Shown here in pieces: positions 1 through 64,000 of a DNA stretch of 64,000 bases (position 1 is the stretch's first letter; each line of letters begins with the position of its first letter). Source of the DNA: Streptomyces sp. TN58. GTDB lineage: Bacteria; Actinomycetota; Actinomycetes; Streptomycetales; Streptomycetaceae. The stretch lies in contig NZ_CP018870.1 in assembly GCF_001941845.1 (NCBI RefSeq), forward strand, positions 3,281,501 to 3,345,500, read 5' to 3'. The notes beneath the pieces are model-generated. The model was not told the DNA's origin. It saw nothing but the letters and a program-made list of their open reading frames with translations, and did not search any database. Made by a program: the position numbers and the translations under genes.

Positions 1-144
1 GCCCTGATCTCCCTGGCCGCGTCCCTGGCGGTCGCGGCGGTCCTGGCCCGCGTCGGCAACCTCCGGCTGCGGGTCGACCGGCACGGGGTGGCCTTCGTCC
101 CGGCCGCCGTTCCGCGCCGCCGCGAACTGGTGACGGTCGCGTAG
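1..144 (+). CDS. C-terminal fragment of a membrane protein (cut by window edge)
   Basis: Only the last 47 codons are visible, ending in TAG. The visible part begins with an Ala/Leu/Val-rich hydrophobic stretch of about 17 residues that looks like the last membrane helix, followed by an Arg-rich tail with a short hydrophobic segment. The layout fits the end of an MFS transporter or similar multi-pass protein, but nothing diagnostic remains. The next gene starts 92 bases downstream on the same strand. Confidence 0.5.
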   Translation, partial: ALISLAASLAVAAVLARVGNLRLRVDRHGVAFVPAAVPRRRELVTVA

Positions 145-236
145 CGGCCGTCACCACCCAGGCGGGAGCCGCGCACTGCCCTCCGGGCAGGCCGGCCCCG
201 CCCCCGCGGCCGGCGCGCACGGCATACGCTCACCGC

Positions 237-794
237 ATGAGACTGTTCGCGGCCGTTCTGCCGCCCGAGGAGGCCGTCGCCGAGCTGCGGGAAGCCGTAC
301 GGCCGCTCCGCGACGACCGGCTGACCTGGACCGTGCAGGCCGGCTGGCACTTCACGCTCGCCTTCATGGGCGAGGTGGCCGACGACACGCTCCCCGAGCT
401 GCACTCCCGCCTGGAGCGGGCGGCCCACCATACGGCGCCCTTCGCTCTGCGCCTGCACGGCTGCGGCCACTTCGGCGACCGCGCCCTGTGGGCGGGCGCC
501 GCCGGGGAGCTCGACGCCATGCGCCTGCTAGCCGACCGGGCCGACGCCGCCGCGCGGCGGGCCGGAGTCCCGATGGAGCGGCACCGCCGGTACACCCCGC
601 ACCTCACCCTGGCCCGCAGCCACCGTGCCACCACCCCGCTGCGTCCGTACCTGGACGCCCTCGCGGACTTCGAGGGCACGCCGTGGCAGGTCGACACCCT
701 CAGCCTGGTCCGCAGCCACCTGCCCGCGAGCGGGGTGCCGCGCGAGCAGCCCCGCTACGAGACGGTGCGCGCCTGGCCGCTGCGAACGCCGTGA
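237..794 (+). CDS. thpR: RNA 2',3'-cyclic phosphodiesterase (2H / LigT family)
   Basis: A cytosolic 2H phosphoesterase, 185 residues, the normal length for bacterial ThpR (formerly called 2'-5' RNA ligase). The two family-defining His-x-Thr-x motifs are both present: HFTL at residues 38-41 and HLTL at about 122-125. They form the two halves of the catalytic site that opens 2',3'-cyclic phosphate RNA ends. The N-terminus MRLFAAVLPP is typical of the family. The physiological substrate is usually unknown. It is transcribed alone, with a strong hairpin overlapping the stop codon. Confidence 0.9.
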   Translation: MRLFAAVLPPEEAVAELREAVRPLRDDRLTWTVQAGWHFTLAFMGEVADDTLPELHSRLERAAHHTAPFALRLHGCGHFGDRALWAGAAGELDAMRLLADRADAAARRAGVPMERHRRYTPHLTLARSHRATTPLRPYLDALADFEGTPWQVDTLSLVRSHLPASGVPREQPRYETVRAWPLRTP

Positions 795-827
795 GGCGGC
801 CCGTCCCGCAGGGACGGACCGCCTCAC
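791..827. terminator. Bidirectional hairpin between convergent genes
   Basis: A stem of about 17 bp (arms at 791-807 and 811-827, loop GCA) with one mismatch. It overlaps the TGA of the phosphodiesterase gene and lies 14 bases from the stop of the convergent peptidase gene, so it can serve both. Confidence 0.75.
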
Positions 828-840
828 GTGTTCAGGGTGG

Positions 841-2385
841 TCACCAGCCGCCGGTGCCGATCTCCTTGCGGGCGCCGAGGCCGCCGGAGCCGGTGCCCGG
901 GTAGAGGAACAGCTTGCCGGTGGAGTTCTGGACGGCGATCAGGTCGTCGGAGAGCTGCGAGTTCAGCAGGTCGCCGCCGATCAGGTCGGACATGCCGTTC
1001 CAGCCGCCGGAGCCGATCATGACGCGCGGGCTCAGGTAGCCCTTGTCGCCGGGGTACAGGAACAGCTTGCCCGTGGACTTCTCGACCGCGACCAGGTCCT
1101 GGCGGCCGCTGTTGTTGAGGTCCATGCCGGTGAGGTTGGACATCCCGTTCCAGCCGCCCGAGCCGATCTCCTTGCGGGAGGCGAGCTGGCCGGTGGAGGT
1201 GCCGGGGTAGAGGTACAGCTTGCCGGTGGCCTTGTCGACGGCCGCCAGGTCGGCGATCTTGTCGCCGTTGAGGTTGAGGGCCGTCAGGCTGGACATGCTG
1301 TTCCAGCCGCCCGTACCGATCAGGACGCGGCTGCCGCCCGAGGCGATCGTGGAGTTGTCGGCGCCCTTGTAGAGCCACAGCTTGCCGGTGGACTCCTCGA
1401 CCGCGGCGATGTCGTCCTTGCCGTCGCCGTTGAAGTCGCCGCCCGTGAGGTTGGACATGCCGTTCCAGCCGCCCGAGCCGAGCAGGACGCGGTTGCCGCC
1501 GGAGGCGATGGTGCCGGTGGAGGCGCCCTTGTAGAGCCACAGCTTGCCGGTGGACGCCTCCACCGCGGCGACGTCGACGACGTTGTCGCCGTTGAGGTCG
1601 GCCGAGGCCAGGTCGACCATGCCGGTGGAGCCGGTACCGCCGTCGCCCGGTCCCTCGGGCTTCGGCTCGGGGGCCTTGGTGGCGCAGTTCTTGCTGGTCA
1701 GCGACTTCGACCAGCTTCCGGAGCCGCTGAAGACGCTGCCGTTGAAGACCGTGCGGCGGTCGACGAGGTCGTGGCGCTGCTCGTAGTGGAGGTGGGCGCC
1801 GGAGGAGTTGCCGGTGCTGCCGACGATGCCGATCTGCTGTCCGGCCTTGACGGTCGCGCCGCTGGAGACGTTGAAGCCGTTGAGGTGGGCGTAGACGGTG
1901 GACCAGCCGCTGCCGTGGTTGATGACCACGTACTTGCCGTAGCTGGAGCCGCCGAGGTCCTTCACCTTGGACACGACACCGTCGGCGCTCGCCACGACGG
2001 GCGAGTTGACCGTCGAGCCGCCCTGGGTCCAGTCGATCGCGTTGGCGGTGGGGCTGTGGTGGGCGCGGGAGGCGCCCTGCCAGGTCTCGCCGCACTTGAA
2101 CGGCATCTGGAAGTCGGGGCGGTCGTCGCCGGAGGTGGCCGCCATCGCCGTCATCATCTGCGGGCCCTCGGGCAGGCCGAGGTCGGCCGCCGTCAGCTCG
2201 GTCATGTCGCCGTGCGGGTCCTCCGGACCGCCGTCGGCGTTCGCACCGCCGGCCGAGAGGGCCACGGCGGCGACGGTGGCGCAGACGAGGCCGGTGGCGA
2301 TGCGGACCCGGCGGGACATGAGGCGGGAGAAGGCGCCGGTGGAGGTGGTGGTGGTGTCAGCGGTGGTGGTGGTCTCGACAGACAT
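841..2385 (-). CDS. Secreted M23 metallopeptidase with C-terminal FG-GAP/VCBS repeats
   Basis: Exported 514-residue protein predicted to cut peptidoglycan cross-bridges. An N-terminal segment with Arg residues and a hydrophobic core (about 26-50) is a signal sequence preceded by a Thr-rich extension. The LytM/M23 domain spans about 105-215, with His/Asp metal ligands near 109-118 and the HLH motif at 198-200. Residues from about 235 to the end hold five repeats of roughly 55 residues, each with an NGD or DLN type calcium loop and the ending STGKLxLY...IGSGGWN. The fifth repeat has lost most loop acidic residues. The protein ends directly in GTGGW. The start ATG was chosen because it gives the signal sequence. 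It is closely related, through its repeat half, to the next gene upstream. Confidence 0.88.
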   Translation of the reverse strand: MSVETTTTADTTTTSTGAFSRLMSRRVRIATGLVCATVAAVALSAGGANADGGPEDPHGDMTELTAADLGLPEGPQMMTAMAATSGDDRPDFQMPFKCGETWQGASRAHHSPTANAIDWTQGGSTVNSPVVASADGVVSKVKDLGGSSYGKYVVINHGSGWSTVYAHLNGFNVSSGATVKAGQQIGIVGSTGNSSGAHLHYEQRHDLVDRRTVFNGSVFSGSGSWSKSLTSKNCATKAPEPKPEGPGDGGTGSTGMVDLASADLNGDNVVDVAAVEASTGKLWLYKGASTGTIASGGNRVLLGSGGWNGMSNLTGGDFNGDGKDDIAAVEESTGKLWLYKGADNSTIASGGSRVLIGTGGWNSMSSLTALNLNGDKIADLAAVDKATGKLYLYPGTSTGQLASRKEIGSGGWNGMSNLTGMDLNNSGRQDLVAVEKSTGKLFLYPGDKGYLSPRVMIGSGGWNGMSDLIGGDLLNSQLSDDLIAVQNSTGKLFLYPGTGSGGLGARKEIGTGGW

Positions 2386-2480
2386 GGGGGTGCTTCCAAA
2401 CCGGCACAGAGGTGCCAAAGAGGGTGTCAGGGAGGGGAGTTGCGAAGGAGAGCGGGGAGATGCGTCGGGCGTCGGGCCGG

Positions 2481-3917
2481 CTACCAGCCGCCGGAGCCGA
2501 TCTCCTTGCGCGCCCCCAGACCCGTGCCGGTGCCCGGGTAGAGGTAGAGCTTTCCGGTGGCCGTCTCGACGCCGACGAGGTCGTCGTTCGCGTTCGAGGT
2601 GAAGTCGCCGCCGATGAGGTCGCTCATGCTGTTCCAGCCGCCGGAGCCGATCTCCGTACGGGCGTTCAGGCCGGTGCCGTTGCTCTTGTAGAGGAAGAGC
2701 TTGCCGGTGGACCTCTCGGCCCCGACGACGTCGGTTCTGCCGTCGTTGTCGACGTCCATGCCGACCAGGTCGTGCAGGCTGTTCCAGCCGCCGGAACCGA
2801 TCATGACGCGGCTGCTGCCACCGCCGATCGATCCGGTGCCGTTGCCCTTGTAGAGCCACAGCTTGCCCGTCGACTCCTCGACGGCGGCGACGTCGGCCTT
2901 GCCGTCGCCGTTGAAGTCGCCGCCCATCAGCTCGGACATGCCGTTCCAGCCGCCGGAGCCGATCTCCTTGCGGGAGGAGAGGCCGCTGCCGGTGCCCGGG
3001 TAGAGGTACAGCTTTCCGCTGGCCTCCTCGACCGCGACGATGTCGTCCTTGCGGTCGCCGTCGAAGTCGCCGGAGGCCAGGTTGGCCATGCCGTTCCAGC
3101 CGCCGCTGCCTATCTCCACGCGGTTGCCGCCGGAGGCGATGGTGCCGTTGGAGGCGCCCTTGTAGAGCCACAGCTTGCCGGTCGAGGCCTCGACGCCGAC
3201 CACGTCGTCCACGGCGTCGCCGTTGACGTTGGCCGCGACGAGGTCGGTCATGCCGGGCTTGGGCGCCGGCGGGGCGGTCACGTCGTCGGCGACGTTCTTG
3301 TAGCGGACGGGCGCATAGGGGCCGTAGCCCGGGTAGTACGGGTAGTCGTAGACGCGGTGGTGGACCCCGCTGGGCGTGAAGTCGAAGCCCCAGTACTTCG
3401 TACGCTCGGAGTTGGCCCACTTCTCGAAGAGGACGATGTGGCCGGAGGAGCCCGGGTCGTCGTCCAGGAGGGCGTCGCCCGCCCTGAGTTCGGACTTGGT
3501 GATCGGCTCGGTCACCCCGCGGGCGGCGAAGGTGTTGGTGACCGGCTGGAAGTCCAGGTCCCAGGCCATCGAGACATAGCCCGAGCAGTCCGTGCGGTAT
3601 CCGCCGTGGCGGCCGCCCCCGGCGTACTTCAGGCCGATGCCGACCCAGCTCTTGGCCCGGGCGATGACCGAGCTGCGGGTGATCCGCGGTGCGGCGGCGG
3701 TCGCGGCGAAGGTCGACGCCCGGAACTCCCCGTCGGCCGTTTCCTCCTCGCCCTGGCCGGGGCTGCCGAAGTCGGGGTTCGCGGGAAGTTCGGCGGTGAC
3801 GGCCGCCGGGGCGGCGACCGCCGCGGAGTCGACGGCGACCACGGTGCCGGCGGCGACGGCGCCGGCGATCAGGGCGGCGACGGCCGCATGGCGGGTTCTG
3901 GGCAGGTGTCGGGACAT
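2481..3917 (-). CDS. Secreted NlpC/P60-type hydrolase with C-terminal FG-GAP/VCBS repeats
   Basis: 478-residue exported protein. Residues 1-36 are a signal peptide ending in an Ala-x-Ala region. The catalytic domain (about 80-215) has the motif TDCSGYVSMAW with Cys111 as presumed nucleophile and a downstream SSGHIVLF with His160, as in NlpC/P60 or CHAP-like cysteine peptidases and amidases. Residues about 230-478 are five FG-GAP/VCBS repeats with DxDGDxxxD-like loops, very similar to those of the neighbouring M23 protein. Both proteins stop right after a GGW. The two genes lie head to tail, 95 bases apart, and may act together on the cell wall. Exact substrate cannot be read from sequence. 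Confidence 0.85.
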   Translation of the reverse strand: MSRHLPRTRHAAVAALIAGAVAAGTVVAVDSAAVAAPAAVTAELPANPDFGSPGQGEEETADGEFRASTFAATAAAPRITRSSVIARAKSWVGIGLKYAGGGRHGGYRTDCSGYVSMAWDLDFQPVTNTFAARGVTEPITKSELRAGDALLDDDPGSSGHIVLFEKWANSERTKYWGFDFTPSGVHHRVYDYPYYPGYGPYAPVRYKNVADDVTAPPAPKPGMTDLVAANVNGDAVDDVVGVEASTGKLWLYKGASNGTIASGGNRVEIGSGGWNGMANLASGDFDGDRKDDIVAVEEASGKLYLYPGTGSGLSSRKEIGSGGWNGMSELMGGDFNGDGKADVAAVEESTGKLWLYKGNGTGSIGGGSSRVMIGSGGWNSLHDLVGMDVDNDGRTDVVGAERSTGKLFLYKSNGTGLNARTEIGSGGWNSMSDLIGGDFTSNANDDLVGVETATGKLYLYPGTGTGLGARKEIGSGGW

Positions 3918-4053
3918 GGCTGTGCTCCGGTTCTGGCGGGTCAGGAGGTCTGGAGGGCCGGGAGCGAGGGCTCGACCGGCGGTGACGCGAGGGGCGACGT
4001 GCGCGGTGTGGCGGGCGGACAGCTGTCCTGCAGGTACAGCGGTCCTGGGGATC

Positions 4054-4086
4054 GTGCGGATGGTGCGGATGGTGCGGATGGTGCGG
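4054..4086. repeat. 9-bp tandem repeat, 3.7 copies
   Basis: Unit GTGCGGATG repeated three times and followed by a partial unit GTGCGG. It lies in the 202-base gap between the NlpC-type gene and the small secreted protein, upstream of the former on its coding strand. No function is visible. Confidence 0.8.
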
Positions 4087-4119
4087 TCGTACGGGGAGTG
4101 CGGGCTCGGCGCGGCGCCC

Positions 4120-4293
4120 CTAGCGGGAGCCGGTCACCGCGCTGATCGGGGCGAGCGGGGTGCCCGCCGGGCCGGCCGTTCCGTTGGCCGGGACCGGATG
4201 GGCCGGGGCGTGGGCGGAGGCCATCGGTGCGACGGAGGTGATGCCGAGGGTGAGGGCGACGACCGCGGTGGCCCTGACGATTCCGGTACGCAT
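4120..4293 (-). CDS. Small secreted protein, 57 residues, unknown function
   Basis: ATG-started ORF with a clear Sec signal peptide: MRTGIVRATAVVALTLG, then an Ala-x-Ala cleavage region near residue 27-29. The predicted mature peptide is only about 28 residues and rich in Pro, Ala and Gly. A GGAAGGA sequence sits upstream of the ATG at a slightly long spacing. It lies upstream of and in the same direction as the two cell-wall hydrolase genes, so it may be co-regulated with them. I do not recognise a family. Confidence 0.6.
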   Translation of the reverse strand: MRTGIVRATAVVALTLGITSVAPMASAHAPAHPVPANGTAGPAGTPLAPISAVTGSR

Positions 4294-4735
4294 GGGGGTG
4301 GTTCGTCCTTCCGAAACGACATGATCTGGTGGCTTGAACCCATCGCCCCAGGACGTCCCGCGGTGGCGTCCGTTGCTGGGCTTTCAGGGCCTTCGGTGCT
4401 CGTCCCCGGGGGGCTGCCCCCGGTGACAGGCAATAGATTCGCCGCTGCCCGGGCCGGACGGAAGAGAGATCCACTGGCCCGAACGGGCCATGGCCGGACC
4501 TGTCCACGGTGGCCTGATCCGACCCCTCAGTCCGCCCTCCCGCTCTGGCCCCGCACACACGAAAGCCGCCCGGCGGGAACACTCTCGTGCTCCCACCGGG
4601 CGGCTTCGGTAACCCCTTGAGGCGTTGCACCCCCCTAGGACCTGTATCGAGTTGCCCCGCGGCGTCGCGACGCCCGGCACGCACCCTCGGCGCAGAACAC
4701 CGCTCCTTGCTCCACGGGGAAACTCGGTACAGACC
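4294..4735. other. Gene-free stretch
   Basis: 442 bases between the small secreted protein and the regulator gene. It holds the terminator described at 4563-4606 and presumably the promoter of the small secreted protein. No ORF with Streptomyces-like codon use was seen on either strand. Confidence 0.6.
4563..4606. terminator. Rho-independent type hairpin downstream of the LuxR-type regulator
   Basis: Arms 4563-4578 and 4591-4606 pair over 16 bp with one mismatch around a 12-base loop. It lies about 130 bases past the stop codon of the regulator gene, in its reading direction. Confidence 0.75.
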
Positions 4736-5728
4736 CTAGGCGCGCGCGGGCAGCCAGCCCTCCTGGACGGCGCGGACGCCGGCCTCGAAGCGGCTGCGCG
4801 CCCCGAGGCGTTCCATCAGCTCGTTGGCGATGCGCCGCGCCGTGCGCGAGGAGACCCCCAGCCGCTTGGCTATCGCGTCGTCCGTATGCCCCTCCGCCAA
4901 CAGTCTTACCGCGGCTGCCTGTTGCACGGTCAGACCGTCCGGTCCGAGGACCGCCACCTCCGCCAGCGGCTGCGCCGCCGCCCACGTCGACTCGAAGAGC
5001 GCGCACAGGGCGACCAGCATGCCGTGACCGGTCAGCACGACCGCGCCGGCCGCCGAGTCGTCACTCACCGGGATCAGCGCCGTCCTGCGGTCCACGATGA
5101 GCATCCGCGTCGGCAGCGACGCCACCGTGCGGACCTGGCCGCCCAGTTCCGCCAGCCAGTTGGCGTGCTCCACGGAAGGCCGGCTGTTGCGCACGCTGTC
5201 CAGGTAGAGCGTCCGCATACGGACACCGCGTTCGAGCAGCGCCCTGTTCAGCGGGCGGGATGCGGCGAGCGCCGACTCGCTCAGCGTCGCGTCCGGCGAG
5301 AAGGCCAGCAACTCCTCCCTGGTCTCCCGGGTCAGCGCGACCAGCCGGTCGCGGACCGCGTCGAGGCCGATGAGCTGCTCCACCCCCGGATGCCTGGCGG
5401 CCGGCCGCAGCTGCGAGTACTCCGAGATCAGCCTGGCCGCGGCGGCCCGGGACGCCTCCAGCCGCTGCTGCTGCGCGGCCAGTTCCGCCTGCCCCCGGGC
5501 CATCAGGATCTCCATCCCGATGTCCGGTGAGACGGCGCGCAGCCGTCCGCTGTCGTCGGCCGACGGCTGGACCAGGGCCAGCTCGCTCAGCAGGTCCAGC
5601 GCATCCCGTACGTCGCCTTCGCCGATCCCCACGGCGTCGGCGAGCGCGGTCACGCCCGATCCCGGTTCCATCAGCATGGCCCGGTAGACGGCCTCGGCTC
5701 TCGCGTCGAGGCCCAGTTCGGTCAACAC
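4736..5728 (-). CDS. TrmB-like / LuxR-type transcriptional regulator
   Basis: 330-residue cytosolic DNA-binding protein. Residues 1-75 form a TrmB-like winged helix (helical pattern with ALADAVGIGEGDVRDALDLL), the middle is an alpha/beta sensor-like region resembling the phospholipase-D-like fold seen in TrmB relatives (LLERGVRMRTLYLDSV), and residues about 265-325 are a LuxR helix-turn-helix with AIAKRLGVSSRTARRIANEL. This architecture is frequent in actinomycetes, often beside small or secreted products; the ligand is unknown. It is divergent from the small gene at 5868. A perfect 14-bp palindrome lies 33 bases upstream of its start and is a candidate autoregulatory site. Confidence 0.82.
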   Translation of the reverse strand: MLTELGLDARAEAVYRAMLMEPGSGVTALADAVGIGEGDVRDALDLLSELALVQPSADDSGRLRAVSPDIGMEILMARGQAELAAQQQRLEASRAAAARLISEYSQLRPAARHPGVEQLIGLDAVRDRLVALTRETREELLAFSPDATLSESALAASRPLNRALLERGVRMRTLYLDSVRNSRPSVEHANWLAELGGQVRTVASLPTRMLIVDRRTALIPVSDDSAAGAVVLTGHGMLVALCALFESTWAAAQPLAEVAVLGPDGLTVQQAAAVRLLAEGHTDDAIAKRLGVSSRTARRIANELMERLGARSRFEAGVRAVQEGWLPARA

Positions 5729-5760
5729 GTGTATCCCCCCACCCCGTTGGTACTTCGATC

Positions 5761-5774
5761 GAGATGATCATCTC
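5761..5774. promoter_or_regulatory. Perfect 14-bp palindrome in divergent promoter region
   Basis: GAGATGATCATCTC is a perfect inverted repeat in the 139-base region between the regulator gene and the 101-residue gene. It is placed where an operator would control one or both. No binding data can be inferred. Confidence 0.55.
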
Positions 5775-5867
5775 AAAGAAGTGCCGCCGGGCCAGATGTG
5801 TCCACGGCCACAACCGGCCACCCGGAAGGGGTGTCCGGCACGGGTCCCCCCGGGCGACGGTGGAGAC

Positions 5868-6173
5868 ATGTACCTCGTCCATGCCCGTCTTCGGACGATC
5901 CCTCCGGCGCACGTGCCCGACGACCTGCGTGAGACGGCCCGGGCCGGGCTGCGCCCACGGGACCGGGTGGAGCACCTGGCCGTGCACCCGCAGTCCGCGG
6001 AGCACTTCACGCTCGGCTTCTTCCTCCTCTCCGACTCCCTGGAGGAGGCGGAGCGGCAAGCCGAGTCGGTCTGCCGCCGCCTGCTCGGCGCGCGGGCGCT
6101 GCCCCCCGCGCGCCTGCTGGACGTCGGCGTCCCGCTGATGCCGATGGCGGTGCGGGAGCTCCGGAGCGGCTGA
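5868..6173 (+). CDS. Hypothetical protein, 101 residues
   Basis: ATG with GGTGGAGAC just upstream. The product begins MYLVHARLRTIPPAH, has no signal peptide or membrane helix, and contains an acidic helical stretch (SDSLEEAERQAESVCRRLL) after a short hydrophobic FTLGFFLLSD. It could be a small ferredoxin-like or ABM-like fold from the alternating beta/alpha pattern, but that is only a guess. It is divergent from the TrmB/LuxR regulator, which makes it a possible target. Confidence 0.6.
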   Translation: MYLVHARLRTIPPAHVPDDLRETARAGLRPRDRVEHLAVHPQSAEHFTLGFFLLSDSLEEAERQAESVCRRLLGARALPPARLLDVGVPLMPMAVRELRSG

Positions 6174-6399
6174 CCGCCGTGCAGCGGCTCCCCGCGTACG
6201 GCCGGAAGGGGCCTTCGGCCCGGCTCCTGTCCTCATCCGTCCACGGACGGTTTGGGCCAGCCGCTACCCCTTCTCCCGCTGCTGAGCTGCGGCTTAGCTA
6301 TGTCTCACCGGAGAGGGACAGCGCCACCGCGGGGTGCGGGACCGACCGGGAAGCCATCGTCGCCACGCCTCACGGCACCCCGAAGGGACACCGGACACC

Positions 6400-6543
6400 A
6401 TGAACACCACCACCATCGCCAAGGCCGCCGCGGTCGTCGCCCTCGCCCTCGTCCTCGGTACGCCGGCCGTCGCCTCCGCCGCCCCGCTCACCGCCGCCAA
6501 GCCCCCGGTCGCCGCGCAGAACGGCGACATGAGCTGGCAGTGA
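6400..6543 (+). CDS. Small secreted peptide, 47 residues
   Basis: ATG preceded by AAGGGA. Residues 1-28 form a signal peptide (hydrophobic core VVALALVLGTPAVASA) and the predicted mature part is about 20 residues ending NGDMSWQ. Small exported peptides of this kind are common in Streptomyces but mostly uncharacterised. It stands alone, 84 bases before another tiny ORF on the same strand. Confidence 0.6.
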   Translation: MNTTTIAKAAAVVALALVLGTPAVASAAPLTAAKPPVAAQNGDMSWQ

Positions 6544-6627
6544 CCGACCGGCCACGGCCCGCAGCGCACCCAGCACGGCACAGCCCCTGCGTCCATGACG
6601 CGGGGGCTGCCGCGTTACGCTCGACGG

Positions 6628-6717
6628 GTGGATCCCAAGACCAGAAACCGTGTGATGGCCGGTGTGCTCGTGCTGATGTTCCTCGTCGTCGCCGTGGCGG
6701 CCGCCGTCGGCCAGTAG
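6628..6717 (+). CDS. Tiny single-helix membrane protein, 29 residues
   Basis: A GTG-started ORF reading VDPKTRNRVMAG followed by a hydrophobic helix (VLVLMFLVVAVAAAVG) and a TAG stop. A basic N-terminus followed by one transmembrane segment is the layout of a small membrane protein. I believe very similar 28-30 residue ORFs recur at this position in other Streptomyces, but I cannot check that here. Confidence 0.5.
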   Translation: MDPKTRNRVMAGVLVLMFLVVAVAAAVGQ

Positions 6718-6747
6718 GCCCCGCCCGCGGCGGCCGCCGGACGGCGC

Positions 6748-7737
6748 CTACCAGGCGAAGGCCTCCGGCGAGGGCCCCGGACCGGGGAAGATCTCCTCCA
6801 GTCCGGCCAGCACCTCCTCGCTCAGCTCCAGCTCCACGGCGCGCAGCGCCGAGGCGAGCTGCTCCTGCGTACGCGGCCCCACGATCGGCCCGGTCACCCC
6901 GGGACGTGTCAGCAGCCAGGCCAGTCCGACCTCGCCCGGCTCCAGGCCGTGCTTGTCGAGCAGGTCCTCGTACGCCTGCACCTGCGCCCGTACGGCGCTG
7001 TTGGCCAGTGCCTCCGCGGACCGTCCGGAGGCCCGTCGGCCGCCCTCGGCCTCCTTCCGGATCACCCCGCCCAGCAGCCCGCCGTGCAGCGGGGACCACG
7101 GGATGACGCCGAGCCCGTACTCCTCGGCCGCCGGGATGACCTCCATCTCGGCGCGCCGCTCCGCGAGGTTGTAGAGGCACTGCTCGCTGACCAGCCCGAG
7201 CCGTCCGGTGCGTGTCGCGACCTCGTTGGCCTGGGCGATCTTGTAGCCGGGGAAGTTCGAGGAGCCGGCGTAGAGGATCTTGCCCTGCTGGATCAGGACC
7301 TCGACGGCCTGCCAGATCTCCTCGAAGGGGGTCCGGCGGTCCACGTGGTGGAACTGGTAGAGGTCGATGTGGTCGGTCTGGAGCCGCTTGAGGCTGGCGT
7401 CGACGGCCCGGCGGATGTTGAGCGCCGACAGCCGGTCCTCGTTGGGCCAGGGTTCGCCCTCGCGGGACATCGAGCCGTAGACCTTGGTGGCGAGGACGGT
7501 CTTCTCGCGGCGCCCGCCGCCCTGGGCGAACCAGGTCCCGATGATCTCCTCGGTGCGGCCCTTGTTCGCGCCCCACCCGTACACATTGGCGGTGTCGACG
7601 AAATTGATCCCCGCGTCGAGGGCGGAGTCCATGATCGAGTGGCTTTCGGGCTCCGTGGTCTGGGGTCCGAAGTTCATGGTGCCGAGTACGAGTCGGCTGA
7701 CCTTGAGGCCGGTGCGTCCGAGCTGTGTGTACTTCAT
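6748..7737 (-). CDS. Aldo/keto reductase
   Basis: 329-residue NADPH-dependent oxidoreductase of the AKR superfamily. The catalytic tetrad is visible: Asp48 and Tyr53 (in FVDTANVYG), Lys85 (LATKVYG) and His130 (LYQFHHVD). The C-terminal part carries the cofactor-binding VGPRTQEQL segment. The sequence resembles the YajO/PhlB-type subgroup, whose substrates are varied. The ATG was preferred over a GTG two codons upstream. An 8-bp-arm inverted repeat sits 16 bases upstream and looks like a MerR-type operator overlapping the promoter. Confidence 0.88.
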   Translation of the reverse strand: MKYTQLGRTGLKVSRLVLGTMNFGPQTTEPESHSIMDSALDAGINFVDTANVYGWGANKGRTEEIIGTWFAQGGGRREKTVLATKVYGSMSREGEPWPNEDRLSALNIRRAVDASLKRLQTDHIDLYQFHHVDRRTPFEEIWQAVEVLIQQGKILYAGSSNFPGYKIAQANEVATRTGRLGLVSEQCLYNLAERRAEMEVIPAAEEYGLGVIPWSPLHGGLLGGVIRKEAEGGRRASGRSAEALANSAVRAQVQAYEDLLDKHGLEPGEVGLAWLLTRPGVTGPIVGPRTQEQLASALRAVELELSEEVLAGLEEIFPGPGPSPEAFAW

Positions 7738-7752
7738 GGGCACCAGCCAACT

Positions 7753-7772
7753 GCTTCGAGCGCACTCGAAGC
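7753..7772. promoter_or_regulatory. Inverted repeat upstream of the aldo/keto reductase gene
   Basis: Perfect 8-bp arms GCTTCGAG and CTCGAAGC around a 4-base spacer, ending 16 bases upstream of the start codon. Such dyads within a promoter spacer are typical of MerR-family control of reductase genes. No MerR gene is in the window. Confidence 0.55.
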
Positions 7773-7795
7773 AAGACCCCTGGGTGAAGGGCGTG

Positions 7796-8488
7796 TTACG
7801 GGAGCCGGGGCACGCGGTAGGGGCCGCCGAGGCCCCAGGCCTGGTGGAGGACCGCGGCGAACTCGCCTGCCAGGCGGTGCTCGCCGGAGGCGTTCGGGTG
7901 GGTGCCGTCGTAGGTGTCCCGGTGGATGTCGTACGAGGCCGGGCGCGCGGCCAGCAGGATCGGCGAGGCGTCCGTGGTGAGGTCGGCCACCGCCTTCGCG
8001 AGGAGGTCGTTGAAGCGGTCCACCTCGGCGGCGAAGGGGGCGTCCTCCTCGGCGCGGCTGTTGGGGATGACGGGCAGCAGGACCATGCGGATGCCGGGGT
8101 GGGCCGCGCGGGCGCCCGCTGTGAAGCGGCGGACGTTGGCGGCGGTCTGCTCGGCGTCGGTGTAGAAGCCGAGGTCGATCAGGCCGAGGGAGACCAGGAG
8201 TACGTCCGGGCGGTGCGCGGCCACGGTCTCGCCCATGACGGGGGCCATGTGCTGCCAGCCCTCGCCCCAGCCGGCCAGGTGGCGGCGGGCGTGCTCGGGG
8301 AAGCCCGGGTCGGCGTACGCGTGGCTGACGGGAGCGTCGGCGGTGGTGTCGTAGACCTCGCAGCGCGGGCCGACGATCCGGTAGGGGCCGGCGAAGGTCG
8401 AGTCGAGGTGCTGCCACATCCGGTAGCGCCAGGTGTAGTCGCCGGCGCGTCCGATGGTCATGGAGTCGCCGACGAACATGAAACGCAT
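7796..8488 (-). CDS. SGNH/GDSL family hydrolase
   Basis: 230-residue esterase/lipase-like protein without a signal peptide. Block I is MFVGDSMT with Ser9 as nucleophile, and the C-terminal block DGTHPNASG supplies Asp194 and His197. The intermediate DVLLVSLGLIDLG corresponds to block III, although the usual GxND Asn is replaced by a Leu-Ile-Asp sequence, which may alter the oxyanion hole. The substrate is unknown. It is divergent from the exported propeller protein gene. Confidence 0.8.
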   Translation of the reverse strand: MRFMFVGDSMTIGRAGDYTWRYRMWQHLDSTFAGPYRIVGPRCEVYDTTADAPVSHAYADPGFPEHARRHLAGWGEGWQHMAPVMGETVAAHRPDVLLVSLGLIDLGFYTDAEQTAANVRRFTAGARAAHPGIRMVLLPVIPNSRAEEDAPFAAEVDRFNDLLAKAVADLTTDASPILLAARPASYDIHRDTYDGTHPNASGEHRLAGEFAAVLHQAWGLGGPYRVPRLP

Positions 8489-8564
8489 CCGGTCATCATC
8501 GCGGATCACGCGACAGAAGCATCTGTGACGCCGGACACGCGGCACGTACTGGCAGGCTGGGAGG

Positions 8565-9587
8565 ATGCCTCCGTCCCTGCCGTCCGCCACCGCCCGCGCG
8601 TCCGCCGCCGCGACCGCCCTCGCCGCCGCCACCGCCCTCGCCGTGCTGCCCGGCACGGCGTACGCGTCACAGTCCCCCGAGACGTCCTCGTTCACCATCT
8701 CCGATCCGCGGATCAAGGAGTCGAGCGGGCTGGCGGCCAGCCGGGTCCATCCGGGCGTCTACTGGACGCACAACGACAGCGACGACGGCCCGTACGTCTA
8801 CGCGGTGGACTCGGCCACCGGCAGCACCGTCGCCCGGGTGACGCTGACGGGCATCGGCAAGCCGCGGGACGTCGAGGCGATCTCGCTTGGCCCGGACGGA
8901 CAGCTCTACGTCGGCGACATCGGCGACAACCGGGGCGGCACCTGGGACCACGTGTGGGTCTACCGCTTCCCGGAGCCGCGGCAGCTGGGTGATGTCACCG
9001 TCAAGGCGGCTCAGTTCACGGTGCGGTACGAGGACGGGCCGCGCAACGCCGAGTCCCTGATGGTGCATCCGGTGACGGGCCGGGTCTACATCGGGAGCAA
9101 GGACGAGAGCAGGGGCGGCCTGTACGAGGGCCCCGCGCAGCTGTCGGCGGGCGCCGACAACGTCTTCCGGCGGGTCGCGGACGTGCCGTGGGTGACGGAC
9201 GGGGCGTTCTCCCCGGACGGGAACCGGCTGACCCTGCGCGGCTACTTCACCGCCCGGACGTACCCGTGGAAGGACGGTCGGCCGGTGGGCGAGGGCGAGC
9301 GGGTGGACGCGCCGTGGCAGGGGCAGGCGGAGTCGGTGACGTACACCGCGGACGGCTCCGCGCTGATGTTCGGCTCGGAGGGTGCGAGCAGCCGGGTGGT
9401 GGCGGTCCCGGCGGCGGCGGCCCCCTCGTCCGGCGGTTCGGCCTCGCCGCAGCCGGGGTCGCCGTCGGACGCGGTGAGCTCGCCGGAGCCGACGGGCAGC
9501 TTCGGCAAGGGCGCGCTGGTCCTGGCGGCGGGCCTGGTCATCGTCTTCGGTGCGAAGCGGCTCTTCCGCCGCCGCGCGCGGGACTGA
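8565..9587 (+). CDS. Exported propeller-like protein with C-terminal membrane anchor
   Basis: 340 residues. A signal peptide (about 1-34, ending near TAYAS) is followed by a beta-rich region with propeller-like blades (YVYAVDSATGSTVARVTL, GQLYVGDIGDN, GRVYIGSKDES). Residues about 285-310 form a Ser/Pro/Gly-rich linker, then a transmembrane helix (GALVLAAGLVIVFG) and an Arg-rich cytoplasmic end. This is the layout of a surface-displayed, membrane-anchored protein. No catalytic motif was recognised. Confidence 0.75.
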   Translation: MPPSLPSATARASAAATALAAATALAVLPGTAYASQSPETSSFTISDPRIKESSGLAASRVHPGVYWTHNDSDDGPYVYAVDSATGSTVARVTLTGIGKPRDVEAISLGPDGQLYVGDIGDNRGGTWDHVWVYRFPEPRQLGDVTVKAAQFTVRYEDGPRNAESLMVHPVTGRVYIGSKDESRGGLYEGPAQLSAGADNVFRRVADVPWVTDGAFSPDGNRLTLRGYFTARTYPWKDGRPVGEGERVDAPWQGQAESVTYTADGSALMFGSEGASSRVVAVPAAAAPSSGGSASPQPGSPSDAVSSPEPTGSFGKGALVLAAGLVIVFGAKRLFRRRARD

Positions 9588-9624
9588 CGGCCCGGACCGG
9601 CGGGCGCGGCCGGGGCCGTACGGG

Positions 9625-10551
9625 TTACGAGTGGCCGAGGTCCAGGTCCGCGGCCTGGGCGTCGGGGGCCGGTGCGGGGGCGGTGTCCGCGGCCGTCGGC
9701 CGCAGGACGAACTCGTCCGAGGCCATCGAGTCGAGGACCGGCGGCGCCGGCCGCAGCGGCGCCGGCATGACCGCGGCCTCGGAGTGGCCGCCGCAGCCGT
9801 AGGACAGCGACACCAGGCGGCCGTCGGCCGGGCTGAACTCGTTCGCGCAGACACCGAAGGCCTGCCCCAGCGAGCCGCCGATGGCGACGAGGAAGCCGCA
9901 GGAGACGCAGGACGCGGGGGCGGCCTGCGCCATCGGGGTCTTCGCGCCGAAGGACTCGTCCCAGCGGTCGGCTGCGCTGTGCAGCCCGTACCGGGAGAGC
10001 ACGCGCGCCCGGCGCATGCCCAGTTCCTCGGCGACGGCCGTGATGGAGCCGCGGGCGGGGACCGTCAGACGGTCGGTGACGTCGGCGTCCTCGGCCTCGA
10101 CCAGTTCGGCCATCTCGGTGGAGACGACGGAGTTCGGCGGCGGGGCGTCCTCGCCCGACCAGCCCGGCTCCAGCCGCAGGTCGTCGGCCTCGGTGGGCAG
10201 CAGGTCGCCCGGTCCCATGTCGCCGGGGCGCAGCCGCTCGCTCCAGGGCACCCACTCGGGGGCCAGCAGGGCGTCGTCGCCGGGGAGCAGCACCGTTTCG
10301 TCGAGGGTGACGTTCTTGGCGCGGGAGGCGCGGGCGACGGTGACGGCCCAGCGCCAGCCGCGGTATCCCGGTTCCTTGGACTCGAAGAAGTGGGTGACGA
10401 CGCGGTCGCCCTCCGCCACGGCGGAGACGTGTGCGCCCACCACGCCGGGGAAGGCTGCCTCCTCGGCGGCCGCGCGGGCGAGTTCCACCGCCTCGACACA
10501 CAGGCGGTCGGGGGTACGCGGGGTACGGCTTCGCGTCGTCGCAGCACTCAC
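9625..10551 (-). CDS. DUF3027 family protein
   Basis: 308-residue cytosolic actinobacterial protein matching the DUF3027 pattern: a conserved N-terminal half with HFFESKEPGYRGWRW and a cysteine-containing block CVSCGFLVAIGGSLGQAFGVCANEFSPADG followed by SLSYGCGGHSE. The cysteines suggest a metal site, but this is inference. The C-terminus is a low-complexity Ala/Pro tail. It is divergent from the MFS gene across 328 bases. Function is unknown. Confidence 0.82.
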   Translation of the reverse strand: MSAATTRSRTPRTPDRLCVEAVELARAAAEEAAFPGVVGAHVSAVAEGDRVVTHFFESKEPGYRGWRWAVTVARASRAKNVTLDETVLLPGDDALLAPEWVPWSERLRPGDMGPGDLLPTEADDLRLEPGWSGEDAPPPNSVVSTEMAELVEAEDADVTDRLTVPARGSITAVAEELGMRRARVLSRYGLHSAADRWDESFGAKTPMAQAAPASCVSCGFLVAIGGSLGQAFGVCANEFSPADGRLVSLSYGCGGHSEAAVMPAPLRPAPPVLDSMASDEFVLRPTAADTAPAPAPDAQAADLDLGHS

Positions 10552-10879
10552 TGGTCTCGTTCTCTCCTACGCCGTCTCACGTGTGCGCCGTCCGTACTGT
10601 CGTCCACAACGACCCGGCGGTGCTGTCCGTACGAGGCGCGGGCGGAGCGGACCAGAGGGCCGCGTCGACGTCCGCACCCGATCGGACTCCGGGCGCACCT
10701 CGCTGCGATCCATTCTGCGGGATCACGAAGAGGCGCGCGGCCAGGAGCAACCGCCGGTGGCGCGCTACGCACGCTACCTCCTCTCAAGCCCTGGGCACAC
10801 ATGCAAGGTCCGATTCGCGGACAAGCCGCCGGTTCCGCGACGCGCCGGGGGGCGCCCCGCGGGGGCCGGGTGGGGCACT
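10552..10879. promoter_or_regulatory. Divergent promoter region of the DUF3027 and MFS genes
   Basis: 328 bases with no credible gene on either strand. It must contain the start signals of both flanking genes, but I could not assign a convincing -35/-10 pair. Confidence 0.5.
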
Positions 10880-12256
10880 ATGTCGAGTGTGGCACCCGTA
10901 CGGTCGTCCGACGACGGCTCGGGACCGGCCAGGCGGGCCGGCCGGGCTGTCGGGCGTGCCCTGCACCTTCCGATCACCGGTCCGGCCAAGGGGATCCGGC
11001 GGGCCACACATGCCCACGGGGCCGGCGAATCAGGTCTGGGCAGGCTGATCGAGCTGCACGCGATCAACGGCGCCGGCGACATGATGATCACGGTGGCGCT
11101 GGCGTCGACGGTGTTCTTCTCGGTGCCCACGGACGAGGCGCGGGGCCGGGTGGCCCTGTACCTGGCGATCACGATGGCGCCGTTCACGGTGCTGGCCCCG
11201 GTGATCGGTCCGCTGCTGGACCGGCTGCCGCACGGGCGGCGGGCGTCGATGGCGGCGGCGATGCTGGCGAGGGCGGTCCTCGCGCTGCTGATGTCGGCCG
11301 TGGTGGCCACGGGGGGTCTTCAGCTGTATCCGGAGGCGCTGGGTGTGCTGGTGGCGTCCAAGTCGTACGGGGTGGTGCGCAGCGCGGTGGTGCCGCGGCT
11401 GCTTCCGCCGACGTTCTCACTCGTCAAGGCGAACTCGCGGGTGACGCTGGCCGGTCTGCTGGCCACGGGCGCGGCGGCGCCGGTGGCCGCCGGGCTGAAC
11501 TCGATCGGGCCGCAGTGGCCGCTGTACGGGGCGTGCGTCATCTTCATGGGCGGCGCCTTCGCGGCGTTCACGCTGCCGCACAAGGTGGACGAGGCCAGGG
11601 GTGAGCGCCGGGCCCGGCTGTCGACGCACGAGGCGCACTCGAAGCGGCCGGGGCTGCGGACGGTGACCCGCAGCGTGCTGTGCGGGCTGCTGGCGAACGC
11701 GGCGATGCGCGGGCTGTCCGGGTTCCTGATCTTCTTCCTGGCGTTCCTGCTGCGGGAGCATCCCCTGGCGGGGCAGAGCGCGGCGGTGTCGCTGGGGATC
11801 GTGGGCGTGTCGGCGGGCGTGGGCAACGCCTGCGGTACGGCGGTGGGCGCGTGGCTGCGGGCGCGCGCGCCGGAGGTGATCGTCGCGTCGGTGCTGTGCG
11901 TGACGTTGGGCATGGCGGTGCTGGCGGCCGTCTTCTACAGCGGGGTGTTCATGGCCGTGCTGGCGGCTACGGCGGGCTTCTGCCAGGCGCTGGCGAAGCT
12001 GTCGCTGGACGCGATGATCCAGCGGGACGTGCCGGAGGCGGTACGGACGTCCGCGTTCGCCCGTTCGGAGACGCTGCTGCAGGTGGCGTGGGTACTGGGC
12101 GGGGCGATCGGCATCGTGCTGCCGCTGAACGGCGTACTGGGCATGTCGGTGGCGGCGGTGATCGTCGCGCTGGGCGCGACGATGGCCGTCCGCGGCGCCC
12201 TGTCGGCCCCGCGCCACCACCCCCACCAGCACCCGTCCCGCCCCAGGGTTGCCTGA
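10880..12256 (+). CDS. MFS transporter, exporter-like
   Basis: 458-residue inner-membrane protein with about 10-12 hydrophobic helices between residues 60 and 440. It has a soluble N-terminal extension rich in Ser/Arg and a short His/Pro tail. The sequence around residues 100-120 (VLAPVIGPLLDRLPHGRR) resembles the loop 2/3 motif of the major facilitator superfamily. The substrate cannot be read. The ATG is preceded by GGGTGGGGC. Downstream lies a cluster of the dispersed GCCGGCGTTTGAGG element. Confidence 0.78.
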   Translation: MSSVAPVRSSDDGSGPARRAGRAVGRALHLPITGPAKGIRRATHAHGAGESGLGRLIELHAINGAGDMMITVALASTVFFSVPTDEARGRVALYLAITMAPFTVLAPVIGPLLDRLPHGRRASMAAAMLARAVLALLMSAVVATGGLQLYPEALGVLVASKSYGVVRSAVVPRLLPPTFSLVKANSRVTLAGLLATGAAAPVAAGLNSIGPQWPLYGACVIFMGGAFAAFTLPHKVDEARGERRARLSTHEAHSKRPGLRTVTRSVLCGLLANAAMRGLSGFLIFFLAFLLREHPLAGQSAAVSLGIVGVSAGVGNACGTAVGAWLRARAPEVIVASVLCVTLGMAVLAAVFYSGVFMAVLAATAGFCQALAKLSLDAMIQRDVPEAVRTSAFARSETLLQVAWVLGGAIGIVLPLNGVLGMSVAAVIVALGATMAVRGALSAPRHHPHQHPSRPRVA

Positions 12257-12312
12257 CCACCCCCACTCCCGCCGCCCTGTCCAGCCCCGCTCTTTCAGCC
12301 CCGCCGCCCTGT

Positions 12313-12360
12313 CCAGCCCCGCCGGCGTTTGAGGCGCGGGGGCCCGGGGCGGAGCCCCGC
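12313..12360 (+). repeat. Dispersed GCCGGCGTTTGAGG element, copy 1
   Basis: Core CCAGCCCCGCCGGCGTTTGA followed by GGCGCGGG and a GC-rich hairpin (GGGGC/GCCCC). It lies downstream of the MFS stop codon in the same orientation. Identical cores recur six more times in this window. Confidence 0.85.
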
Positions 12361-12364
12361 TCAT

Positions 12365-12414
12365 CCAGCCCCGCCGGCGTTTGAGGCGCGGGGGCCCGGG
12401 GGCAGCGCCCCCGC
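12365..12414 (+). repeat. Dispersed GCCGGCGTTTGAGG element, copy 2
   Basis: Directly follows copy 1. It has the same core with a different 3' hairpin (GGGGGC/GCCCCC). Together the two copies occupy much of the 330-base gap 12257-12586, which otherwise holds only degenerate CCAGCCCCG fragments and the promoter of the next gene. Confidence 0.85.
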
Positions 12415-12586
12415 AACGGCGCCGCGCCCGCCCGCGAACGGTCACCCCCGCCCCCCGGGGCAAGCCACGCCACGCCATGAACGGCCACCCCCGGCGGGAG
12501 CCAAACGGTGCCCGCCGCAAGCCACGCCGCAGGTCGCCGGTACCCCATGCAGCGGCGCGGCCCAGGGGCCCGATAGCCTTCGGCTC

Positions 12587-13075
12587 ATGACCGCACCGCT
12601 TTTCTCGGGTAGGGCCCGCCGCAGCGTCGCGGCCCTCGGAGCCGTGTCCGCCGGCCTCCTCCTCCTCTCCGCCTGCGACAAGCCGACCCCGCTCGCGACC
12701 GTGACGGTCGGCAGCTCGTCGGTGTCCGCCGAGGCCTCTTGCCACAACGACGGCAAGGAGCTCTCCATGGACGAGGTCCAGGAGTGCCTCACCAACCTCA
12801 AGAACCCCAAGACCATCGAGTACGGCCGGGGTGAAACGCTGCGCCTCGGCGTCGAGCCGGAGGTCGTCGAGGACGGCAAGCGCTGGTCGGCGGTTCTCGA
12901 CGGCCAGCCGATCACCGAGCCCTCGTCGAGCACGTACCGCAGCTTCCCGAACGCCGACGTCTTCGCGACGGGCGGCCAGGGCGAGGCGCCGACCTCGAAG
13001 AAGCTGGCCTTCCTGCAGATCGGCGAGGACGGCAAGCCGCTCGCCGTCTGGTCCTTCAACCTCAAGCTCAAGTAA
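12587..13075 (+). CDS. DUF2771 family lipoprotein
   Basis: 162 residues. The N-terminus has a basic start, a hydrophobic core and the lipobox LLLLSACDK, so the protein is expected to be lipid-anchored at Cys24 or thereabouts. The rest fits DUF2771, an actinobacterial family always found near menaquinone (mqn) genes in my memory of Streptomyces genomes. It lies 14 bases upstream of mqnB and is probably co-transcribed with it. Function is unknown. Confidence 0.78.
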   Translation: MTAPLFSGRARRSVAALGAVSAGLLLLSACDKPTPLATVTVGSSSVSAEASCHNDGKELSMDEVQECLTNLKNPKTIEYGRGETLRLGVEPEVVEDGKRWSAVLDGQPITEPSSSTYRSFPNADVFATGGQGEAPTSKKLAFLQIGEDGKPLAVWSFNLKLK

Positions 13076-13089
13076 CCGGGACCACCGCG

Positions 13090-13839
13090 GTGCGCGCGCT
13101 CGTCGTGACGGCGGTGGGGGCGGAGTCGGACTCCGTCCTCGCCGGTCTGACCCCTCATCCGGACAGTCCCGGGCCTGAGCCGCGCACGCTCCCCGGCGGG
13201 TACCTCATGACCCGCCGGGACCTTCCGGGCATCGCCTTCGACGTCCTCGTCGGCGGTGTCGGTCCGGCGGCGGCAGCCGCCGGCACCGCCACGGCCCTGG
13301 CCCTGGCCCTCGGCGGGGCCGAGTACGGGCTGGTCGTCAGCGCCGGCATCGGCGGCGGGTTCGCGCCCGCCGCCCCGGTCGGCTCCCTCGTGGTCGCGGA
13401 CGCGATCGTCGCCGCCGACCTGGGGGCGCAGACCCCCGACGGGTTCGTCGACGTGTCGGCGCTGGGCTTCGGGCACAGCGTGCACCTGCCGCCCGCCGAG
13501 CTGGCGGCCCGGGCCGCCGAGGCGACCGGGGCGCTGCTCGCGCCCGTACTGACCGTCTCCACCGTGACCGGGACCGCCGACGGGGCGGCCGCTCTGGCGG
13601 CCCGGCATCCGATGGCCGGGGCCGAGGCCATGGAGGGCTTCGGGGTCGCGGAGGCCGCCGCCGCGCACGGGCTGCCCGTACTGGAGATCCGCGCCGTGTC
13701 CAACGCCGTGGGGCCGCGCGACCGCGCCGCCTGGCGGATCGGGGACGCGCTGGCGGCGCTCGCCGAGGGCTTCCGCGTGCTGGGGCCCGTACTCGCGAAC
13801 TGGGGAGAACGCCATGAGCAACACCGTGGTCGACGGTGA
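13090..13839 (+). CDS. mqnB: Futalosine hydrolase
   Basis: 249 residues, nucleosidase fold. It hydrolyses futalosine (or a downstream nucleoside) to release hypoxanthine and dehypoxanthine futalosine in the alternative menaquinone pathway. The purine nucleoside phosphorylase/MTAN-type motifs are present: VVSAGIGGGF, and near residue 180 AEAMEGFGVAEAAAAHGLP with the Glu that contacts the ribose, followed by EIRAVSNAVGPRD. GTG start. Its 3' end overlaps mqnD by 26 bases, which suggests translational coupling. Confidence 0.92.
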   Translation: MRALVVTAVGAESDSVLAGLTPHPDSPGPEPRTLPGGYLMTRRDLPGIAFDVLVGGVGPAAAAAGTATALALALGGAEYGLVVSAGIGGGFAPAAPVGSLVVADAIVAADLGAQTPDGFVDVSALGFGHSVHLPPAELAARAAEATGALLAPVLTVSTVTGTADGAAALAARHPMAGAEAMEGFGVAEAAAAHGLPVLEIRAVSNAVGPRDRAAWRIGDALAALAEGFRVLGPVLANWGERHEQHRGRR

Positions 13840-14677
13840 ACCGCTGAAGATCGCCTATTCGCCGTGCCCGAACGACACGTTCGTGTTCGACGCGTGGGCG
13901 CACGGACGGGTGCCCGGCGCGCCGGCCCTGGACGTCACCTTCGCCGACATCGACGTCACCAACGGCATGGCCGAGCGCGGCGAGCTGGACGTGCTGAAGG
14001 TGTCCTACGCGGTGCTGCCGTGGGTGCTGGAGGACTACGCGCTGCTGCCGTGCGGCGGGGCCCTCGGGCGTGGCTGCGGACCGCTGGTGCTGACGGCGGA
14101 GCCGGACCTGGACCTGGCGGGGAAGACGGTCGCCGTGCCGAGCGAACGCTCCACCGCCTACCTGCTGTTCCGGCTGTGGGCGGCCGACGTGCTGCCGGAG
14201 GGCGTCGGCAAGGTGGTCGTCCTGCCGTTCCACGAGATCATGCCGGCGGTCCGGGACGGCCGGGTGGACGCCGGGCTGGTCATCCACGAGGCCCGGTTCA
14301 CCTACCAGGACTACGGCCTGCACTGCCTCGCCGACATGGGCGAGCACTGGGAGTCCACGACCGGTCTGCCGATCCCGCTCGGCGCGATCGTCGCCAAACG
14401 GTCGCTGGGCGCGGAGCGGCTGCGTGAGCTGGCCGAGTCGGCGCGCACCTCGGTCCGGATGGCCTGGGACGACCCGCAGGCCTCCCGCCCGTACGTCCGC
14501 GCGCACGCGCAGGAGCTGGACCCGGCCGTCGCCGACCAGCACATCGGCCTGTACGTCAACGAGTTCACGGCGGACCTGGGCGAGTCCGGTTACGCGGCGG
14601 TGCGCGGGCTGCTGACGCGGGCGGCGGCCGAGGGGCTGGTACCGGCCATCGCGCCGGGCGCGCTCACCTTCCCGTAG
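13814..14677 (+). CDS. mqnD: 1,4-dihydroxy-6-naphthoate synthase
   Basis: 287 residues of the MqnA/MqnD periplasmic-binding-protein-like family. The N-terminal IAYSPCPNDTFVFDAW, then DVTNGMAERGELDVLKVSYAV and the VIHEARFTYQDYGL segment, are characteristic of MqnD, which converts cyclic dehypoxanthine futalosine to 1,4-dihydroxy-6-naphthoate. It overlaps mqnB. This establishes the futalosine route for menaquinone in this organism; mqnA, mqnC and mqnE are outside the window. Confidence 0.93.
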   Translation: MSNTVVDGEPLKIAYSPCPNDTFVFDAWAHGRVPGAPALDVTFADIDVTNGMAERGELDVLKVSYAVLPWVLEDYALLPCGGALGRGCGPLVLTAEPDLDLAGKTVAVPSERSTAYLLFRLWAADVLPEGVGKVVVLPFHEIMPAVRDGRVDAGLVIHEARFTYQDYGLHCLADMGEHWESTTGLPIPLGAIVAKRSLGAERLRELAESARTSVRMAWDDPQASRPYVRAHAQELDPAVADQHIGLYVNEFTADLGESGYAAVRGLLTRAAAEGLVPAIAPGALTFP

Positions 14678-14709
14678 TACCCGTGGGGGTCCGCGCGCCG
14701 CACACGACC

Positions 14710-14741
14710 GCGCCCCGCCTCTCGTACGAGGGACGGGGCGC
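14710..14741. terminator. Bidirectional hairpin between mqnD and the cold-shock-domain gene
   Basis: Two 15-base arms pair with one mismatch and one wobble around TA. It lies between two convergent stop codons. Confidence 0.7.
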
Positions 14742-14758
14742 GGGGGTGCGTAGGCGGG

Positions 14759-15142
14759 TCAGACGTCGAGCTGGTCGGCCACCGCGCGCAGCAGGCCGGC
14801 GATCTTCGTGCCGTGCACCTTGTCGGGGTAGCGGCCGCGCTCAAGCATCGGGGTGATGTTCTCCAGCAGGGTGGTGAGGTCCTGCACGATCGAGGCGAGC
14901 TCGTCGGGCTTGCGGCGCTGGGCGGCCGCGACGGACGGCGCCGGATCCAGGACGGTCACCGAAAGTGCCTGGTCACCGCGCTGCCCGGCGACGACGCCGA
15001 ACTCGACTCGCTGACCGGGCTTGAGGGCGTCGACCCCGGCAGGGAGCACCGACGAGTGGACGAAGACGTCTCCGCCGTCGTCGCGGGAGAGAAAGCCGAA
15101 GCCCTTCTCACTGTTGAACCACTTGACCTTGCCGGTAGGCAC
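14759..15142 (-). CDS. Cold-shock-domain protein with C-terminal extension
   Basis: 127 residues. Residues 1-65 are a cold-shock domain with the RNA-binding motifs KGFGFLS and DVFVHSS, preceded by the typical TGKVKWFNSEKG. Unlike ordinary 67-residue cold-shock proteins, it continues for about 60 residues with a mostly helical segment (DELASIVQDLTTLLENITPML and a KIAGLLRAVADQLDV end). The extension may give oligomerisation or a partner interface. GTG start, with divergent promoter region shared with the small membrane gene at 15321. Confidence 0.85.
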   Translation of the reverse strand: MPTGKVKWFNSEKGFGFLSRDDGGDVFVHSSVLPAGVDALKPGQRVEFGVVAGQRGDQALSVTVLDPAPSVAAAQRRKPDELASIVQDLTTLLENITPMLERGRYPDKVHGTKIAGLLRAVADQLDV

Positions 15143-15320
15143 GTCCGTCCTCTGTCCTTGTGCTCGTCGGGGGTCCGAAGGGCCGCGAACGGCTCCGGAC
15201 AACAGCGCAGCGGGCCATGTGTGACCCGCCACCTCAAGGCTAATGGTCGGGGGCCGGGTGACAAGACGTTCCCCGGTCCTTCGCGGTCGGCTGCTTCGGC
15301 CAGGGAACTACCCTGGTGAG

Positions 15321-15572
15321 GTGACTGTTACTCCTCATTCGGACGAAGCGCGGCCCGGCGACGGACTGGTCAGGGCCGGCGGCATCGTGTTCATCGCCGG
15401 GGCCGTGGCCACCCTCGCCACGATGGCGCCGCTGTTCCTCGACATCGACCCGTTCCCGCCGTACGCGTGGGCCGTGTGCATGCTGATGGGCGTCGGCTTC
15501 GCGATCTCCGCCGCGGGCGTGCTGCGCTCGGCGGCGGCGCAGCGCAAGGCGGCGCGGGCCTCGCAGGCCTGA
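15321..15572 (+). CDS. Small two-helix membrane protein, 83 residues
   Basis: GTG start (GAGGTGACTGTTAC) with a nearby GGTGAG. Two hydrophobic helices (IVFIAGAVATLATMAPLFL and AWAVCMLMGVGFAISAAGVL) and a basic C-terminus (AAQRKAARASQA). It is a conserved-looking actinobacterial small integral membrane protein of unknown function. It converges on the HAD phosphatase gene after 27 bases. Confidence 0.7.
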   Translation: MTVTPHSDEARPGDGLVRAGGIVFIAGAVATLATMAPLFLDIDPFPPYAWAVCMLMGVGFAISAAGVLRSAAAQRKAARASQA

Positions 15573-15599
15573 GCCGGGGTTCCGGACAGCCGTCTCGGC

Positions 15600-16226
15600 T
15601 CAGACGGGCTGTGCGGCGACGTACCGTGCGAGCCATTCGGGCAGCGCGGTGAGGTCGGGCAGCACCACGTCCGCGCCCGCGGCGCGCAGTTCCGGCTCGG
15701 CGCAGGGGCCGGTCGGCACGGCCACGGACAGCGCGCCGGCGGTGCGGGCGCCGCGTACGTCGCCGATGTGGTCGCCGACGTACACCTGCGCGCCGTGCTC
15801 GCGCAGCGCGCCCGCCTTGGCCTCCGCCCACAGCCATCCGATGACCGCGTCCGGTTCTATGCCGAGGTGTGCCAGGTGCAGGCGGGCGTTGGGCTCGTGC
15901 TTGGCGGTGACGACGATCGCGCGGCCGCCCAGCGCCTGGACGGCCGCCACGGCCTCGCGGGCGCCGGGCAGCGCGGACGTCGGCTCGATGGCGTGGTCGG
16001 GGTAGATCTCCCGGTAGCGGTCCGTCATCGCCGGGATGTCGGCCTCCGGGAACCAGCGGCCGATCTCCTCCTCCAACGGGGGCCCCAGGCGCGTGACCGC
16101 GGCGTCGGCGTCGATGTACGTCCCCGTCTCGGCGGACAGCGCCCGGTAGACGGCCCGGATGCCCGGGCGGGAGTCGATCAGGGTCATGTCGAGGTCGAAG
16201 CCGACGGTGAGGTTCATGGGGCCCAT
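15600..16226 (-). CDS. HAD-superfamily phosphatase
   Basis: 208 residues, Gph/PGPase-like hydrolase. Motif I is FDLDMTLIDSR (nucleophile Asp and general acid Asp), motif II IVVTAKHE, motif III a Lys in the EAKAGALRE segment, and motif IV VYVGDHIGDV. The helical cap between motifs I and II is of the C1 type. Members dephosphorylate small phosphometabolites such as 2-phosphoglycolate; the substrate here is unknown. A second in-frame ATG lies three codons downstream. Confidence 0.85.
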   Translation of the reverse strand: MGPMNLTVGFDLDMTLIDSRPGIRAVYRALSAETGTYIDADAAVTRLGPPLEEEIGRWFPEADIPAMTDRYREIYPDHAIEPTSALPGAREAVAAVQALGGRAIVVTAKHEPNARLHLAHLGIEPDAVIGWLWAEAKAGALREHGAQVYVGDHIGDVRGARTAGALSVAVPTGPCAEPELRAAGADVVLPDLTALPEWLARYVAAQPV

Positions 16227-16351
16227 TGTGCCGAGCGGCCTGCGGACCTCCGCGGGCGGTGTGGCGGGCCTCCCCGAAACTCGTGTTCAACCTTTTCGCG
16301 GCGGGGGCGCTCAGGACAGGGGTGACGGACACGATGTGAGAGGGAGGGCGG

Positions 16352-17008
16352 ATGCCACCAGGCGCCGGACACCACGCAGCGCGGGACTTCGGGCCCGAGT
16401 ACGGGCATGCGTACGGGCCCGAGTACGGGCAGGGACACGGCCCCGGGCCGACGGCGGTGACCGCGGCGGCGGTGACAGCGGTGCCGGCGACGGCGGCTGT
16501 CGAGCGGGACGCGGCGACCGGCGGCCTCGACTTCGAGACCTTCGCCCGGGCCTCCCAGCGGAGCCTGTACCGGACGGCGTACCTGCTGTGCGGGAACGCC
16601 GACGGCGCGCGCGACCTGACCCAGACGACGCTCGCCAAGCTGTTCCAGCACTGGCGGCGCGTGGCCGCCGCCGACAACCCGCAGGCGTACGCCCGCACCG
16701 TGCTGACCCGCACCTTCCTCGCCGAAAGGCGCCGGCGCCTGCGCGACCTGCTCGCCCACCGGCGGATCGATCCGCCGGCGGCCCCGCACCACGCCGACCT
16801 GCGGGTCACCCTGCTCGCCGCGCTGGCCGAGCTGCCGCCGCGGGCCCGCGCCATGGTCGTCCTGCGTTACTGGGAGGACCTGAGCGTCGAGACGGTCGCG
16901 GAACTGCTGCGCTGCAGCGAGGGAACGGTCAAGAGCCAGTGCTCGCGCGCGCTGGCGAAGCTGCGCGTCCGGCTGGGCGACGCCCACGTCTACGCCACCG
17001 AGAGCTGA
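16352..17008 (+). CDS. ECF RNA polymerase sigma factor, SigE family
   Basis: 218 residues. Sigma region 2 is at about 60-125 (SQRSLYRTAYLLCGNADGARDLTQTTLAKLF), and region 4 at about 160-210 (LPPRARAMVVLRYWEDLSVETVAELL, followed by CSEGTVKSQCSRALAKLR). This is the SigE-like ECF group common in Streptomyces. The N-terminal 50 residues are an unusual Gly/Tyr/Pro-rich extension with a repeated GPEYG, so a later start is possible, but GGGAGGG precedes the ATG used. It lies 9 bases upstream of a membrane protein gene that is its likely anti-sigma or partner. Confidence 0.9.
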   Translation: MPPGAGHHAARDFGPEYGHAYGPEYGQGHGPGPTAVTAAAVTAVPATAAVERDAATGGLDFETFARASQRSLYRTAYLLCGNADGARDLTQTTLAKLFQHWRRVAAADNPQAYARTVLTRTFLAERRRRLRDLLAHRRIDPPAAPHHADLRVTLLAALAELPPRARAMVVLRYWEDLSVETVAELLRCSEGTVKSQCSRALAKLRVRLGDAHVYATES

Positions 17009-17017
17009 GGAGACGTC

Positions 17018-17830
17018 ATGGGTACCAACGAGGACACTGCCGACGCCCGTACCGCTCTGCTGGTCCGGGACGCGATGGACCGGGCGACCGCGGAACTGCC
17101 CGCGCTGATGGACCTGGCGGGTCCGGCCCGCGCCCAGGGCCGCCGCCGCAAGGCGCGCGTCCGGGTCGCGGTCGGCGCCGGGGTGCTGGCCGTCGCGACG
17201 CTCGGCGCCGTCACCGCGTCGATGCTGCCGGGCAGCGGCCGCCAGGCGCCGGTGGAGGTCGTCGTGGCCGCGCCGCCGTCGTCGTCGGCTCCGCCGCAGC
17301 CGCTGCACATCGAACCGACACCGGGCGAATCGTCGATGGCCGACCTGCCGGCCGCCGAGCGGGCCCGGCAGGAGAACTTCCAGGACCAGGCCGTCGGCGT
17401 GCTCCAGAGCCTGCTGCCGCCGGCCGTCGGCACCGTGCAGCGCACCGACCTGAGGGTGAACTTCTACCGGGCCACCAAGGACGGCACGGCGTTCCCGCTG
17501 ATCTTCTCCGTGCGGCCGTCGGGCGAGAAGCCGCAACCCTGCCAGGAGATCCGCGGACGCGTCTGCGCGAAGGCCACGCTGCCCGGCGGCATCGAAGCCC
17601 ACGCCTCGACGATCCCGACCGGCACGGTCACCGAGACGGAGGTCTCCTTCCGCTACGGGACGTGCAACGTCAGGCTGTCGGTCTTCCCCGACGAGGCGGC
17701 GAACGCGTCCGCTCCCGTCACCCCCGCCCAACTGCTGGACGTGGTCAAGGCACCCGCCTTCCTGGACCTGGTCAAGGCCGCGGAGGCGCAGCCGATGGAG
17801 CAGGAGCAGCGGAGCATCCCCGGCGGCTGA
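17018..17830 (+). CDS. Single-pass membrane protein, probable partner of the ECF sigma factor
   Basis: 270 residues with one transmembrane helix at about 48-68 (VAVGAGVLAVATLGAVTASML). The first 47 residues are cytoplasmic and could bind the sigma factor, and the remaining 200 are extracytoplasmic, with a Pro/Ser linker and a folded domain holding two or three cysteines (QPCQEIRGRVCAK, GTCNVRL). It lacks a recognisable zinc anti-sigma motif. Position after the sigma gene is the main reason for the call. Confidence 0.7.
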   Translation: MGTNEDTADARTALLVRDAMDRATAELPALMDLAGPARAQGRRRKARVRVAVGAGVLAVATLGAVTASMLPGSGRQAPVEVVVAAPPSSSAPPQPLHIEPTPGESSMADLPAAERARQENFQDQAVGVLQSLLPPAVGTVQRTDLRVNFYRATKDGTAFPLIFSVRPSGEKPQPCQEIRGRVCAKATLPGGIEAHASTIPTGTVTETEVSFRYGTCNVRLSVFPDEAANASAPVTPAQLLDVVKAPAFLDLVKAAEAQPMEQEQRSIPGG

Positions 17831-17868
17831 AGCCACGGCGGAGGCAGCCACGGCCGCGGCGGGCGCCC

Positions 17869-18882
17869 TCAGCGGCGGCGCGCCCGCCACACCAGGTACA
17901 GCACGGACGCCAGCGCGGCGCCCCGCAGCAGCCACGGCCACATGCCCTGGACCGCGCCGCCGACCTGGTCGTCGGCCAGGGCCTCGCCCCACTTGCCGTT
18001 GGCGCGGCCCCACAGCCACACCGCGGCTCCGGCGAGGACCACGCCCGGCGGGCCGAAAACGGCCCACTTGCGTTCGGCGGGCCGCAGCACCCGCGAGGCG
18101 TACGGCAGGAGCCAGCCGATGACCAGGAGCAGCCAGTGCCCGCTGACGACGCCGACGAGGAGGACCGCGGCGGCCAGCAGCAGGAAGGCGTTCGGTCGCG
18201 GGCGGACCGGCGCGGCGGCCGCCGCCTCCGGCTGCGCCCCGGCCGTCTCGGCGGCCTTCACCTTCGCGCGCCGCCGCTCGCGCAGGAAGCCCACGAGGGT
18301 CGGCGCGCGCGGATCCGGCGGCCCGGGCGGGGCCTCGGCCTCCTCCTCACCGTCGTCCTGCGGCCGCTCCTTGAACAGGTCCGGGATCTCGATGCCGCCC
18401 GCGAAGCCGTCGACCTGCGGGCCGTCCCCGTACGCGCCGGGCGTCGTCCGCCACCAGTCGGGCTCGGCACCGCCGGACGGGCCGAGCTCGTCCAGCCCGG
18501 CCAGGTGCGGCGGCACGTTCTCCGGCTCCGGCTCCGGCTTCCGCTCGGGCGCCGGCCGCGGCGTGGGCACCCCCGGCAGGCGCAGGCGGCCCGGAGCCCG
18601 CTGGGCGGGCACCGGCGGGACCGGGTCGGCGGGGGCGGCGGCGGCCGCGCCCTGCCGGCTGCCGAGGGTGTCCAGGACCTCCTCCGGCGTGCCGATGCGC
18701 TCCAGGATGCGGCGTACGGCCGCCGGGGTGTCCGGGTCGTACTTGGCGCGCCGACGGTCGATCTCGTCCCTCAGGCCCGCCACCAGGCGCATCCGGTCAC
18801 CGGAGGAGAGGTGCCGGCGCTGCGCCAAGTCCCCGACGGCGCTCAGATATTCGTAGACCAGGTGGTCGCTTTCGATCCCCAC
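17869..18882 (-). CDS. Membrane protein with HAAS-like N-terminal domain
   Basis: 337 residues, GTG start. Residues 1-70 resemble a HAAS (DUF1700-type) signalling module: a helical DRMRLVAGLRDEIDRRR followed by RILERIGTPEEVLDTLG. Then comes a long disordered region rich in Pro, Glu and Ala (about 75-225), and four or so transmembrane helices at the C-terminus (FLLLAAAVLLVGVVSG, LLLVIGWLLPYA, GVVLAGAAVWLWG, LLRGAALASVLYLVW). It converges on the sigma/anti-sigma pair. Function is unknown. Confidence 0.7.
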   Translation of the reverse strand: MGIESDHLVYEYLSAVGDLAQRRHLSSGDRMRLVAGLRDEIDRRRAKYDPDTPAAVRRILERIGTPEEVLDTLGSRQGAAAAAPADPVPPVPAQRAPGRLRLPGVPTPRPAPERKPEPEPENVPPHLAGLDELGPSGGAEPDWWRTTPGAYGDGPQVDGFAGGIEIPDLFKERPQDDGEEEAEAPPGPPDPRAPTLVGFLRERRRAKVKAAETAGAQPEAAAAAPVRPRPNAFLLLAAAVLLVGVVSGHWLLLVIGWLLPYASRVLRPAERKWAVFGPPGVVLAGAAVWLWGRANGKWGEALADDQVGGAVQGMWPWLLRGAALASVLYLVWRARRR

Positions 18883-19014
18883 GCCCAGGCTCCTCCCGTA
18901 CCGCCTCTCCCGAAGGTAGCGCGTGCACCCGTGGAGCCGCCCCGGGCGCAGCGGATACCGTTGGCCGGATGGGGACCGGCCGACACGACCGGCCGACGCG
19001 ACCGGGAGGCGACT

Positions 19015-21456
19015 GTGCCCGAGCCAAGCACTGCTGCGGGAGCTCCGGAGAGCGGCACCGGGGCCGCCTCCCCGCGTTCCCTCGCCGAGGCGCTGCGCGC
19101 CCGCGACGACGCCGCGCTGTCCGCCCTCCTGCACTCCCGCCCGGACCTGCTGAACCCGGTGCCCGGTGACATCACGCAGCTCGCGACGCGCGCCGGGACC
19201 CGCGCCTCGGTGGTGCGGGCGCTGGAGCACCTGGACCGCTTCACGCTGCAGACGGCCGAGGCCCTGGCCGTGGCCCCGGACCCGTGCCCGTACCCGGTGC
19301 TGGAGGGGCTGCTGACGGGCGGCGAGGACGAGCGGGCCCGCGCCGCGCTCCCCCGGGCCCTGGCCACCCTGCGCGACCAGGCCCTGGTGTGGGGCGACGA
19401 AGACCGGCTGCGGCTGGTGCGCACCGCCCGCGAGTTGCTGGCCCCGTCCGCGCAGCGGCCTTCGCCGACGGGGCTGGGGCCGACCGTCGCCGAGGCCACG
19501 GCAGGGATGTCGCCGACCCGGGTGCAGGAGATCGTGGCGGCGGCGGGGCTGCCCGCCACACACGATCCGGTGTCCGCGGTCACGGCGCTGACGGCGCTGT
19601 TCACCGACCCGGAGCGGATGTCGGCGCTCCTGGACGAGGCCCCGGCCGAGGCGCACCAGGTGCTGGGGCGGCTGGTGTGGGGCCCGCCGTACGGGGAGGT
19701 GACGCCGAATCCGGCGCCGCCGGTGCGCTGGCTGCGCGACCGGGGGCTGCTGCTGCCGGCGACGGCCCGGACCGTGGTCCTGCCGAGGGAGGTGGCGCTG
19801 CACCTGCGCGGAGGGCTCGCACACCGGGACACCTCGCCGGTGGCTCCGCCGGTGCCGGCGCACCGCGAGCACCGTCCACAGCTTGTGGACGCGAACGCCG
19901 CCGGACAGGCGCTGGCCGCGCTGGCGACCGTCGAGGAGCTGGTGAAGTCCTGGGAGCACACCGGCCCGCCGGTGCTGCGGGCGGGCGGGCTGTCCGTACG
20001 GGACCTCAAGCGGACGGCGGCCGCCCTGGACACCTCGGAGGCGTCGGCGGCGTTCTGGGTCGAACTCGCCTACGCGGCCGGGCTGCTGGCCGGCGACGGG
20101 GAGGCGGACGAGCGGTACGCGCCCACGCCCGCCTTCGACGACTGGCGCGAACTGCCGCCCGCCGAGCGGTGGTCGGCGCTGGCGGCCGCCTGGCTGCCGG
20201 CGACCCGTACGGCCGGGCTGGTCGGTGAGCAGGACGCGAAGGGGCGCACGCTGTCGGCGCTCGGCCCCGAACTGGACCGTTCCGCGGCGCCCGAGGTGCG
20301 CCGGCGCGTCCTGGAACTCCTGGCGGACCTGCCGGAGGGCGGCTCGCCCGACACGGAGGCGGTGCTGGCACGGCTCGCGTGGGAGCGGCCCGTACGCACG
20401 GCGAGCGACCTGCGGGCGCGGCTCGCGGGCTGGGCGCTGACCGAGGCGGAGGTCCTCGGTGTGACCGGCCGGGGCGCGCTGTCCGGTCCGGGCCGGGCCC
20501 TGCTGGAGGGCCGGGACCCGGCGCCGCTGCTGGCGCCGCTGCTGCCGGAGCCGGTGGACCACGTGCTGCTGCAGGCCGACCTGACGGCGGTGGCGCCGGG
20601 ACCGCTGCGCCGCCCGCTGGCGGACACCCTGGCGGTGCTCGCGGACGTGGAGTCCAAGGGCGGGGCGACGGTGTACCGGTTCACGCCGGGCTCGGTGCGG
20701 CGGGCGCTGGACGCCGGCCACGCCGCCGCCGATCTGCACGCCTTCCTCAAGGAGCACAGCCGTACGCCGGTTCCGCAGCCGCTGGCGTACCTGATCGACG
20801 ACGTGGCGCGGCGGCACGGGCACCTGCGGGTCGGCGCGGCGTCCGCGTACGTGCGCTGCGACGACGACGCGATGCTGGGCGAGATCCTGGCGGACAAGCG
20901 GTCGGCGGGGCTGGGCCTGCGCCGGCTGGCGCCGACGGTGCTGGCCGCGCGGGCCGAACCGACCGCGCTGCTGGAGGGGTTGCGGGCGATGGGATACGCG
21001 CCGGCCGCGGAGTCGGGTACCGGCGACGTGCTGGTGACGCGGGCCGACGCCCACCGCACGCCGGCCCGCTCGGCGCCCGTTCCGGTGCCGGACGGCCCGC
21101 CGGTGCCGGACGCGACGCTGCTGGGGGCGGCCGTACGGGCGATCCGCGCGGGCGACCTGGCGGCGACGGCGGTCCGCAAGGAGCCCGGGGCTGGGCCGTC
21201 GGCGGGCGTGCCGGGCGAACTGCCGCGCACGAGCGCGGCGGAGACCCTGGCGACGGTGCAGGCGGCGGCCCTGACCGGATCGGCGGTGTGGATCGGCTAC
21301 GTGAACGCGGACGGCGCGGCGAGCCAGCGGGTCATCGCCCCGGTACGGGTCGAGGGCGGCTTCGTCACGGGCTACGACCACACGGCGGACGAGGTCCGCA
21401 CGTACGCCCTGCACCGCGTCACAGGAGTAGCGGAACTGGCGGACGACCACCTCTGA
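19015..21456 (+). CDS. Helicase-associated protein: XPB/Ssl2-like N-terminal region and WYL-like C-terminus
   Basis: 813 residues, GTG start after a GGGAGGC. The family is annotated as helicase C-terminal/XPB-like N-terminal domain proteins, but no Walker A or DEAD-box motif is visible, so it is unlikely to be an active helicase. The first 250 residues are winged-helix-like repeats (ITQLATRAGTRASVVRALEHL). Residues about 745-805 resemble a WYL domain (AVWIGYVNADGAASQRVIAP, GGFVTGYDHTADEVRTYAL, HRVTGVAEL), a ligand-sensing fold. It may act with the XPB helicase encoded 3 kb downstream. Confidence 0.75.
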   Translation: MPEPSTAAGAPESGTGAASPRSLAEALRARDDAALSALLHSRPDLLNPVPGDITQLATRAGTRASVVRALEHLDRFTLQTAEALAVAPDPCPYPVLEGLLTGGEDERARAALPRALATLRDQALVWGDEDRLRLVRTARELLAPSAQRPSPTGLGPTVAEATAGMSPTRVQEIVAAAGLPATHDPVSAVTALTALFTDPERMSALLDEAPAEAHQVLGRLVWGPPYGEVTPNPAPPVRWLRDRGLLLPATARTVVLPREVALHLRGGLAHRDTSPVAPPVPAHREHRPQLVDANAAGQALAALATVEELVKSWEHTGPPVLRAGGLSVRDLKRTAAALDTSEASAAFWVELAYAAGLLAGDGEADERYAPTPAFDDWRELPPAERWSALAAAWLPATRTAGLVGEQDAKGRTLSALGPELDRSAAPEVRRRVLELLADLPEGGSPDTEAVLARLAWERPVRTASDLRARLAGWALTEAEVLGVTGRGALSGPGRALLEGRDPAPLLAPLLPEPVDHVLLQADLTAVAPGPLRRPLADTLAVLADVESKGGATVYRFTPGSVRRALDAGHAAADLHAFLKEHSRTPVPQPLAYLIDDVARRHGHLRVGAASAYVRCDDDAMLGEILADKRSAGLGLRRLAPTVLAARAEPTALLEGLRAMGYAPAAESGTGDVLVTRADAHRTPARSAPVPVPDGPPVPDATLLGAAVRAIRAGDLAATAVRKEPGAGPSAGVPGELPRTSAAETLATVQAAALTGSAVWIGYVNADGAASQRVIAPVRVEGGFVTGYDHTADEVRTYALHRVTGVAELADDHL

Positions 21457-21480
21457 CCCCTTCCAGCCCCGCCGCCCCCT

Positions 21481-21529
21481 CCAGCCCCGCCGGCGTTTGA
21501 GGCGCGGGGGCCGGGGGCGGAGCCCCCGC
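21481..21529 (+). repeat. Dispersed GCCGGCGTTTGAGG element, copy 3
   Basis: Same core as at 12313, followed by a GGGGGC/GCCCCC hairpin, 24 bases after the stop codon of the helicase-associated gene and in the same orientation. Confidence 0.85.
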
Positions 21530-21594
21530 AGCGGCGCGGCACCCGCAGGGAAAACGGCTGGCGGCGCGCCCCCGCCGCCGGACACCCTGAGCCC

Positions 21595-22185
21595 ATGCAA
21601 GACGTTCCGCACCGCCAGATCCGCGCCGCCCACACCGACACCACGATCACCGTCTACCAGGCCTACGGCCCCCACCTCGGCCTCCCCGCGGCCCGCGACA
21701 ACCGCTTCCCGCCCGCCTGGAAGCGGGAGCGGATGACATGGATCAAGCCGTCGTTCCTGTGGATGATGTACCGCTGCGGCTGGGGCACCAAGGACGGCCA
21801 GGAGACGGTGCTGGCGGTCGAGATCACCCGCGACGGCTTCGACCGGGCGCTGCGCGAGGCCTGCCTGTCGCACTACAAGCCGGGCGTGCACGCGGACCGG
21901 GCGGCCTGGAAGGAAGCCCTGCGCGGGGCGCCCACCCGGGTGCAGTGGGACCCCGAACGCGACCTGCACCTGAACCCGCTGCCGCACCGCTCGCTCCAGG
22001 TGGGCCTGTCGGGTCCGGCCTCACGGGCGTACGCCGACGAGTGGACGCTCTCCATCCGCGATGTGACCCCGCTGGTCCGGGAGGTCCACGGCCTGGTCCG
22101 GGCGGGCGAGGAGGACGCGGCGCGCGCCCTGCTGCCGGTGGAGGCGCCCTACCCGTCGGGCCCGCTGGCCCACCTGGGGGCGTGA
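21595..22185 (+). CDS. DUF4291 family protein
   Basis: 196 residues, cytosolic. Strong match to the DUF4291 pattern: RQIRAAHTDTTITVYQAY near the start, then RERMTWIKPSFLWMMYRCGW (the family hallmark) and LAVEITRDGFDRAL. Its function is not established. It is transcribed alone and ends at a small perfect hairpin facing the DoxX gene. Confidence 0.88.
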   Translation: MQDVPHRQIRAAHTDTTITVYQAYGPHLGLPAARDNRFPPAWKRERMTWIKPSFLWMMYRCGWGTKDGQETVLAVEITRDGFDRALREACLSHYKPGVHADRAAWKEALRGAPTRVQWDPERDLHLNPLPHRSLQVGLSGPASRAYADEWTLSIRDVTPLVREVHGLVRAGEEDAARALLPVEAPYPSGPLAHLGA

Positions 22186-22187
22186 CC

Positions 22188-22206
22188 GCCGCCCGTGGCG
22201 GGCGGC
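22188..22206. terminator. Small hairpin between DUF4291 and DoxX genes
   Basis: Perfect 8-bp arms GCCGCCCG and CGGGCGGC with loop TGG, 3 bases after one stop codon and 14 bases from the other. Confidence 0.6.
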
Positions 22207-22219
22207 CAGGCGCGGGCCG

Positions 22220-22762
22220 TCAGTCCTTCAGGAGCAGGACGAGGAAGCCGACGATCGCGCCCGCCAGCAGTGCGAGCACGGCGTAGCGGGGCCTTGATGC
22301 GCGCAGCACCGGCAGGTGGTGGTCGACGGCGTAGCGGCCGGGCCCGGTGAGCGTGAGGGCGATGATCGCGGCGAACAGCACGACTTCGAGTTCGATGCCC
22401 TTGGGCGGGAAGTAGGCGTCGAAGCCCCGGACGGCGAGGATGTTGACGAAGACGCCCGTCAGGGCGGCGCCGGCGAGCGGGGTGAGCAGGCCGAGGGCGA
22501 GTCCGAGGCCGCCGAGGGTTTCGGAGAGGCCCGCGATGACGGCCATGGCGTCCCCGGCGGGGTAGCCGGCCATGGTGAAGCCCTTGCCGGTCGCGGTGAG
22601 GCCCGGGCCGCCGAACCAGCCGAAGAGCTTCATCGTGCCGTGGCCGGCCATGGACAGGCCGACGACCAGCCGCAGGACGAGCAGTCCGATGTCGTGGACG
22701 GCCGGGTAGGCGGGGGCGGGGGAGTCGGAGAGGAGCGAGCGTTCGTAGCGTGCTTGCGTCAT
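22220..22762 (-). CDS. DoxX family membrane protein
   Basis: 180 residues with four transmembrane helices. The family motif MAGHGTMKLFGWFGGPG after helix 1 and GLSETLGGLGLALGLLTPLAGAAL in helix 2 are typical DoxX/SURF4-like signatures. DoxX proteins are quinone- or redox-linked membrane proteins, with a role in oxidative or thiol stress proposed in mycobacteria; the role here is unknown. The gene downstream on the same strand would be the sequence convergent with DUF4291, so it is monocistronic. Confidence 0.85.
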   Translation of the reverse strand: MTQARYERSLLSDSPAPAYPAVHDIGLLVLRLVVGLSMAGHGTMKLFGWFGGPGLTATGKGFTMAGYPAGDAMAVIAGLSETLGGLGLALGLLTPLAGAALTGVFVNILAVRGFDAYFPPKGIELEVVLFAAIIALTLTGPGRYAVDHHLPVLRASRPRYAVLALLAGAIVGFLVLLLKD

Positions 22763-22887
22763 GAGGTTCCCGTTCGTCAGGAGCGTCCGGTCCTACGTCG
22801 CCTGGAAGCGACGGCCACCCTATGACGCCCCTCGGCGATCATCCGGCCGCAACGTCGCCGCCTCCCGACCTCGACCCGTTCGGCCCC

Positions 22888-22920
22888 GACCCGTACCCGA
22901 CCCGTACCCGACCCGTACCC
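22888..22920. repeat. 11-bp tandem repeat, three copies
   Basis: GACCCGTACCC repeated three times exactly, flanked by a degenerate GACCCGTTCGG before and GACCTACC after. It lies upstream of the DoxX gene, where an 11-bp period would place copies on one face of the helix. Confidence 0.8.
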
Positions 22921-22974
22921 GACCTACCCGCCGCGCCCCGGCCTGGCGCGTGCCGCCCCGGCGGTGGTCACCGG

Positions 22975-23547
22975 TCACGCCCGGACCCGGCGGGCCTCCT
23001 CCGCGAGGGTCAGCAGCTTCTCCACCGGCCACTGGTCGTCGACGTGCTCCCCGTAGGAGCGGGCGAGGACCGTCCCATCGGGAGCGATGAGGAAGTCGGC
23101 GGGGAGCCCGAGGCGCCCGTTGTGCTGGTTGCGCGCGGGCGCCTTCTGCCGCCCGCGCAGCATCTCGACCGTGCCGAGGGCCACCGCGCGCAGTACGGGC
23201 CACCAGGCCCGCGGGTCCAGCAGGGAGCGGGGGGACGACTCGACTCCGAACTCCGCGTACAGCCGCTTGTCGGGGTCGGCGACGACCGCGAAGGGCAGGT
23301 CGGCGGCGTGCTCGCGCAGTTCGTCGGCGCCCGAGTGGAACACCACGACCTCCCGGACGCCGACGGCCTCGATCTCGGCGTGCCGTCGCACGACCGAGCG
23401 CAGGTGCAGGTGGCAGACGGGGCAGCCGGCGAACCGGCGGAACTGCAGGTGGACCAGCCGTTCGGAGTCAGGGAGGGCGACGGGCGCGCCATCGCGGACG
23501 GCGGTGAGGGTTCGGGGTGGGACGGTGGAGCCGGTGTCGAGCCGCAC
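22975..23547 (-). CDS. AhpC/TSA-type peroxiredoxin-like protein
   Basis: 190 residues with a thioredoxin fold. The active-site motif is FAGCPVCHLHL, a CxxC rather than the single peroxidatic Cys of classical AhpC, as in the AhpC/TSA-like family that includes PRXL2 proteins. The C-terminal segment LPADFLIAPDGTVL is the cis-Pro region. It is predicted to reduce peroxides or disulfides. GTG start. It is divergent from a TetR regulator, with two operator-like repeats between them. Confidence 0.82.
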   Translation of the reverse strand: MRLDTGSTVPPRTLTAVRDGAPVALPDSERLVHLQFRRFAGCPVCHLHLRSVVRRHAEIEAVGVREVVVFHSGADELREHAADLPFAVVADPDKRLYAEFGVESSPRSLLDPRAWWPVLRAVALGTVEMLRGRQKAPARNQHNGRLGLPADFLIAPDGTVLARSYGEHVDDQWPVEKLLTLAEEARRVRA

Positions 23548-23561
23548 TGGGGCCTCCTCGA

Positions 23562-23604
23562 TAGGCGTATGCCGTACACCTACCAGCGTAGGCGTATGCC
23601 GTAC
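23562..23604. promoter_or_regulatory. Two tandem operator-like repeats between the peroxiredoxin and TetR genes
   Basis: The 16-base sequence TAGGCGTATGCCGTAC occurs at 23562-23577 and again at 23589-23604, 27 bases apart. Each contains GCGTA-N5-TAC, which in the second copy extends to the dyad GCGTA-N5-TACGC. The second copy ends 12 bases before the regulator's start codon. The arrangement is that of an autoregulated TetR operator controlling both genes. Confidence 0.72.
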
Positions 23605-23616
23605 GCTGTCAACACC

Positions 23617-24234
23617 ATGCCGCGCCCCCGTTCGCTCACCCAGGACCAACTCGCCGCCGCGGCCCTCGCCGTGATCGACCGTGAGGGACTGCCCGGGCTG
23701 TCGATGCGCGCCGTCGCCGTCGAACTCGGCATCAGCACCATGGCGCTGTACCGGTACGTCCAGGACCGCGGGGAGCTCGAAGCCCTCGTCGTCGAACTGG
23801 TCCTCAGCGCCGTCGACAGCACCCCGCCACCGCCGGACGCCGGCACCTGGCAGGCGCGGATCACCGTCCTCGTCGACCGGCTGCGCGCGACCGTCGGCGC
23901 GCACCCCGACGTACTGCCGCTCACCTTCACCCACCGCCACCGCTCCCCGAGCGTGCTGCGCTGGGGCGAGACCGCCCTGGGTGTGCTGGGCGAAGCCGGC
24001 CTCGGCCCCGAGGAGCGGATCGTCGCCCTGCGCGCCCTGCTCGCCTACGTGATCGGCGCGATCCAGCAGGAACACCTCGGCGCCCTCTCCGGCGCGGGCA
24101 CCACGGCGATCGCCGCGCTCCCGGCGGACCGGTACCCGTACCTGACCGAGGCCGCCCGCGGCGCGCGCTCCCTCACCCCCGACCGGGAGTTCCAGGGCGG
24201 CCTCGCCCTGCTGCTGGCAGGTCTGGGCCGCTGA
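23617..24234 (+). CDS. TetR family transcriptional regulator
   Basis: 205 residues. N-terminal TetR helix-turn-helix at about 8-55 (AALAVIDREGLPGLSMRAVAVELGISTMALYRYVQDRGEL). The C-terminal all-helical part resembles the TetR_C domain (LRALLAYVIGAIQQEHLG). The start codon used gives a short N-terminus before helix 1; an in-frame earlier ATG would lie inside the operator repeat. It probably represses itself and the divergent peroxiredoxin gene. Confidence 0.88.
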   Translation: MPRPRSLTQDQLAAAALAVIDREGLPGLSMRAVAVELGISTMALYRYVQDRGELEALVVELVLSAVDSTPPPPDAGTWQARITVLVDRLRATVGAHPDVLPLTFTHRHRSPSVLRWGETALGVLGEAGLGPEERIVALRALLAYVIGAIQQEHLGALSGAGTTAIAALPADRYPYLTEAARGARSLTPDREFQGGLALLLAGLGR

Positions 24235-24326
24235 GCGTGCGGCGGGCCCGCCGCGGCGCCGTGTTCCCACCCTCCGCCCCGTACGGCACACTGGAGGTTT
24301 GACCTGAGTGAAACGGGGCGCCGCGC

Positions 24327-25970
24327 GTGAATGGTCCACTTATCGTCCAGAGCGACAAAACCCTCCTGCTTGAGGTCGACCACGAGCTGGCCGGAGCGGC
24401 GCGCCGCGCCATCGCTCCGTTCGCCGAGCTGGAGCGGGCGCCCGAGCACATCCACACCTACCGGATCACCCCGCTCGGGCTGTGGAACGCCCGGGCCGCC
24501 GGGCACGACGCCGAGCAGGTCGTCGACGCGCTCGTGGAGTACTCCCGCTACCCGGTGCCGCACGCGCTGCTCGTCGACGTCGCCGAGACCATGGCCCGCT
24601 ACGGCCGCCTCACCCTCTCCAAGCACCCCGTGCACGGCCTGGTGCTGACCAGCACCGACCGGCCGGTGCTGGAGGAGATCCTGCGGTCGAAGAAGATCAC
24701 CCCGCTGGTCGGGGCGCGCCTCGACCCCGACACCGTGGCCGTGCACCCCTCCGAGCGCGGGCAGATCAAGCAGACGCTGCTGAAGCTGGGCTGGCCGGCC
24801 GAGGACCTCGCCGGGTACGTCGACGGCGAGGCGCACCCGATCGACCTGGCCGAGGACGGCTGGGCGCTGCGCCCCTACCAGCAGCAGGCCGTCGAGGGTT
24901 TCTGGCACGGCGGCTCCGGCGTGGTCGTGCTGCCCTGCGGTGCCGGGAAGACGCTGGTCGGCGCGGGCGCGATGGCGAAGGCCAGGGCGACGACGCTGAT
25001 CCTGGTGACGAACACCGTGTCGGCCCGGCAGTGGAAGCACGAGCTGGTCAGGCGGACCTCGCTGACGGAGGACGAGATCGGCGAGTACTCCGGCACCCGC
25101 AAGGAGATCCGACCGGTCACGATCGCCACCTATCAGGTGCTGACGACGAAGCGGAAGGGCGTCTACCCGCACCTGGAGCTGTTCGACTCCCGGGACTGGG
25201 GCCTGATCGTCTACGACGAGGTGCACCTGCTGCCCGCGCCGGTCTTCAAGTTCACCGCGGACCTGCAGGCGCGGCGCCGGCTCGGCCTGACGGCGACGCT
25301 GGTGCGCGAGGACGGCCGGGAGTCGGACGTCTTCTCGCTGATCGGGCCGAAGCGGTTCGACGCCCCGTGGAAGGAGATCGAAGCGCAGGGCTACATCGCG
25401 CCCGCCGACTGCGTGGAAGTCCGCGTCAACCTGACCGAGTCGGAGCGGCTGGCGTACGCGACCGCCGAGACGGAGGAGAAGTACCGCTTCTGCGCGACGA
25501 CGGCGACGAAGCGGAAGGTCACCGAGGCGCTGGTGCGCAAGCACAAGGGCGAGCAGACCCTCGTCATCGGCCAGTACATCGACCAGCTCGACGAGCTCGG
25601 CGAGCACCTGGACGCGCCCGTCATCAAGGGCGAGACCTCCAACGCGCAGCGCGAGAAGCTCTTCGACGCCTTCCGCGAGGGCGAGATCAGCGTGCTGGTC
25701 GTCTCGAAGGTGGCGAACTTCTCCATCGACCTGCCGGAGGCCACCGTCGCCATCCAGGTGTCGGGCACCTTCGGTTCGCGCCAGGAGGAGGCGCAGCGCC
25801 TCGGCCGGGTCCTGCGCCCGAAGGCGGACGGCCACGAGGCGCGCTTCTACTCCGTCGTCGCCCGGGACACGATCGACCAGGACTTCGCGGCGCACCGCCA
25901 GCGGTTCCTCGCCGAGCAGGGCTACGCCTACCGGATCATGGACGCCGACGAGCTGCTGGCCGGCGACTGA
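24327..25970 (+). CDS. DNA repair helicase, XPB family
   Basis: 547 residues, SF2 helicase of the bacterial XPB type. The N-terminal damage-recognition-like domain (1-175) is followed by motif I PCGAGKT (about 199-205), motif Ia, motif II YDEVH (about 295-299), motif III GLTATLVREDG, and motifs V/VI NFSIDLPEATVAIQVSG and EEAQRLGRVLRPK. It unwinds DNA 3' to 5' and is linked to repair. The length and motifs are complete. GTG start with a TTGACC 25 bases upstream. The gene is monocistronic. Confidence 0.93.
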   Translation: MNGPLIVQSDKTLLLEVDHELAGAARRAIAPFAELERAPEHIHTYRITPLGLWNARAAGHDAEQVVDALVEYSRYPVPHALLVDVAETMARYGRLTLSKHPVHGLVLTSTDRPVLEEILRSKKITPLVGARLDPDTVAVHPSERGQIKQTLLKLGWPAEDLAGYVDGEAHPIDLAEDGWALRPYQQQAVEGFWHGGSGVVVLPCGAGKTLVGAGAMAKARATTLILVTNTVSARQWKHELVRRTSLTEDEIGEYSGTRKEIRPVTIATYQVLTTKRKGVYPHLELFDSRDWGLIVYDEVHLLPAPVFKFTADLQARRRLGLTATLVREDGRESDVFSLIGPKRFDAPWKEIEAQGYIAPADCVEVRVNLTESERLAYATAETEEKYRFCATTATKRKVTEALVRKHKGEQTLVIGQYIDQLDELGEHLDAPVIKGETSNAQREKLFDAFREGEISVLVVSKVANFSIDLPEATVAIQVSGTFGSRQEEAQRLGRVLRPKADGHEARFYSVVARDTIDQDFAAHRQRFLAEQGYAYRIMDADELLAGD

Positions 25971-26059
25971 CCGGCCGCGGCGGCAACCCCGGCGAGAGTC
26001 CGAAGCCGCGGATGGACCACCCGGCAGGGCGGGTGGGGCTTCGCAGCGGCGAGCCGCCG

Positions 26060-26245
26060 TCAGCGGCGTATGACGCCCGCGTCCTCGGCGTACTCGCCCA
26101 GCACGACGACGCTCACGGCGGCCGCCGCGAACACCTTCGCGGCGCGCAGCATGCTGCCGAGACGGTGACGGGGAGTGGAGTCGGAAAGGGCGGTGGCGCC
26201 GCTCGGGCGGCCGCCCTGGATCGGGGTGAAGGTTGCGGTGCTCAT
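26060..26245 (-). CDS. Small protein with C-terminal hydrophobic helix, 61 residues
   Basis: Begins MSTATFTPIQGGRPSGATAL and has one hydrophobic stretch at about 36-49 (VFAAAAVSVVVLGE). The middle is polar and basic. It may be a small membrane-associated protein. An ATG 11 codons upstream is possible but less well placed. It converges on the XPB gene and I do not recognise a family. Confidence 0.55.
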   Translation of the reverse strand: MSTATFTPIQGGRPSGATALSDSTPRHRLGSMLRAAKVFAAAAVSVVVLGEYAEDAGVIRR

Positions 26246-26554
26246 GAATCCATGGTGCGCCGCCGCCTCCCGATGCACATCGCTCTGCGGGGCTAATCCC
26301 AGGGCTTCCCGCCTCCTCCTCCCGTCGCATGCCGACCCTGGGTACCCCTACCGAAGGTCTGACACTCCCGGGTACGACACCCGTACGGGGGTCCCGCACG
26401 GGGCGGATCCACGGCCGGGTAATCCGTTCGCGCGGACGCGCCCGGCTGGCTACAATCTCCGCTCTTGCCGCCTCCCACCGCCTCATCGGGGAGAGCCGCC
26501 CGCCGGACGGAAACCGGGGGCATCTGTTCCGTACCAGCAGCTGGAGGCAGACCC
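26246..26554. promoter_or_regulatory. Upstream region of helD with a candidate promoter
   Basis: 309 bases without a gene. On the + strand TTCGCG (26427-26432) and TACAAT (26451-26456) are separated by 18 bases, a reasonable vegetative promoter about 90 bases before the helD start. A GGAGG ribosome-binding site lies at about 26543. Confidence 0.55.
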
Positions 26555-28639
26555 GTGCCCGCGCACGCCCCCGACACCGCCCCCGACGCCGCGGCCCCGG
26601 CCGCCGCCGACCCGCTCGGCCGCGAACGGGCCCACCTCGCCGCCTCGCGTTCCGCCCTGCGCTCCATGCGCGAGGACGTCGAAGCCCTCGACATCCGCGA
26701 CGTCACCGCGAACTGGGTCAACGCGATCGTCCTCCAGGCCCAGATCGACGACCGCATCAAGGCCCTCGCCGACCTCGCCCACACGCCCCTCTTCTTCGGA
26801 CGCCTCGACTACCTCCATGCCCCCGGCGCCGACCTGGCCGAGGGCGCGGAGGGCGAGCAGTTCTACATCGGCCGCCGCCACGTCCACGACGCCGACGGCG
26901 ACCCGATGGTCATCGACTGGCGCGCGCCCGTCTCCCAGCCGTTCTACCGGGCCTCCAAGAAGGACCCGCAGGACATCTCCCTGCGCCGCCGCTTCGGCTA
27001 CACCGGCGGCGAACTCACCGCGTACGAGGACGAGCACCTCTCCGACCCCGCCGAGGCGGCCGCGGTCAGCAAGCTGCTCCAGCAGGAGATCGAGCGCCCG
27101 CGCGTCGGCCCCATGCGCGACATCGTCGCGACGATCCAGCCCGAGCAGGACGAGATCGTCCGCTCCGGCCTGTCCGGCTCCGTCTGCGTACAGGGAGGCC
27201 CCGGCACCGGCAAGACGGCCGTCGGCCTGCACCGGGTGGCGTACCTGCTGTACGCGCACCGCGAGCGCCTCGCCCGCACCGGCACCCTCGTCATCGGCCC
27301 GAACCGCTCCTTCCTCCACTACATCGAGCAGGTCCTGCCGGCCCTGGGCGAGCTGGAGGTCAAGCAGGCCACCGTCGACGACCTGGTCGCCCGCGAGGGC
27401 CTGGAGGTGCGCGGCACCGACCCGGCGGAGACCGCCGTCGTCAAGGGCGACGCCCGCATGGCGGAGGTCCTGCGCCGCGCGGTCCGCTCGCACGTCACCC
27501 GCCCCACCGAGCCGCTGATGGTGGTCCGCGGCTCGCGCCGCTGGCGCGTGCCGGCGTACGAGCTGGAGGAGATGGTCGAGGAGCTGCAGAACCGCGACAT
27601 CCGCTACGGCGCCGCCCGCGACGCCCTCCCCCAGCGCATCGCGCACGCCGTCCTGGTCCGGATGGAACAGGCCGGCGAGGCCCCGGACGACCGCGTTCAG
27701 GACGCGGTCGCGCGCAACGCGGCCGTGAAGGCGGCCGTCAAGGAGATCTGGCCGCCCGTCGAACCGGCGAAGCTGGTCCTGCGCCTGCTCTCCGACCCGG
27801 ACTTCCTCGCCGTCCACGCGCAGGACGTCCTGACGGCCGACGAACAGAAGCTCCTGTTGTGGCCCAAGCCGTTCCGGAGCGTGAAGTCGGCGAAGTGGTC
27901 GGCGGCGGACCTGGTCCTCATCGACGAGGCCGCCGACCTGGTGGAACGCACCCACTCGCTCGGCCACGTCGTGCTCGACGAGGCGCAGGACCTCTCCCCC
28001 ATGCAGTACCGGGCGGTGGGCCGGCGCTGCACGACCGGCTCGGCGACGGTCCTGGGTGACCTCGCGCAGGGCACCACACCGTGGGCGACGCGCAGCTGGG
28101 ACGAGGCGCTGGCGCACCTGGGCAAGCCGCAGGCGGTGCTGGAGGAGCTGACGGCGGGCTTCCGCGTACCGCGCGAGGTGATCGCCTACGCCTCCCGCCT
28201 GCTGCCGGCGATCTCCCCCGGCCTGGCCCCGGTCTCCTCGGTCCGAGAAACCCCGGGCTCGCTCCGGGTGACCGAGACGGACGACCTGACGGCGGCGGTG
28301 ATCCGGTCCTGCCGCGAGTCCCTGGCCCAGGAGGGCTCGATCGGCCTGATCGCCGCGGACGCCCGCATCCCCGCCCTGGCCGAAGCCCTGCTGGCGGCGG
28401 GCCTGCCGTACCTGTCCCCCGGCGAGGAGACGACCGCGGAGTCCCGTCTGACGCTGGTCCCGGCGTCGCTGGCGAAGGGCCTGGAGTACGACTACGTGGT
28501 CCTGGACGAGCCGGCGGCGATCGTCGACGGCGAGCCGGACGAGCGGACCGGGCTGCGCCGCCTGTACGTCTGCCTCACCCGAGCCGTCTCAGGCCTGACG
28601 GCCCTCCACTCCGCCCCCCTCCCCCATGCCCTGACCTGA
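26555..28639 (+). CDS. helD: HelD-type RNA polymerase-recycling ATPase (UvrD-like SF1)
   Basis: 694 residues. HelD proteins bind RNA polymerase and use ATP to remove it from stalled or terminated complexes. An N-terminal helical arm (LGRERAHLAASRSALRSMREDVEAL) inserts toward the secondary channel, and the 1A domain holds motif I GGPGTGKT (about 212-219). The middle segment (about 300-400) is the main-channel arm, motif II is VVLDEAQDLSPMQ at about 470-480, and the C-terminus carries KGLEYDYVVLDEP and RLYVCLTRA. GTG start with a consensus GGAGG. Some actinobacterial homologues protect against rifamycins. Confidence 0.88.
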   Translation: MPAHAPDTAPDAAAPAAADPLGRERAHLAASRSALRSMREDVEALDIRDVTANWVNAIVLQAQIDDRIKALADLAHTPLFFGRLDYLHAPGADLAEGAEGEQFYIGRRHVHDADGDPMVIDWRAPVSQPFYRASKKDPQDISLRRRFGYTGGELTAYEDEHLSDPAEAAAVSKLLQQEIERPRVGPMRDIVATIQPEQDEIVRSGLSGSVCVQGGPGTGKTAVGLHRVAYLLYAHRERLARTGTLVIGPNRSFLHYIEQVLPALGELEVKQATVDDLVAREGLEVRGTDPAETAVVKGDARMAEVLRRAVRSHVTRPTEPLMVVRGSRRWRVPAYELEEMVEELQNRDIRYGAARDALPQRIAHAVLVRMEQAGEAPDDRVQDAVARNAAVKAAVKEIWPPVEPAKLVLRLLSDPDFLAVHAQDVLTADEQKLLLWPKPFRSVKSAKWSAADLVLIDEAADLVERTHSLGHVVLDEAQDLSPMQYRAVGRRCTTGSATVLGDLAQGTTPWATRSWDEALAHLGKPQAVLEELTAGFRVPREVIAYASRLLPAISPGLAPVSSVRETPGSLRVTETDDLTAAVIRSCRESLAQEGSIGLIAADARIPALAEALLAAGLPYLSPGEETTAESRLTLVPASLAKGLEYDYVVLDEPAAIVDGEPDERTGLRRLYVCLTRAVSGLTALHSAPLPHALT

Positions 28640-28698
28640 CCCCTGCCGCGGCCCCGGCCCCGCGCCGCCGCGCAAGCGACCCCGGCCTCCGGCCGGGC

Positions 28699-28756
28699 CC
28701 CGGGGCTCCGCCCCGCACCCCGCGCCTCAAACGCCGGCGAGGCTGGAAGTGGCCCC
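28699..28756 (-). repeat. Dispersed GCCGGCGTTTGAGG element, copy 4 (reverse)
   Basis: Reverse-oriented core with hairpin GGGGC/GCCCC at its 3' side. Bases 28715-28756 recur exactly at 28799-28840, forming a 42-bp direct repeat. It lies after the helD stop codon and after the convergent cutC stop codon. Confidence 0.85.
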
Positions 28757-28798
28757 GGCCCCCGCCGACCGGATGCCGCCCCGCCCGCGAGCGACCCC

Positions 28799-28840
28799 GC
28801 ACCCCGCGCCTCAAACGCCGGCGAGGCTGGAAGTGGCCCC
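28799..28840 (-). repeat. Dispersed GCCGGCGTTTGAGG element, copy 5 (reverse)
   Basis: Exact 42-bp repeat of copy 4, with 42 bases between the two. The flanking sequence extends beyond the usual core, which points to a local duplication and not independent insertion. Confidence 0.85.
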
Positions 28841-28906
28841 GTCGGGGCCGGGGAGCCCGTTCCGTGGACGCCGTGAGGCGGGGACGTGGCCCGGTCGGGG
28901 CAGTGG

Positions 28907-29593
28907 TCAGTCCAGTGCGGAGCGCCATTGCGCGACGGCCGTCGGCGAGACCGGGCCCTGCCAGCCGTCGGGACGCGCCGCGCCGCCGATGTGGAAGGCG
29001 TCCACACCGCCCGCGCGCAGCACCGGCACGTGGGCGAGCGTCAGGCCGCCGCCCACCAGGATTCGCGGCCCGTACCCCGGCTCGCCGCCCCGGCCCGCCT
29101 CCGCCAGCAGCACCGCCATCCCGTCGTCGACCCCGGCCGCCGACCCCGCCGTCAGGTAGGTGTCCAGGCCGGGCACGTCTGCCAGCGCCTTGCGCAGCTG
29201 GTCGCGGTCCGCCGCGCGGTCGATGGCCCGGTGGAAGGTCCACGGGCAGCCGTCCAGCTCCGCGACGACCGCCTCGACGGCGGCCAGGTCCGGGCTGCCG
29301 TCGGCGTTCAGGAAGCCCAGGACGAACTCCCGCGCCCCCTCCGCCCGCAGCTGCCGCGCCGTCGCCGCCAGGACGGACACGTCGCCCGCGGCGAAGCCTT
29401 CCGCCTTGCGGATCATCACGCGCAGCGGGATGTCGACCGCCGCCCGGATCGCCGCGAACGTCTCGCGCGCCGGGGTGAGCCCGTCGGCTGCCATGTCGGT
29501 GACCAGCTCCAGTCGGTCGGCCCCACCGGCCTGGGCCGCGACCGCGTCCTCCACGTCGAGGGCGATCACCTCCAGGAGCGCACGGTTGCTCAT
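28907..29593 (-). CDS. cutC: CutC family protein
   Basis: 228 residues, TIM-barrel CutC family. The signatures LLEVIALDVEDAVAAQAGGADRLEL, PLRVMIRKAEGFAAGD, FVLGFLNADG and WTFHRAID are all present, as is GGGLTLAHVP near the C-terminus. CutC was named for copper homeostasis, but a direct copper role is doubtful and the enzyme activity is unclear. A DasR-like dre site lies about 32 bases upstream of the ATG, suggesting N-acetylglucosamine-linked control. It is divergent from the HD phosphohydrolase gene. Confidence 0.88.
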   Translation of the reverse strand: MSNRALLEVIALDVEDAVAAQAGGADRLELVTDMAADGLTPARETFAAIRAAVDIPLRVMIRKAEGFAAGDVSVLAATARQLRAEGAREFVLGFLNADGSPDLAAVEAVVAELDGCPWTFHRAIDRAADRDQLRKALADVPGLDTYLTAGSAAGVDDGMAVLLAEAGRGGEPGYGPRILVGGGLTLAHVPVLRAGGVDAFHIGGAARPDGWQGPVSPTAVAQWRSALD

Positions 29594-29624
29594 TCGATCC
29601 CATCCTTCGAGAAGCCACACAAAT

Positions 29625-29638
29625 AGGTCTAGTCCAAT
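29625..29638. promoter_or_regulatory. DasR-type dre site upstream of cutC
   Basis: AGGTCTAGTCCAAT is a near-palindrome close to the DasR consensus (TGGTCTAGACCA core). It is the reverse complement of the site at 58617-58630 in front of nagK, over 14 bases. DasR is the GntR-type repressor of amino-sugar genes in Streptomyces. Confidence 0.72.
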
Positions 29639-29702
29639 ATCCAGGGTACGTGTCTCCGGCCGCGCTCCACCAGCACAATCACGCCACCCCCACAATGTGC
29701 GC

Positions 29703-30383
29703 ATGGACATAGGCACCCCGCACACCGACACGACGGACCTCCGCGCCCGCTGGCGGGCCACCGTCGCCGAGGCCGGCGCCCCCGCCGACCGCGATCCCGA
29801 GCCCTACGCCGACCGCCTCCTCGCCGCCTGGGCGGAGCCGCAGCGCCGCTACCACACCACCGCGCACCTGGCCGACGTACTCGCCCGGATCGACGTACTG
29901 GCCCCGTACGCCGCCGACGCCGCCGCCGTCCGGCTCGCCGCCTGGTTCCACGACGCCGTCTACCGTCCCGACCGCTCCGAGAACGAGGAGCGCAGCGCCG
30001 CCCTCGCCGAGCGCGCCCTCCCCGAGCTGGGCGTCGACGCCGCGCGCACCGCCGAGGTGGCCCGCCTGGTCCGGCTCACCGTCACCCACGACCCCGCCCC
30101 CGGCGACACCGACGGCGAAGTGCTCTGCGACGCGGACCTGGCGGTACTGGCCGGCTCCGCGCAGGCGTACGCCGTATACGCCGCCGCCGTCCGCGACGAG
30201 TACGGCTTCGTACCCGACGACGCCTTCCGCGCCGGGCGCGCCGCCGTACTGCGCCAGCTCCTCGACCTGCCGCGGCTCTTCCGCACGCCCTACGGCACCG
30301 CGCACTGGGAGGCCCCGGCCCGCGCCAACCTCGCCGCCGAGCTGGCCTCCCTGCCGACCTCGACCCCGCCGTCACACGAATGA
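29703..30383 (+). CDS. HD-domain metal-dependent phosphohydrolase
   Basis: 226 residues. Metal-binding residues of the HD fold: His in RRYHTTAHLADV (about 52-57), HD in AWFHDAVY (about 83-84), and Asp in LCDADLAVLAG (about 145). The N-terminal WAEPQRRYHTTAHL is typical of the family annotated as predicted metal-dependent HD phosphohydrolases, which hydrolyse nucleotides or related phosphoesters. Substrate unknown. Divergent from cutC and about 65 bases from the dre site, so it may be under the same control. Confidence 0.82.
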   Translation: MDIGTPHTDTTDLRARWRATVAEAGAPADRDPEPYADRLLAAWAEPQRRYHTTAHLADVLARIDVLAPYAADAAAVRLAAWFHDAVYRPDRSENEERSAALAERALPELGVDAARTAEVARLVRLTVTHDPAPGDTDGEVLCDADLAVLAGSAQAYAVYAAAVRDEYGFVPDDAFRAGRAAVLRQLLDLPRLFRTPYGTAHWEAPARANLAAELASLPTSTPPSHE

Positions 30384-30420
30384 CACGTACGGCGGAATTC
30401 GATCGCGTCCGCACGGGTTG

Positions 30421-31674
30421 ATGACAGTCATGCCCGCAGCCACCGCACGCCCCCGCATGCCCGTCGCCGTCTACGTCCTCGGCCTGTCCGTCTTCGCACT
30501 CGGCACCAGCGAGTTCATGCTCTCCGGACTGCTGCCGCCGATCGCCGACGACATGGGCGTCAGCATCCCGCAGGCGGGCCTGCTCATCTCCGCGTTCGCG
30601 ATCGGCATGGTCATCGGCGCGCCCCTGCTGGCCGTGGCCACCCTGCGCCTCCCCCGCCGCACCACCCTCATCGCCCTCATCAGCCTCTTCGGCCTCGGGC
30701 AGGTCGCGGGCGCGCTGGCCCCCTCCTACGAGCTCCTCTTCGCCTCCCGCGTCGTCGCGGCCTTCGCCTGCGCCGGCTTCTGGGCCGTCGGCGCGGCCGT
30801 CGCCATCGCCATGGTCGACAAGGACCAGCGCGCCCGCGCCATGGCCGTGATGATCGGCGGCCTGTCCATCGCCAACGTCCTCGGCGTCCCGGCCGGCGCG
30901 TTCCTCGGCGAGCACCTGGGCTGGCGCTCCGCGTTCTGGTCGGTCGCCGCGGCCTCTGCCGTCGCCCTCGTCGGCATCCTCGTCCTGATCCCCCGGATCC
31001 CGCTGCCCGCCGAGAGGCCGACGCTCCGCCGCGAGCTGCGCATCTACGGCGACCGCCAGGTGTGGCTCGCGATCGGCGTCACCGCACTGGGCGCGGGCGG
31101 CGTCTTCTGCGCCTTCAGCTACCTGTCTCCGCTGCTCACGGACGTGGCCGGGCTGGACTCCCGCTGGGTCCCGTGGGTCCTGGGCCTGTTCGGGATCGGT
31201 GCGCTCGTCGGCACGACGATCGGCGGGCGCGTCGCCGACGCGCACCTGTTCGGCGTGATGATCTGGGGCATCACCGCCTCCACCGCCTTCCTGACGCTGC
31301 TCGCGCTGCTGGCGCCGGTCGCCGTCGCCGCGGTCGCGCTGTCCTTCCTGCTGGGCGTCTCGGCGTTCTTCACCGCCCCGGCGCTCAACGCCCGCATGTT
31401 CAACGTGGCCGGGGCCGCCCCGACCCTGGCCGGGGCGACCACCACGGCCGCCTTCAACCTCGGCAACACCGGCGGCCCCTGGCTCGGCGGTACCGTCATC
31501 GACGCGGGCCTGGGCTTCTCCGCGACCGCCTGGGCGGGCGCCGCCATGACGGTGACCGCGATCGCCCTCGCCGTGACCGCCCTGCGCCTGGACCGCCGTA
31601 CGCCGCCGCGCGCGACCCGCGTTGTCGCCGGGAGCGGCACCCCCGCCCCCGCCGAGGCCCCCGCCCGCGCCTGA
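30421..31674 (+). CDS. MFS efflux transporter, Cmx/CmrA-like (DHA1)
   Basis: 417 residues, about 12 transmembrane helices. The start MPVAVYVLGLSVFALGTSEFMLSGLLPPIADDMGVSIPQAGLLI is the hallmark of the AraJ/Cmx group of DHA1 exporters, which includes chloramphenicol efflux proteins of actinomycetes. GAPLLAVATLRLPRR and the loop GGLSIANVLGVPAGAFLGEHLGWR (motif C-like) are conserved. Drug specificity cannot be predicted. A second in-frame ATG three codons downstream is an alternative start. No strong Shine-Dalgarno is visible. Confidence 0.85.
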   Translation: MTVMPAATARPRMPVAVYVLGLSVFALGTSEFMLSGLLPPIADDMGVSIPQAGLLISAFAIGMVIGAPLLAVATLRLPRRTTLIALISLFGLGQVAGALAPSYELLFASRVVAAFACAGFWAVGAAVAIAMVDKDQRARAMAVMIGGLSIANVLGVPAGAFLGEHLGWRSAFWSVAAASAVALVGILVLIPRIPLPAERPTLRRELRIYGDRQVWLAIGVTALGAGGVFCAFSYLSPLLTDVAGLDSRWVPWVLGLFGIGALVGTTIGGRVADAHLFGVMIWGITASTAFLTLLALLAPVAVAAVALSFLLGVSAFFTAPALNARMFNVAGAAPTLAGATTTAAFNLGNTGGPWLGGTVIDAGLGFSATAWAGAAMTVTAIALAVTALRLDRRTPPRATRVVAGSGTPAPAEAPARA

Positions 31675-31683
31675 CGGCGCCCG

Positions 31684-31923
31684 CTAGTCGCCCCCGAAGA
31701 TCGCCTCGGCGGAGGGCGCGGTCACGGCCCGCCGGAGCCAGCGGCCCAGGATCTCGGCATCCCCGCAGCCGGTGATCCGCTCCCGGACCGCATCGGGAAC
31801 GTCGACGCCCCGTTCCGCGAGCACGGCCAGCACGTCCTGGGCAGCCCGCCGCGCCTCACCCTCGGCCCGGCCTTCGTCGCGGAGTTCTTCGGAGAGGGGC
31901 GACTTGTAGAAAGAAAGGTCCAC
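31684..31923 (-). pseudogene. Truncated tandem copy of the neighbouring nuclease-like gene (C-terminal 79 residues)
   Basis: Reads MDLSFYKSPLSEELRDEGRA... and ends SAEAIFGGD. It matches the last 75 residues of the gene at 31962-32834 almost perfectly, with a 12-base indel (RDEGRAEGEA against RAEGEA) and few substitutions. It lacks the whole N-terminal and catalytic part. It is best seen as a remnant of a tandem duplication. It could still be translated from its ATG, although no ribosome-binding site was recognised. Confidence 0.8.
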
Positions 31924-31961
31924 GGCCGGGCGGGCCGGGGTCGGCCATACCGCCCCCAGGG

Positions 31962-32834
31962 CTACTCGCCCCCGAAGATCGCCTCGGCGGAGGGCGCGGT
32001 CACGGCCCGCCGAAGCCAGCGGCCCAGGATCTCGGCATCCCCGCAGCCGGTGATCCGCTCCCGGACCGCATCGGGAACGTCGACGCCCCGTTCCGCGAGC
32101 ACGGCCAGCACGTCCTCGGCAGCCCGCCGCGCCTCACCCTCAGCCCGAAGTTCTTCGGAGAGGGGCGACTTGTAGAAAGAAAGGTCCACGGCCACCAGCT
32201 TCCTCCAGAGTGTTGCGGCCGGGTGCTTACCCATGCCTTGTGCGATGAATTCGATGACCGGGTTCGCGAGCGCCGCGGGTGTGTCCCGCAGCACGTGGGT
32301 CATGGCTTTGAGTATGGCCCCGACATCCGGATGCGTGGCGTGGGTGATCGCGGCCAGCGTAGCCAGCGCCAGGTCCTTCCGGACTTCGGCGGGGCTGGTG
32401 ATCAGCGGCATGTTGTGCGGCCCCGCCACCAGGGGGCACAGGGTGAGCAGCGGCCATTGCGGAGGTCCGAAGCGGACCGGACGAGCGGCCCATTCGGCGG
32501 TCGCGCGATCCTGGCAGACGACCAGCAGCATCGGCTGCAGCCGGTATTTCGTCAGCAGGTACGAGGCGTAGTACGCCCAGCTGGCAGGCTTGTCGGGGTC
32601 CTTCTTGCCCTGGGCCTCGACGGCGAGGAGGAAGGACCCGTCGCCCTCCGTGTCGAACCGCAGCAGGGTGTCGACGCGGCGCTCCAGGGGCTGGGTCTCG
32701 GTGAGGTCGTTGGGCATGACGGTGAACGACGTGGGTGGGGCGAAGTCGACGCCGAGCACCTCCGACACCCGGGAGAAGAGCTCCGGGTGCTCCTGGAAGA
32801 TGCGGTGCATCGCCTCGTGGGGCGAGCTGACCAT
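31962..32834 (-). CDS. PD-(D/E)XK nuclease-like protein (Rpn/YhgA-like group)
   Basis: 290 residues. The N-terminal half has the nuclease-core pattern RRVDTLLRF...FLLAVEAQGKKD, an Asp followed by an E-x-Q variant of the catalytic E-x-K, then a Tyr-rich helix (ASWAYYASYLLTKYR) and LLVVCQD. This resembles the recombination-promoting nuclease/YhgA group, often multi-copy and variable in Streptomyces. The C-terminus is helical and charged. The ATG chosen (MVSSPHEAMH) has AGGAA at good spacing; an earlier in-frame ATG would add 17 residues. A truncated copy lies immediately downstream. Confidence 0.65.
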   Translation of the reverse strand: MVSSPHEAMHRIFQEHPELFSRVSEVLGVDFAPPTSFTVMPNDLTETQPLERRVDTLLRFDTEGDGSFLLAVEAQGKKDPDKPASWAYYASYLLTKYRLQPMLLVVCQDRATAEWAARPVRFGPPQWPLLTLCPLVAGPHNMPLITSPAEVRKDLALATLAAITHATHPDVGAILKAMTHVLRDTPAALANPVIEFIAQGMGKHPAATLWRKLVAVDLSFYKSPLSEELRAEGEARRAAEDVLAVLAERGVDVPDAVRERITGCGDAEILGRWLRRAVTAPSAEAIFGGE

Positions 32835-32955
32835 CGGGATTCCTGGGGGTAGTGGCCGCACGGATAACGGAATTGCCTCCGGCATATGCCTTGGCTGTGC
32901 CTTGCAACGAACCTAGGGCGCGGTGCCGTGTGGAACGGGCCGTTTCGGCCGGGGT

Positions 32956-33852
32956 TCACCCGGAGGGGTGGGGCTCGGGGGTTTTCGCGGTGCAGGCGCG
33001 GCAGCGGCCGGGTTCGGGGCCGCGGAAGGCGTGGTCGCAGGCGTCGCAGTTCCGCAGCGGATGCCTGACGACGTCCGGTGGCGGCAGGGCGCTGAACGGC
33101 GGCACGGGCGGCAGCTGGGCCGCGAGGCGGTGGGCCAGGAAGGCGGCCGGACGGTACAGGGGCACCGGCAGGCGGTCCGCCAGGGCGTGGCGTACGGCGC
33201 TCGGCGACAGGTCGCGCTCCAGCCAGGCCGCGACCCCCGGGGCGAGGTGCTCGACATCCGTGGCGGACAGCAGCAGGCGTGGGTCCGCGCGGTGCAGGCC
33301 GGCAAGGACCTCGACGGCGGAACGGAGCAGGTCGGGGGCCGGGTAGGCGGGCTGCGGCACGTCGGGGAGGGCACGGCGCGGCGGCTCGTTCTGGCGGCGG
33401 GCGGGGCGCCGGGCCTGTGGCTTCGGCGCCGACGGCCCGTCCGGGTCGCCGGACCGGCCCGGCTGGTTGCAGGAGACGGTGCGGGTGACGACGCGGCCGG
33501 TGCCGGTGCGCTCGCGGGTACGGCGCAGGTAGCCGTGGGCCTCCAGCTCGCGCAGGGCCGTCGCGATCCGCGTCTTCCCCTCGGGGAACCGGGCCGCCAG
33601 GGTCCTGATGTCGACGAGCGCACCGCCGGGCAGGGACTGGATGTGCACGGCCAGGCCGATGGCCAGCAGCGACAGCTCGGCGTGCTGGGCGAGGTGGTTG
33701 CCGATCACGGTGAACCGGCCGGTGTGGCGGGAGTTTTCGTGGATGACGCCGCCGCCGGAGCGGCGGGGCGCGCGAATGCCCCGGGAAGGGTGGTTTTCCT
33801 CGGCGTCACGGGACGGGGCGTGCGGGGGCACGCTAGGGTTCTGGGTATCCAT
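32956..33852 (-). CDS. Winged-helix DNA-binding protein
   Basis: 298 residues. After a disordered start, a conserved block (HTGRFTVIGNHLAQHAELSLLAIGLAVHIQSLPGG, then VDIRTLAARFPEGKTRIATALRELEAHGYLRR) is a winged helix, typical of a large Streptomyces-specific family annotated only as helix-turn-helix protein. The C-terminal quarter has a zinc-ribbon-like NCDACDHAF...CRACTAK motif. The family is probably regulatory; targets are unknown. ATG chosen at MDTQNPSV; an upstream in-frame start is possible. Confidence 0.75.
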   Translation of the reverse strand: MDTQNPSVPPHAPSRDAEENHPSRGIRAPRRSGGGVIHENSRHTGRFTVIGNHLAQHAELSLLAIGLAVHIQSLPGGALVDIRTLAARFPEGKTRIATALRELEAHGYLRRTRERTGTGRVVTRTVSCNQPGRSGDPDGPSAPKPQARRPARRQNEPPRRALPDVPQPAYPAPDLLRSAVEVLAGLHRADPRLLLSATDVEHLAPGVAAWLERDLSPSAVRHALADRLPVPLYRPAAFLAHRLAAQLPPVPPFSALPPPDVVRHPLRNCDACDHAFRGPEPGRCRACTAKTPEPHPSG

Positions 33853-34216
33853 CTGGGAAGCGCCTACTTCCTCGGTGGTCAGGCCCCCGCACTGGGATTG
33901 CGCTCCCGGCGGGGGCCGACGCATGTCAGCGGTGTGTGGTCTGTCGCGCTGAGCGTAGATCAGGCAACCCGCCCCGAAGCCAGCCAAGTTGGGCATATTC
34001 ACTCAAGCGAGTGAGTGTGCGTCACGGGGCGGGAGGGGTGGGGTTTGGTGTGGTGCTTTCTCCCCGTGTCTTGAGTTCTGGGACCGTCCCCGCCACCGGC
34101 GTCCCGTTGCACGGGCGCCGGTCCCGGTCGCCGCCCCCGACCCGCCTTCCTACGATGGGAAGGTCGGCTCGGGGATCAGGACACCGCTCGGGGACGTGGC
34201 TCAGAGGTGATCGCGC
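33853..34216. promoter_or_regulatory. Divergent promoter region of the winged-helix and serine hydrolase genes
   Basis: 364 bases with no gene. A short dyad CACTC-AAGC-GAGTG lies at 34000-34013, near AT-rich GCATATTCACTC. It is a possible operator or part of a promoter; nothing else stands out. Confidence 0.5.
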
Positions 34217-35452
34217 ATGGGCCGGTACCGCACGCCCACCGTCATGGCCGCCGCCTCCCTCCTGCTGACGGCGCTGTGCGCCGGCCAGGCCCCCGCCGCC
34301 GCACCGCCGGCCCGGGTCGGCATCGACGACGTGATCGCCGAGAAGCTCGACGACGCGATCACCGCGGCCATGCGCGAGGCCGGCATCCCCGGTGTCGGCG
34401 TCGGCCTGTGGATCGACGGCGACGAGGCCTACGTACGCTCCTTCGGCACCGCCGACAAGACCACCGGCATCCCGATCAAGACCGACATGCACACCCGCAT
34501 CGGCAGCGTCACCAAGACCTTCACCGTCACCGGCGTCCTCCAGCTCGTCGACGACGGGAAGGTACGCCTCGACGCGCCGATCTCGACGTACCTCGACGGG
34601 GTGCCCGGCGGCGACCGCATCACCGTGCGGCAGCTCGCCGAGATGCGCAGCGGTCTCTACAACTACACCGAGGACCCGCGCTGGACGGCCGCCTTCAAGG
34701 CCGACCCGTACCGCGCCTGGACCCCGCAGCAGCTGCTGGACATCGCCTTCCGGCACCCCGCGGACTTCCCGCCGGGCGCGCGGTGGGAGTACTCCAACAC
34801 CAACACCATCCTGCTCGGGCTGCTCGTGGAGAAGGTCAGCGGCCAGCCGCTGCACACCTACCTTGAGCAGCACGTCCTCGCACCGGCCGGCCTGGACGCG
34901 ACGTCACTGCCGACCGGCGCCGAGATCACCAGCCCGTACGTGCACGGCTACACGGACTTCACTCCGGACGGCGCGACCGTCGACGCCTCCCAGTGGAACC
35001 CGTCCTGGGGCTGGGCGGCCGGCGCGATGATCTCCACCATCGACGACCTGCACGGCTGGGTCCCGACCCTGGTCGGCGGCCGGCTCCCGGACGGCGACCG
35101 GCTGCTGGAGCCGGGCACCCAGGCCCAGCGGCTGCGCATGCTGCCCACCGGCCACCCCGACGTGGGCTACGGACTCGGCATCGCCGCCATCAAGGGCTGG
35201 ATCGGCCACAACGGCGAGCTGCCCGGCTACGAGACCATCGCCGTCCGCCACCCGCAGAACCGCGCCACCCTGGTGATCATCGTGAACAGCGACATCGACG
35301 GGAAGTACGGCAGCCTCAGCTCCCTCATCGCCAACAGGATCACCAACATCGTGACCCCGAAGCACGTCTGGTCCCTCCCGGAAGCCGCCCAGCCGAACCC
35401 GATCCCGAACCCTTCCACGCCCTCCACGCCCCCGGCGTCCCCGAAGCCGTAG
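34217..35452 (+). CDS. Secreted beta-lactamase-fold serine hydrolase (DD-peptidase-like)
   Basis: 411 residues. Signal peptide about 1-28 (MAAASLLLTALCAGQAPAAA). The serine beta-lactamase/class C fold triad is complete: SVTK (Ser97, Lys100), YSN (Tyr192) and HNG (about 331, in place of KTG). Such proteins are D-alanyl-D-alanine carboxypeptidases or esterases acting outside the membrane. The C-terminal 25 residues are a Pro/Ser/Thr tail. The start ATG follows GAGGTGATC. It may assist the cell-wall hydrolases elsewhere in the window, but this is not shown. Confidence 0.88.
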   Translation: MGRYRTPTVMAAASLLLTALCAGQAPAAAPPARVGIDDVIAEKLDDAITAAMREAGIPGVGVGLWIDGDEAYVRSFGTADKTTGIPIKTDMHTRIGSVTKTFTVTGVLQLVDDGKVRLDAPISTYLDGVPGGDRITVRQLAEMRSGLYNYTEDPRWTAAFKADPYRAWTPQQLLDIAFRHPADFPPGARWEYSNTNTILLGLLVEKVSGQPLHTYLEQHVLAPAGLDATSLPTGAEITSPYVHGYTDFTPDGATVDASQWNPSWGWAAGAMISTIDDLHGWVPTLVGGRLPDGDRLLEPGTQAQRLRMLPTGHPDVGYGLGIAAIKGWIGHNGELPGYETIAVRHPQNRATLVIIVNSDIDGKYGSLSSLIANRITNIVTPKHVWSLPEAAQPNPIPNPSTPSTPPASPKP

Positions 35453-35491
35453 CCCGCGGCGGGGCCGCAACCCAACATCTTCATCAGCCTT

Positions 35492-35761
35492 CTAGGCCGC
35501 CGGCCGGCCCTTCGGGCGGCGCAGGCCGGCCGCGGTGAGCCGGCGGACGAGTTCCTTGCTGCCGACCTCCACCGCGCCCGCCCCGACGGCGTCGGCGTAG
35601 CGGTACGAGGGCACGTCGTAGTGGTCCCGCTCGAAGGCCCGTGGCGGGCAGCCGATGCCCGCCGCGAAGGCGTGCAGCTCCTCGTACGAGACGTCGCTGA
35701 CCAGGTGCGACCACATGCGGCCGTGGCCCGGCCAGGTCGGCGGGTCGATGTAGACGGTCAC
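35492..35761 (-). CDS. DUF4031 family protein
   Basis: 89 residues, GTG start. The family pattern VTVYIDPPTWPGHGRMWSHL...SYEELHAFAAGIG and FERDHYDVPSYRYADAV is complete. Size is normal for DUF4031. It lies 7 bases downstream of the hypothetical gene at 35769 in the same direction and is presumably in its operon. Function is unknown. Confidence 0.85.
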   Translation of the reverse strand: MTVYIDPPTWPGHGRMWSHLVSDVSYEELHAFAAGIGCPPRAFERDHYDVPSYRYADAVGAGAVEVGSKELVRRLTAAGLRRPKGRPAA

Positions 35762-35768
35762 CGGCGGC

Positions 35769-36143
35769 TCACCTGAGGCCGAAGACCGGGCCGAGGCCGC
35801 CGACGGCGGCCACGCGCACGCCCGCCTCCGAGCACACCCAGTGCGGATCGGGTCCCAGCTCCGGCTCCACGTCCAGCGCGTGCGGATCGCCATGGCTGCA
35901 CACCGGGCACAGCGGCCAGCGCCCGTACTTCTCCAGCAGCGAGTCCTGTACGTCCTGGGCGACGAGCCCCGCCAGGTAGTCGACGCCCTCCGGCCACTGC
36001 TCCACCCACCACCGGCGGTGCGTGACCGAGTCCTCGACGAGGGAGACGACATCGGCATCGGCGACCTCACCGGCGGCGAGATCGGCGAGCACGAGTGCGC
36101 GGGCGACGTGCAGCGCCTGTTCCAGGGGGGTCGTTCGGTCCAT
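35769..36143 (-). CDS. Hypothetical protein, 124 residues
   Basis: Acidic cytosolic protein. The first 70 residues are helical (ALHVARALVLADLAAGEVADADVVSLVEDSV), followed by CPVCSHGDPHALDVEP, a CxxC pair with a further Cys (WVCSEAG) that could bind zinc. It is the first gene of a two-gene operon with DUF4031. I recognise it as a conserved Streptomyces hypothetical but cannot assign a role. Confidence 0.65.
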   Translation of the reverse strand: MDRTTPLEQALHVARALVLADLAAGEVADADVVSLVEDSVTHRRWWVEQWPEGVDYLAGLVAQDVQDSLLEKYGRWPLCPVCSHGDPHALDVEPELGPDPHWVCSEAGVRVAAVGGLGPVFGLR

Positions 36144-36217
36144 GGGCCCATTGTGGACCCGCCGGCAGCCGCTGACGAAGGCCTCTTGTCCCGCTCACCC
36201 GTGGGCCCAATGGCGGA

Positions 36218-36257
36218 TTGACCCCCACCCCGCCTGAAAAATAGCTTTCCAGGCGTG
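36218..36257 (+). promoter_or_regulatory. Promoter with overlapping operator-like dyad, upstream of murQ
   Basis: TTGACC (36218-36223) and ATAGCT (36241-36246) are 17 bases apart. An imperfect inverted repeat CGCCTGAAA...TTTCCAGGCG at 36231-36255 covers the -10 region. A GTG follows at the predicted transcription start (36255), the signature of a leaderless message. TGAAA-type dyads are typical of RpiR-family operators, and the next functional gene is murQ. Confidence 0.55.
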
Positions 36258-36866
36258 ACCAAGGAGCCGAAAGGAACTCCCGGCCGCCCGCCCGGAGGCC
36301 CACCAGGGGCGGCCGCCGGCGGCCCCGGGCGCGTTTCGAAAGTCTCGTCCGGCTCGCGGTGCCCGGTGCGGCCTCCCGCCGCGTTGCCCTTACCGCCCGC
36401 GTACGACCCGTACGCGGGCGCCCCTCCGCCGTGCGAGGCACCGCACCCAAGACCCCGCGAACACCGCCCTTCGGGGCTCGGCCGGCGGACCGTCACGACT
36501 GCCCGCCGGGGCTCGGCGGGGCGGCGGATCGTGTGCGCGACCGCCGCCCGCCGAAGTTCGGCTCGGCAGGACGGCAGAGCCTCCGCCCGACCGCCTACGG
36601 AGCCCCGGCTCCGCAGGACGCCGGAGCATCCGGGGGATCCCGACCGCAGCCGCCGCACCGCAGGGCGGCAGAGCCTCCGCGAAGCCGCCCGCCGGTACCG
36701 CCGGCCGGAAGCCCCGCCGGATGGCACCGGTCCGCCGCGCCGCCGGTGGGTGTCCTCGCTCCCGGACCCCACCGCCACGCCGCCGCCGTAACGCCACGGC
36801 AACCGCAGCCCGCAGCCCGCGGCCCGCAGCCGCAGTCACCCCCGAACCGCCGGAGGCCCCCGCCCC
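36258..36866. other. Gene-free GC-rich stretch upstream of murQ
   Basis: 609 bases with no frame showing normal Streptomyces codon bias. The forward frame from GTG 36255 is open for 178 codons but is Pro/Arg/Gly-rich and includes a TTA; I do not regard it as coding beyond the first 20 or so codons. It contains a perfect 12-bp-arm hairpin (36394-36420), two copies of GGCAGAGCCTCCGC (about 36575 and 36666) and CCCGCAG-type repeats near 36800. A RpiR-type regulator gene is often found at this place in relatives. Confidence 0.5.
36394..36420. terminator. Perfect hairpin upstream of murQ
   Basis: Arms CGCCCGCGTACG and CGTACGCGGGCG are perfectly complementary with loop ACC. It could attenuate the transcript that starts near 36255 or terminate it. 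Confidence 0.5.
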
Positions 36867-37796
36867 ATGACCGCTCACGCCGAACTCCGCGCCCAGCTGG
36901 AAACCCTCACCACCGAGGCCTTCCGTCCCGAACTCGCCGAGATCGACCGGCTGTCCACCCTCGACATCGCCCGCACCATGAACGCCGAGGACGCCACCGT
37001 CCCGGCCGCCGTCGCCGCCCAGCTCCCGCACATCGCCGCCGCCATCGACGCGATCGCCGAGCGGATGGCCCGCGGCGGCCGCCTCGTCTACGCCGGCGCC
37101 GGCACCGCAGGGCGGATGGGCGTCCTGGACGCCAGCGAGTGCCCGCCCACCTTCAACACCGACCCCGCCGACGTCGTCGGCCTCATCGCCGGCGGCCCCT
37201 CCGCCATGGTCAAGGCCGTCGAGGGCGCCGAGGACTCCCCGCAACTCGCCGCCGACGACCTCGCCGCGCTGCGCATCGGTCCGGACGACACCGTCATCGG
37301 CATCTCCGCCTCCGGCCGCACCCCGTACGCGATCGGCGCCGTCACCGCCGCCCGCGACCGCGGCGCGCTCACCGTCGGCCTGTCCTGCAACGCCGGCTCG
37401 GCGCTCGCCGCCGCCGCCGACCACGGCATCGAGGTCGTCGTCGGCCCGGAACTCCTCACCGGCTCCACCCGCCTGAAGGCCGGTACCGCGCAGAAGCTCG
37501 TCCTCAACCTCATCTCGACGATCACCATGATCCGCCTGGGCAAGACCTACGGAAACCTCATGGTCGACATGCGCTCCACCAACGACAAGCTCCGCGCCCG
37601 CGCCCGCCGCATCGTCGCCCTGGCAACCGGCGCGTCCGACGAGGAGATCGAGGCCGCGCTGACCGCCACCGGCGGCGAGGTCAAGAACGCCGTCCTCGTC
37701 GTCCTCGCAGACGTCGACGGCCCGACCGCCGCCGAACTCCTCGCCGCCTCCCGCGGCCACCTCCGCGCGGCACTCGCCCACGCCCGGACCCGCTGA
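36867..37796 (+). CDS. murQ: N-acetylmuramic acid 6-phosphate etherase
   Basis: 309 residues, cytosolic SIS-domain enzyme. It cleaves the lactyl ether of MurNAc-6-phosphate to GlcNAc-6-phosphate and D-lactate during cell-wall recycling. Signatures: ERMARGGRLVYAGAGTAGRMG, LDASECPPTFNTDP (with the catalytic Glu), GISASGRTPYAIGAV and the C-terminal NLMVDMRSTNDKLRARARRI. Full length. It lies 31 bases upstream of a PTS EIIBC gene, which would deliver the phosphorylated substrate. The product feeds nagA, present 22 kb away. Confidence 0.95.
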   Translation: MTAHAELRAQLETLTTEAFRPELAEIDRLSTLDIARTMNAEDATVPAAVAAQLPHIAAAIDAIAERMARGGRLVYAGAGTAGRMGVLDASECPPTFNTDPADVVGLIAGGPSAMVKAVEGAEDSPQLAADDLAALRIGPDDTVIGISASGRTPYAIGAVTAARDRGALTVGLSCNAGSALAAAADHGIEVVVGPELLTGSTRLKAGTAQKLVLNLISTITMIRLGKTYGNLMVDMRSTNDKLRARARRIVALATGASDEEIEAALTATGGEVKNAVLVVLADVDGPTAAELLAASRGHLRAALAHARTR

Positions 37797-37827
37797 CCCC
37801 ACCCCCTACGGCAAGGCGACCACCACC

Positions 37828-39417
37828 ATGTCCACAGATCCCACCCAGCCCCCTGCATCCACCCCGTCCACCCCGGCCGCCCCGGCCGCCGACAAGAACC
37901 GCGCCACGGCCGCCGCGATCCTCCCCCTGGTCGGCGGCCCGGACAACGTCGCCTCGATCGCGCACTGCATGACCCGCCTGCGCATCTCGCTGCGCGACCG
38001 CTCACTCGTACAGGACGAGGCCCTGAAGGCCCTCCCGGCGGTGCTGGGCGTCGTCGAGGACGACACCTACCAGATCGTGCTCGGCCCGGGCGCCGTCGCC
38101 CGCGTCACGCCGGAGTTCCAGGCGCTCGTCGAGGAGGGCCGCACGACGGCGCCGCCCGCCACCACCCCCCGGCCCGCCACCGCGCCCCCACCCGTCACCG
38201 CCGACGAACTCGCCGCGCAGGGAGCGGCCCTGAAAGAGGCCCAGAAGGCCCGCAACGCCACCCCCTTCAAGCTGATGCTGCGCCGCGTCGCGAACATCTT
38301 CGTGCCGCTGATCCCGGCCCTCATCGGCTGCGGGATCATCGCCGGCCTCAACGGCCTGCTCATGAACTTCGGCCTGCTGCCCTCGGTCTCTCCGGCCCTC
38401 GCCGCGATCGGGTCCGGCTTCATGTCGCTGATCGCGGTGTTCGTCGGCTACAACACCGCCAAGGAGTTCGGCGGCACCCCGATCCTCGGCGGCGCGGTCG
38501 CCGCGATCATCGTCTTCCCGGGCGTCGCGAAGATCACCGCCTTCGGTACGGAGCTCAGGCCGGGCCAGGGCGGCGTACTCGGCGCGCTGGCCGCCGCCCT
38601 GCTCGCCGTGTACGTGGAGAAGCGCTGCCGGTGCCTGGTCCCGGAGGCCCTGGACGTCCTGGTCACCCCCACCCTCACCGTGCTGATCTCGGGCCTGGTC
38701 ACCCTCTTCGGCCTGATGTTCCTCGCCGGTGAGGCCTCCGCCGCCATCGGCGCCTTCGCCGACGGGCTGCTGTCCACGGGCGGTGCGTTCGCGGGGCTGG
38801 TGCTGGGCGGGCTCTTCCTGCCGCTGGTGATGCTCGGCCTGCACCAGGCCCTGATCCCCATCCACACCACCCTCATCGAGCAGTCCGGACACACCGTCCT
38901 GCTGCCGATCCTCGCCATGGCGGGCGCGGGCCAGGTCGGCGCGGCCATCGCCGTCCACTACCGGCTCCCGCGCAACGGCTCGCTGCGAGCCACCATCAAG
39001 TCGGCCCTCCCGGCGGGCTTCCTCGGCGTCGGCGAACCGCTGATCTACGGCGTCTCCCTGCCACTCGGCCGCCCCTTCGTCACCGCGTGCGTCGGCGGCG
39101 CGGCCGGCGGAGCCTTCGTCGGCCTCTTCAACCAGCTCGGCACCGCCTTCGGCTCCACCGCCATCGGCCCCTCCGGCTGGGCCCTCTTCCCCCTGCTGGA
39201 GGGCAGTTCGAGCCTGGGCGTGACCGTCGCGGTCTACGCGGGCGGCCTGCTGACCGGCTACCTCGTCGGCTTCGCCGCCACCTACTTCTTCGGCTTCACC
39301 CGCCAGATGCTGACCGACCTCAACACCGACCCCGCGCCGGCCCCGACACCCCCCGACCCGGCCGACCCGGCCGACCCGGCCCGAGAACCGATGACCGGCG
39401 CGGTGGGCGCCCGTTGA
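37828..39417 (+). CDS. PTS EIIBC component, MurNAc/sucrose family (MurP-like)
   Basis: 529 residues. The IIB domain (about 20-95) carries the phosphorylated Cys in SIAHCMTRLRI (residue 47). The IIC domain begins at about 145 (FVPLIPALIGCGIIAGL) with around ten membrane helices and the conserved GVGEPLIYGVSLPLGRPF motif. The family includes MurP and sucrose/trehalose EIIBC; adjacency to murQ makes MurNAc the likely substrate. No IIA domain is attached, so it must borrow a EIIA (Crr-like) encoded elsewhere, as E. coli MurP does. The C-terminus has (ADP)-type low-complexity repeats. Confidence 0.85.
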   Translation: MSTDPTQPPASTPSTPAAPAADKNRATAAAILPLVGGPDNVASIAHCMTRLRISLRDRSLVQDEALKALPAVLGVVEDDTYQIVLGPGAVARVTPEFQALVEEGRTTAPPATTPRPATAPPPVTADELAAQGAALKEAQKARNATPFKLMLRRVANIFVPLIPALIGCGIIAGLNGLLMNFGLLPSVSPALAAIGSGFMSLIAVFVGYNTAKEFGGTPILGGAVAAIIVFPGVAKITAFGTELRPGQGGVLGALAAALLAVYVEKRCRCLVPEALDVLVTPTLTVLISGLVTLFGLMFLAGEASAAIGAFADGLLSTGGAFAGLVLGGLFLPLVMLGLHQALIPIHTTLIEQSGHTVLLPILAMAGAGQVGAAIAVHYRLPRNGSLRATIKSALPAGFLGVGEPLIYGVSLPLGRPFVTACVGGAAGGAFVGLFNQLGTAFGSTAIGPSGWALFPLLEGSSSLGVTVAVYAGGLLTGYLVGFAATYFFGFTRQMLTDLNTDPAPAPTPPDPADPADPAREPMTGAVGAR

Positions 39418-39477
39418 CTCCGCCGACACCCAAGAACCGTGGCTGCGCTTCCGTGAGGCAGCGGGGATGATCGGAGC

Positions 39478-40083
39478 ATGATCGACTCCATACCTCCGGT
39501 CGTACCGGCCGGCCGGATGCGGGAGCTTGCCCAGCCCGCACTCGTCCTACCCGGCGGGATGTGCCTGCGCCCCTGGACCGCCGACGACGCGCCCGCGCTC
39601 GTGGCGGCCTTCCCCGACCCGGACATCCGGCACTGGAACCGCCCGAGCCGCCTCGACCTGCCCGGGGCCGAGGCGCGGATCGCCCTCTGGCACGAACGCT
39701 GGCAGGCCGAGAAGGCCGGGATCTGGGCGATCGCGCCCGAGGGCGGCCGGGCCGTCGGCCTGATCGGCATCGCCGACATCGACCTGGCGGGCGGCAGCGG
39801 CGAGATCCTGTACTGGCTGCTGCCCGAGGGCCGCGGAACCGGCGTCATGGTGAAGGCCACCGACCGGCTGGCCCGCTGGGCCTTCGAAGACCTCGGCCTG
39901 CACCGCGTCCGCATCACCCACTCGGTCGCCAACCCGGCCTCCTGCGCCGTCGCGACGAAGGCCGGCTTCCCCCTGGAGGGCACCATGCGCGGCGCCCTAC
40001 TCCACGCGGACGGCTGGCACGACGAACACCTCCACGCCCGCCTCCGCACGGACCCGGCCCCACCCCGGCCAGGGAACCTGTGA
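39478..40083 (+). CDS. GNAT family N-acetyltransferase (RimJ/RimL-like)
   Basis: 201 residues. Acetyl-CoA fold: LRPWTADDAPALVAAFPDPDI at the start of the domain, GLIGIADIDLAGGSGEILYWLLPEGRGTGVM with the Q/RxxGxG/A-like loop, and ATKAGFPLEGTMRGALLHADGWHDEHLHARL, the RimJ/RimL ending. It acetylates an amine, possibly a protein N-terminus or an antibiotic. It stands alone 60 bases after the PTS gene. Confidence 0.88.
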   Translation: MIDSIPPVVPAGRMRELAQPALVLPGGMCLRPWTADDAPALVAAFPDPDIRHWNRPSRLDLPGAEARIALWHERWQAEKAGIWAIAPEGGRAVGLIGIADIDLAGGSGEILYWLLPEGRGTGVMVKATDRLARWAFEDLGLHRVRITHSVANPASCAVATKAGFPLEGTMRGALLHADGWHDEHLHARLRTDPAPPRPGNL

Positions 40084-40187
40084 CCTTGCCGATGCCGTCA
40101 TGGTCGGCGTCCAGTCGAAGCCTCGGGGTACGGTTCGGCCGCGTGCGTGGTCTTCCGCGCTGCGCACACGTCGCGAGCGGGACCCGG

Positions 40188-40400
40188 TCACCGCCACGCA
40201 CCCCGCATCACGTCCGGGTCGCGGAGGCCGTCGAAAACGCCCTCGTCCATCAGCTCCACGAAGCGCCGCCGCCGGGCAGCGGCCACGAACTCAGCCAACG
40301 CTCCGTTGACGGTCGCTCGCTTCGTCGTCGTACCCGGTATCTCCGCCGCTTCGGCAAGGAATGCATCAAGCGGGCGAACCCGCCCCTCACGCTCCGGCAT
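40188..40400 (-). CDS. VapB-like antitoxin remnant, 70 residues
   Basis: The central and C-terminal parts (FLAEAAEIPGTTTKRATVNGAL, RRRRFVELMDEGVFDGLRDPDVMRGAWR) fit VapB-type antitoxins that pair with PIN-domain VapC toxins. The usual N-terminal beta-strand (T-x-I-D-x-D-D) is replaced by unrelated EREGRVRPLD, which may spoil dimeric DNA binding. No PIN toxin gene follows; the next sequence is the convergent GNAT gene. The start overlaps the 65-residue ORF upstream by 14 bases. Confidence 0.6.
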   Translation of the reverse strand: MPEREGRVRPLDAFLAEAAEIPGTTTKRATVNGALAEFVAAARRRRFVELMDEGVFDGLRDPDVMRGAWR

Positions 40401-40584
40401 CGTCGGCTCCGTACCGCTGGCACCCCGGCGGCGGAGGGTCCGGCGGCCCGCCCCTCCACCCGGCGTCGGCGAGGCCCTTCTCCAGCCAGCACAGCTTCCA
40501 GGCCAGCTCGAACTCCCAGCTCCGCGCGAACTCGAAGAACCCCTCCAGCGCCGCCTCCACCCGGAGCCGGTCGCACTCGCTCAC
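40387..40584 (-). CDS. Hypothetical protein, 65 residues
   Basis: ATG overlaps the stop of the upstream gene by ATGA, which suggests coupling. Aromatic-rich helical start (ALEGFFEFARSWEFELAWKL) and a Pro-rich tail. It may be a degraded or variable accessory product. No family is recognised. Confidence 0.5.
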   Translation of the reverse strand: MSECDRLRVEAALEGFFEFARSWEFELAWKLCWLEKGLADAGWRGGPPDPPPPGCQRYGADDAGA

Positions 40585-40799
40585 GGGTGGGCCCGCTCAT
40601 GGAGTACGGCGGCCAGCCGCAGCGCGGTGTCCAGATTGCAGCGGCCGAGGTCGACCAGCGGCAGCCCGTACGTACCGGCCGCCGAAACCCGTTCCACGCC
40701 CAGGGAGGGGAACACCACACCCACCCCGTCCAGCGCCTCCTTCAACTCCCGTACGGCCTCCTCGACCGCCCGCATCCGCTCCGTGGGGGAGAGCACCAT
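40581..40799 (-). CDS. Small protein of the Scr1/DUF397-associated type, 72 residues
   Basis: Helical N-terminus (ERMRAVEEAVRELKEALDGVGVVFPSL) and a C-terminal segment LPLVDLGRCNLDTALRLAAVL that I know from small ORFs adjacent to XRE/DUF397 loci in Streptomyces. It is divergent from the XRE regulator gene and first of a row of three overlapping small genes. Function unknown. Confidence 0.6.
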   Translation of the reverse strand: MVLSPTERMRAVEEAVRELKEALDGVGVVFPSLGVERVSAAGTYGLPLVDLGRCNLDTALRLAAVLHERAHP

Positions 40800-40914
40800 G
40801 ACATGTCACCTTTCTACTTTGCGTGGTCGGGTTCTGCACACAGAGTGGTGATCCGCTGGCTAGCCTTTCAAGGAAGCACCGAGAACAACCCCACCTGTTG
40901 GCCCTGGAGTTGCC

Positions 40915-41751
40915 ATGGCAGGTAAGAACCTCGACCCGTCCTCCTCACCCCGCGCGCTCCTCGGCGCCGAACTGCGCGTGGCGCGCGAAGCCGCGGGACT
41001 GAGCCAGGCCGAGCTCGGCGAACCGCTCTTCGTGAGCGGTTCGTTCATCGGCCAACTCGAAGCGGGCACACGCCGGATGCACATCGAGTTCGCGCGCCAG
41101 ATAGACGACATCCTCAACACGAACGGCTTCTTCGTCCGCAACTGCGGCGCGGCGGCCAAGTCCAAGTACCCGGACCACTTCGCGGCGGCGGCCGAGGCGG
41201 AGGCCCTGGCGACATCCATCCGTGAGTACGCGCCTCAGCTGATCCCCGGACTGCTCCAGACAGAGGCGTACGCCCGGGAGGTGTTCCGTGCCGGACATCC
41301 GACCGCGACCGAGGAAGTGATCGACGAACTGGTCGGGAACCGCCTGGCGCGCTCCGCGCTGCTCCATGATCCAACAACGCCACTGTTTTGGTGTGTTCTG
41401 GACGAAGCCGTCCTGCGCCGCGTGGGCGCCGGCAGGGCGATGCTGGCCGAGGCCCTCCGTCACATCGCGACGCTGATCCGGAAGCGCCGCATCATCGTCC
41501 AGGTGCTGCCGTTCAGCGCGGGGATGCATGCGGCCATGGGCGGCTTCCTACAGCTGATGTCTTTCGACGATGCTCCCCCACTCGCCTACATCCAAGGCAT
41601 CGGGACGGGCCAGTTGTTCGACGATCCGGCGACGGTCGCCCACCACACCCTGACCTACGATCTGCTCACGGCCAATGCGTGCTCCCCGCATGATTCTCTG
41701 GCCCTGATCGAGTCGGTCGCGGAGGATTACGAACATGACCAGCAAGTCTGA
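40915..41751 (+). CDS. Scr1-family XRE transcriptional regulator (HTH plus DUF5753)
   Basis: 278 residues. XRE helix-turn-helix at about 15-75 (LGAELRVAREAAGLSQAELGEPLFVSGSFIGQLEAGTRRM), followed by the DUF5753 domain (about 90-270) with IREYAPQLIPGLLQTEAYAREVF, LFWCVLDEAVLRRVGAG and IVQVLPFSAG. Such WhiJ/Scr1-like regulators pair with small DUF397 proteins and are many-fold paralogous in Streptomyces, with effects on development and antibiotics. The 3' end overlaps the DUF397 gene by 17 bases. Confidence 0.93.
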   Translation: MAGKNLDPSSSPRALLGAELRVAREAAGLSQAELGEPLFVSGSFIGQLEAGTRRMHIEFARQIDDILNTNGFFVRNCGAAAKSKYPDHFAAAAEAEALATSIREYAPQLIPGLLQTEAYAREVFRAGHPTATEEVIDELVGNRLARSALLHDPTTPLFWCVLDEAVLRRVGAGRAMLAEALRHIATLIRKRRIIVQVLPFSAGMHAAMGGFLQLMSFDDAPPLAYIQGIGTGQLFDDPATVAHHTLTYDLLTANACSPHDSLALIESVAEDYEHDQQV

Positions 41752-42046
41752 GTACGACCTCACGACGGCCACCTGGCACAAATCCAGCTACAGCGACGCC
41801 AGCGGCGGCAGCTGCCTGGAGATGGCGACCTGGCGCAAGTCCAGCTACAGCGACGCCAGCGGCGGCAGCTGCCTGGAGATGGCGACCTGGCGCAAGTCCA
41901 CCCACAGCGATGGCAGTGGCGGCAACTGCGTAGAAGTCGGCGACGGGCACCCCGACCTCGTCCCCGTCAGGGACTCCAAGGTGCCGGACGGGCCCCACCT
42001 CGTCTTCGGCGGACCCGCCTGGAAGGCGTTCGTCACCAGCCTGTGA
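41735..42046 (+). CDS. DUF397 protein with triplicated N-terminal motif
   Basis: 103 residues; usual DUF397 proteins are about 60-80. After MTSKSEYDLTT, the 19-residue motif ATWxKSSYSDASGGSCLEM occurs three times (residues 12-30, 31-49, 50-68), the first two almost identical and the third diverged (KSTHSDGSGGNCVEV). The normal C-terminal part (VRDSKVPDGPHLVFGGPAWKAFVTSL) follows. It overlaps the XRE gene and is the partner of that regulator. The last 14 bases overlap the convergent propeller gene. Confidence 0.88.
   Translation: MTSKSEYDLTTATWHKSSYSDASGGSCLEMATWRKSSYSDASGGSCLEMATWRKSTHSDGSGGNCVEVGDGHPDLVPVRDSKVPDGPHLVFGGPAWKAFVTSL
41768..41938 (+). repeat. 57-bp intragenic tandem repeat, three copies
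   Basis: Copies at 41768-41824, 41825-41881 and 41882-41938, each 19 codons. Copies 1 and 2 differ at only one codon or so; copy 3 has more changes. The phase of the gene is kept. Confidence 0.9.
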
Positions 42047-43445
42047 CCCGCCTCAAGGCTACATACGACGGCAGTTCGCCCGACGGGTCCAGGTTCACGA
42101 AGGTGTAGCCCTCGGTGCCCGTCGGGTAGATCTCGAACCGCCGCCCAAGCGGGACGTCCCGCAGGATCGTGGGCTCGGCCTTCGGCCTGCCCGTGGTCCC
42201 GTCCAGGTGCCACAGGTACGTCGACGCGGCCGTCGACGTCACCACGTCGACCCCGCCCGGGGCGCGGCCCTGCGCGACGCCGAGGACCGTCGCCCCGTCG
42301 AGCCCGGCGTGCCACACGCGGCGGCCGTCCAGCAGGGAGTACGCCGAGACCCCCGGCACCCTGCCCTTCACCGGCAGGACCAGCAGATCACCGCTGACCA
42401 GCGGGCCCGGCTCCGCCAGCAAATCCTCCCGCGGGCCCGACACCGGCACCGCGCCGCGCTCGCGACCCGCGTCGTCGAACAGCCGCACCGCGTCCCCCGC
42501 CCACAGCGCGATCGGCCGCACCGACAGCATCCGAGGTTCGCCCGAAGCGCTCCGCAGCGGGGTCTGCCAGGCCGGGGTTCCGGTCCGCGCGTCCAGGGAC
42601 GTCAGCCGCGCCGTGCCGGCGCCGGGGCAGTCCTCCACGTACAGGACCCGGTCGGCGGTCCCGTCGAGGGCGCGGGCCCGGCAACCGGACGGGACCGGCA
42701 TGTGCCAGCGTTCGTCGCCGCCCCGCAGGTCCACGCCGAGGAGGGCGCCCTCCGTCACGACGACGGCCGTGTCGCCCACCACCGCCACCGGCGGGGAGGT
42801 CCCGTCGGCGGAAGGGGCCTCCGGGAGGTCCTTCGCCCACAGTTCGTCGCTCTGCCGCAGATCCACGGCCGACACCCGCGTGCCGCACCCGCCCGGGGCC
42901 CGCTCGGCCGCGACCAGTCCGACGCCGTGGACGACGGTCCGGCTCAGGGCGCAGAAGGCCGTCCCCGCAGGGGCGGTGTGTCCACCCGCCGATCGGCCCC
43001 CGCTGTCGTAGACGCGCAGGCCGTCCGTGCGGGCCCGCACGAGGCCCGACGACGGAAGCTGCCAGGCGCCGATCGGGCGGGCCGACTCCGGGTTCTCCGC
43101 CTGCCACCAGGTCCACACGTACGCCTGCGGGCCGCGCATCCCGATGTACCCCTGCCACGCCGGCCACAGCGCGGCCAGCGCGACGACCGCCGCCAGCCAG
43201 CGGACCGGAGCGCCCCGGCTGCCCCCGCGCCCTCGCCCGCGCGCCAGCAGTGCGTACGCGAGGACGCCGAGCAGCGGGGTGAGCAGGAGCAGCCGGTCTC
43301 TGCCGCGGGTCCAGTCGACGAAGGCCATCCGGCCGAGCAGCACCAGGTACAGCACGGTCACGGCGGCCACGGCCGTGCCGGCGACGAACAGGGCGCGCGG
43401 CAGCCACCGCCGCAAGCCCCGGGACATACGGTCATCCATGATCAT
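42033..43445 (-). CDS. Membrane-anchored PQQ-like propeller protein
   Basis: 470 residues. Three transmembrane helices near the N-terminus (about 15-40, 48-66, 78-98), then an extracytoplasmic beta-propeller. Blades show the WD/PQQ-like pattern (WAKDLPEAPSADG, ERWHMPVPSGCRARALDG, ARLTSLDARTGTPAWQTPL, SAYSLLDGRRVWHAGLDG). Cys pairs (CALSRT..., GCGTR, SGCRAR, EDCPGAG) may form disulfides. It probably binds a ligand or acts in envelope assembly; no catalytic residues recognised. Confidence 0.72.
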   Translation of the reverse strand: MIMDDRMSRGLRRWLPRALFVAGTAVAAVTVLYLVLLGRMAFVDWTRGRDRLLLLTPLLGVLAYALLARGRGRGGSRGAPVRWLAAVVALAALWPAWQGYIGMRGPQAYVWTWWQAENPESARPIGAWQLPSSGLVRARTDGLRVYDSGGRSAGGHTAPAGTAFCALSRTVVHGVGLVAAERAPGGCGTRVSAVDLRQSDELWAKDLPEAPSADGTSPPVAVVGDTAVVVTEGALLGVDLRGGDERWHMPVPSGCRARALDGTADRVLYVEDCPGAGTARLTSLDARTGTPAWQTPLRSASGEPRMLSVRPIALWAGDAVRLFDDAGRERGAVPVSGPREDLLAEPGPLVSGDLLVLPVKGRVPGVSAYSLLDGRRVWHAGLDGATVLGVAQGRAPGGVDVVTSTAASTYLWHLDGTTGRPKAEPTILRDVPLGRRFEIYPTGTEGYTFVNLDPSGELPSYVALRRVTGW

Positions 43446-43584
43446 CCCCCCTGGCCGCGAAGCCTAGTCGGCCGCGCCGCCCCGGGGGGTGTGCGAGGGG
43501 GCGCGCGGCCGGTGCGCCGCCCGTGCGCCCGCCACACCCCGGGAGGTCTTTGACCGGCCCGGCCATGCGTGATGGCCTCCACCC

Positions 43585-43932
43585 ATGCGCATCCTCCTGA
43601 GCCGAGCTCGCCGGGCCCTGCCCGTCGCCGCCGCCGTCCTGGCCGCCGTCACCGCCCTGCCGGTGGCCGCGGCCGCCCCCGCCGTGGCCGCCCCCGCGTC
43701 ACACACCGCCGCCCTCGACGAAGACCCGTACATCGTCACCGTCCACAAGGACGTCGATCCGGCGAGGGTCGCCGGGATGGTGGGCGCCTCCCCCGACTAC
43801 GTCTTCAGCACCGCGCTGCACGGCTTCTCCGCCCGGCTGAGCCCCGGCCAGGTCATGGCCCTGCGCGTCATGCCCGGCGTGGAGTCCGTCCACGAGGACG
43901 GCGGCGTGTCCTCCTTCGACCCGGCCGACTGA
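43585..43932 (+). CDS. Stand-alone secreted peptidase inhibitor I9 domain
   Basis: 115 residues. Signal peptide about 1-37, then a subtilisin propeptide-like I9 fold: YIVTVHKDVDPARVAGMVGASPDYVFSTALHGFSARLSPGQVMALRVMPGVESVHEDGGV. I9 domains normally form the propeptide of subtilases and act as chaperone and inhibitor. Here there is no protease domain in the same ORF and no subtilase nearby, so it may act in trans on an exported subtilisin. Confidence 0.82.
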   Translation: MRILLSRARRALPVAAAVLAAVTALPVAAAAPAVAAPASHTAALDEDPYIVTVHKDVDPARVAGMVGASPDYVFSTALHGFSARLSPGQVMALRVMPGVESVHEDGGVSSFDPAD

Positions 43933-44076
43933 CGGACACCGGCCGACCGGCACCCGAAAACCGCCCGGCCCGGCCTCCCGCCGCACCGGTCCCCGGCATC
44001 TCCCCCCGCCCGTCCGCCGCTTAGGGTTGCGTGGATCAACTCATCGGTTGGTCCTGCAGGGATCGGGGGGAGACCG

Positions 44077-45687
44077 ATGAACAGCGCGACCGAGGCGTTC
44101 CAACCGCTGCGGGCCGACGATCCGCAGACCGTGGGCGGATACCGCCTCGCCGCACGGCTCGGGGCGGGCGGCATGGGCCGGGTGTACCTGTCGCACACGC
44201 CGGGCGGCCGGCCCGTCGCACTCAAGGTGGTGCATCCCGAGCTGGCCGAGGACCCGGCCTTCCGGCGGCGCTTCCGCCGGGAGGTCGAGGCGGCGCGGCG
44301 GGTCCGGGGGGCGTACACCGCCGAGCTGATCGACGCCGACGCGGAGGCGACACCGCCCTGGCTGGCCACCGTGTACGTGCCCGGCCCCTCGCTGTCGGAG
44401 GCCGTCGCCCGGCGCGGGCCGCTGCCGGACGCGGCGGTGGTGTGGCTGATGGCGGGCGTGGCCGAAGCCCTGGTGGCCGTCCACGGCGCGGGCGTGGTGC
44501 ACCGCGACCTGAAACCGTCGAACGTACTGCTGGCCGCCGACGGGCCCCGCGTCATCGACTTCGGCATCTCGCAGGCCTCCGGCCTCACGGCCACGGCGAC
44601 CGGCGACGCCATCGGCACCCCCCAGTACATGGCGCCCGAACAGGGCCTGGCGGGCGAGACCACGCCGGCCACCGATGTCTTCGCGCTGGGCCAGACGGCG
44701 GCGTTCGCGGCACTCGGCAAGCCGCTGTACGGGGACGGCCCCTCGATGACCGTGCTGTTCCGGATCGTGCACTCCAAACCCGACCTGGCCCAACTGCCCC
44801 AGCCGCTGCGGCCACTGTTCGCGATGTGCCTGGCCACCGCGCCGGAGGACCGGGCCACACCGGCGAAGGTCCTGGCGTGGTGCCGCGCGTATCTGGGCGA
44901 GGAAGCCGTAACGGGCGGCGGACCGGCGGTCTGGCGGGAGGTCGCGGGCCCGGAGGCGCAGACACCGGATCCGGTGACACGGCCCCGGCCCGGCGGCGCG
45001 GCGCAGACGGCCCCACCGGACGGGGCTCGGACAGGAGCCGCGGAGCAGGCGGCGGACGCGCCGGCGGCGACGGCGGAGGTGCACAAGCGGCGGCGGGCCG
45101 CGCGGGTCGCGGGCGCGCTGGCGATGACCGGCGCGCTGGCAGTGGCAGGCCTCGGCTGGAAGCTCATGGACGGGACGGACCGGGCGGCGGGCCGGGAGGC
45201 GGCCACCGCGAACATGTCGTCCGGCCCGACGACGGCGCCGAACGGCACCATCCCCGTGCCCTCCTCCAGCCCGGCGCCGAGCACGCCACAGCCACCCAAG
45301 CCCCTCCCGTATCCGGGGCTGAAGCTGAACGAGGAGAACTCCCTCAGCTTCACGGAGCCCGTGCAGCACGAGGACGGCGACCGCACCGGCGACATCCGCA
45401 TGAAGTGCGGGCTGGCCAGCGGCTGCCGGATGGAGAGCGACACGAGCGTGTTCTCCATGCCCCGCAAAGCCGGCACCGGCAACCTCGAAACGTGCCGCGA
45501 ACAGCTGGAGAACTCGCGGCAACACGATCTGACGCTGCACGTCATGGCGGCCGGCAGCGAAGTCTGCGTCCGGCACGCCTCCGGGGACGTCGCGCTGTTC
45601 GTCATCGGCATCAAGTCGGCGCCGGGCCTGTCGAAGGACCCCAGCTGGCTGCGGGCCGACATGACGATCTGGCGCGCGGCTTCTTGA
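44077..45687 (+). CDS. Membrane-bound Ser/Thr protein kinase (PknB-like)
   Basis: 536 residues. Kinase domain about 20-270: Gly loop LGAGGMGRVY, VAIK-type Lys49 (VALKVV), catalytic loop VVHRDLKPSN (about 142-151), VIDFGIS at about 160 and the APE-like MAPEQ. One transmembrane helix at about 343-363 (VAGALAMTGALAVAGLGW), with a Pro/Ser linker and an extracytoplasmic domain with several Cys (MKCGLASGCRM, ETCREQ, EVCVRHA). The extracellular part may sense a ligand. It follows the I9 gene by 144 bases. Confidence 0.92.
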   Translation: MNSATEAFQPLRADDPQTVGGYRLAARLGAGGMGRVYLSHTPGGRPVALKVVHPELAEDPAFRRRFRREVEAARRVRGAYTAELIDADAEATPPWLATVYVPGPSLSEAVARRGPLPDAAVVWLMAGVAEALVAVHGAGVVHRDLKPSNVLLAADGPRVIDFGISQASGLTATATGDAIGTPQYMAPEQGLAGETTPATDVFALGQTAAFAALGKPLYGDGPSMTVLFRIVHSKPDLAQLPQPLRPLFAMCLATAPEDRATPAKVLAWCRAYLGEEAVTGGGPAVWREVAGPEAQTPDPVTRPRPGGAAQTAPPDGARTGAAEQAADAPAATAEVHKRRRAARVAGALAMTGALAVAGLGWKLMDGTDRAAGREAATANMSSGPTTAPNGTIPVPSSSPAPSTPQPPKPLPYPGLKLNEENSLSFTEPVQHEDGDRTGDIRMKCGLASGCRMESDTSVFSMPRKAGTGNLETCREQLENSRQHDLTLHVMAAGSEVCVRHASGDVALFVIGIKSAPGLSKDPSWLRADMTIWRAAS

Positions 45688-45718
45688 CCCACGTGTACCT
45701 ACAGCCGGACCCGAGCCG

Positions 45719-45910
45719 TCACGGCCGTCGCGCCGGCCCGTGCGGCGCGTCCGCGTCGACGGCCACGACGAGGAAGGCGTCCCTGTCGAGGTCCATCACG
45801 ACGGTCGCGCGCTGGCCGCGCTCCCGGCACCTGGCCGCGTACTCCTCGGCGGGCCAACTGCCGTAAGGGTCACCGGCGGGAAAGGCGTCCAGCACCTTCG
45901 TACGGCGCAC
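45719..45910 (-). CDS. Hypothetical protein, 63 residues
   Basis: GTG start with a perfect AGGAGG eight bases upstream. Sequence RRTKVLDAFPAGDPYGSWPAEEYAARCRERGQRATVVMDLDRDAFLVVAVD is short, acidic at the end and has a predicted beta strand. It converges on the kinase gene. No family recognised. Confidence 0.6.
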   Translation of the reverse strand: MRRTKVLDAFPAGDPYGSWPAEEYAARCRERGQRATVVMDLDRDAFLVVAVDADAPHGPARRP

Positions 45911-46045
45911 GGCTTCCACCTCCTGAACACGGGGCGTCCTCGCCGATCTCGTGCCCCGTCCGCCGCACCGCATGCGCGGCGCCCTGCGGGTCAGGCCCCA
46001 AATACCGCTGGGCGGACGGCCGTTCGCGATCTAACATGGCCCACC

Positions 46046-46948
46046 ATGCCTAAGAACGAAGAGATCATCGAGCAGGCCCTGCAGCAGATCGAGACGGGTT
46101 ACGTCTTCCCCGAGAAGGCCGAGGTGATCGGCTCCGCGATCCGGGAACGCCTCGCCTCCGGCGCGTACGCGGACCTCGACGGCCCGGCTCTCTGCCGGGC
46201 CGTCACCGCCGACTTCCAGGAGGTGTGCCCGGACAAGCACTTGCGGCTCCTGTGGGTCGAGGAGCCCCTGTCGCTGGAGCCGGAGGACCAGGACGCCGGG
46301 CGCGCCGCGTTCCTCTCGCTGCTCCGGGCCGAGAACCACGGCGTACGCCGCGTGGAGCGGCTGGACGACGGCGTCGCACTCATCGAGATCACGCGGATAT
46401 CCGTCGCCGACGAGGGCGCGGCCGTCATCGGCGCCGCCATGCAGCTCGCCGCCGGCAGTTCCGCCCTGGTCCTGGACCTCCGCTCCTGCCTCGGCGGAGC
46501 GCCCGAGGGCGCCGCCATGTGGTCCAGCTACTTCTTCCCCGACGACCAGGTCCACCTGCACGACATCCACGACCGGACCACCGGGACGACCCGCCAGTTC
46601 TGGACCACCGCCCATCTGCCCGCGCCCCGCTACCTCGACCGGCCGGTGTACGTGCTGACCAGCGCCGTCACCTTCTCCGGGGGCGAGGACGTCGCCTACA
46701 CCCTGCAGGCGCACGGCCGTGCCACCCTCGTCGGCGAGACCACCCGGGGCGGAGCCCACCCCACCGTCCGGCACACGCTCACCGAACACATCCAGGTGAC
46801 CGTCCCGGTCGCCCGCACCGTCAACGCCGTGACCGGAAGCAACTGGGAAGGCGTCGGCGTCCTCCCCGACCTCCCCGTCCCGGCCGACCAGGCCCTCGAA
46901 ACGGCCCTGAAGGCCATCCGGACCGCCACCGCAGCCGCAGCCGCCTGA
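46046..46948 (+). CDS. S41 family peptidase (IRBP/tail-specific protease fold)
   Basis: 300 residues. N-terminal helical pair (IIEQALQQIETGYVFPEKAEVIGSAIRERL) is the IRBP-like region. The catalytic core has LVLDLRSCLGGAPEGA and VYVLTSAVTFSGGEDVAYTLQ, with the Ser of TFS (about 211) as nucleophile; GETTRGGAHPTVR follows. No signal peptide, so it is cytosolic or its export is atypical. PDZ is absent. Substrate unknown. Confidence 0.86.
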   Translation: MPKNEEIIEQALQQIETGYVFPEKAEVIGSAIRERLASGAYADLDGPALCRAVTADFQEVCPDKHLRLLWVEEPLSLEPEDQDAGRAAFLSLLRAENHGVRRVERLDDGVALIEITRISVADEGAAVIGAAMQLAAGSSALVLDLRSCLGGAPEGAAMWSSYFFPDDQVHLHDIHDRTTGTTRQFWTTAHLPAPRYLDRPVYVLTSAVTFSGGEDVAYTLQAHGRATLVGETTRGGAHPTVRHTLTEHIQVTVPVARTVNAVTGSNWEGVGVLPDLPVPADQALETALKAIRTATAAAAA

Positions 46949-46953
46949 CGGCC

Positions 46954-47556
46954 TCAGGCTCCGCGCGCCGCCTCGACGAAGGAGCGGATCAGCTCCGGCG
47001 ACTTGACCCCGCGCTCCCGCTCGACGCCACTGGAGACGTCCACACCCCAGGCTCCGGTGGCGGCGAGCGCCTGGCGCACATTGCCCGGGTTCAGCCCGCC
47101 GGCCAGCAGCCACCGGCCCTCGGGTGCGGTGAAGTCCGCCGCACCCCAGTTCCACGGCCTGCCGGAGCCGGGGTCGGGGGCGTCGAGCAGCAGCAGGTCC
47201 TCGCCGTACTCACCGCAGCGCCGCACCCGCTCGGCGGTGGCCCGCAGCAGGGTGCGGCCCTCGGCGCGCAGCGCCGCGAAGTCCCCCGGACCCTCCTCGC
47301 CGTGCAGCTGCACGCCCCGTACGCCGCTCTCCTCGGCGAAACGGCGCACCTCCTCGACGGACTGCCCCCGGAACACCCCGACGGTCAGCACCGAGGCGGG
47401 TACCCGGGCGGCCAGCTCGCGCGCGGTCGCGGCGTCGACGGTACGGGGGCTGCCGGGCGCGAACACGAACCCGACGGCATCCGCCCCGGCCGCTACCGCG
47501 GTGTCGACGTCCGGCGCGGTCCTGAGCCCGCAGATCTTGACGAAGAGGTCAGCCAT
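46954..47556 (-). CDS. trpF: Phosphoribosylanthranilate isomerase
   Basis: 200 residues, complete TIM barrel. General base Cys9 in FVKICGL and general acid Asp125 in LLLLDAPDPG, phosphate-binding LLAGGLNPGNV and GVDVSSGVE. It converts phosphoribosyl anthranilate to CdRP in tryptophan synthesis. In most Streptomyces this step is done by bifunctional PriA (HisA/TrpF) and a dedicated trpF is absent, so this gene is unusual. No other trp gene is adjacent. It converges on the S41 gene with 5 bases between stops. Confidence 0.92.
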   Translation of the reverse strand: MADLFVKICGLRTAPDVDTAVAAGADAVGFVFAPGSPRTVDAATARELAARVPASVLTVGVFRGQSVEEVRRFAEESGVRGVQLHGEEGPGDFAALRAEGRTLLRATAERVRRCGEYGEDLLLLDAPDPGSGRPWNWGAADFTAPEGRWLLAGGLNPGNVRQALAATGAWGVDVSSGVERERGVKSPELIRSFVEAARGA

Positions 47557-47572
47557 ACGCCCAGCCTATGCG

Positions 47573-47597
47573 GGACCGGACCGGACCGGACCGGACC
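47573..47597. repeat. 5-bp tandem repeat (GGACC)5 upstream of trpF
   Basis: Five perfect GGACC units followed by CGGTCCGGCC, which adds a dyad. The run lies 17-41 bases upstream of the trpF ATG and overlaps the place expected for its promoter. A polymerase-slippage length variant could change expression. Confidence 0.8.
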
Positions 47598-47611
47598 CGG
47601 TCCGGCCTTCG

Positions 47612-48175
47612 TCAGCGGCCGACCTGCACGGGCCCGAGCACCGTCCCGCCGGCGAAGGCCGCGAGATGGGCGGCGCCCGCCTCGTCGGCGGTCGCGAAGT
47701 GTACGTAGACGGTGTGCCGGCCATCGGGATGCTGCTCGTTGAGGTCCAGCTCCACCCGCTGGTTCGTCGGGTCGGCCGACGAGGACGGTATCCCGGGCAC
47801 GTCCGGCCATGCCCCCCGCCACAGCATCGTGGCCGCGCCTCCGCGCAAGGCCCGCAGGAACGCCTGCTCCACCGGTCCGGGAGCCGCGTACGCGTCGACG
47901 GTCAGCGGCAGCGCCGCCGCCAGCTCCCGGTCGTCGCGCGGCAGTTCGGCACCCAGGTACCAGGTGTCCGCCGCCGCCCAGTAGTCCGACGGGTCGAACA
48001 TGCCCGCCGGCAGCAGCGCCGCCATCCCCCGGGCCTCGGCGACGCTCTCCGTCCGCGCGCACAGCCACATCTCCGGTTCGAGGGGCCTCATCCGCCCGCA
48101 CAGCAGCCGGGCCCGCCGGTACGCCTCCCCGATGTCGTCGGTCCGGTAGACGGGATAGGCTCGCGAACTCCCCAC
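47612..48175 (-). CDS. Hypothetical protein, 187 residues
   Basis: Cytosolic, no signal or membrane segment. Contains WLCARTESVAEARGMAALLPAGMFDPSDYW and DLNEQHPDGRHTVYVHFATADEAGAAHLAAFAGG, both with a mixed alpha/beta pattern. I do not recognise a domain. It is upstream of trpF in the same direction, separated by 55 bases that hold the GGACC repeat. Confidence 0.6.
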   Translation of the reverse strand: MGSSRAYPVYRTDDIGEAYRRARLLCGRMRPLEPEMWLCARTESVAEARGMAALLPAGMFDPSDYWAAADTWYLGAELPRDDRELAAALPLTVDAYAAPGPVEQAFLRALRGGAATMLWRGAWPDVPGIPSSSADPTNQRVELDLNEQHPDGRHTVYVHFATADEAGAAHLAAFAGGTVLGPVQVGR

Positions 48176-48453
48176 CCGTCCTCATCCCTGCCCGTCGCGC
48201 CGGGGAGGCGGTACGGACGTATGGCGCGCCTTCGCGTACGCCTTGGCGGGATCGGCGGGATCGGCGGTGCGCAGCACCGGATGAGCGACGGAGTTCCCCA
48301 TGGCCGTACGGTCACACGCCCCCACCCACCCCGGCCAGCGGTTTTCACCGCCCGATCGGGGGAGACCACTCCGAGGGCCGGGCGGGGCCCCGCCGCGGCA
48401 CTAGCCTGAAACGAGGCACGGGCTCAGCGCTGCACGCCATCCGGAGGAATACG

Positions 48454-48786
48454 GTGACGATCATGATCGAGCGGGCCACACCCACAGAGACGTCGCCGGC
48501 GCCGCCGGCCTTCGAGGACCTTCTGCGCACGGTCGCGGAGATGGACACGCCAGACGGCTTCAAGGCCGAGCTCATCCGGGGGAAGATCGTCGTGTCACCG
48601 TTTTCCCGGCTCCGGTACTCCCGCCCCATGCGCCTGCTGCGTGAGCAGCTCCAGTCGCATGTACCCGACGGCTGTTTCGCGGACACCTCGTCGCCCCACG
48701 GGTACCGCGCCCGTACGACGGTGTCCTTCGGCGAGCCGCTGCACATCCCCGCGCCGTTCGATTTCACGCTCGACACCACGATCTGA
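48454..48786 (+). pseudogene. Internally deleted Uma2 (DUF820) nuclease-like gene
   Basis: 110 residues; intact Uma2 proteins are about 180-200. The N-terminal part (FEDLLRTVAEMDTPDGFKAELIRGKIVVSP) is the normal start and the C-terminal ARTTVSFGEPLHIPAPFDFTLDTT is the normal end. The central part with the catalytic PD-(D/E)XK residues, usually about 80 residues, is missing, the join being near CFADTSSPHGYRARTT. The reading frame is preserved. The GTG start has a strong GGAGGA. It is probably non-functional as a nuclease. Confidence 0.75.
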
Positions 48787-48812
48787 CCGTGCCGACCCGG
48801 CCCGGGAACGCC

Positions 48813-48846
48813 CGAGGGCGGCACCCCCGTGGGGGTGCCGCCCTCG
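48813..48846. terminator. Bidirectional hairpin between the Uma2 remnant and groEL
   Basis: 16-bp perfect arms around GT. Located between convergent stops, 33 bases from the groEL stop. Confidence 0.85.
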
Positions 48847-48878
48847 TTCGAGAACAGCCGATCAGCCGACAGGGCCGA

Positions 48879-50606
<1,728 letters not shown>

Positions 50607-50630
50607 TCACCGACCCGGTCCTCGTTTCAG

Positions 50631-50655
50631 TAGCACTCTCACTCGTAGAGTGCTA
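50631..50655. promoter_or_regulatory. CIRCE element, proximal to groEL
   Basis: TAGCACTC-N9-GAGTGCTA, perfect 8-bp arms. Binding site of HrcA. On the coding strand it lies downstream of the predicted -10 element, near the transcription start. Confidence 0.92.
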
Positions 50656-50662
50656 ACGCCAA

Positions 50663-50692
50663 TGATTAGCACTCGGCCCCCGAGAGTGCAAG
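50663..50692 (-). promoter_or_regulatory. Second CIRCE element overlapping the groEL promoter
   Basis: TTAGCACTC-N9-GAGTGCAAG at 50666-50692; the outer base pair mismatches. On the minus strand TTGCAC (50691-50686) and TAATCA (50668-50663) form a -35/-10 pair with 17-base spacing, so this CIRCE covers the spacer. Binding here would block RNA polymerase directly. The 318-base region 50499-50816 holds only this, the proximal CIRCE and the hairpin at 50721. Confidence 0.85.
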
Positions 50693-50720
50693 CGGCTTCG
50701 CTGAAGCAGCAGGTGACACG

Positions 50721-50760
50721 CGAGGGGCCCACATCCCGTGTGCGGGATGTGGGCCCCTCG
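50721..50760 (-). terminator. Terminator of the cold-shock gene
   Basis: 18-bp perfect stem with TGTG loop, 57 bases after the cold-shock gene stop codon and 29 bases before the groEL control region. It insulates groEL from read-through. Confidence 0.9.
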
Positions 50761-50816
50761 TGGGTCTTCCGGGGTCTTCGACGGAAGACCGAGCGTCGGT
50801 GGTCGATGCTCCGGGA

Positions 50817-51023
50817 CTAGCCGAGCGCGAGCTTGACCATGTCCGCCTGCGGACCCTTCTGGCCCTGCGAGATCTCGAACTCGACCCGCTGACCCTCTTC
50901 AAGGGTGCGGTACCCGTCCATCTGGATGGCGCTGTAGTGGACGAACACATCCGCACCACCGTCGACCGCGATGAAGCCGTAGCCCTTCTCCGCGTTGAAC
51001 CACTTGACGGTGCCCTGAGCCAT
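50817..51023 (-). CDS. Cold-shock protein (CspA/CspB type)
   Basis: 68 residues, single cold-shock domain. [31 protein letters not shown] contains RNP1 (KGYGFI) and RNP2 (VFVHYS). It binds single-stranded nucleic acids and acts as an RNA chaperone. GGGGAG precedes the ATG. A promoter and about 80-base leader are predicted upstream. It is very likely the homologue of the highly expressed cold-shock protein next to groEL2 in Streptomyces. Confidence 0.95.
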
Positions 51024-51356
51024 GCCTAACTCCCCTATTACCGGCCCTTGCGCGGGAACGCACTTCGCGTTACCGGGTCAGAACTTGCGTCGGAACGCTT
51101 CGACCGAGGCTGAATGTATCTGCGCGAGTGCTGTCTGCAACAGGTCAATCCGACGAGAAATCTGGACACCGAGAAACATTGAAATAGAGTGAAAATTTGC
51201 CATGTTCCAGGGCAACTCGGGCCTGACATATCTCGCCAAAGCCCCATACCGCGCCCGCACATTGACCCGATGTCGACCCTCACGCGACCCGTTCATATGC
51301 AGCGGGCAAGTCCAGCGGAGGGGACTTCCCCAACTCTACCGTGCCCAATCAAACAG
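51024..51356 (-). promoter_or_regulatory. Promoter and leader of the cold-shock gene
   Basis: On the minus strand TTGCAG (51140-51135) and TACATT (51118-51113) are 16 bases apart, giving a transcript start near 51106 and a leader of about 80 bases. The region is unusually AT-rich for the window. Nothing else was recognised in it. Confidence 0.6.
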
Positions 51357-51391
51357 AATTACCCCCTCCGCTTTTAGCGGAGGGGGTAATT
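51357..51391 (-). terminator. Terminator of the metM-metO operon
   Basis: 15-bp perfect stem (arms 51357-51371 and 51377-51391) with a TTTTA loop, 28 bases after the stop of the sulfur-carrier gene. Confidence 0.92.
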
Positions 51392-51418
51392 ACGGTTTCT
51401 CGACGGGCTCGGCCCGGA

Positions 51419-51697
51419 TCAGCAGCCGCCCGCGACCGCCGGGATGATCGAGACGCCGGCGCCGTCCGGCGTCACCGCCTCCAGCCCGCCCTCGAAGCGC
51501 ACGTCGTCGTCGTTGACGTAGACGTTCACGAAGCGGCGGAGCTTGCCCTGGTCGTCCAGGACGCGCGCGGCGATGCCCGGGTGGTTCTTCTCCAGGGACT
51601 CGATGACCTCGGCGAGGGTCGCGCCCTCGGCCGGGACCTCGGCCTGACCGCCGGTGTAGGTGCGCAGGATGGTGGGGATGCGGACGTTGACGCTCAT
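51419..51697 (-). CDS. metO: MoaD/ThiS/CysO-like sulfur carrier protein (MetO-type)
   Basis: 92-residue ubiquitin-fold sulfur carrier: VRIPTILRTYTGGQAEVPAEGATLAEVIESL and FVNVYVNDDDVRFEGGLEA are MoaD/CysO signatures. The end AVAGGC places the essential Gly-Gly at 90-91, followed by one extra Cys that would have to be trimmed by a peptidase before thiocarboxylation. It lies 36 bases downstream of the ThrC-like gene and is in its operon. In Streptomyces such a partner donates sulfur for homocysteine formation (MetM/MetO route). A general CysO-like role in cysteine synthesis is the alternative. Confidence 0.8.
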   Translation of the reverse strand: MSVNVRIPTILRTYTGGQAEVPAEGATLAEVIESLEKNHPGIAARVLDDQGKLRRFVNVYVNDDDVRFEGGLEAVTPDGAGVSIIPAVAGGC

Positions 51698-51733
51698 GGC
51701 GCTACTGCCTTTCCGGTAGTGCGGGGAGGGTGG

Positions 51734-53008
51734 TCAGGCCAGGCCGGCGGCGCGGAACGCGTCCAGGCTGGGGCGGATGGTGGCGGTCTGCCCGCTGTCT
51801 GCAGCCACCGCCTCCAGGGTCTTGAGGCCGTCGCCGGTGTTCAGGACGACGGTGGTCAGCGCCGGGTCGAGCTGACCGTTCTCGATGAGCTTCTTCGTCA
51901 CGCCGACGGTCACGCCGCCCGCGGTCTCGGCGAAGATGCCCTCGGTCTGCGCGAGGATCTTGATGGCCTCGACGACCTGCTCGTCGGTCACGTCCTCGAC
52001 GAAGCCGCCGGTGCGTCGCGCGATGTCCAGGACGTACGGGCCGTCCGCCGGGTTGCCGATGGCGAGGGACTTGGCGATGGTGTTCGGCTTCTGCGGGCGG
52101 ACCACGTCGTGCCCGGCCTTGAAGGCGGTCGACACCGGGGAGCAGCCCTCGGCCTGGGCGCCGAAGATCTTGTACGGCTTGTCCTCTACGAGACCGAGCC
52201 TGATCAGCTCCTGCAGACCCTTGTCGATCTTCGTGAGCTGGGAGCCGGACGCGATCGGGATGACGATCTGGTCAGGCAGCTGCCAGCCGAGCTGCTCGCA
52301 GATCTCGTACGCCAGGGTCTTGGAGCCCTCGCCGTAGTACGGGCGCAGGTTGACGTTGACGAAGCCCCAGCCCTCGCCCAGCGGGTCGCCGATGAGCTCG
52401 GAGCAGAAGCGGTTGACGTCGTCGTAGTTGCCCTCGATGCCGACCAGGTCGCCGCCGTACACACCGGCCATGACGACCTTGCCCTGCTCCAGGTCGTGCG
52501 GGATGAACACGCAGGAGCGGAAGCCGGCCCGGGCGGCCGCGGCGCCGACGGCGCCGGCCAGGTTGCCGGTGGAGGAGCAGGACAGGGTGGTGAAGCCGAA
52601 GGCGCGGGCGGCCTCGACGGCGATGGCGACGACGCGGTCCTTGAAGGAGTGCGTCGGGTTGCCGGAGTCGTCCTTGACGTACAGCTTGCCGGTGACGCCC
52701 AGCTCCTTGGCCAGGTTCTCCGCGTCGACGAGCTTGGTGAAGCCGGGGTTCAGGCTGGGCTTGGACGCCACGTCGGCGGGGACGGGCAGCAGCGGCGCGT
52801 AGCGCCAGATGTTGTTCGGGCCGGCCTCGATCGCGGCGCGCAGGGCCGCCGGGTCACCGGTCGGGAGCTCGTAGGCGACTTCCAGCGGCCCGAAGCACTC
52901 GGCGCACGCGAAGATGGGACCGAGCTCGAAGCGGGTACCGCACTCGCGACACGAAAGGCCGGTGGCAGGTCCGAGATCGACAGAGGTGGCGACAGTCTGT
53001 GCAGCCAT
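51734..53008 (-). CDS. metM: Threonine-synthase-like PLP enzyme, probable homocysteine synthase (MetM-type)
   Basis: 424 residues, fold-type II PLP enzyme. PLP Lys123 in NPTHSFKDR, phosphate-binding loop SSTGNLAGAV, and the substrate-binding NYDDVNRF. Residues 20-38 are a zinc-ribbon-like CRECG...CAEC. By sequence it is a threonine synthase, acting on O-phosphohomoserine. However, it is co-transcribed with a sulfur carrier and preceded by a SAM riboswitch, which points to sulfur transfer to give homocysteine. Streptomyces usually have another thrC with hom and thrB. An alternative start is 8 codons upstream, inside the riboswitch P1. Confidence 0.82.
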   Translation of the reverse strand: MAAQTVATSVDLGPATGLSCRECGTRFELGPIFACAECFGPLEVAYELPTGDPAALRAAIEAGPNNIWRYAPLLPVPADVASKPSLNPGFTKLVDAENLAKELGVTGKLYVKDDSGNPTHSFKDRVVAIAVEAARAFGFTTLSCSSTGNLAGAVGAAAARAGFRSCVFIPHDLEQGKVVMAGVYGGDLVGIEGNYDDVNRFCSELIGDPLGEGWGFVNVNLRPYYGEGSKTLAYEICEQLGWQLPDQIVIPIASGSQLTKIDKGLQELIRLGLVEDKPYKIFGAQAEGCSPVSTAFKAGHDVVRPQKPNTIAKSLAIGNPADGPYVLDIARRTGGFVEDVTDEQVVEAIKILAQTEGIFAETAGGVTVGVTKKLIENGQLDPALTTVVLNTGDGLKTLEAVAADSGQTATIRPSLDAFRAAGLA

Positions 53009-53027
53009 GATGGCGAGGCCCTTTCTC

Positions 53028-53181
53028 CTCATCTTCCCCATGGCGCATTTCGCCATGAGACGGAATTGGCACCTTCCCTAGCCGGGGACCTCGTCGACGA
53101 GCGCTGCTGCGCGATCGCGAGAACCGACTGGAGGGTTGCCGGGGCTTCAACGGGCCGTGTCCCTCTGCCCCTCTGGATGAG
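53028..53181 (-). ncRNA. SAM-I riboswitch
   Basis: On the minus strand the conserved core is CTCATCCAGAGGGG...GAGGGA...GGCCCGTTGAAGCC, CGGCAACCCTC, then AAGGTGCCAATTCC. P1 is formed by CTCATC (53181-53176) with GATGAG (53033-53028). P4 is ATGGCG-N5-CGCCAT (53056-53040). The P1 3' strand runs into GAGGAGAAAGG, the only purine-rich ribosome-binding region before the PLP-enzyme start, so SAM binding should hide it and stop translation. No terminator hairpin follows. Confidence 0.93.
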
Positions 53182-53320
53182 CGGTATGGCACCGGCATAC
53201 GCGCTCTGCGGCGCGCCGGTGCGTTTGTACGCGGGGGACCCCGGCATGCGGTGGTCCTTCGCGTTGTTCAAGACTGTAACCGAAGGGGCGGGCGGTTGAG
53301 ACAGCCGTCCGAACCGCGAG

Positions 53321-54352
53321 ATGGATCACATAACGGCCGATAACGCCGACGAGCAGGGAGTGCTGAGGGTGCTGGAAGAGGTGGAGCGCTGGCTGGCCGA
53401 CCGCTCCTGGTCCGCCGCCGACCGACCGCTCGACCAGCTGCTCGACCTCAAACGGGCGGCCGGGACCACGGTCTCCGTGGTGCTGCCCGCGCTGGACGAG
53501 GAGGCGACGGTCGGCGCGATCGTCGAGGTCGTCCGGCGTGAGCTGATCGAGGGACTGCCGGTCCCCCTCGTGGACGAGCTGGTCGTGGTCGACTCCGGCT
53601 CCGCCGACCGGACCGCCGAGGTCGCGGCCAAGGCGGGCGCCCGGGTGGTGCACCGCGACGAGATCCTGCCGCGGATCCCGGCGCTGCCCGGCAAGGGCGA
53701 GGTGCTGTGGCGCTCGCTGCTGGCCACCATTGGCGACATCGTCTGCTTCGTCGACGCCGACCTGCGCGACTTCTCCGCCTCCTTCGTCTCCGGGATCGTC
53801 GGCCCGCTGCTCACCGACCCCGAGGTGCAGTTCGTCAAGGCGATGTACGACCGCCCGCTCGGCGCGGAGTTCGACGGCCTCGCCCCCGGCAGGACCCCCG
53901 GCCCCGGCCAGGGCGGCCGGGTCACGGAGCTGGTCGCCCGCCCGCTGCTGAACCTGCACTGGCCGCAGCTGGCCGGCTTCGTCCAGCCGCTGGGCGGCGA
54001 GTACGCCGTACGGCGCACCCTGCTGGAGCGGCTGCCGTTCCCCGTCGGCTACGGCGTCGAGCTGGGCCTGCTGGTCGACGCGCTGCACACGGTCGGACTG
54101 GACGCGCTGGCCCAGGTGGACGTGGGCGTACGGCTGCACCGGCACCAGGACGGGCAGGCACTCGGCCGGATGGCCGCGGCGATCTACCGGACGGCGCAGG
54201 TACGGCTCTCGCGCGGGCACCTCGTACGGCCGGAGCTGACGCAGTTCGAGCGCGGGCCGGAGGGCTTCGTACCGCGGACGTACGCGGTGGACACCGAGGA
54301 GCGGCCGCCGATGCTGGAGGTGCAGGAGTACGGCCGGCGGCACGTCGCGTGA
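53321..54352 (+). CDS. gpgS: Glucosyl-3-phosphoglycerate synthase
   Basis: 343 residues, GT81 retaining glycosyltransferase. VSVVLPALDEEATVGAIV is the nucleotide-sugar loop, FVDADLRDF holds the DxD metal site (about 143-147), and the GKGEVLWRSL and GGEYAVRR segments match the family. It transfers glucose from NDP-glucose to 3-phosphoglycerate, the first step of glucosylglycerate, a compatible solute under nitrogen limitation. Divergent from the riboswitch operon. Next to otsA, so a solute-synthesis block. Confidence 0.9.
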   Translation: MDHITADNADEQGVLRVLEEVERWLADRSWSAADRPLDQLLDLKRAAGTTVSVVLPALDEEATVGAIVEVVRRELIEGLPVPLVDELVVVDSGSADRTAEVAAKAGARVVHRDEILPRIPALPGKGEVLWRSLLATIGDIVCFVDADLRDFSASFVSGIVGPLLTDPEVQFVKAMYDRPLGAEFDGLAPGRTPGPGQGGRVTELVARPLLNLHWPQLAGFVQPLGGEYAVRRTLLERLPFPVGYGVELGLLVDALHTVGLDALAQVDVGVRLHRHQDGQALGRMAAAIYRTAQVRLSRGHLVRPELTQFERGPEGFVPRTYAVDTEERPPMLEVQEYGRRHVA

Positions 54353-54410
54353 GGTGTCGCGTGACGTGTCCATACGTTTGAGCGAGCACGGGCCGGGCTA
54401 GGTTCGCGGC

Positions 54411-55865
54411 ATGGCTTCTCAGGTACTCGTCGCGGCGAACCGCGGCCCGCTCTCCTACGCCCTCTCCGACGACGACACCCTCAGCGCCCGGCGCGGCGGG
54501 GGCGGTCTCGTCTCCGGACTCTCGGCGGCCCTCGCGGAGCAGCCGGGGGCCGTGTGGATCTGCGCGGCGCTGTCGGACGCGGACCGGGAGGCCGTCCGGC
54601 GGGGCGTGTCCGAGCCGGGTGTCCGGATGCTGGACATCGATCCCACGATGTACGACGACGCGTACAACGGCATCGCGAACTCGGTGCTGTGGTTCACCCA
54701 CCACCACCTGTACGACGTGCCGCGCGAGCCGGTATTCGACGCGGAGTTCCGGCGCCGGTGGGGAAGCTACGTGGCGTACAACGACGCCTTCGCGCGGGCT
54801 CTCGCCGAGGAGGCCGCCGAGGGGGCCCGCGTGCTGGTGCAGGACTACCACCTGGCGCTGGTCCCCGGGCAGCTGCGGGAGCTGCGGCCGGACCTGCGGA
54901 TCGCGCACTTCACGCACACCCCGTGGGCGTCGCAGGAGTTCCTGCGGATGCTGCCCGACGACATCCGCAGCGAGCTGGTGTGGGGGATGCTCGGCGCGGA
55001 CGTGGTCGGCTTCCACACCTGGGCCTGGGCGCACACCTTCATGGGCGGCACGCAGCTGGACGACGAACGGGGCATCGCCGAGCCGAGGTTCGCGGCCGGG
55101 ACAGAGCCGCCGCACGCGAGGTACGTCCAGAAGAACCCGTCGAGCCCGGTGCGGCACAAGCGGACCGAGGTGGCCGTGTACCCGCTGGGCGTGGACGCCG
55201 AGGAGCTGCGGGCGCTCGCGCACCGGCCGGAGGTGGACGAGAAGCTGGCGGAGCTGCGGGCGGAGGTCGCGGGCCGCAGGACGATCGCCCGGGTGGACCG
55301 GACCGAGCTGTCGAAGAACATCCTGCGGGGCCTGCTGGCCTACCGGGAGCTGCTGACGGTCCACCCCGAGTGGCGCGGCCGGGTGGTGCACCTGGCCTCG
55401 GCGTACCCGTCACGGCAGGACCTGAAGGTGTACCGGGACTACACGGCGGCCGTCTCGGAGCTGGCGGCGGAGATCAACGCGGAGTTCGGCACGGAGGACT
55501 GGCAGCCGGTGCTGGTGTCGGTGAAGGACGACTTCGCGCGGTCGCTGGCGGTCTACCGGATGGCGGACGTGGCGCTGGTCAATCCGGTGCGGGACGGGAT
55601 GAACCTGGTGGCGAAGGAGATCCCGGTGGTGTCGGAGGCGGGGTGCGCGGTGGTGCTGTCGACGGGGGCGGGGGCGTACGAGGAGCTCCGCGAGGACGCG
55701 CTGACGGTGAACCCGTACGACGTGTCGCAGACGGCGGAGGCGCTGCACGCGGCGCTGTCCATGCCGGACGAGGAGCGTGCGGAACGCACGAAGCGCCTGG
55801 CGGCGGCCGCGACGGCCCTGCCCCCGGCCGCCTGGTTCGAGGCCCAGCTGGCGGCCCTGGCCTGA
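54411..55865 (+). CDS. otsA: Trehalose-6-phosphate synthase
   Basis: 484 residues, GT20. Uses UDP- or GDP-glucose and glucose-6-phosphate. Motifs: VAANRGPLSY and GGGGLVSGL near the start, WFTHHHLYD, VQDYHLALVPGQLRELRPDLRIAHFTHTPW, GVDAEELRAL and the C-terminal NPVRDGMNLVAKE and SEAGCAVVLS. Length is normal. Pairs with otsB, convergent downstream, to make trehalose. Confidence 0.95.
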   Translation: MASQVLVAANRGPLSYALSDDDTLSARRGGGGLVSGLSAALAEQPGAVWICAALSDADREAVRRGVSEPGVRMLDIDPTMYDDAYNGIANSVLWFTHHHLYDVPREPVFDAEFRRRWGSYVAYNDAFARALAEEAAEGARVLVQDYHLALVPGQLRELRPDLRIAHFTHTPWASQEFLRMLPDDIRSELVWGMLGADVVGFHTWAWAHTFMGGTQLDDERGIAEPRFAAGTEPPHARYVQKNPSSPVRHKRTEVAVYPLGVDAEELRALAHRPEVDEKLAELRAEVAGRRTIARVDRTELSKNILRGLLAYRELLTVHPEWRGRVVHLASAYPSRQDLKVYRDYTAAVSELAAEINAEFGTEDWQPVLVSVKDDFARSLAVYRMADVALVNPVRDGMNLVAKEIPVVSEAGCAVVLSTGAGAYEELREDALTVNPYDVSQTAEALHAALSMPDEERAERTKRLAAAATALPPAAWFEAQLAALA

Positions 55866-55873
55866 CCACTGCC

Positions 55874-55918
55874 GGGGCTCCGCCCCGGACCCCGCTCCTC
55901 AAACGCCGGAGGGGCTGG
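55874..55918 (-). repeat. Dispersed GCCGGCGTTTGAGG element, copy 6 (reverse, diverged)
   Basis: Reverse core TCAAACGCCGGAGGGGCTGG preceded by GGGGCTCCGCCCC hairpin. Placed 9 bases after the otsA stop codon. Confidence 0.8.
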
Positions 55919-55942
55919 CAAAGCCGGGCTCTGCCCGACATG

Positions 55943-55990
55943 CAGCCCCGCCGGCGTTTGAGGCGCGGGGGTGCGGGGGCAGTGCCCCCG
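55943..55990 (+). repeat. Dispersed GCCGGCGTTTGAGG element, copy 7
   Basis: Forward copy with a GGGGGC/GCCCCC hairpin, facing copy 6 at 24 bases. Both lie between the convergent otsA and otsB stops; a further relic CTCAAGCGGAGGGGCTGG is at 56012, overlapping the otsB stop codon. Confidence 0.82.
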
Positions 55991-56011
55991 GCGACGCCGC
56001 CGCGCGCGGCC

Positions 56012-56875
56012 TCAAGCGGAGGGGCTGGGGTTCCCAAGGGCTCGGGCCAGGGTGGCCAGGAAGGCGGCCACCGAGGCCGGGCCGGGGAGGACCAGGTCGG
56101 CGCGGGCGGCGAGTTCGGGGACCTCCGCCGAGCCGCTGCACACCAGCAGCCCCGGCAGCCCCTCGGCCCTGCGCTTCTCGACGGCCGAGTACGCGGCGAG
56201 GTCGCCCAGGTCGTCCCCGGCGTAGAGCACCGTCTCGGCGTCCCGCTCCGCCAGGAACTCCGTCAGGGCGACGCCCTTGTCCATGCCCGGGGGCCGCAGC
56301 TCCAGGACCGCCCGTCCCGGCTCGACCATCAGCCCGTGCCGGGCGGCCAGCTCGGTCAGGGGCTCCCGCAGCGCGGCGAAGGCGGCGGCAGGGTCCTCGG
56401 CGCGCCGGGTGTGGACGGCGAGCGCCCGCCCCTTCTCCTCGATCCAGGTGCCGCGCCACGCCCCGATCGAGTCGAGGAACCCCGGCAGCTCGGCCCGTAC
56501 GGCCGCCACCCCGGGATGCTCGGCGGGGGCGTGGACCAGGCCGGTCACGGCGTCCCAGCGCTCGGCGCCGTAGTGGCCCAGGACGACGAGGTGTTCCAGC
56601 CCGGGGACCCCGGCGAAGCCCCCGTAGCGGACGGCGACCCCTGCGGGCCGCCCGGTGACCACGGCCACCGAGTCCACCGCGGGGGCGAGCGCCGAGAGCG
56701 CGGGAACGGCTTCGGGATGTGCCCGTGCCTGGTCCGGGTCCGGGACGATGTCGGCGAGGGTGCCGTCGAAGTCCAGGGCGACCACGGACCGGCGGGGTGC
56801 GCGGAGGATGGCTTCGAGTCCCTCGCGTCCGGCTGCGGTGACGGGCATCGGCAGGTCGTGCGGCAGGCTCCCCAT
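56012..56875 (-). CDS. otsB: Trehalose-6-phosphate phosphatase
   Basis: 287 residues, HAD superfamily. Motif I ALDFDGTLA (Asp35 and Asp37), VAVVTGRP, GHYGAERW, motif III Lys in MDKGVAL, motif IV LYAGDDLGD. It removes phosphate from trehalose-6-phosphate made by OtsA. An upstream in-frame GTG would add two residues. The C-terminal end runs into the repeat cluster. Confidence 0.93.
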   Translation of the reverse strand: MGSLPHDLPMPVTAAGREGLEAILRAPRRSVVALDFDGTLADIVPDPDQARAHPEAVPALSALAPAVDSVAVVTGRPAGVAVRYGGFAGVPGLEHLVVLGHYGAERWDAVTGLVHAPAEHPGVAAVRAELPGFLDSIGAWRGTWIEEKGRALAVHTRRAEDPAAAFAALREPLTELAARHGLMVEPGRAVLELRPPGMDKGVALTEFLAERDAETVLYAGDDLGDLAAYSAVEKRRAEGLPGLLVCSGSAEVPELAARADLVLPGPASVAAFLATLARALGNPSPSA

Positions 56876-56914
56876 ACGCACGACCCTAACGGCCCGGCGG
56901 GACGACGGCTACGG

Positions 56915-57151
56915 CTACCGCCGGGCCCGCTGGGCTTCTCGGATCCGGCGCAGCCGGTTGACCGTGCCCGGGGCGTGGGCCAGCGCCCGCGGGTCGTCCA
57001 TGAGCGCGTTGAGCAGCTGGTAGTAGCGGACGGGGGTCATCCCCAGCCCTTCCCGTATGGCCCGTTCCTTGGCTCCGGGCCCCGGCCAGGTACGTCCCTC
57101 GTACGCGAGCACCGCGGCCTCGGTGGCCGTCAGCTGCCCCTCGTCCGTCAT
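56915..57151 (-). CDS. DUF3263 family protein
   Basis: 78 residues, small DNA-binding-like protein. Sequence LTATEAAVLAYEGRTWPGPGAKERAIREGLGMTPVRYYQLLNALMDDPRAL is the full DUF3263 pattern, with a helix-turn-helix look. Common in actinobacteria beside otsB. Lies 39 bases upstream of otsB and may be in one transcript with it. Function unknown. Confidence 0.9.
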   Translation of the reverse strand: MTDEGQLTATEAAVLAYEGRTWPGPGAKERAIREGLGMTPVRYYQLLNALMDDPRALAHAPGTVNRLRRIREAQRARR

Positions 57152-57194
57152 ACCGCCAGATTAACGCCGCCCTCCGACAGAAGGCGGCGCCGGG

Positions 57195-58493
57195 TCAGCG
57201 CGGGTCCGCCGCGCGGGCCGTCTCGGCGATCTCCTCCAGCACCTTGGCGGGCTGTCCGCCGGGCTGGACGGTCTTGCCGATGTTCTGCTTGATGTCCTCG
57301 CTGACGCCCGCCCAGGACTTCTTGCCGACCGGGTACAGGCGCGAGCCGGGCAGCGCGGCCAGGAAGGGCCTCAGCTGGAGCGCAGGACCGCTCGTGGCGG
57401 CCTGCTTGGCCTGGTAGCCGCTGGTGGTGGCCGGCAGCAGGTCGTACTTGTCGGTGAAGGCCGTCACGTTGTCCGGCTGGTACAGGTAGTCCAGGAACTT
57501 GCCGGACTCGGCGCGGTGGCCGTTCTTGAAGGCCATCACCCAGTCCGCGACGCCCATCGCCGGCTGCGGGGAGCCGTCGGAGGTCGGCAGCGCGACCATG
57601 CCGTACTTCACGCCCTTGGCATCCGCCTGCTTCATCAGCGTCGGGTGTCCGTTGAGCATGCCGACCTCGCCCTTGGTGAAGGCCTCGAAGGCGGCCTGGC
57701 GGTCCAGCTTGCCCGGCTCCACGGGGCCGGTGAGGCCCTGGCCGACCATCTTGTCGCGCAGGAACTCCAGCGCCTTGACGTTGTCGGCGGCGTCGATGGA
57801 GTAGCCCTCCTCGTTGTCGGTGTAGCCGCCACCGCCCGCGAGCATCCACATCATCGTCTCGGCCTGCGCCTCCTCGCGGCCCAGCGGCAGCGCGAAGGGG
57901 GTGGGCACGCCCGCGCCCTTGAGCTTCTTCGCCGCCGCCTCCAGGTCCGCCCAGCTCTTCGGCTGCCAGCCCTTGGCGTCCTTGGCGATCACGCCGGCGT
58001 CGGCGAGGAGCTTCTCGTTGTAGAAGAGCAGCCGGGTGCTGGCGACGAAGGGCATGCCGTACTGGGCCTGCTTGACCTTGCCGGCGTCCGCGAGGGGGGC
58101 GAGGAAGTCGGCCTCGGTCTTCACCGAGAGCAGCTCGGCCGTGGAGTACAGCTTCCCGGCGGCGGCGTAGTCGGCGTAGGCGCCGATCTGCGCGATGTCG
58201 GGTGCCTTTCCGGCCTTGACCATGTCGGCGACCTTGGCGTCGACCTCGGACCACGAGTAGACGTCGACCTCGACCTTGATGCCGGGGTGGTCCTTCTCGA
58301 AGCCGTCGGCGAGGCCCTTCCAGTAGGCCGCCGAGGAGTTCTGCGGATTGTCCCCGTAGTCGGCCGCCACGACCCGGAGGGTCACCTCGTTGTCTCCGGT
58401 GAGTCCGTCGACGGCTCCGCAGCCCGTCAGCGTCACAGCGGTCAGGCACAGTGCGGCGCCGGACGCGGCCAGGCTCAGGTATCGGCCCTTCAC
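57195..58493 (-). CDS. ABC sugar transporter substrate-binding lipoprotein
   Basis: 432 residues, family 1 extracellular solute-binding protein. Lipobox LTGCGAV near residue 22. The mature protein has the CUT1 pattern GIKVEVDVYSWSEVDAKV, PDIAQIGAYADYAAAG and FTKGEVGMLNGHP. No permease gene is adjacent, so the membrane partners are elsewhere. GTG start. Divergent from nagK across two dre-like sites, so the substrate is probably an amino sugar or chito-oligosaccharide. Confidence 0.88.
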   Translation of the reverse strand: MKGRYLSLAASGAALCLTAVTLTGCGAVDGLTGDNEVTLRVVAADYGDNPQNSSAAYWKGLADGFEKDHPGIKVEVDVYSWSEVDAKVADMVKAGKAPDIAQIGAYADYAAAGKLYSTAELLSVKTEADFLAPLADAGKVKQAQYGMPFVASTRLLFYNEKLLADAGVIAKDAKGWQPKSWADLEAAAKKLKGAGVPTPFALPLGREEAQAETMMWMLAGGGGYTDNEEGYSIDAADNVKALEFLRDKMVGQGLTGPVEPGKLDRQAAFEAFTKGEVGMLNGHPTLMKQADAKGVKYGMVALPTSDGSPQPAMGVADWVMAFKNGHRAESGKFLDYLYQPDNVTAFTDKYDLLPATTSGYQAKQAATSGPALQLRPFLAALPGSRLYPVGKKSWAGVSEDIKQNIGKTVQPGGQPAKVLEEIAETARAADPR

Positions 58494-58532
58494 AGGTATC
58501 GATCCACCCCTTGTTGTACGTACGATCCACGT

Positions 58533-58547
58533 AAGGTCTACACCACT
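58533..58547. promoter_or_regulatory. DasR-type dre-like site, near the lipoprotein gene
   Basis: AAGGTCTACACCACT resembles the DasR consensus; one mismatch at the centre. Forty bases upstream of the lipoprotein start. Confidence 0.65.
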
Positions 58548-58616
58548 TTGGCGGCTCGTCCACATCGGGCCGGTCAGCAGGCGCCCGATTTGTATGGCCA
58601 CTCAACAATCCCTCTC

Positions 58617-58630
58617 ATTGGACTAGACCT
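58617..58630. promoter_or_regulatory. DasR-type dre site, upstream of nagK
   Basis: ATTGGACTAGACCT is the reverse complement of the cutC site and near the DasR consensus. About 30 bases upstream of the nagK GTG. DasR is released by glucosamine-6-phosphate in Streptomyces. Confidence 0.8.
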
Positions 58631-58659
58631 TTCGCCCCCGAGCACGCGAGACTGTCTCT

Positions 58660-59601
58660 GTGAAACCCGTGAAACACGTCATCGCCCTCGATGTGGGCGG
58701 CACCGGGATGAAGGCCGCCCTCATCGCCGAGGACGGCACCCTGCTGCACGAAGCGCGCCGCGCCACCGGCCGCGAGCGGGGCCCGGACGCCGTCGTCGAG
58801 ACGATCCAGGACTTCGCCGCCGAGCTGCTCGACACCGGCCGGGAACGCTTCGGACGGGCCGCCTCGGCCGCCGGGGTCGCCGTCCCGGGCATCGTCGACG
58901 CCGAGAACGGCATCGCCGTCTACGCGGCGAACCTCGGCTGGCGCGACGTACCGCTGCGCACGCTCCTCACCGGGCGGCTCGGCGGCATCCCCGTGGCCCT
59001 CGGCCACGACGTGCGCACGGGCGGACTCGCCGAAGGCCGCATCGGCGCCGGCCGGGGCGCCGACCGCTTCCTCTTCGTGCCCCTCGGCACCGGCATCGCC
59101 GGCGCCATCGGCATCGCGGGCCGCATCGAGGCCGGCGCCCACGGGTACGCGGGCGAGATCGGACACATCGTGGTCCGCCCCGGCGGCCCCGACTGCGGCT
59201 GCGGGCAGCGCGGCTGCCTGGAGACCCTGGCCTCCGCCGCCGCCGTCAGCCGCGCCTGGGCGGCCGCCTCCGGCGACCCGGCGGCCGACGCCGCCGACTG
59301 CGCCAAGGCCGTCGAATCCGGTGACGCGCGCGCCCGCGAGGTCTGGCTGGCCGCCGTCGCCGCCCTCGCCGACGGGCTGGTCACCGCGATCACCCTGCTG
59401 GACCCGCGCACGCTGATCATCGGCGGCGGGCTCGCCGAGGCCGGGGAAACCCTGTTCACACCACTACGTACGGCCGTCGAGGAGCGCGTGACGTTCCAGC
59501 GGCTCCCCCACATCGTTCCGGCGGCCCTCGGGGACACCGCCGGCTGCCTGGGCGCAGGGCTGCTCGCCTGGGACCTACTCGCCACGGAGGTACCGGCCTG
59601 A
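58660..59601 (+). CDS. nagK: ROK family N-acetylglucosamine kinase
   Basis: 313 residues, GTG start. ROK signature: ALDVGGTGMKAAL at the start, VPLGTGIAGAIGIAGRIEAGAHGYAGEIGHIVV, and the zinc motif CGCGQRGCLE (about 186-195). ATP-dependent phosphorylation of GlcNAc. Ends in ATGA overlap with nagA, which supplies the next step; adjacency and dre sites give the GlcNAc assignment. Confidence 0.88.
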   Translation: MKPVKHVIALDVGGTGMKAALIAEDGTLLHEARRATGRERGPDAVVETIQDFAAELLDTGRERFGRAASAAGVAVPGIVDAENGIAVYAANLGWRDVPLRTLLTGRLGGIPVALGHDVRTGGLAEGRIGAGRGADRFLFVPLGTGIAGAIGIAGRIEAGAHGYAGEIGHIVVRPGGPDCGCGQRGCLETLASAAAVSRAWAAASGDPAADAADCAKAVESGDARAREVWLAAVAALADGLVTAITLLDPRTLIIGGGLAEAGETLFTPLRTAVEERVTFQRLPHIVPAALGDTAGCLGAGLLAWDLLATEVPA

Positions 59602-60752
59602 TGTCCGGAAGCGCACACGGCACTGTTCTCTCCGGCGCCAGGGTGGTGCTGCCCACCGGGACCGTGGCGGGCGGCCGGGTCATCGTCGACGGCGACCGCA
59701 TCGCCGGCAGCGCGCACGAGGGCGCGGAGATCGTCGACCTGACCGGCCACTGGATCGTCCCCGGCTTCGTCGACATGCACAACCACGGCGGCGGCGGCGC
59801 CTCTTTCACCTCCGGGACCGCCGAGGACGTACTCCAGGGCGTCCGCACCCACCGCGCCCACGGCACGACCACCCTGGTCGCCTCCACCGTCACCGGGGAC
59901 CTGGACGAACTGGCCCGGCGGGCCGGGCTGCTGGCCGAGCTGACCCAGGCGGGCGAGATCGCCGGCATCCACTTCGAGGGGCCGTTCATCAACCCCTGCC
60001 GCAAGGGCGCCCACAAGGAGGACCTGCTCCGCGACCCCGACCCGGCCGAGGTCCGCAAGCTGGTCGACGCCGCGCACGGCGCCGCCCGCATGGTCACCCT
60101 GGCCACCGAACTGCCGGGCGGCCTGGACTCCGTACGGCTGCTCGCCGAGCACGGGGTGATCGCCGCGATCGGGCACACCGACGCCAGCTACGAGCAGACG
60201 CGCGCCGCCATCGACGCGGGCGCGACCGTGGCCACCCACCTCTTCAACGCGATGCCGGCGCTCGCGCACCGCGAACCCGGCCCGATCGCCGCCCTCCTGG
60301 AGGACGAGCGGGTCACCGTGGAGCTCATCAACGACGGCACCCACCTGCACCCCGCCGCCCTCGAACTGGCCTTCCACCACGCGGGCGCGCACCGCGTGGC
60401 GCTGATCACCGACGCCATGGACGCGGCCGGCTTCGGCGACGGCACCTACCACCTCGGCCCGCTGGAGGTCGAGGTCAAGGGCGGGGTGGCCCGCCTCGTC
60501 GAGGGCGGCTCCATCGCCGGGTCGACCCTCACCCTGGACACGGCCTTCAAGCGCTCGGTGACGCTCGACGAACTGCCGGTGGAGTCCGTCGTCCAGGCGA
60601 TCTCCGCCAACCCGGCCAAGCTGCTCGGCCTGTACGACGAGATCGGCTCGCTGGAGCCCGGCAAGTACGCGGACCTCGTCGTCCTGGACGCCGCCTTCGA
60701 CGTCCGGGGCGTCATGCGGCGCGGCGAATGGATCGTCAGCCCCGGCCTCTGA
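59601..60752 (+). CDS. nagA: N-acetylglucosamine-6-phosphate deacetylase
   Basis: 383 residues, amidohydrolase. Metal-site MHNHGGGGASF, catalytic FEGPFINPCRKGAHKE, HLFNAMPALAHREPG, and LITDAMDAAGFGDG with the general-base Asp. Deacetylates GlcNAc-6-phosphate to glucosamine-6-phosphate, the DasR effector. Start overlaps nagK stop. Works downstream of nagK, the PTS and murQ. Confidence 0.95.
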   Translation: MSGSAHGTVLSGARVVLPTGTVAGGRVIVDGDRIAGSAHEGAEIVDLTGHWIVPGFVDMHNHGGGGASFTSGTAEDVLQGVRTHRAHGTTTLVASTVTGDLDELARRAGLLAELTQAGEIAGIHFEGPFINPCRKGAHKEDLLRDPDPAEVRKLVDAAHGAARMVTLATELPGGLDSVRLLAEHGVIAAIGHTDASYEQTRAAIDAGATVATHLFNAMPALAHREPGPIAALLEDERVTVELINDGTHLHPAALELAFHHAGAHRVALITDAMDAAGFGDGTYHLGPLEVEVKGGVARLVEGGSIAGSTLTLDTAFKRSVTLDELPVESVVQAISANPAKLLGLYDEIGSLEPGKYADLVVLDAAFDVRGVMRRGEWIVSPGL

Positions 60753-60849
60753 GAGCGGCCCTGACGACTGCTCCGACGGCGGCCCCGACGCGGCTCCGAG
60801 GGCGGCCCTGACGGCGGCTCCGTCCACCGGCCGGGGGCGGCCGGACGCG

Positions 60850-60872
60850 GGGGGTGTCGTGTCGACACCCCC
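60850..60872 (+). terminator. Terminator after nagA
   Basis: Perfect 10-bp arms GGGGGTGTCG and CGACACCCCC with TGT loop, about 98 bases after the nagA stop. The stretch before it has imperfect CGGCGGCCC repeats only. Confidence 0.75.
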
Positions 60873-60935
60873 TGGGACTGGGCCGACCGCCTCGTGTTTG
60901 GCATGATCCCGGCAGCAACAGACCCGGGGGTGCCC

Positions 60936-61853
60936 ATGATCCTGACCGTGACGCTCAACACCGCACTCGACGTCACGTACCGCGTGCCGCGGCTGCTTCC
61001 GCACGCCTCGCACCGGGTCGCCGCCGTCACCGAACGGCCCGGCGGCAAGGGGATCAACGTCGCCCGGGTGCTGGCCGCACTCGGCCACCAGGTGACCGCG
61101 ACGGGCTTCGCCGGCGGCCCGGTCGGCTCCGTCGTACGGGCCATGCTGGCGGCCTCCCCCGGGGTGGTCGACGCCCTGCTGCCCTGCGAGGGCGCCTCGC
61201 GCCGCACCCTGGCCGTGGTCGACGAGGCCTCCGGCGACACCACGCAGTTCAACGAGCCGGGCCCGCTCGTCACCCCGGCGGAGTGGTCGCGGTTCCTCGG
61301 GCACTACGAGGAACTGGTGGCCACGGCGGGCGCGGTGGCCCTGTGCGGCAGCCTCCCGCCGGGCGTGCCCGTGGGCGCGTACGCCGTACTCGTACGGGCG
61401 GCCCGCGCGGCCGGCGTCCCCGTACTCCTGGACACCAGCGGCGAGGCCCTGCGGCGCGGGGTCGCCGCCCGCCCCGAGATCATCAAGCCGAACGCCGCCG
61501 AGCTGGCCGAGCTCACCGGCTCCCGCGACCCGCTCCCGGCCACGCGCGACGCCCGCCGCCGAGGAGCGCACGCGGTGGTCACCTCACTGGGCCCCGGCGG
61601 CCTGCTCGCCGCCACCGCCGACGGCACCTGGCAGGCCGCCCCGCCGCGCCCGCTGTCCGGCAACCCCACCGGAGCCGGCGACTCCGCCGTCGCCGGCCTG
61701 CTGTCCGCCCTGGCGGAGGGCCTGGACTGGCCGGCCCGCCTCACCCGCGCGGTAGCCCTCTCGGCCGCCACGGTCCACGCCCCGGTGGCGGGAGAGTTCG
61801 ACCCCCGCACCTACGAGGAGGTACGGGGGTCGGTGAAGGTCACGCCCGCCTGA
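60936..61853 (+). CDS. PfkB family carbohydrate kinase (1-phosphofructokinase-like)
   Basis: 305 residues. LTVTLNTALDVTYRVPRL at the N-terminus and PGGKGINVARVLAALGH are the 1-phosphofructokinase/LacC group signature; the C-terminal GAGDSAVAGLLSAL (about 246-259) holds the catalytic Asp. Phosphorylates a sugar phosphate, perhaps tagatose-6-phosphate or fructose-1-phosphate. Neighbouring amino-sugar genes suggest a related substrate. Separated from nagA by the terminator. Confidence 0.88.
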   Translation: MILTVTLNTALDVTYRVPRLLPHASHRVAAVTERPGGKGINVARVLAALGHQVTATGFAGGPVGSVVRAMLAASPGVVDALLPCEGASRRTLAVVDEASGDTTQFNEPGPLVTPAEWSRFLGHYEELVATAGAVALCGSLPPGVPVGAYAVLVRAARAAGVPVLLDTSGEALRRGVAARPEIIKPNAAELAELTGSRDPLPATRDARRRGAHAVVTSLGPGGLLAATADGTWQAAPPRPLSGNPTGAGDSAVAGLLSALAEGLDWPARLTRAVALSAATVHAPVAGEFDPRTYEEVRGSVKVTPA

Positions 61854-61868
61854 GGGCGGCGGGACGGA

Positions 61869-62912
61869 TCAGCCCTGCTCCAGCCAGAGCTGGTCCAGGA
61901 CGACATCACACTGGTTGCCCGTCTCACACGAGATCTTGATCGTGTTGGCGCCCTGCTTGAGTTCCACGATCGAGTAGGTGTTGGTCCACCCCTTGGCCCA
62001 GTCGCCCGGAGCGGCCTTGGAGAAGTTCGCCATGTTGACCGGCCGGGTCTGCGCCTCGCCGTTGACGGTCAGGGTGGTGCTGGCGTCCTTGCCCGGCACC
62101 CCGTAGGTCATCTTCAGCTTGTACTTGCCGGCCTTCGGCACGTCCAGCGACCAAGTGGCCGCCGCACCGATGGCGTTCAGGCCGGTCACGTACTGACCGT
62201 TCTCGCTCTTGGCGCCGGGCAGCGTGTTCTGCAGGTTCGCACCGCCCGTGAGGGACATGCCGCTGCCGCCGAAGTCGGCCTTCGGCAGCGGGGCCTGGGA
62301 CGGCTTCGCGCTCGGGGTGGGGCTGGAGGGGTTCTGCGGGGCCGCCGACTGCTGGCCGCCGTTCGCCGTGTCCGCGCCCTTGTCCTCGGGCTTGTCCTTG
62401 TCGCCGAAGGCGAGGGCCGCGCCGATGCCGATCACCACAGCGCCGACCACCGCGACGGCCGCGATCAGCAGACCGCGCCGGCTGGAGGCACCGCCGCCCG
62501 CGCCGCGGCCGCCGTGGCCGGCGCCGGGGTGCCCGATCGTCTGGGTCTGCGCGGCCTGGGGCTGCTGCGGAACGCCGTAGCCGCCCGCCTGGAGCGCCTC
62601 GGGGGCCTGGTACTGGGCCTGGTAGCCAGGGGGCTGCTGCGCGGGGCTCTGCTGGTGCGGGACGGGGCCGCGCTGGCCGCCGCCGTTCCTGCGCTCGCCG
62701 ACCGTACGCACCTGGTGGTGCGACGTGCGCGGCACACCCGGCTGCGCACCTGGGTGACCGCCGGCCGCCCCGCCGGGGTAGCCGTACCCGCCGCCCGAAG
62801 TGGGCGGGGTGGCTCCGGCAGACTGGCCGTCCGCGTAGAGATAGCCGAACGGATCATCGTCCTCGGGCTTGTTCGCCCCACCGTGCGGGCCGTTGTTCGC
62901 GGGCGTCGTCAT
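61869..62912 (-). CDS. Membrane-anchored protein with C-terminal carbohydrate-binding (CBM35-like) domain
   Basis: 347 residues. The first 145 are disordered and rich in Gly, Gln and Pro (cytoplasmic), one transmembrane helix at about 148-170 (LLIAAVAVVGAVVIGIGAALAF), a Pro/Ser linker, and a beta-sandwich at about 215-347 (YKLKMTYGVPGKDASTTLTVNG, VELKQGANTIKIS). CBM35-type domains bind glycans. It may tether the cell surface to a wall polymer. Downstream of cdgB in the same direction. Confidence 0.78.
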   Translation of the reverse strand: MTTPANNGPHGGANKPEDDDPFGYLYADGQSAGATPPTSGGGYGYPGGAAGGHPGAQPGVPRTSHHQVRTVGERRNGGGQRGPVPHQQSPAQQPPGYQAQYQAPEALQAGGYGVPQQPQAAQTQTIGHPGAGHGGRGAGGGASSRRGLLIAAVAVVGAVVIGIGAALAFGDKDKPEDKGADTANGGQQSAAPQNPSSPTPSAKPSQAPLPKADFGGSGMSLTGGANLQNTLPGAKSENGQYVTGLNAIGAAATWSLDVPKAGKYKLKMTYGVPGKDASTTLTVNGEAQTRPVNMANFSKAAPGDWAKGWTNTYSIVELKQGANTIKISCETGNQCDVVLDQLWLEQG

Positions 62913-62980
62913 CGCAGGTCACTCCTTTCGACCCACGGGAGCCTACCCCGAACAGGTGCACACACGGGCGCCCGACCGTC

Positions 62981-64000
62981 TCAGCCCGCCCGGCGGTGCG
63001 CCTTGGAACGGGACCTCTTCTCGATGTACATCCGCTGGTCGGCGGAGCGCAGCACCTCGTCCGCCGACATTCCGCAGCTGGCCCAGCCGATGCCGAAACT
63101 CGCCCCGACACGCACCGCACGGCCGTCCACGCGGATCGGCGGGATGATCGCGTTGCGCAGCCGGACGGCGAGGTCCGCGGCGTCCGCGGCGCCGAGGCCG
63201 TCGGCCAGGACGACGAATTCGTCACCCCCCAGCCGGGCGACGGTGTCACCGTCCCGGACACCCGTCGTCAGCCGCCGGGCGACCTCGATCAGGACCGCGT
63301 CGCCCGTGTGGTGCCCGAACCGGTCGTTGATCGACTTGAAGCCGTCGAGGTCGCAGAAGAGCACCGCCAGCCCCTTCGTCCCGTCGTCGACGTCCGTCGC
63401 GGGCGCCACCGTGTGCACGTGGTGGTCGTACGGCCCGTCCGTCGGGGCGGCCGGCGCCCCGGGGAAGTCGAAGGGATCTGCCGCGCCGTACCGGTCGGGG
63501 CCGTCGGACTGAAAGCCGTGCTCCCCGGCACCACCCGCCTCCGCCCGCACCTCGTATCCGTCGGGCCCGGCCTGGCCCGCCCGGCCGGGCTGTCCGCCGT
63601 GCGCGTCGCGCCCCTCGAAGGCCGCGTCCAGGGCCTCGATCGCGCTGGCCCGCGCTGACTGCGGCCGGCGGCACAGCCGCGCCCCGAGCCGGGCCCGCAG
63701 CTCGGCGCTGTTGGGCAGGCCGGTCAGCGAGTCGTGGCTGGCCCGGTGGGCGAGCTGGAGCTCGTGGCGCTTGCGCTCCTCGATGTCCTCCACGTGCGTC
63801 AGCAGGAAGCGCGGCCCGTCGGCGGCGTCCGCCACGACGGAGTTGCGCAGCGAGACCCATACGTACGTGCCGTCCCGGCGGCCCAGGCGCAGCTCGGCGC
63901 GGCCGCCCTCGGCGGAGGTGCGCAGCAGGGTGCCGATGTCCTCGGGGTGGACCAGGTCGGAGAAGGAGTAGCGGCGCAGGACGGAGGCGGGGCGGCCGAG
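62981..64000 (-). CDS. cdgB: PAS-GGDEF diguanylate cyclase, CdgB-like (5' end outside window)
   Basis: At least 339 residues, open through the window edge. A PAS domain (YSFSDLVHPEDIGTLLRTS ... GTYVWVSLRNSVV ... THVEDIEERKRHE) is followed by a GGDEF domain starting DSLTGLPNSAELRARL. The active site RLGGDEFVVLA is intact, so synthesis of cyclic di-GMP is expected. About 100 residues of Gly/Ala/Asp-rich sequence separate the DSLTGLPN start from VLFCDLDGFKSINDRFGH. In Streptomyces CdgB regulates development. A RxxD inhibitory site is not evident. Confidence 0.88.
   Translation of the reverse strand, partial: LGRPASVLRRYSFSDLVHPEDIGTLLRTSAEGGRAELRLGRRDGTYVWVSLRNSVVADAADGPRFLLTHVEDIEERKRHELQLAHRASHDSLTGLPNSAELRARLGARLCRRPQSARASAIEALDAAFEGRDAHGGQPGRAGQAGPDGYEVRAEAGGAGEHGFQSDGPDRYGAADPFDFPGAPAAPTDGPYDHHVHTVAPATDVDDGTKGLAVLFCDLDGFKSINDRFGHHTGDAVLIEVARRLTTGVRDGDTVARLGGDEFVVLADGLGAADAADLAVRLRNAIIPPIRVDGRAVRVGASFGIGWASCGMSADEVLRSADQRMYIEKRSRSKAHRRAG

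What the first reader, a model, noticed from the sequence alone, without database searches (positions are those of the whole stretch)
51419..53008. ThrC-like enzyme paired with a sulfur carrier: MetM/MetO homocysteine route
Sequence shows a full-length threonine-synthase-like protein (PLP Lys123, O-phosphohomoserine-type active site) transcribed with a MoaD/CysO-like carrier ending Gly-Gly-Cys, behind a SAM riboswitch. Established knowledge: many Streptomyces lack the canonical transsulfuration/sulfhydrylation step and use a threonine-synthase homologue plus a carrier to convert O-phosphohomoserine to homocysteine. Inference: this operon is that system, and most automatic annotations as thrC are misleading. 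The extra Cys after Gly-Gly implies a processing peptidase (JAMM/Mec-type) elsewhere.
Basis: partly seen in the sequence, partly recalled or inferred. Interest (0 to 1): 0.8.

Follow-up and report, generated by a model that had tools for sequence, protein, structure and literature searches.

The report
Sulfur-carrier route to homocysteine in Streptomyces
Two neighbouring Streptomyces genes, one usually mislabelled threonine synthase and one for a small sulfur-carrying protein, look like the recently published MetM/MetO route to methionine; the only fresh detail is a one-residue cysteine cap on the carrier that comes and goes between the species examined but was never seen as another residue there.

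Summary
On the minus strand, a 424-aa threonine-synthase-like enzyme (PLP lysine K123) is followed after 36 nt by a 92-aa MoaD/CysO-type carrier ending Gly-Gly-Cys, behind a SAM riboswitch. The same 7.59-Mb genome has a separate hom-thrC-thrB cluster, one Prok-JAB protease (beside cysO and cysM) and one rhodanese-bearing MoeZ. It has no convincing MetX, and its one MetA-like gene is divergent and sits in an NRPS cluster. The carrier is found in 246 of 246 same-genus genomes searched, the MetA family in 2 of 246. The riboswitch lies upstream of metM in all 17 relatives tested. This is the MetM/MetO pathway published in 2024, so already known; a cysteine-capped Streptomyces carrier (PtmS3) and its likely protease were reported in 2018.

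One detail I did not find in print: the cap is polymorphic (60 GGC, 78 GG in the 138 of 246 genomes read). The forms differ by one CTG unit at the stop codon, yet no other cap residue was seen, whereas CysO caps vary. A neutral model predicts mostly non-cysteine caps, so the cap's identity appears to be selected.

The parts
51734..53008 (-). metM: threonine-synthase-like fold-type II PLP enzyme, proposed O-phosphohomoserine:MetO-thiocarboxylate homocysteine synthase (424 aa)
   Evidence: separate thrC in genome
52640..52642 (-). codon of the presumed PLP lysine K123 (motif SFKDRV; SFKDRG in the genome's own ThrC)
52895..52951 (-). N-terminal CxxC...CxxC zinc-ribbon-like motif (C20, C23, C35, C38), absent from the canonical ThrC
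51419..51697 (-). metO: MoaD/CysO-type sulfur carrier protein, 92 aa, C-terminus GGC
51422..51424 (-). TGC codon of the C-terminal cysteine cap, directly before the TGA stop
53026..53183 (-). SAM (S-box) riboswitch aptamer in the metM leader; the aptamer ends 17 nt before the metM start codon
   Evidence: relatives
51357..51391 (-). terminator-like hairpin downstream of metO
   Evidence: 2 such sites in the region, 1.0 expected in shuffles

Best explanation
This is the MetM/MetO operon for homocysteine (hence methionine) synthesis. Proposed working: the JAMM protease Mec trims MetO's C-terminal Cys to expose Gly-Gly; the E1-rhodanese MoeZ adenylates and thiocarboxylates it; MetM takes O-phosphohomoserine made by Hom and ThrB, eliminates phosphate on PLP and adds the MetO thiocarboxylate sulfur at the gamma carbon; the product is released as homocysteine, perhaps through a MetO-homocysteine adduct that Mec can also cleave. 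SAM shuts the operon down through the leader riboswitch. Shown here: gene content, synteny, riboswitch, a separate ThrC with Hom and ThrB, one Mec and one MoeZ. Inferred: all chemistry, processing and regulation, from the published MetM/MetO work (known to me through passages of PMC12172450 and recall), PMC6006322 and PMC3227635.
For: Window: metM, metO, SAM riboswitch. Conserved adjacency, 79 of 80 loci. Riboswitch upstream of metM in 11 of 11 Streptomyces loci and 6 of 6 metM loci outside the genus (the own cysO locus L113, also given, had none). With the MetO query the best match is 2.7e-42 or better in 246 of 246 same-genus genomes; the genome's own CysO scores only 7.1e-28. Separate hom-thrC-thrB by profile: Hom and ThrC, ThrB 213.7 bits vs cut-off 168.25. 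One Prok-JAB match; MoeZ at 750.7 bits vs 647. MetX: 22.8 bits at best. Signature SFKDRV in 80 of 80 (window plus 79 Streptomyces loci) and 10 of 10 loci outside, against SFKDRG in ThrC; zinc ribbon in 80 of 80 and 6 of 6 tested outside. PMC12172450 passages: S. albulus MetM is a homocysteine synthase with an upstream SAM riboswitch and neighbouring metO.
Against: The genome carries a divergent MetA-family gene and a CGS-like enzyme at 684 bits, so a second route cannot be excluded. A cyanobacterial relative (51.6% identical to S. albulus MetM, next to a metO-like gene) was assayed as a threonine synthase/deaminase, and its authors argue that it does not act fully as a MetM (PMC12172450), so homology plus neighbourhood does not guarantee function. 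MetM itself was not searched across the 246 genomes, only MetO.
Confidence: 0.92

Rival explanations
1. MetM is simply a second threonine synthase, and the carrier gene is a bystander or serves another pathway.
For: It passes the NCBIfam thrC equivalog cut-off (272 vs 167.1 bits). A cyanobacterial homologue has threonine synthase activity (PMC12172450).
Against: A canonical ThrC (319.8 bits) lies between hom and thrB in this genome. A SAM riboswitch fits methionine, not threonine, control. Only 119 of 344 aligned residues match the genome's own ThrC. The carrier is co-conserved.
Confidence: 0.04
2. Homocysteine in this strain comes mainly from a canonical acyl route: the MetA-like acyltransferase plus the CGS-like enzyme; MetM/MetO is accessory.
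For: PF04204 match of 177.8 bits, over the Pfam cut-off of 27; cystathionine gamma-synthase model NF005871 at 684.4 bits, over its cut-off of 513.
Against: The MetA-like protein is far below the NCBIfam MetA cut-offs (146 vs 460.5 and 139.6 vs 495 bits). It lies in a cluster with a diaminobutyrate transaminase, an aspartate kinase, a lysine/ornithine-type N-monooxygenase, an MFS transporter and an NRPS. The family occurs in 2 of 246 same-genus genomes. Besides the CGS-like gene the only other strong PF01053 match is a cystathionine gamma-lyase (the next are 31.9 bits and less), so no separate metY or metC of that family.
Confidence: 0.05
3. The cysteine cap is neutral: produced by CTG slippage at the stop codon and tolerated because Mec is there to remove it.
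For: GGC-GGC-TGA and GGC-GGC-TGC-TGA differ by one CTG unit; the state changes 12 times on the metM tree; Mec matches in 244 of 246 genomes; CysO caps are present and varied.
Against: The cap codon is TGC in 60 of 60 capped genomes read while the bases after the stop vary freely. Capped branches of the tree carry 9.92 substitutions per fourfold site; at those rates about 49 changes of the codon that alter the residue or make a stop would be expected, none is seen. A neutral model expects 85-100% non-cysteine caps at the fitted rates.
Confidence: 0.25

Closest known systems
MetM/MetO of Streptomyces albulus (Hasebe et al. 2024, AEM e01247-24; paper not held, seen only as cited in PMC12172450)
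   Same: ThrC-like PLP enzyme, neighbouring sulfur-carrier gene, upstream SAM riboswitch, same genus
   Different: Nothing found that sets it apart. The S. albulus sequences, the C-terminal residue of its MetO included, could not be read here.
Mec/CysO/CysM/MoeZ cysteine pathway (Mycobacterium tuberculosis; PMC3227635 passages)
   Same: Carrier thiocarboxylate as sulfur donor to a PLP enzyme with an O-phospho amino acid; MoeZ activation; Mec release step
   Different: O-phosphoserine to cysteine by a CysM-type enzyme; a separate locus in this genome (L113)
PtmS1/PtmS3/PtmS4 of Streptomyces platensis (PMC6006322, section 7 read, other passages seen)
   Same: PtmS3 is a carrier with a single Cys after GG (GG form is residues 1-91), as MetO here; one JAMM and one MoeZ-like ('MoaZ') protein in the genome
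   Different: Studied as the sulfur source of thioplatensimycin; methionine not discussed in the passages seen. That PtmS3 is MetO is my inference.
HcyS/HcyD/HcyF of Wolinella (Krishnamoorthy and Begley 2011; seen only as a reference in PMC5764234, details recalled)
   Same: Protein-thiocarboxylate route to homocysteine with a capped carrier and a JAMM protease (recalled)
   Different: Uses a MetY-type enzyme and O-acetylhomoserine (recalled), not a ThrC-type enzyme and O-phosphohomoserine
Canonical threonine synthase (ThrC)
   Same: Fold-type II PLP enzyme, presumably the same substrate
   Different: In this genome: SFKDRG instead of SFKDRV, no N-terminal zinc ribbon, no carrier gene called beside it

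Membership tests
MetM/MetO homocysteine system | ThrC-like PLP enzyme distinct from the ThrC of the threonine operon | tested here: met
MetM/MetO homocysteine system | Sulfur-carrier gene with C-terminal Gly-Gly directly downstream | tested here: met
MetM/MetO homocysteine system | SAM riboswitch upstream | tested here: met
MetM/MetO homocysteine system | Activating E1 (MoeZ) and O-phosphohomoserine supply (Hom, ThrB) encoded in the genome | tested here: met
   MoeZ and Hom; ThrB
MetM/MetO homocysteine system | Close sequence identity to the characterised S. albulus MetM | not tested
   S. albulus record not at hand; S. noursei locus L101, which I recall as a close relative, is 88% identical
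MetM/MetO homocysteine system | O-phosphohomoserine plus MetO thiocarboxylate gives homocysteine; deletion causes methionine auxotrophy | not testable with these tools
   needs bench work
Canonical threonine synthase (thrC) | Location with hom and thrB | tested here: not met
   That place is taken by another ThrC (L112)
Canonical threonine synthase (thrC) | Score over the NCBIfam thrC equivalog cut-off | tested here: met
   272 vs 167.1 bits; I take this as the model being too broad
Mec/CysO/CysM cysteine system | Carrier beside a CysM-type synthase and a mec gene | tested here: not met
   That set is at L113; no Mec-like match within the held DNA of 80 metM loci

The most novel reading that the evidence does not exclude
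The cysteine cap of MetO is a selected, switchable part of the pathway. MetO is translated with the same carrier-Gly-Gly-Cys end as the CysO-cysteine adduct that Mec hydrolyses, so the cysteine-pathway protease must act before methionine can be made. Lineages switch this dependence on and off by a 3-base CTG repeat change at the stop codon, and in Streptomyces no other cap residue is tolerated.
Probability: 0.25. Interest if true: 0.5.

Novelty: already known. Interest (0 to 1): 0.3.

Why it matters
It supports renaming, as metM and metO, genes annotated as threonine synthase next to a ThiS/MoaD-like gene behind a SAM riboswitch. It also suggests that one JAMM protease and one MoeZ serve both the cysteine and the methionine carriers in Streptomyces. 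The on/off cysteine cap gives a cheap, direct test of what that protease selects for.

Tried and rejected
MetX as an alternative acyltransferase: own genome 22.8 bits at best, all 15 candidates scored. In the genus, 68 of 246 genomes have a match of 240 bits or more (my threshold; counted from the listing, recounted). That is a lower bound, since at most 8 candidates per genome were scored there. No genome, and none of the 14 control genomes, reaches the curated 500 bits, so that cut-off says nothing. A canonical route may therefore exist in some Streptomyces.

MetA: I expected absence and found a divergent member; kept as a rival.

A Mec gene beside metM: no match around the 80 Streptomyces loci, nor in the 10 metM loci outside the genus that were checked.

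Cap as neutral slippage: considered first, then disfavoured by the invariance of the codon. Against my reading: a metO-only tree (264 bases) gives 19 changes against 18-28 in 200 shuffles, so it hardly resolves the history; recombination of metO alleles could inflate the 12 changes on the metM tree; and at gain and loss rates of 8, which fit 11.5 log units worse than the best fit, the neutral model still leaves 62% Cys caps. The branch-collapsing step did not work (node counts unchanged) and was redone: 13 changes at support 70, 17 at support 95 (polytomies counted as hard), and 7 disjoint clades of support 95 or more that hold both states.

Sampling limits: the 138 genomes read for the tail (distinct, the window's own included) are 138 of the 246 searched; 130 of them came from the listed, better-scoring matches, whose query ended in GGC, and 8. 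108 genomes were not read. The neutral model takes metM fourfold sites as neutral and ignores back mutation. The 80 loci were the best 80 of 526.

CysO caps: read in 25 of 29 loci given; in 4 no CysO lay in the fetched stretch.

Other JAMM/JAB Pfam families than PF14464 were not searched. Structure prediction was not run; it would not test the chemistry.

Full report
WHAT IS THERE. The two genes lie on the minus strand: metM 53008-51734 (424 aa, K123 in SFKD) and metO 51697-51419 (92 aa, ending GGC), 36 nt apart. Pfam gives PALP (219 bits) and ThiS (62.7 bits); NCBIfam names metM threonine synthase (272 vs cut-off 167.1). A SAM riboswitch (75.6 bits) occupies 53183-53026. The 3' side of its P1 helix (AGAUGAGGA) runs into the purine-rich stretch before the start codon, so translational control is plausible; this is inference. 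A terminator-like hairpin follows metO (2 such sites in the region, 1.0 expected).

THE REST OF THE GENOME. The window lies in a single 7.59-Mb contig; its nearest named relative is S. virginiae (metM 99%). A canonical ThrC sits in hom-thrC-thrB (ThrB by TIGR00191, 213.7 vs 168.25 bits). The only PF14464 JAMM match is mec, in a cluster with cysO (ending GGSK) and cysM. The ThiF search gave two matches: one is MoeZ with a rhodanese domain (NF005902 750.7 bits; Pfam Rhodanese), the other (71.8 bits) was not identified. Four ThiS-family stretches occur. The cystathionine family has two strong members, CGS-like and CGL-like, plus a cystathionine beta-synthase among the PALP proteins; I take these as reverse transsulfuration (recall). 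MetX is not found. A MetA-family protein is found, but it is divergent (146 bits against the 460.5 needed) and lies with a diaminobutyrate transaminase, an aspartate kinase, a lysine/ornithine-type N-monooxygenase, an MFS transporter and a 1362-aa NRPS with condensation, adenylation, carrier and thioesterase domains.

CONSERVATION. With the MetO query, 246 of 246 same-genus genomes match; the weakest best match is 2.7e-42, well apart from the own CysO at 7.1e-28. MetM itself was not searched across these genomes. Mec matches in 244 of 246; the two without it are assemblies of more than 1000 contigs. The MetA family occurs in 2 of 246. metO follows metM in 79 of 80 loci; in L103 the contig ends. 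In the phylum sample 178 of 296 genomes have a MetO/CysO-like match. Of 23 stretches that I fetched around such matches outside the genus, 10 hold a long MetM match (53-64% identity) with the carrier beside it and no Mec match, and 13 hold Mec beside the carrier, which I take as CysO loci. The riboswitch precedes metM in 11 of 11 Streptomyces loci tested and in 6 of 6 outside. MetM has SFKDRV where both the canonical ThrC and a third ThrC-like paralogue have SFKDRG: 80 of 80 (window plus 79 loci) and 10 of 10 outside. The zinc ribbon is in 80 of 80 and in 6 of 6 outside tested. Among solved structures the nearest are threonine synthases (best E 8.8e-52); the carrier's nearest are 4n6e and the M. 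tuberculosis chain 3dwg (that the latter is CysO is recalled).

THE CYSTEINE CAP. Of 79 named Streptomyces loci, 51 MetO end GGC and 28 GG. Of 138 genomes read from the set of 246, 60 end GGC and 78 GG, none otherwise; the two samples may share species. The two forms differ by one CTG unit at the stop (GGC TGA against GGC TGC TGA). On the metM tree (80 rows) the state changes 12 times; 200 bootstrap trees give 11-15 and 200 shuffles of the labels 16-28; 7 disjoint clades of support 95 or more hold both states. Yet the codon is TGC in 60 of 60 capped genomes, while the bases right after the stop are highly variable. Branches assigned GGC carry 9.92 substitutions per fourfold site. At the fourfold rates a free codon should have seen about 49 changes that alter the residue or make a stop (32.5, 11.2 and 5.3 at its three positions). 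A simple neutral model expects 85-100% of caps to be other than Cys at the fitted rates, and 38% or more even at much faster, badly fitting ones. By contrast, CysO in 25 Streptomyces loci shows nine different caps, never Cys and never absent (4 further loci held no CysO). Outside the genus, the 10 MetM-linked carriers end in GG (5), GGA (1), GGC (1) or longer tails (3). So, in the genomes read, Streptomyces MetO allows 'nothing' or 'Cys', which points to selection on the cap. GG-Cys is chemically the same end as the CysO-cysteine adduct that Mec hydrolyses (PMC3227635 passages); that this explains the restriction is my inference, and the longer tails outside the genus show that it cannot hold for every lineage.

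WHAT IS KNOWN. Hasebe et al. 2024 describe MetM/MetO in S. albulus. The paper is not held; I saw it only as cited in passages of PMC12172450 and otherwise recall its abstract. PMC6006322 (section 7 read in full; passages) describes in S. platensis four carriers, two of them capped (MV and C), one JAMM and one 'MoaZ' homologue. Deleting the JAMM or the MoaZ gene abolishes thioplatensimycin and thioplatencin, and PtmS3 (cap C) works in vitro as its GG form. PtmS3 is very probably MetO (same length, same cap), an inference. JAB proteases in operons with a carrier and cysteine synthase in actinobacteria were noted in 2006 (PMC1779556 passages). I did not find the on/off cap or its codon invariance in print with the searches, which cover only openly licensed papers.

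VERDICT. The cap pattern is a modest, testable addition.

Noticed in passing
L186:6275-16630 (G000:C1 about 3.580-3.591 Mb): A cluster with a lysine/ornithine-type N-monooxygenase, a diaminobutyrate transaminase, a divergent MetA-family acyltransferase, an aspartate kinase, an MFS transporter and a 1362-aa NRPS; the MetA family was otherwise found only in one other (G042) of 246 same-genus genomes.
   Followed up: partly
L116:4814-5785 (-): A third threonine-synthase-like paralogue (323 aa, SFKDRG) that stays below the cut-offs of the threonine synthase models listed for it; role unknown.
   Followed up: no
window 33854-34103 (-): Streptomyces sRNA scr4677 (RF02673), 174.5 bits.
   Followed up: no
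   Followed up: yes
L221, L222, L167: MetO-like carriers outside Streptomyces with tails of 14-15 residues after GG; beside metM in L221 and L222, L167 not checked.
   Followed up: partly
L029 (G000:C1:4835661-4836341): A second, weaker ThiF-family match (71.8 bits) besides MoeZ, not identified.
   Followed up: no
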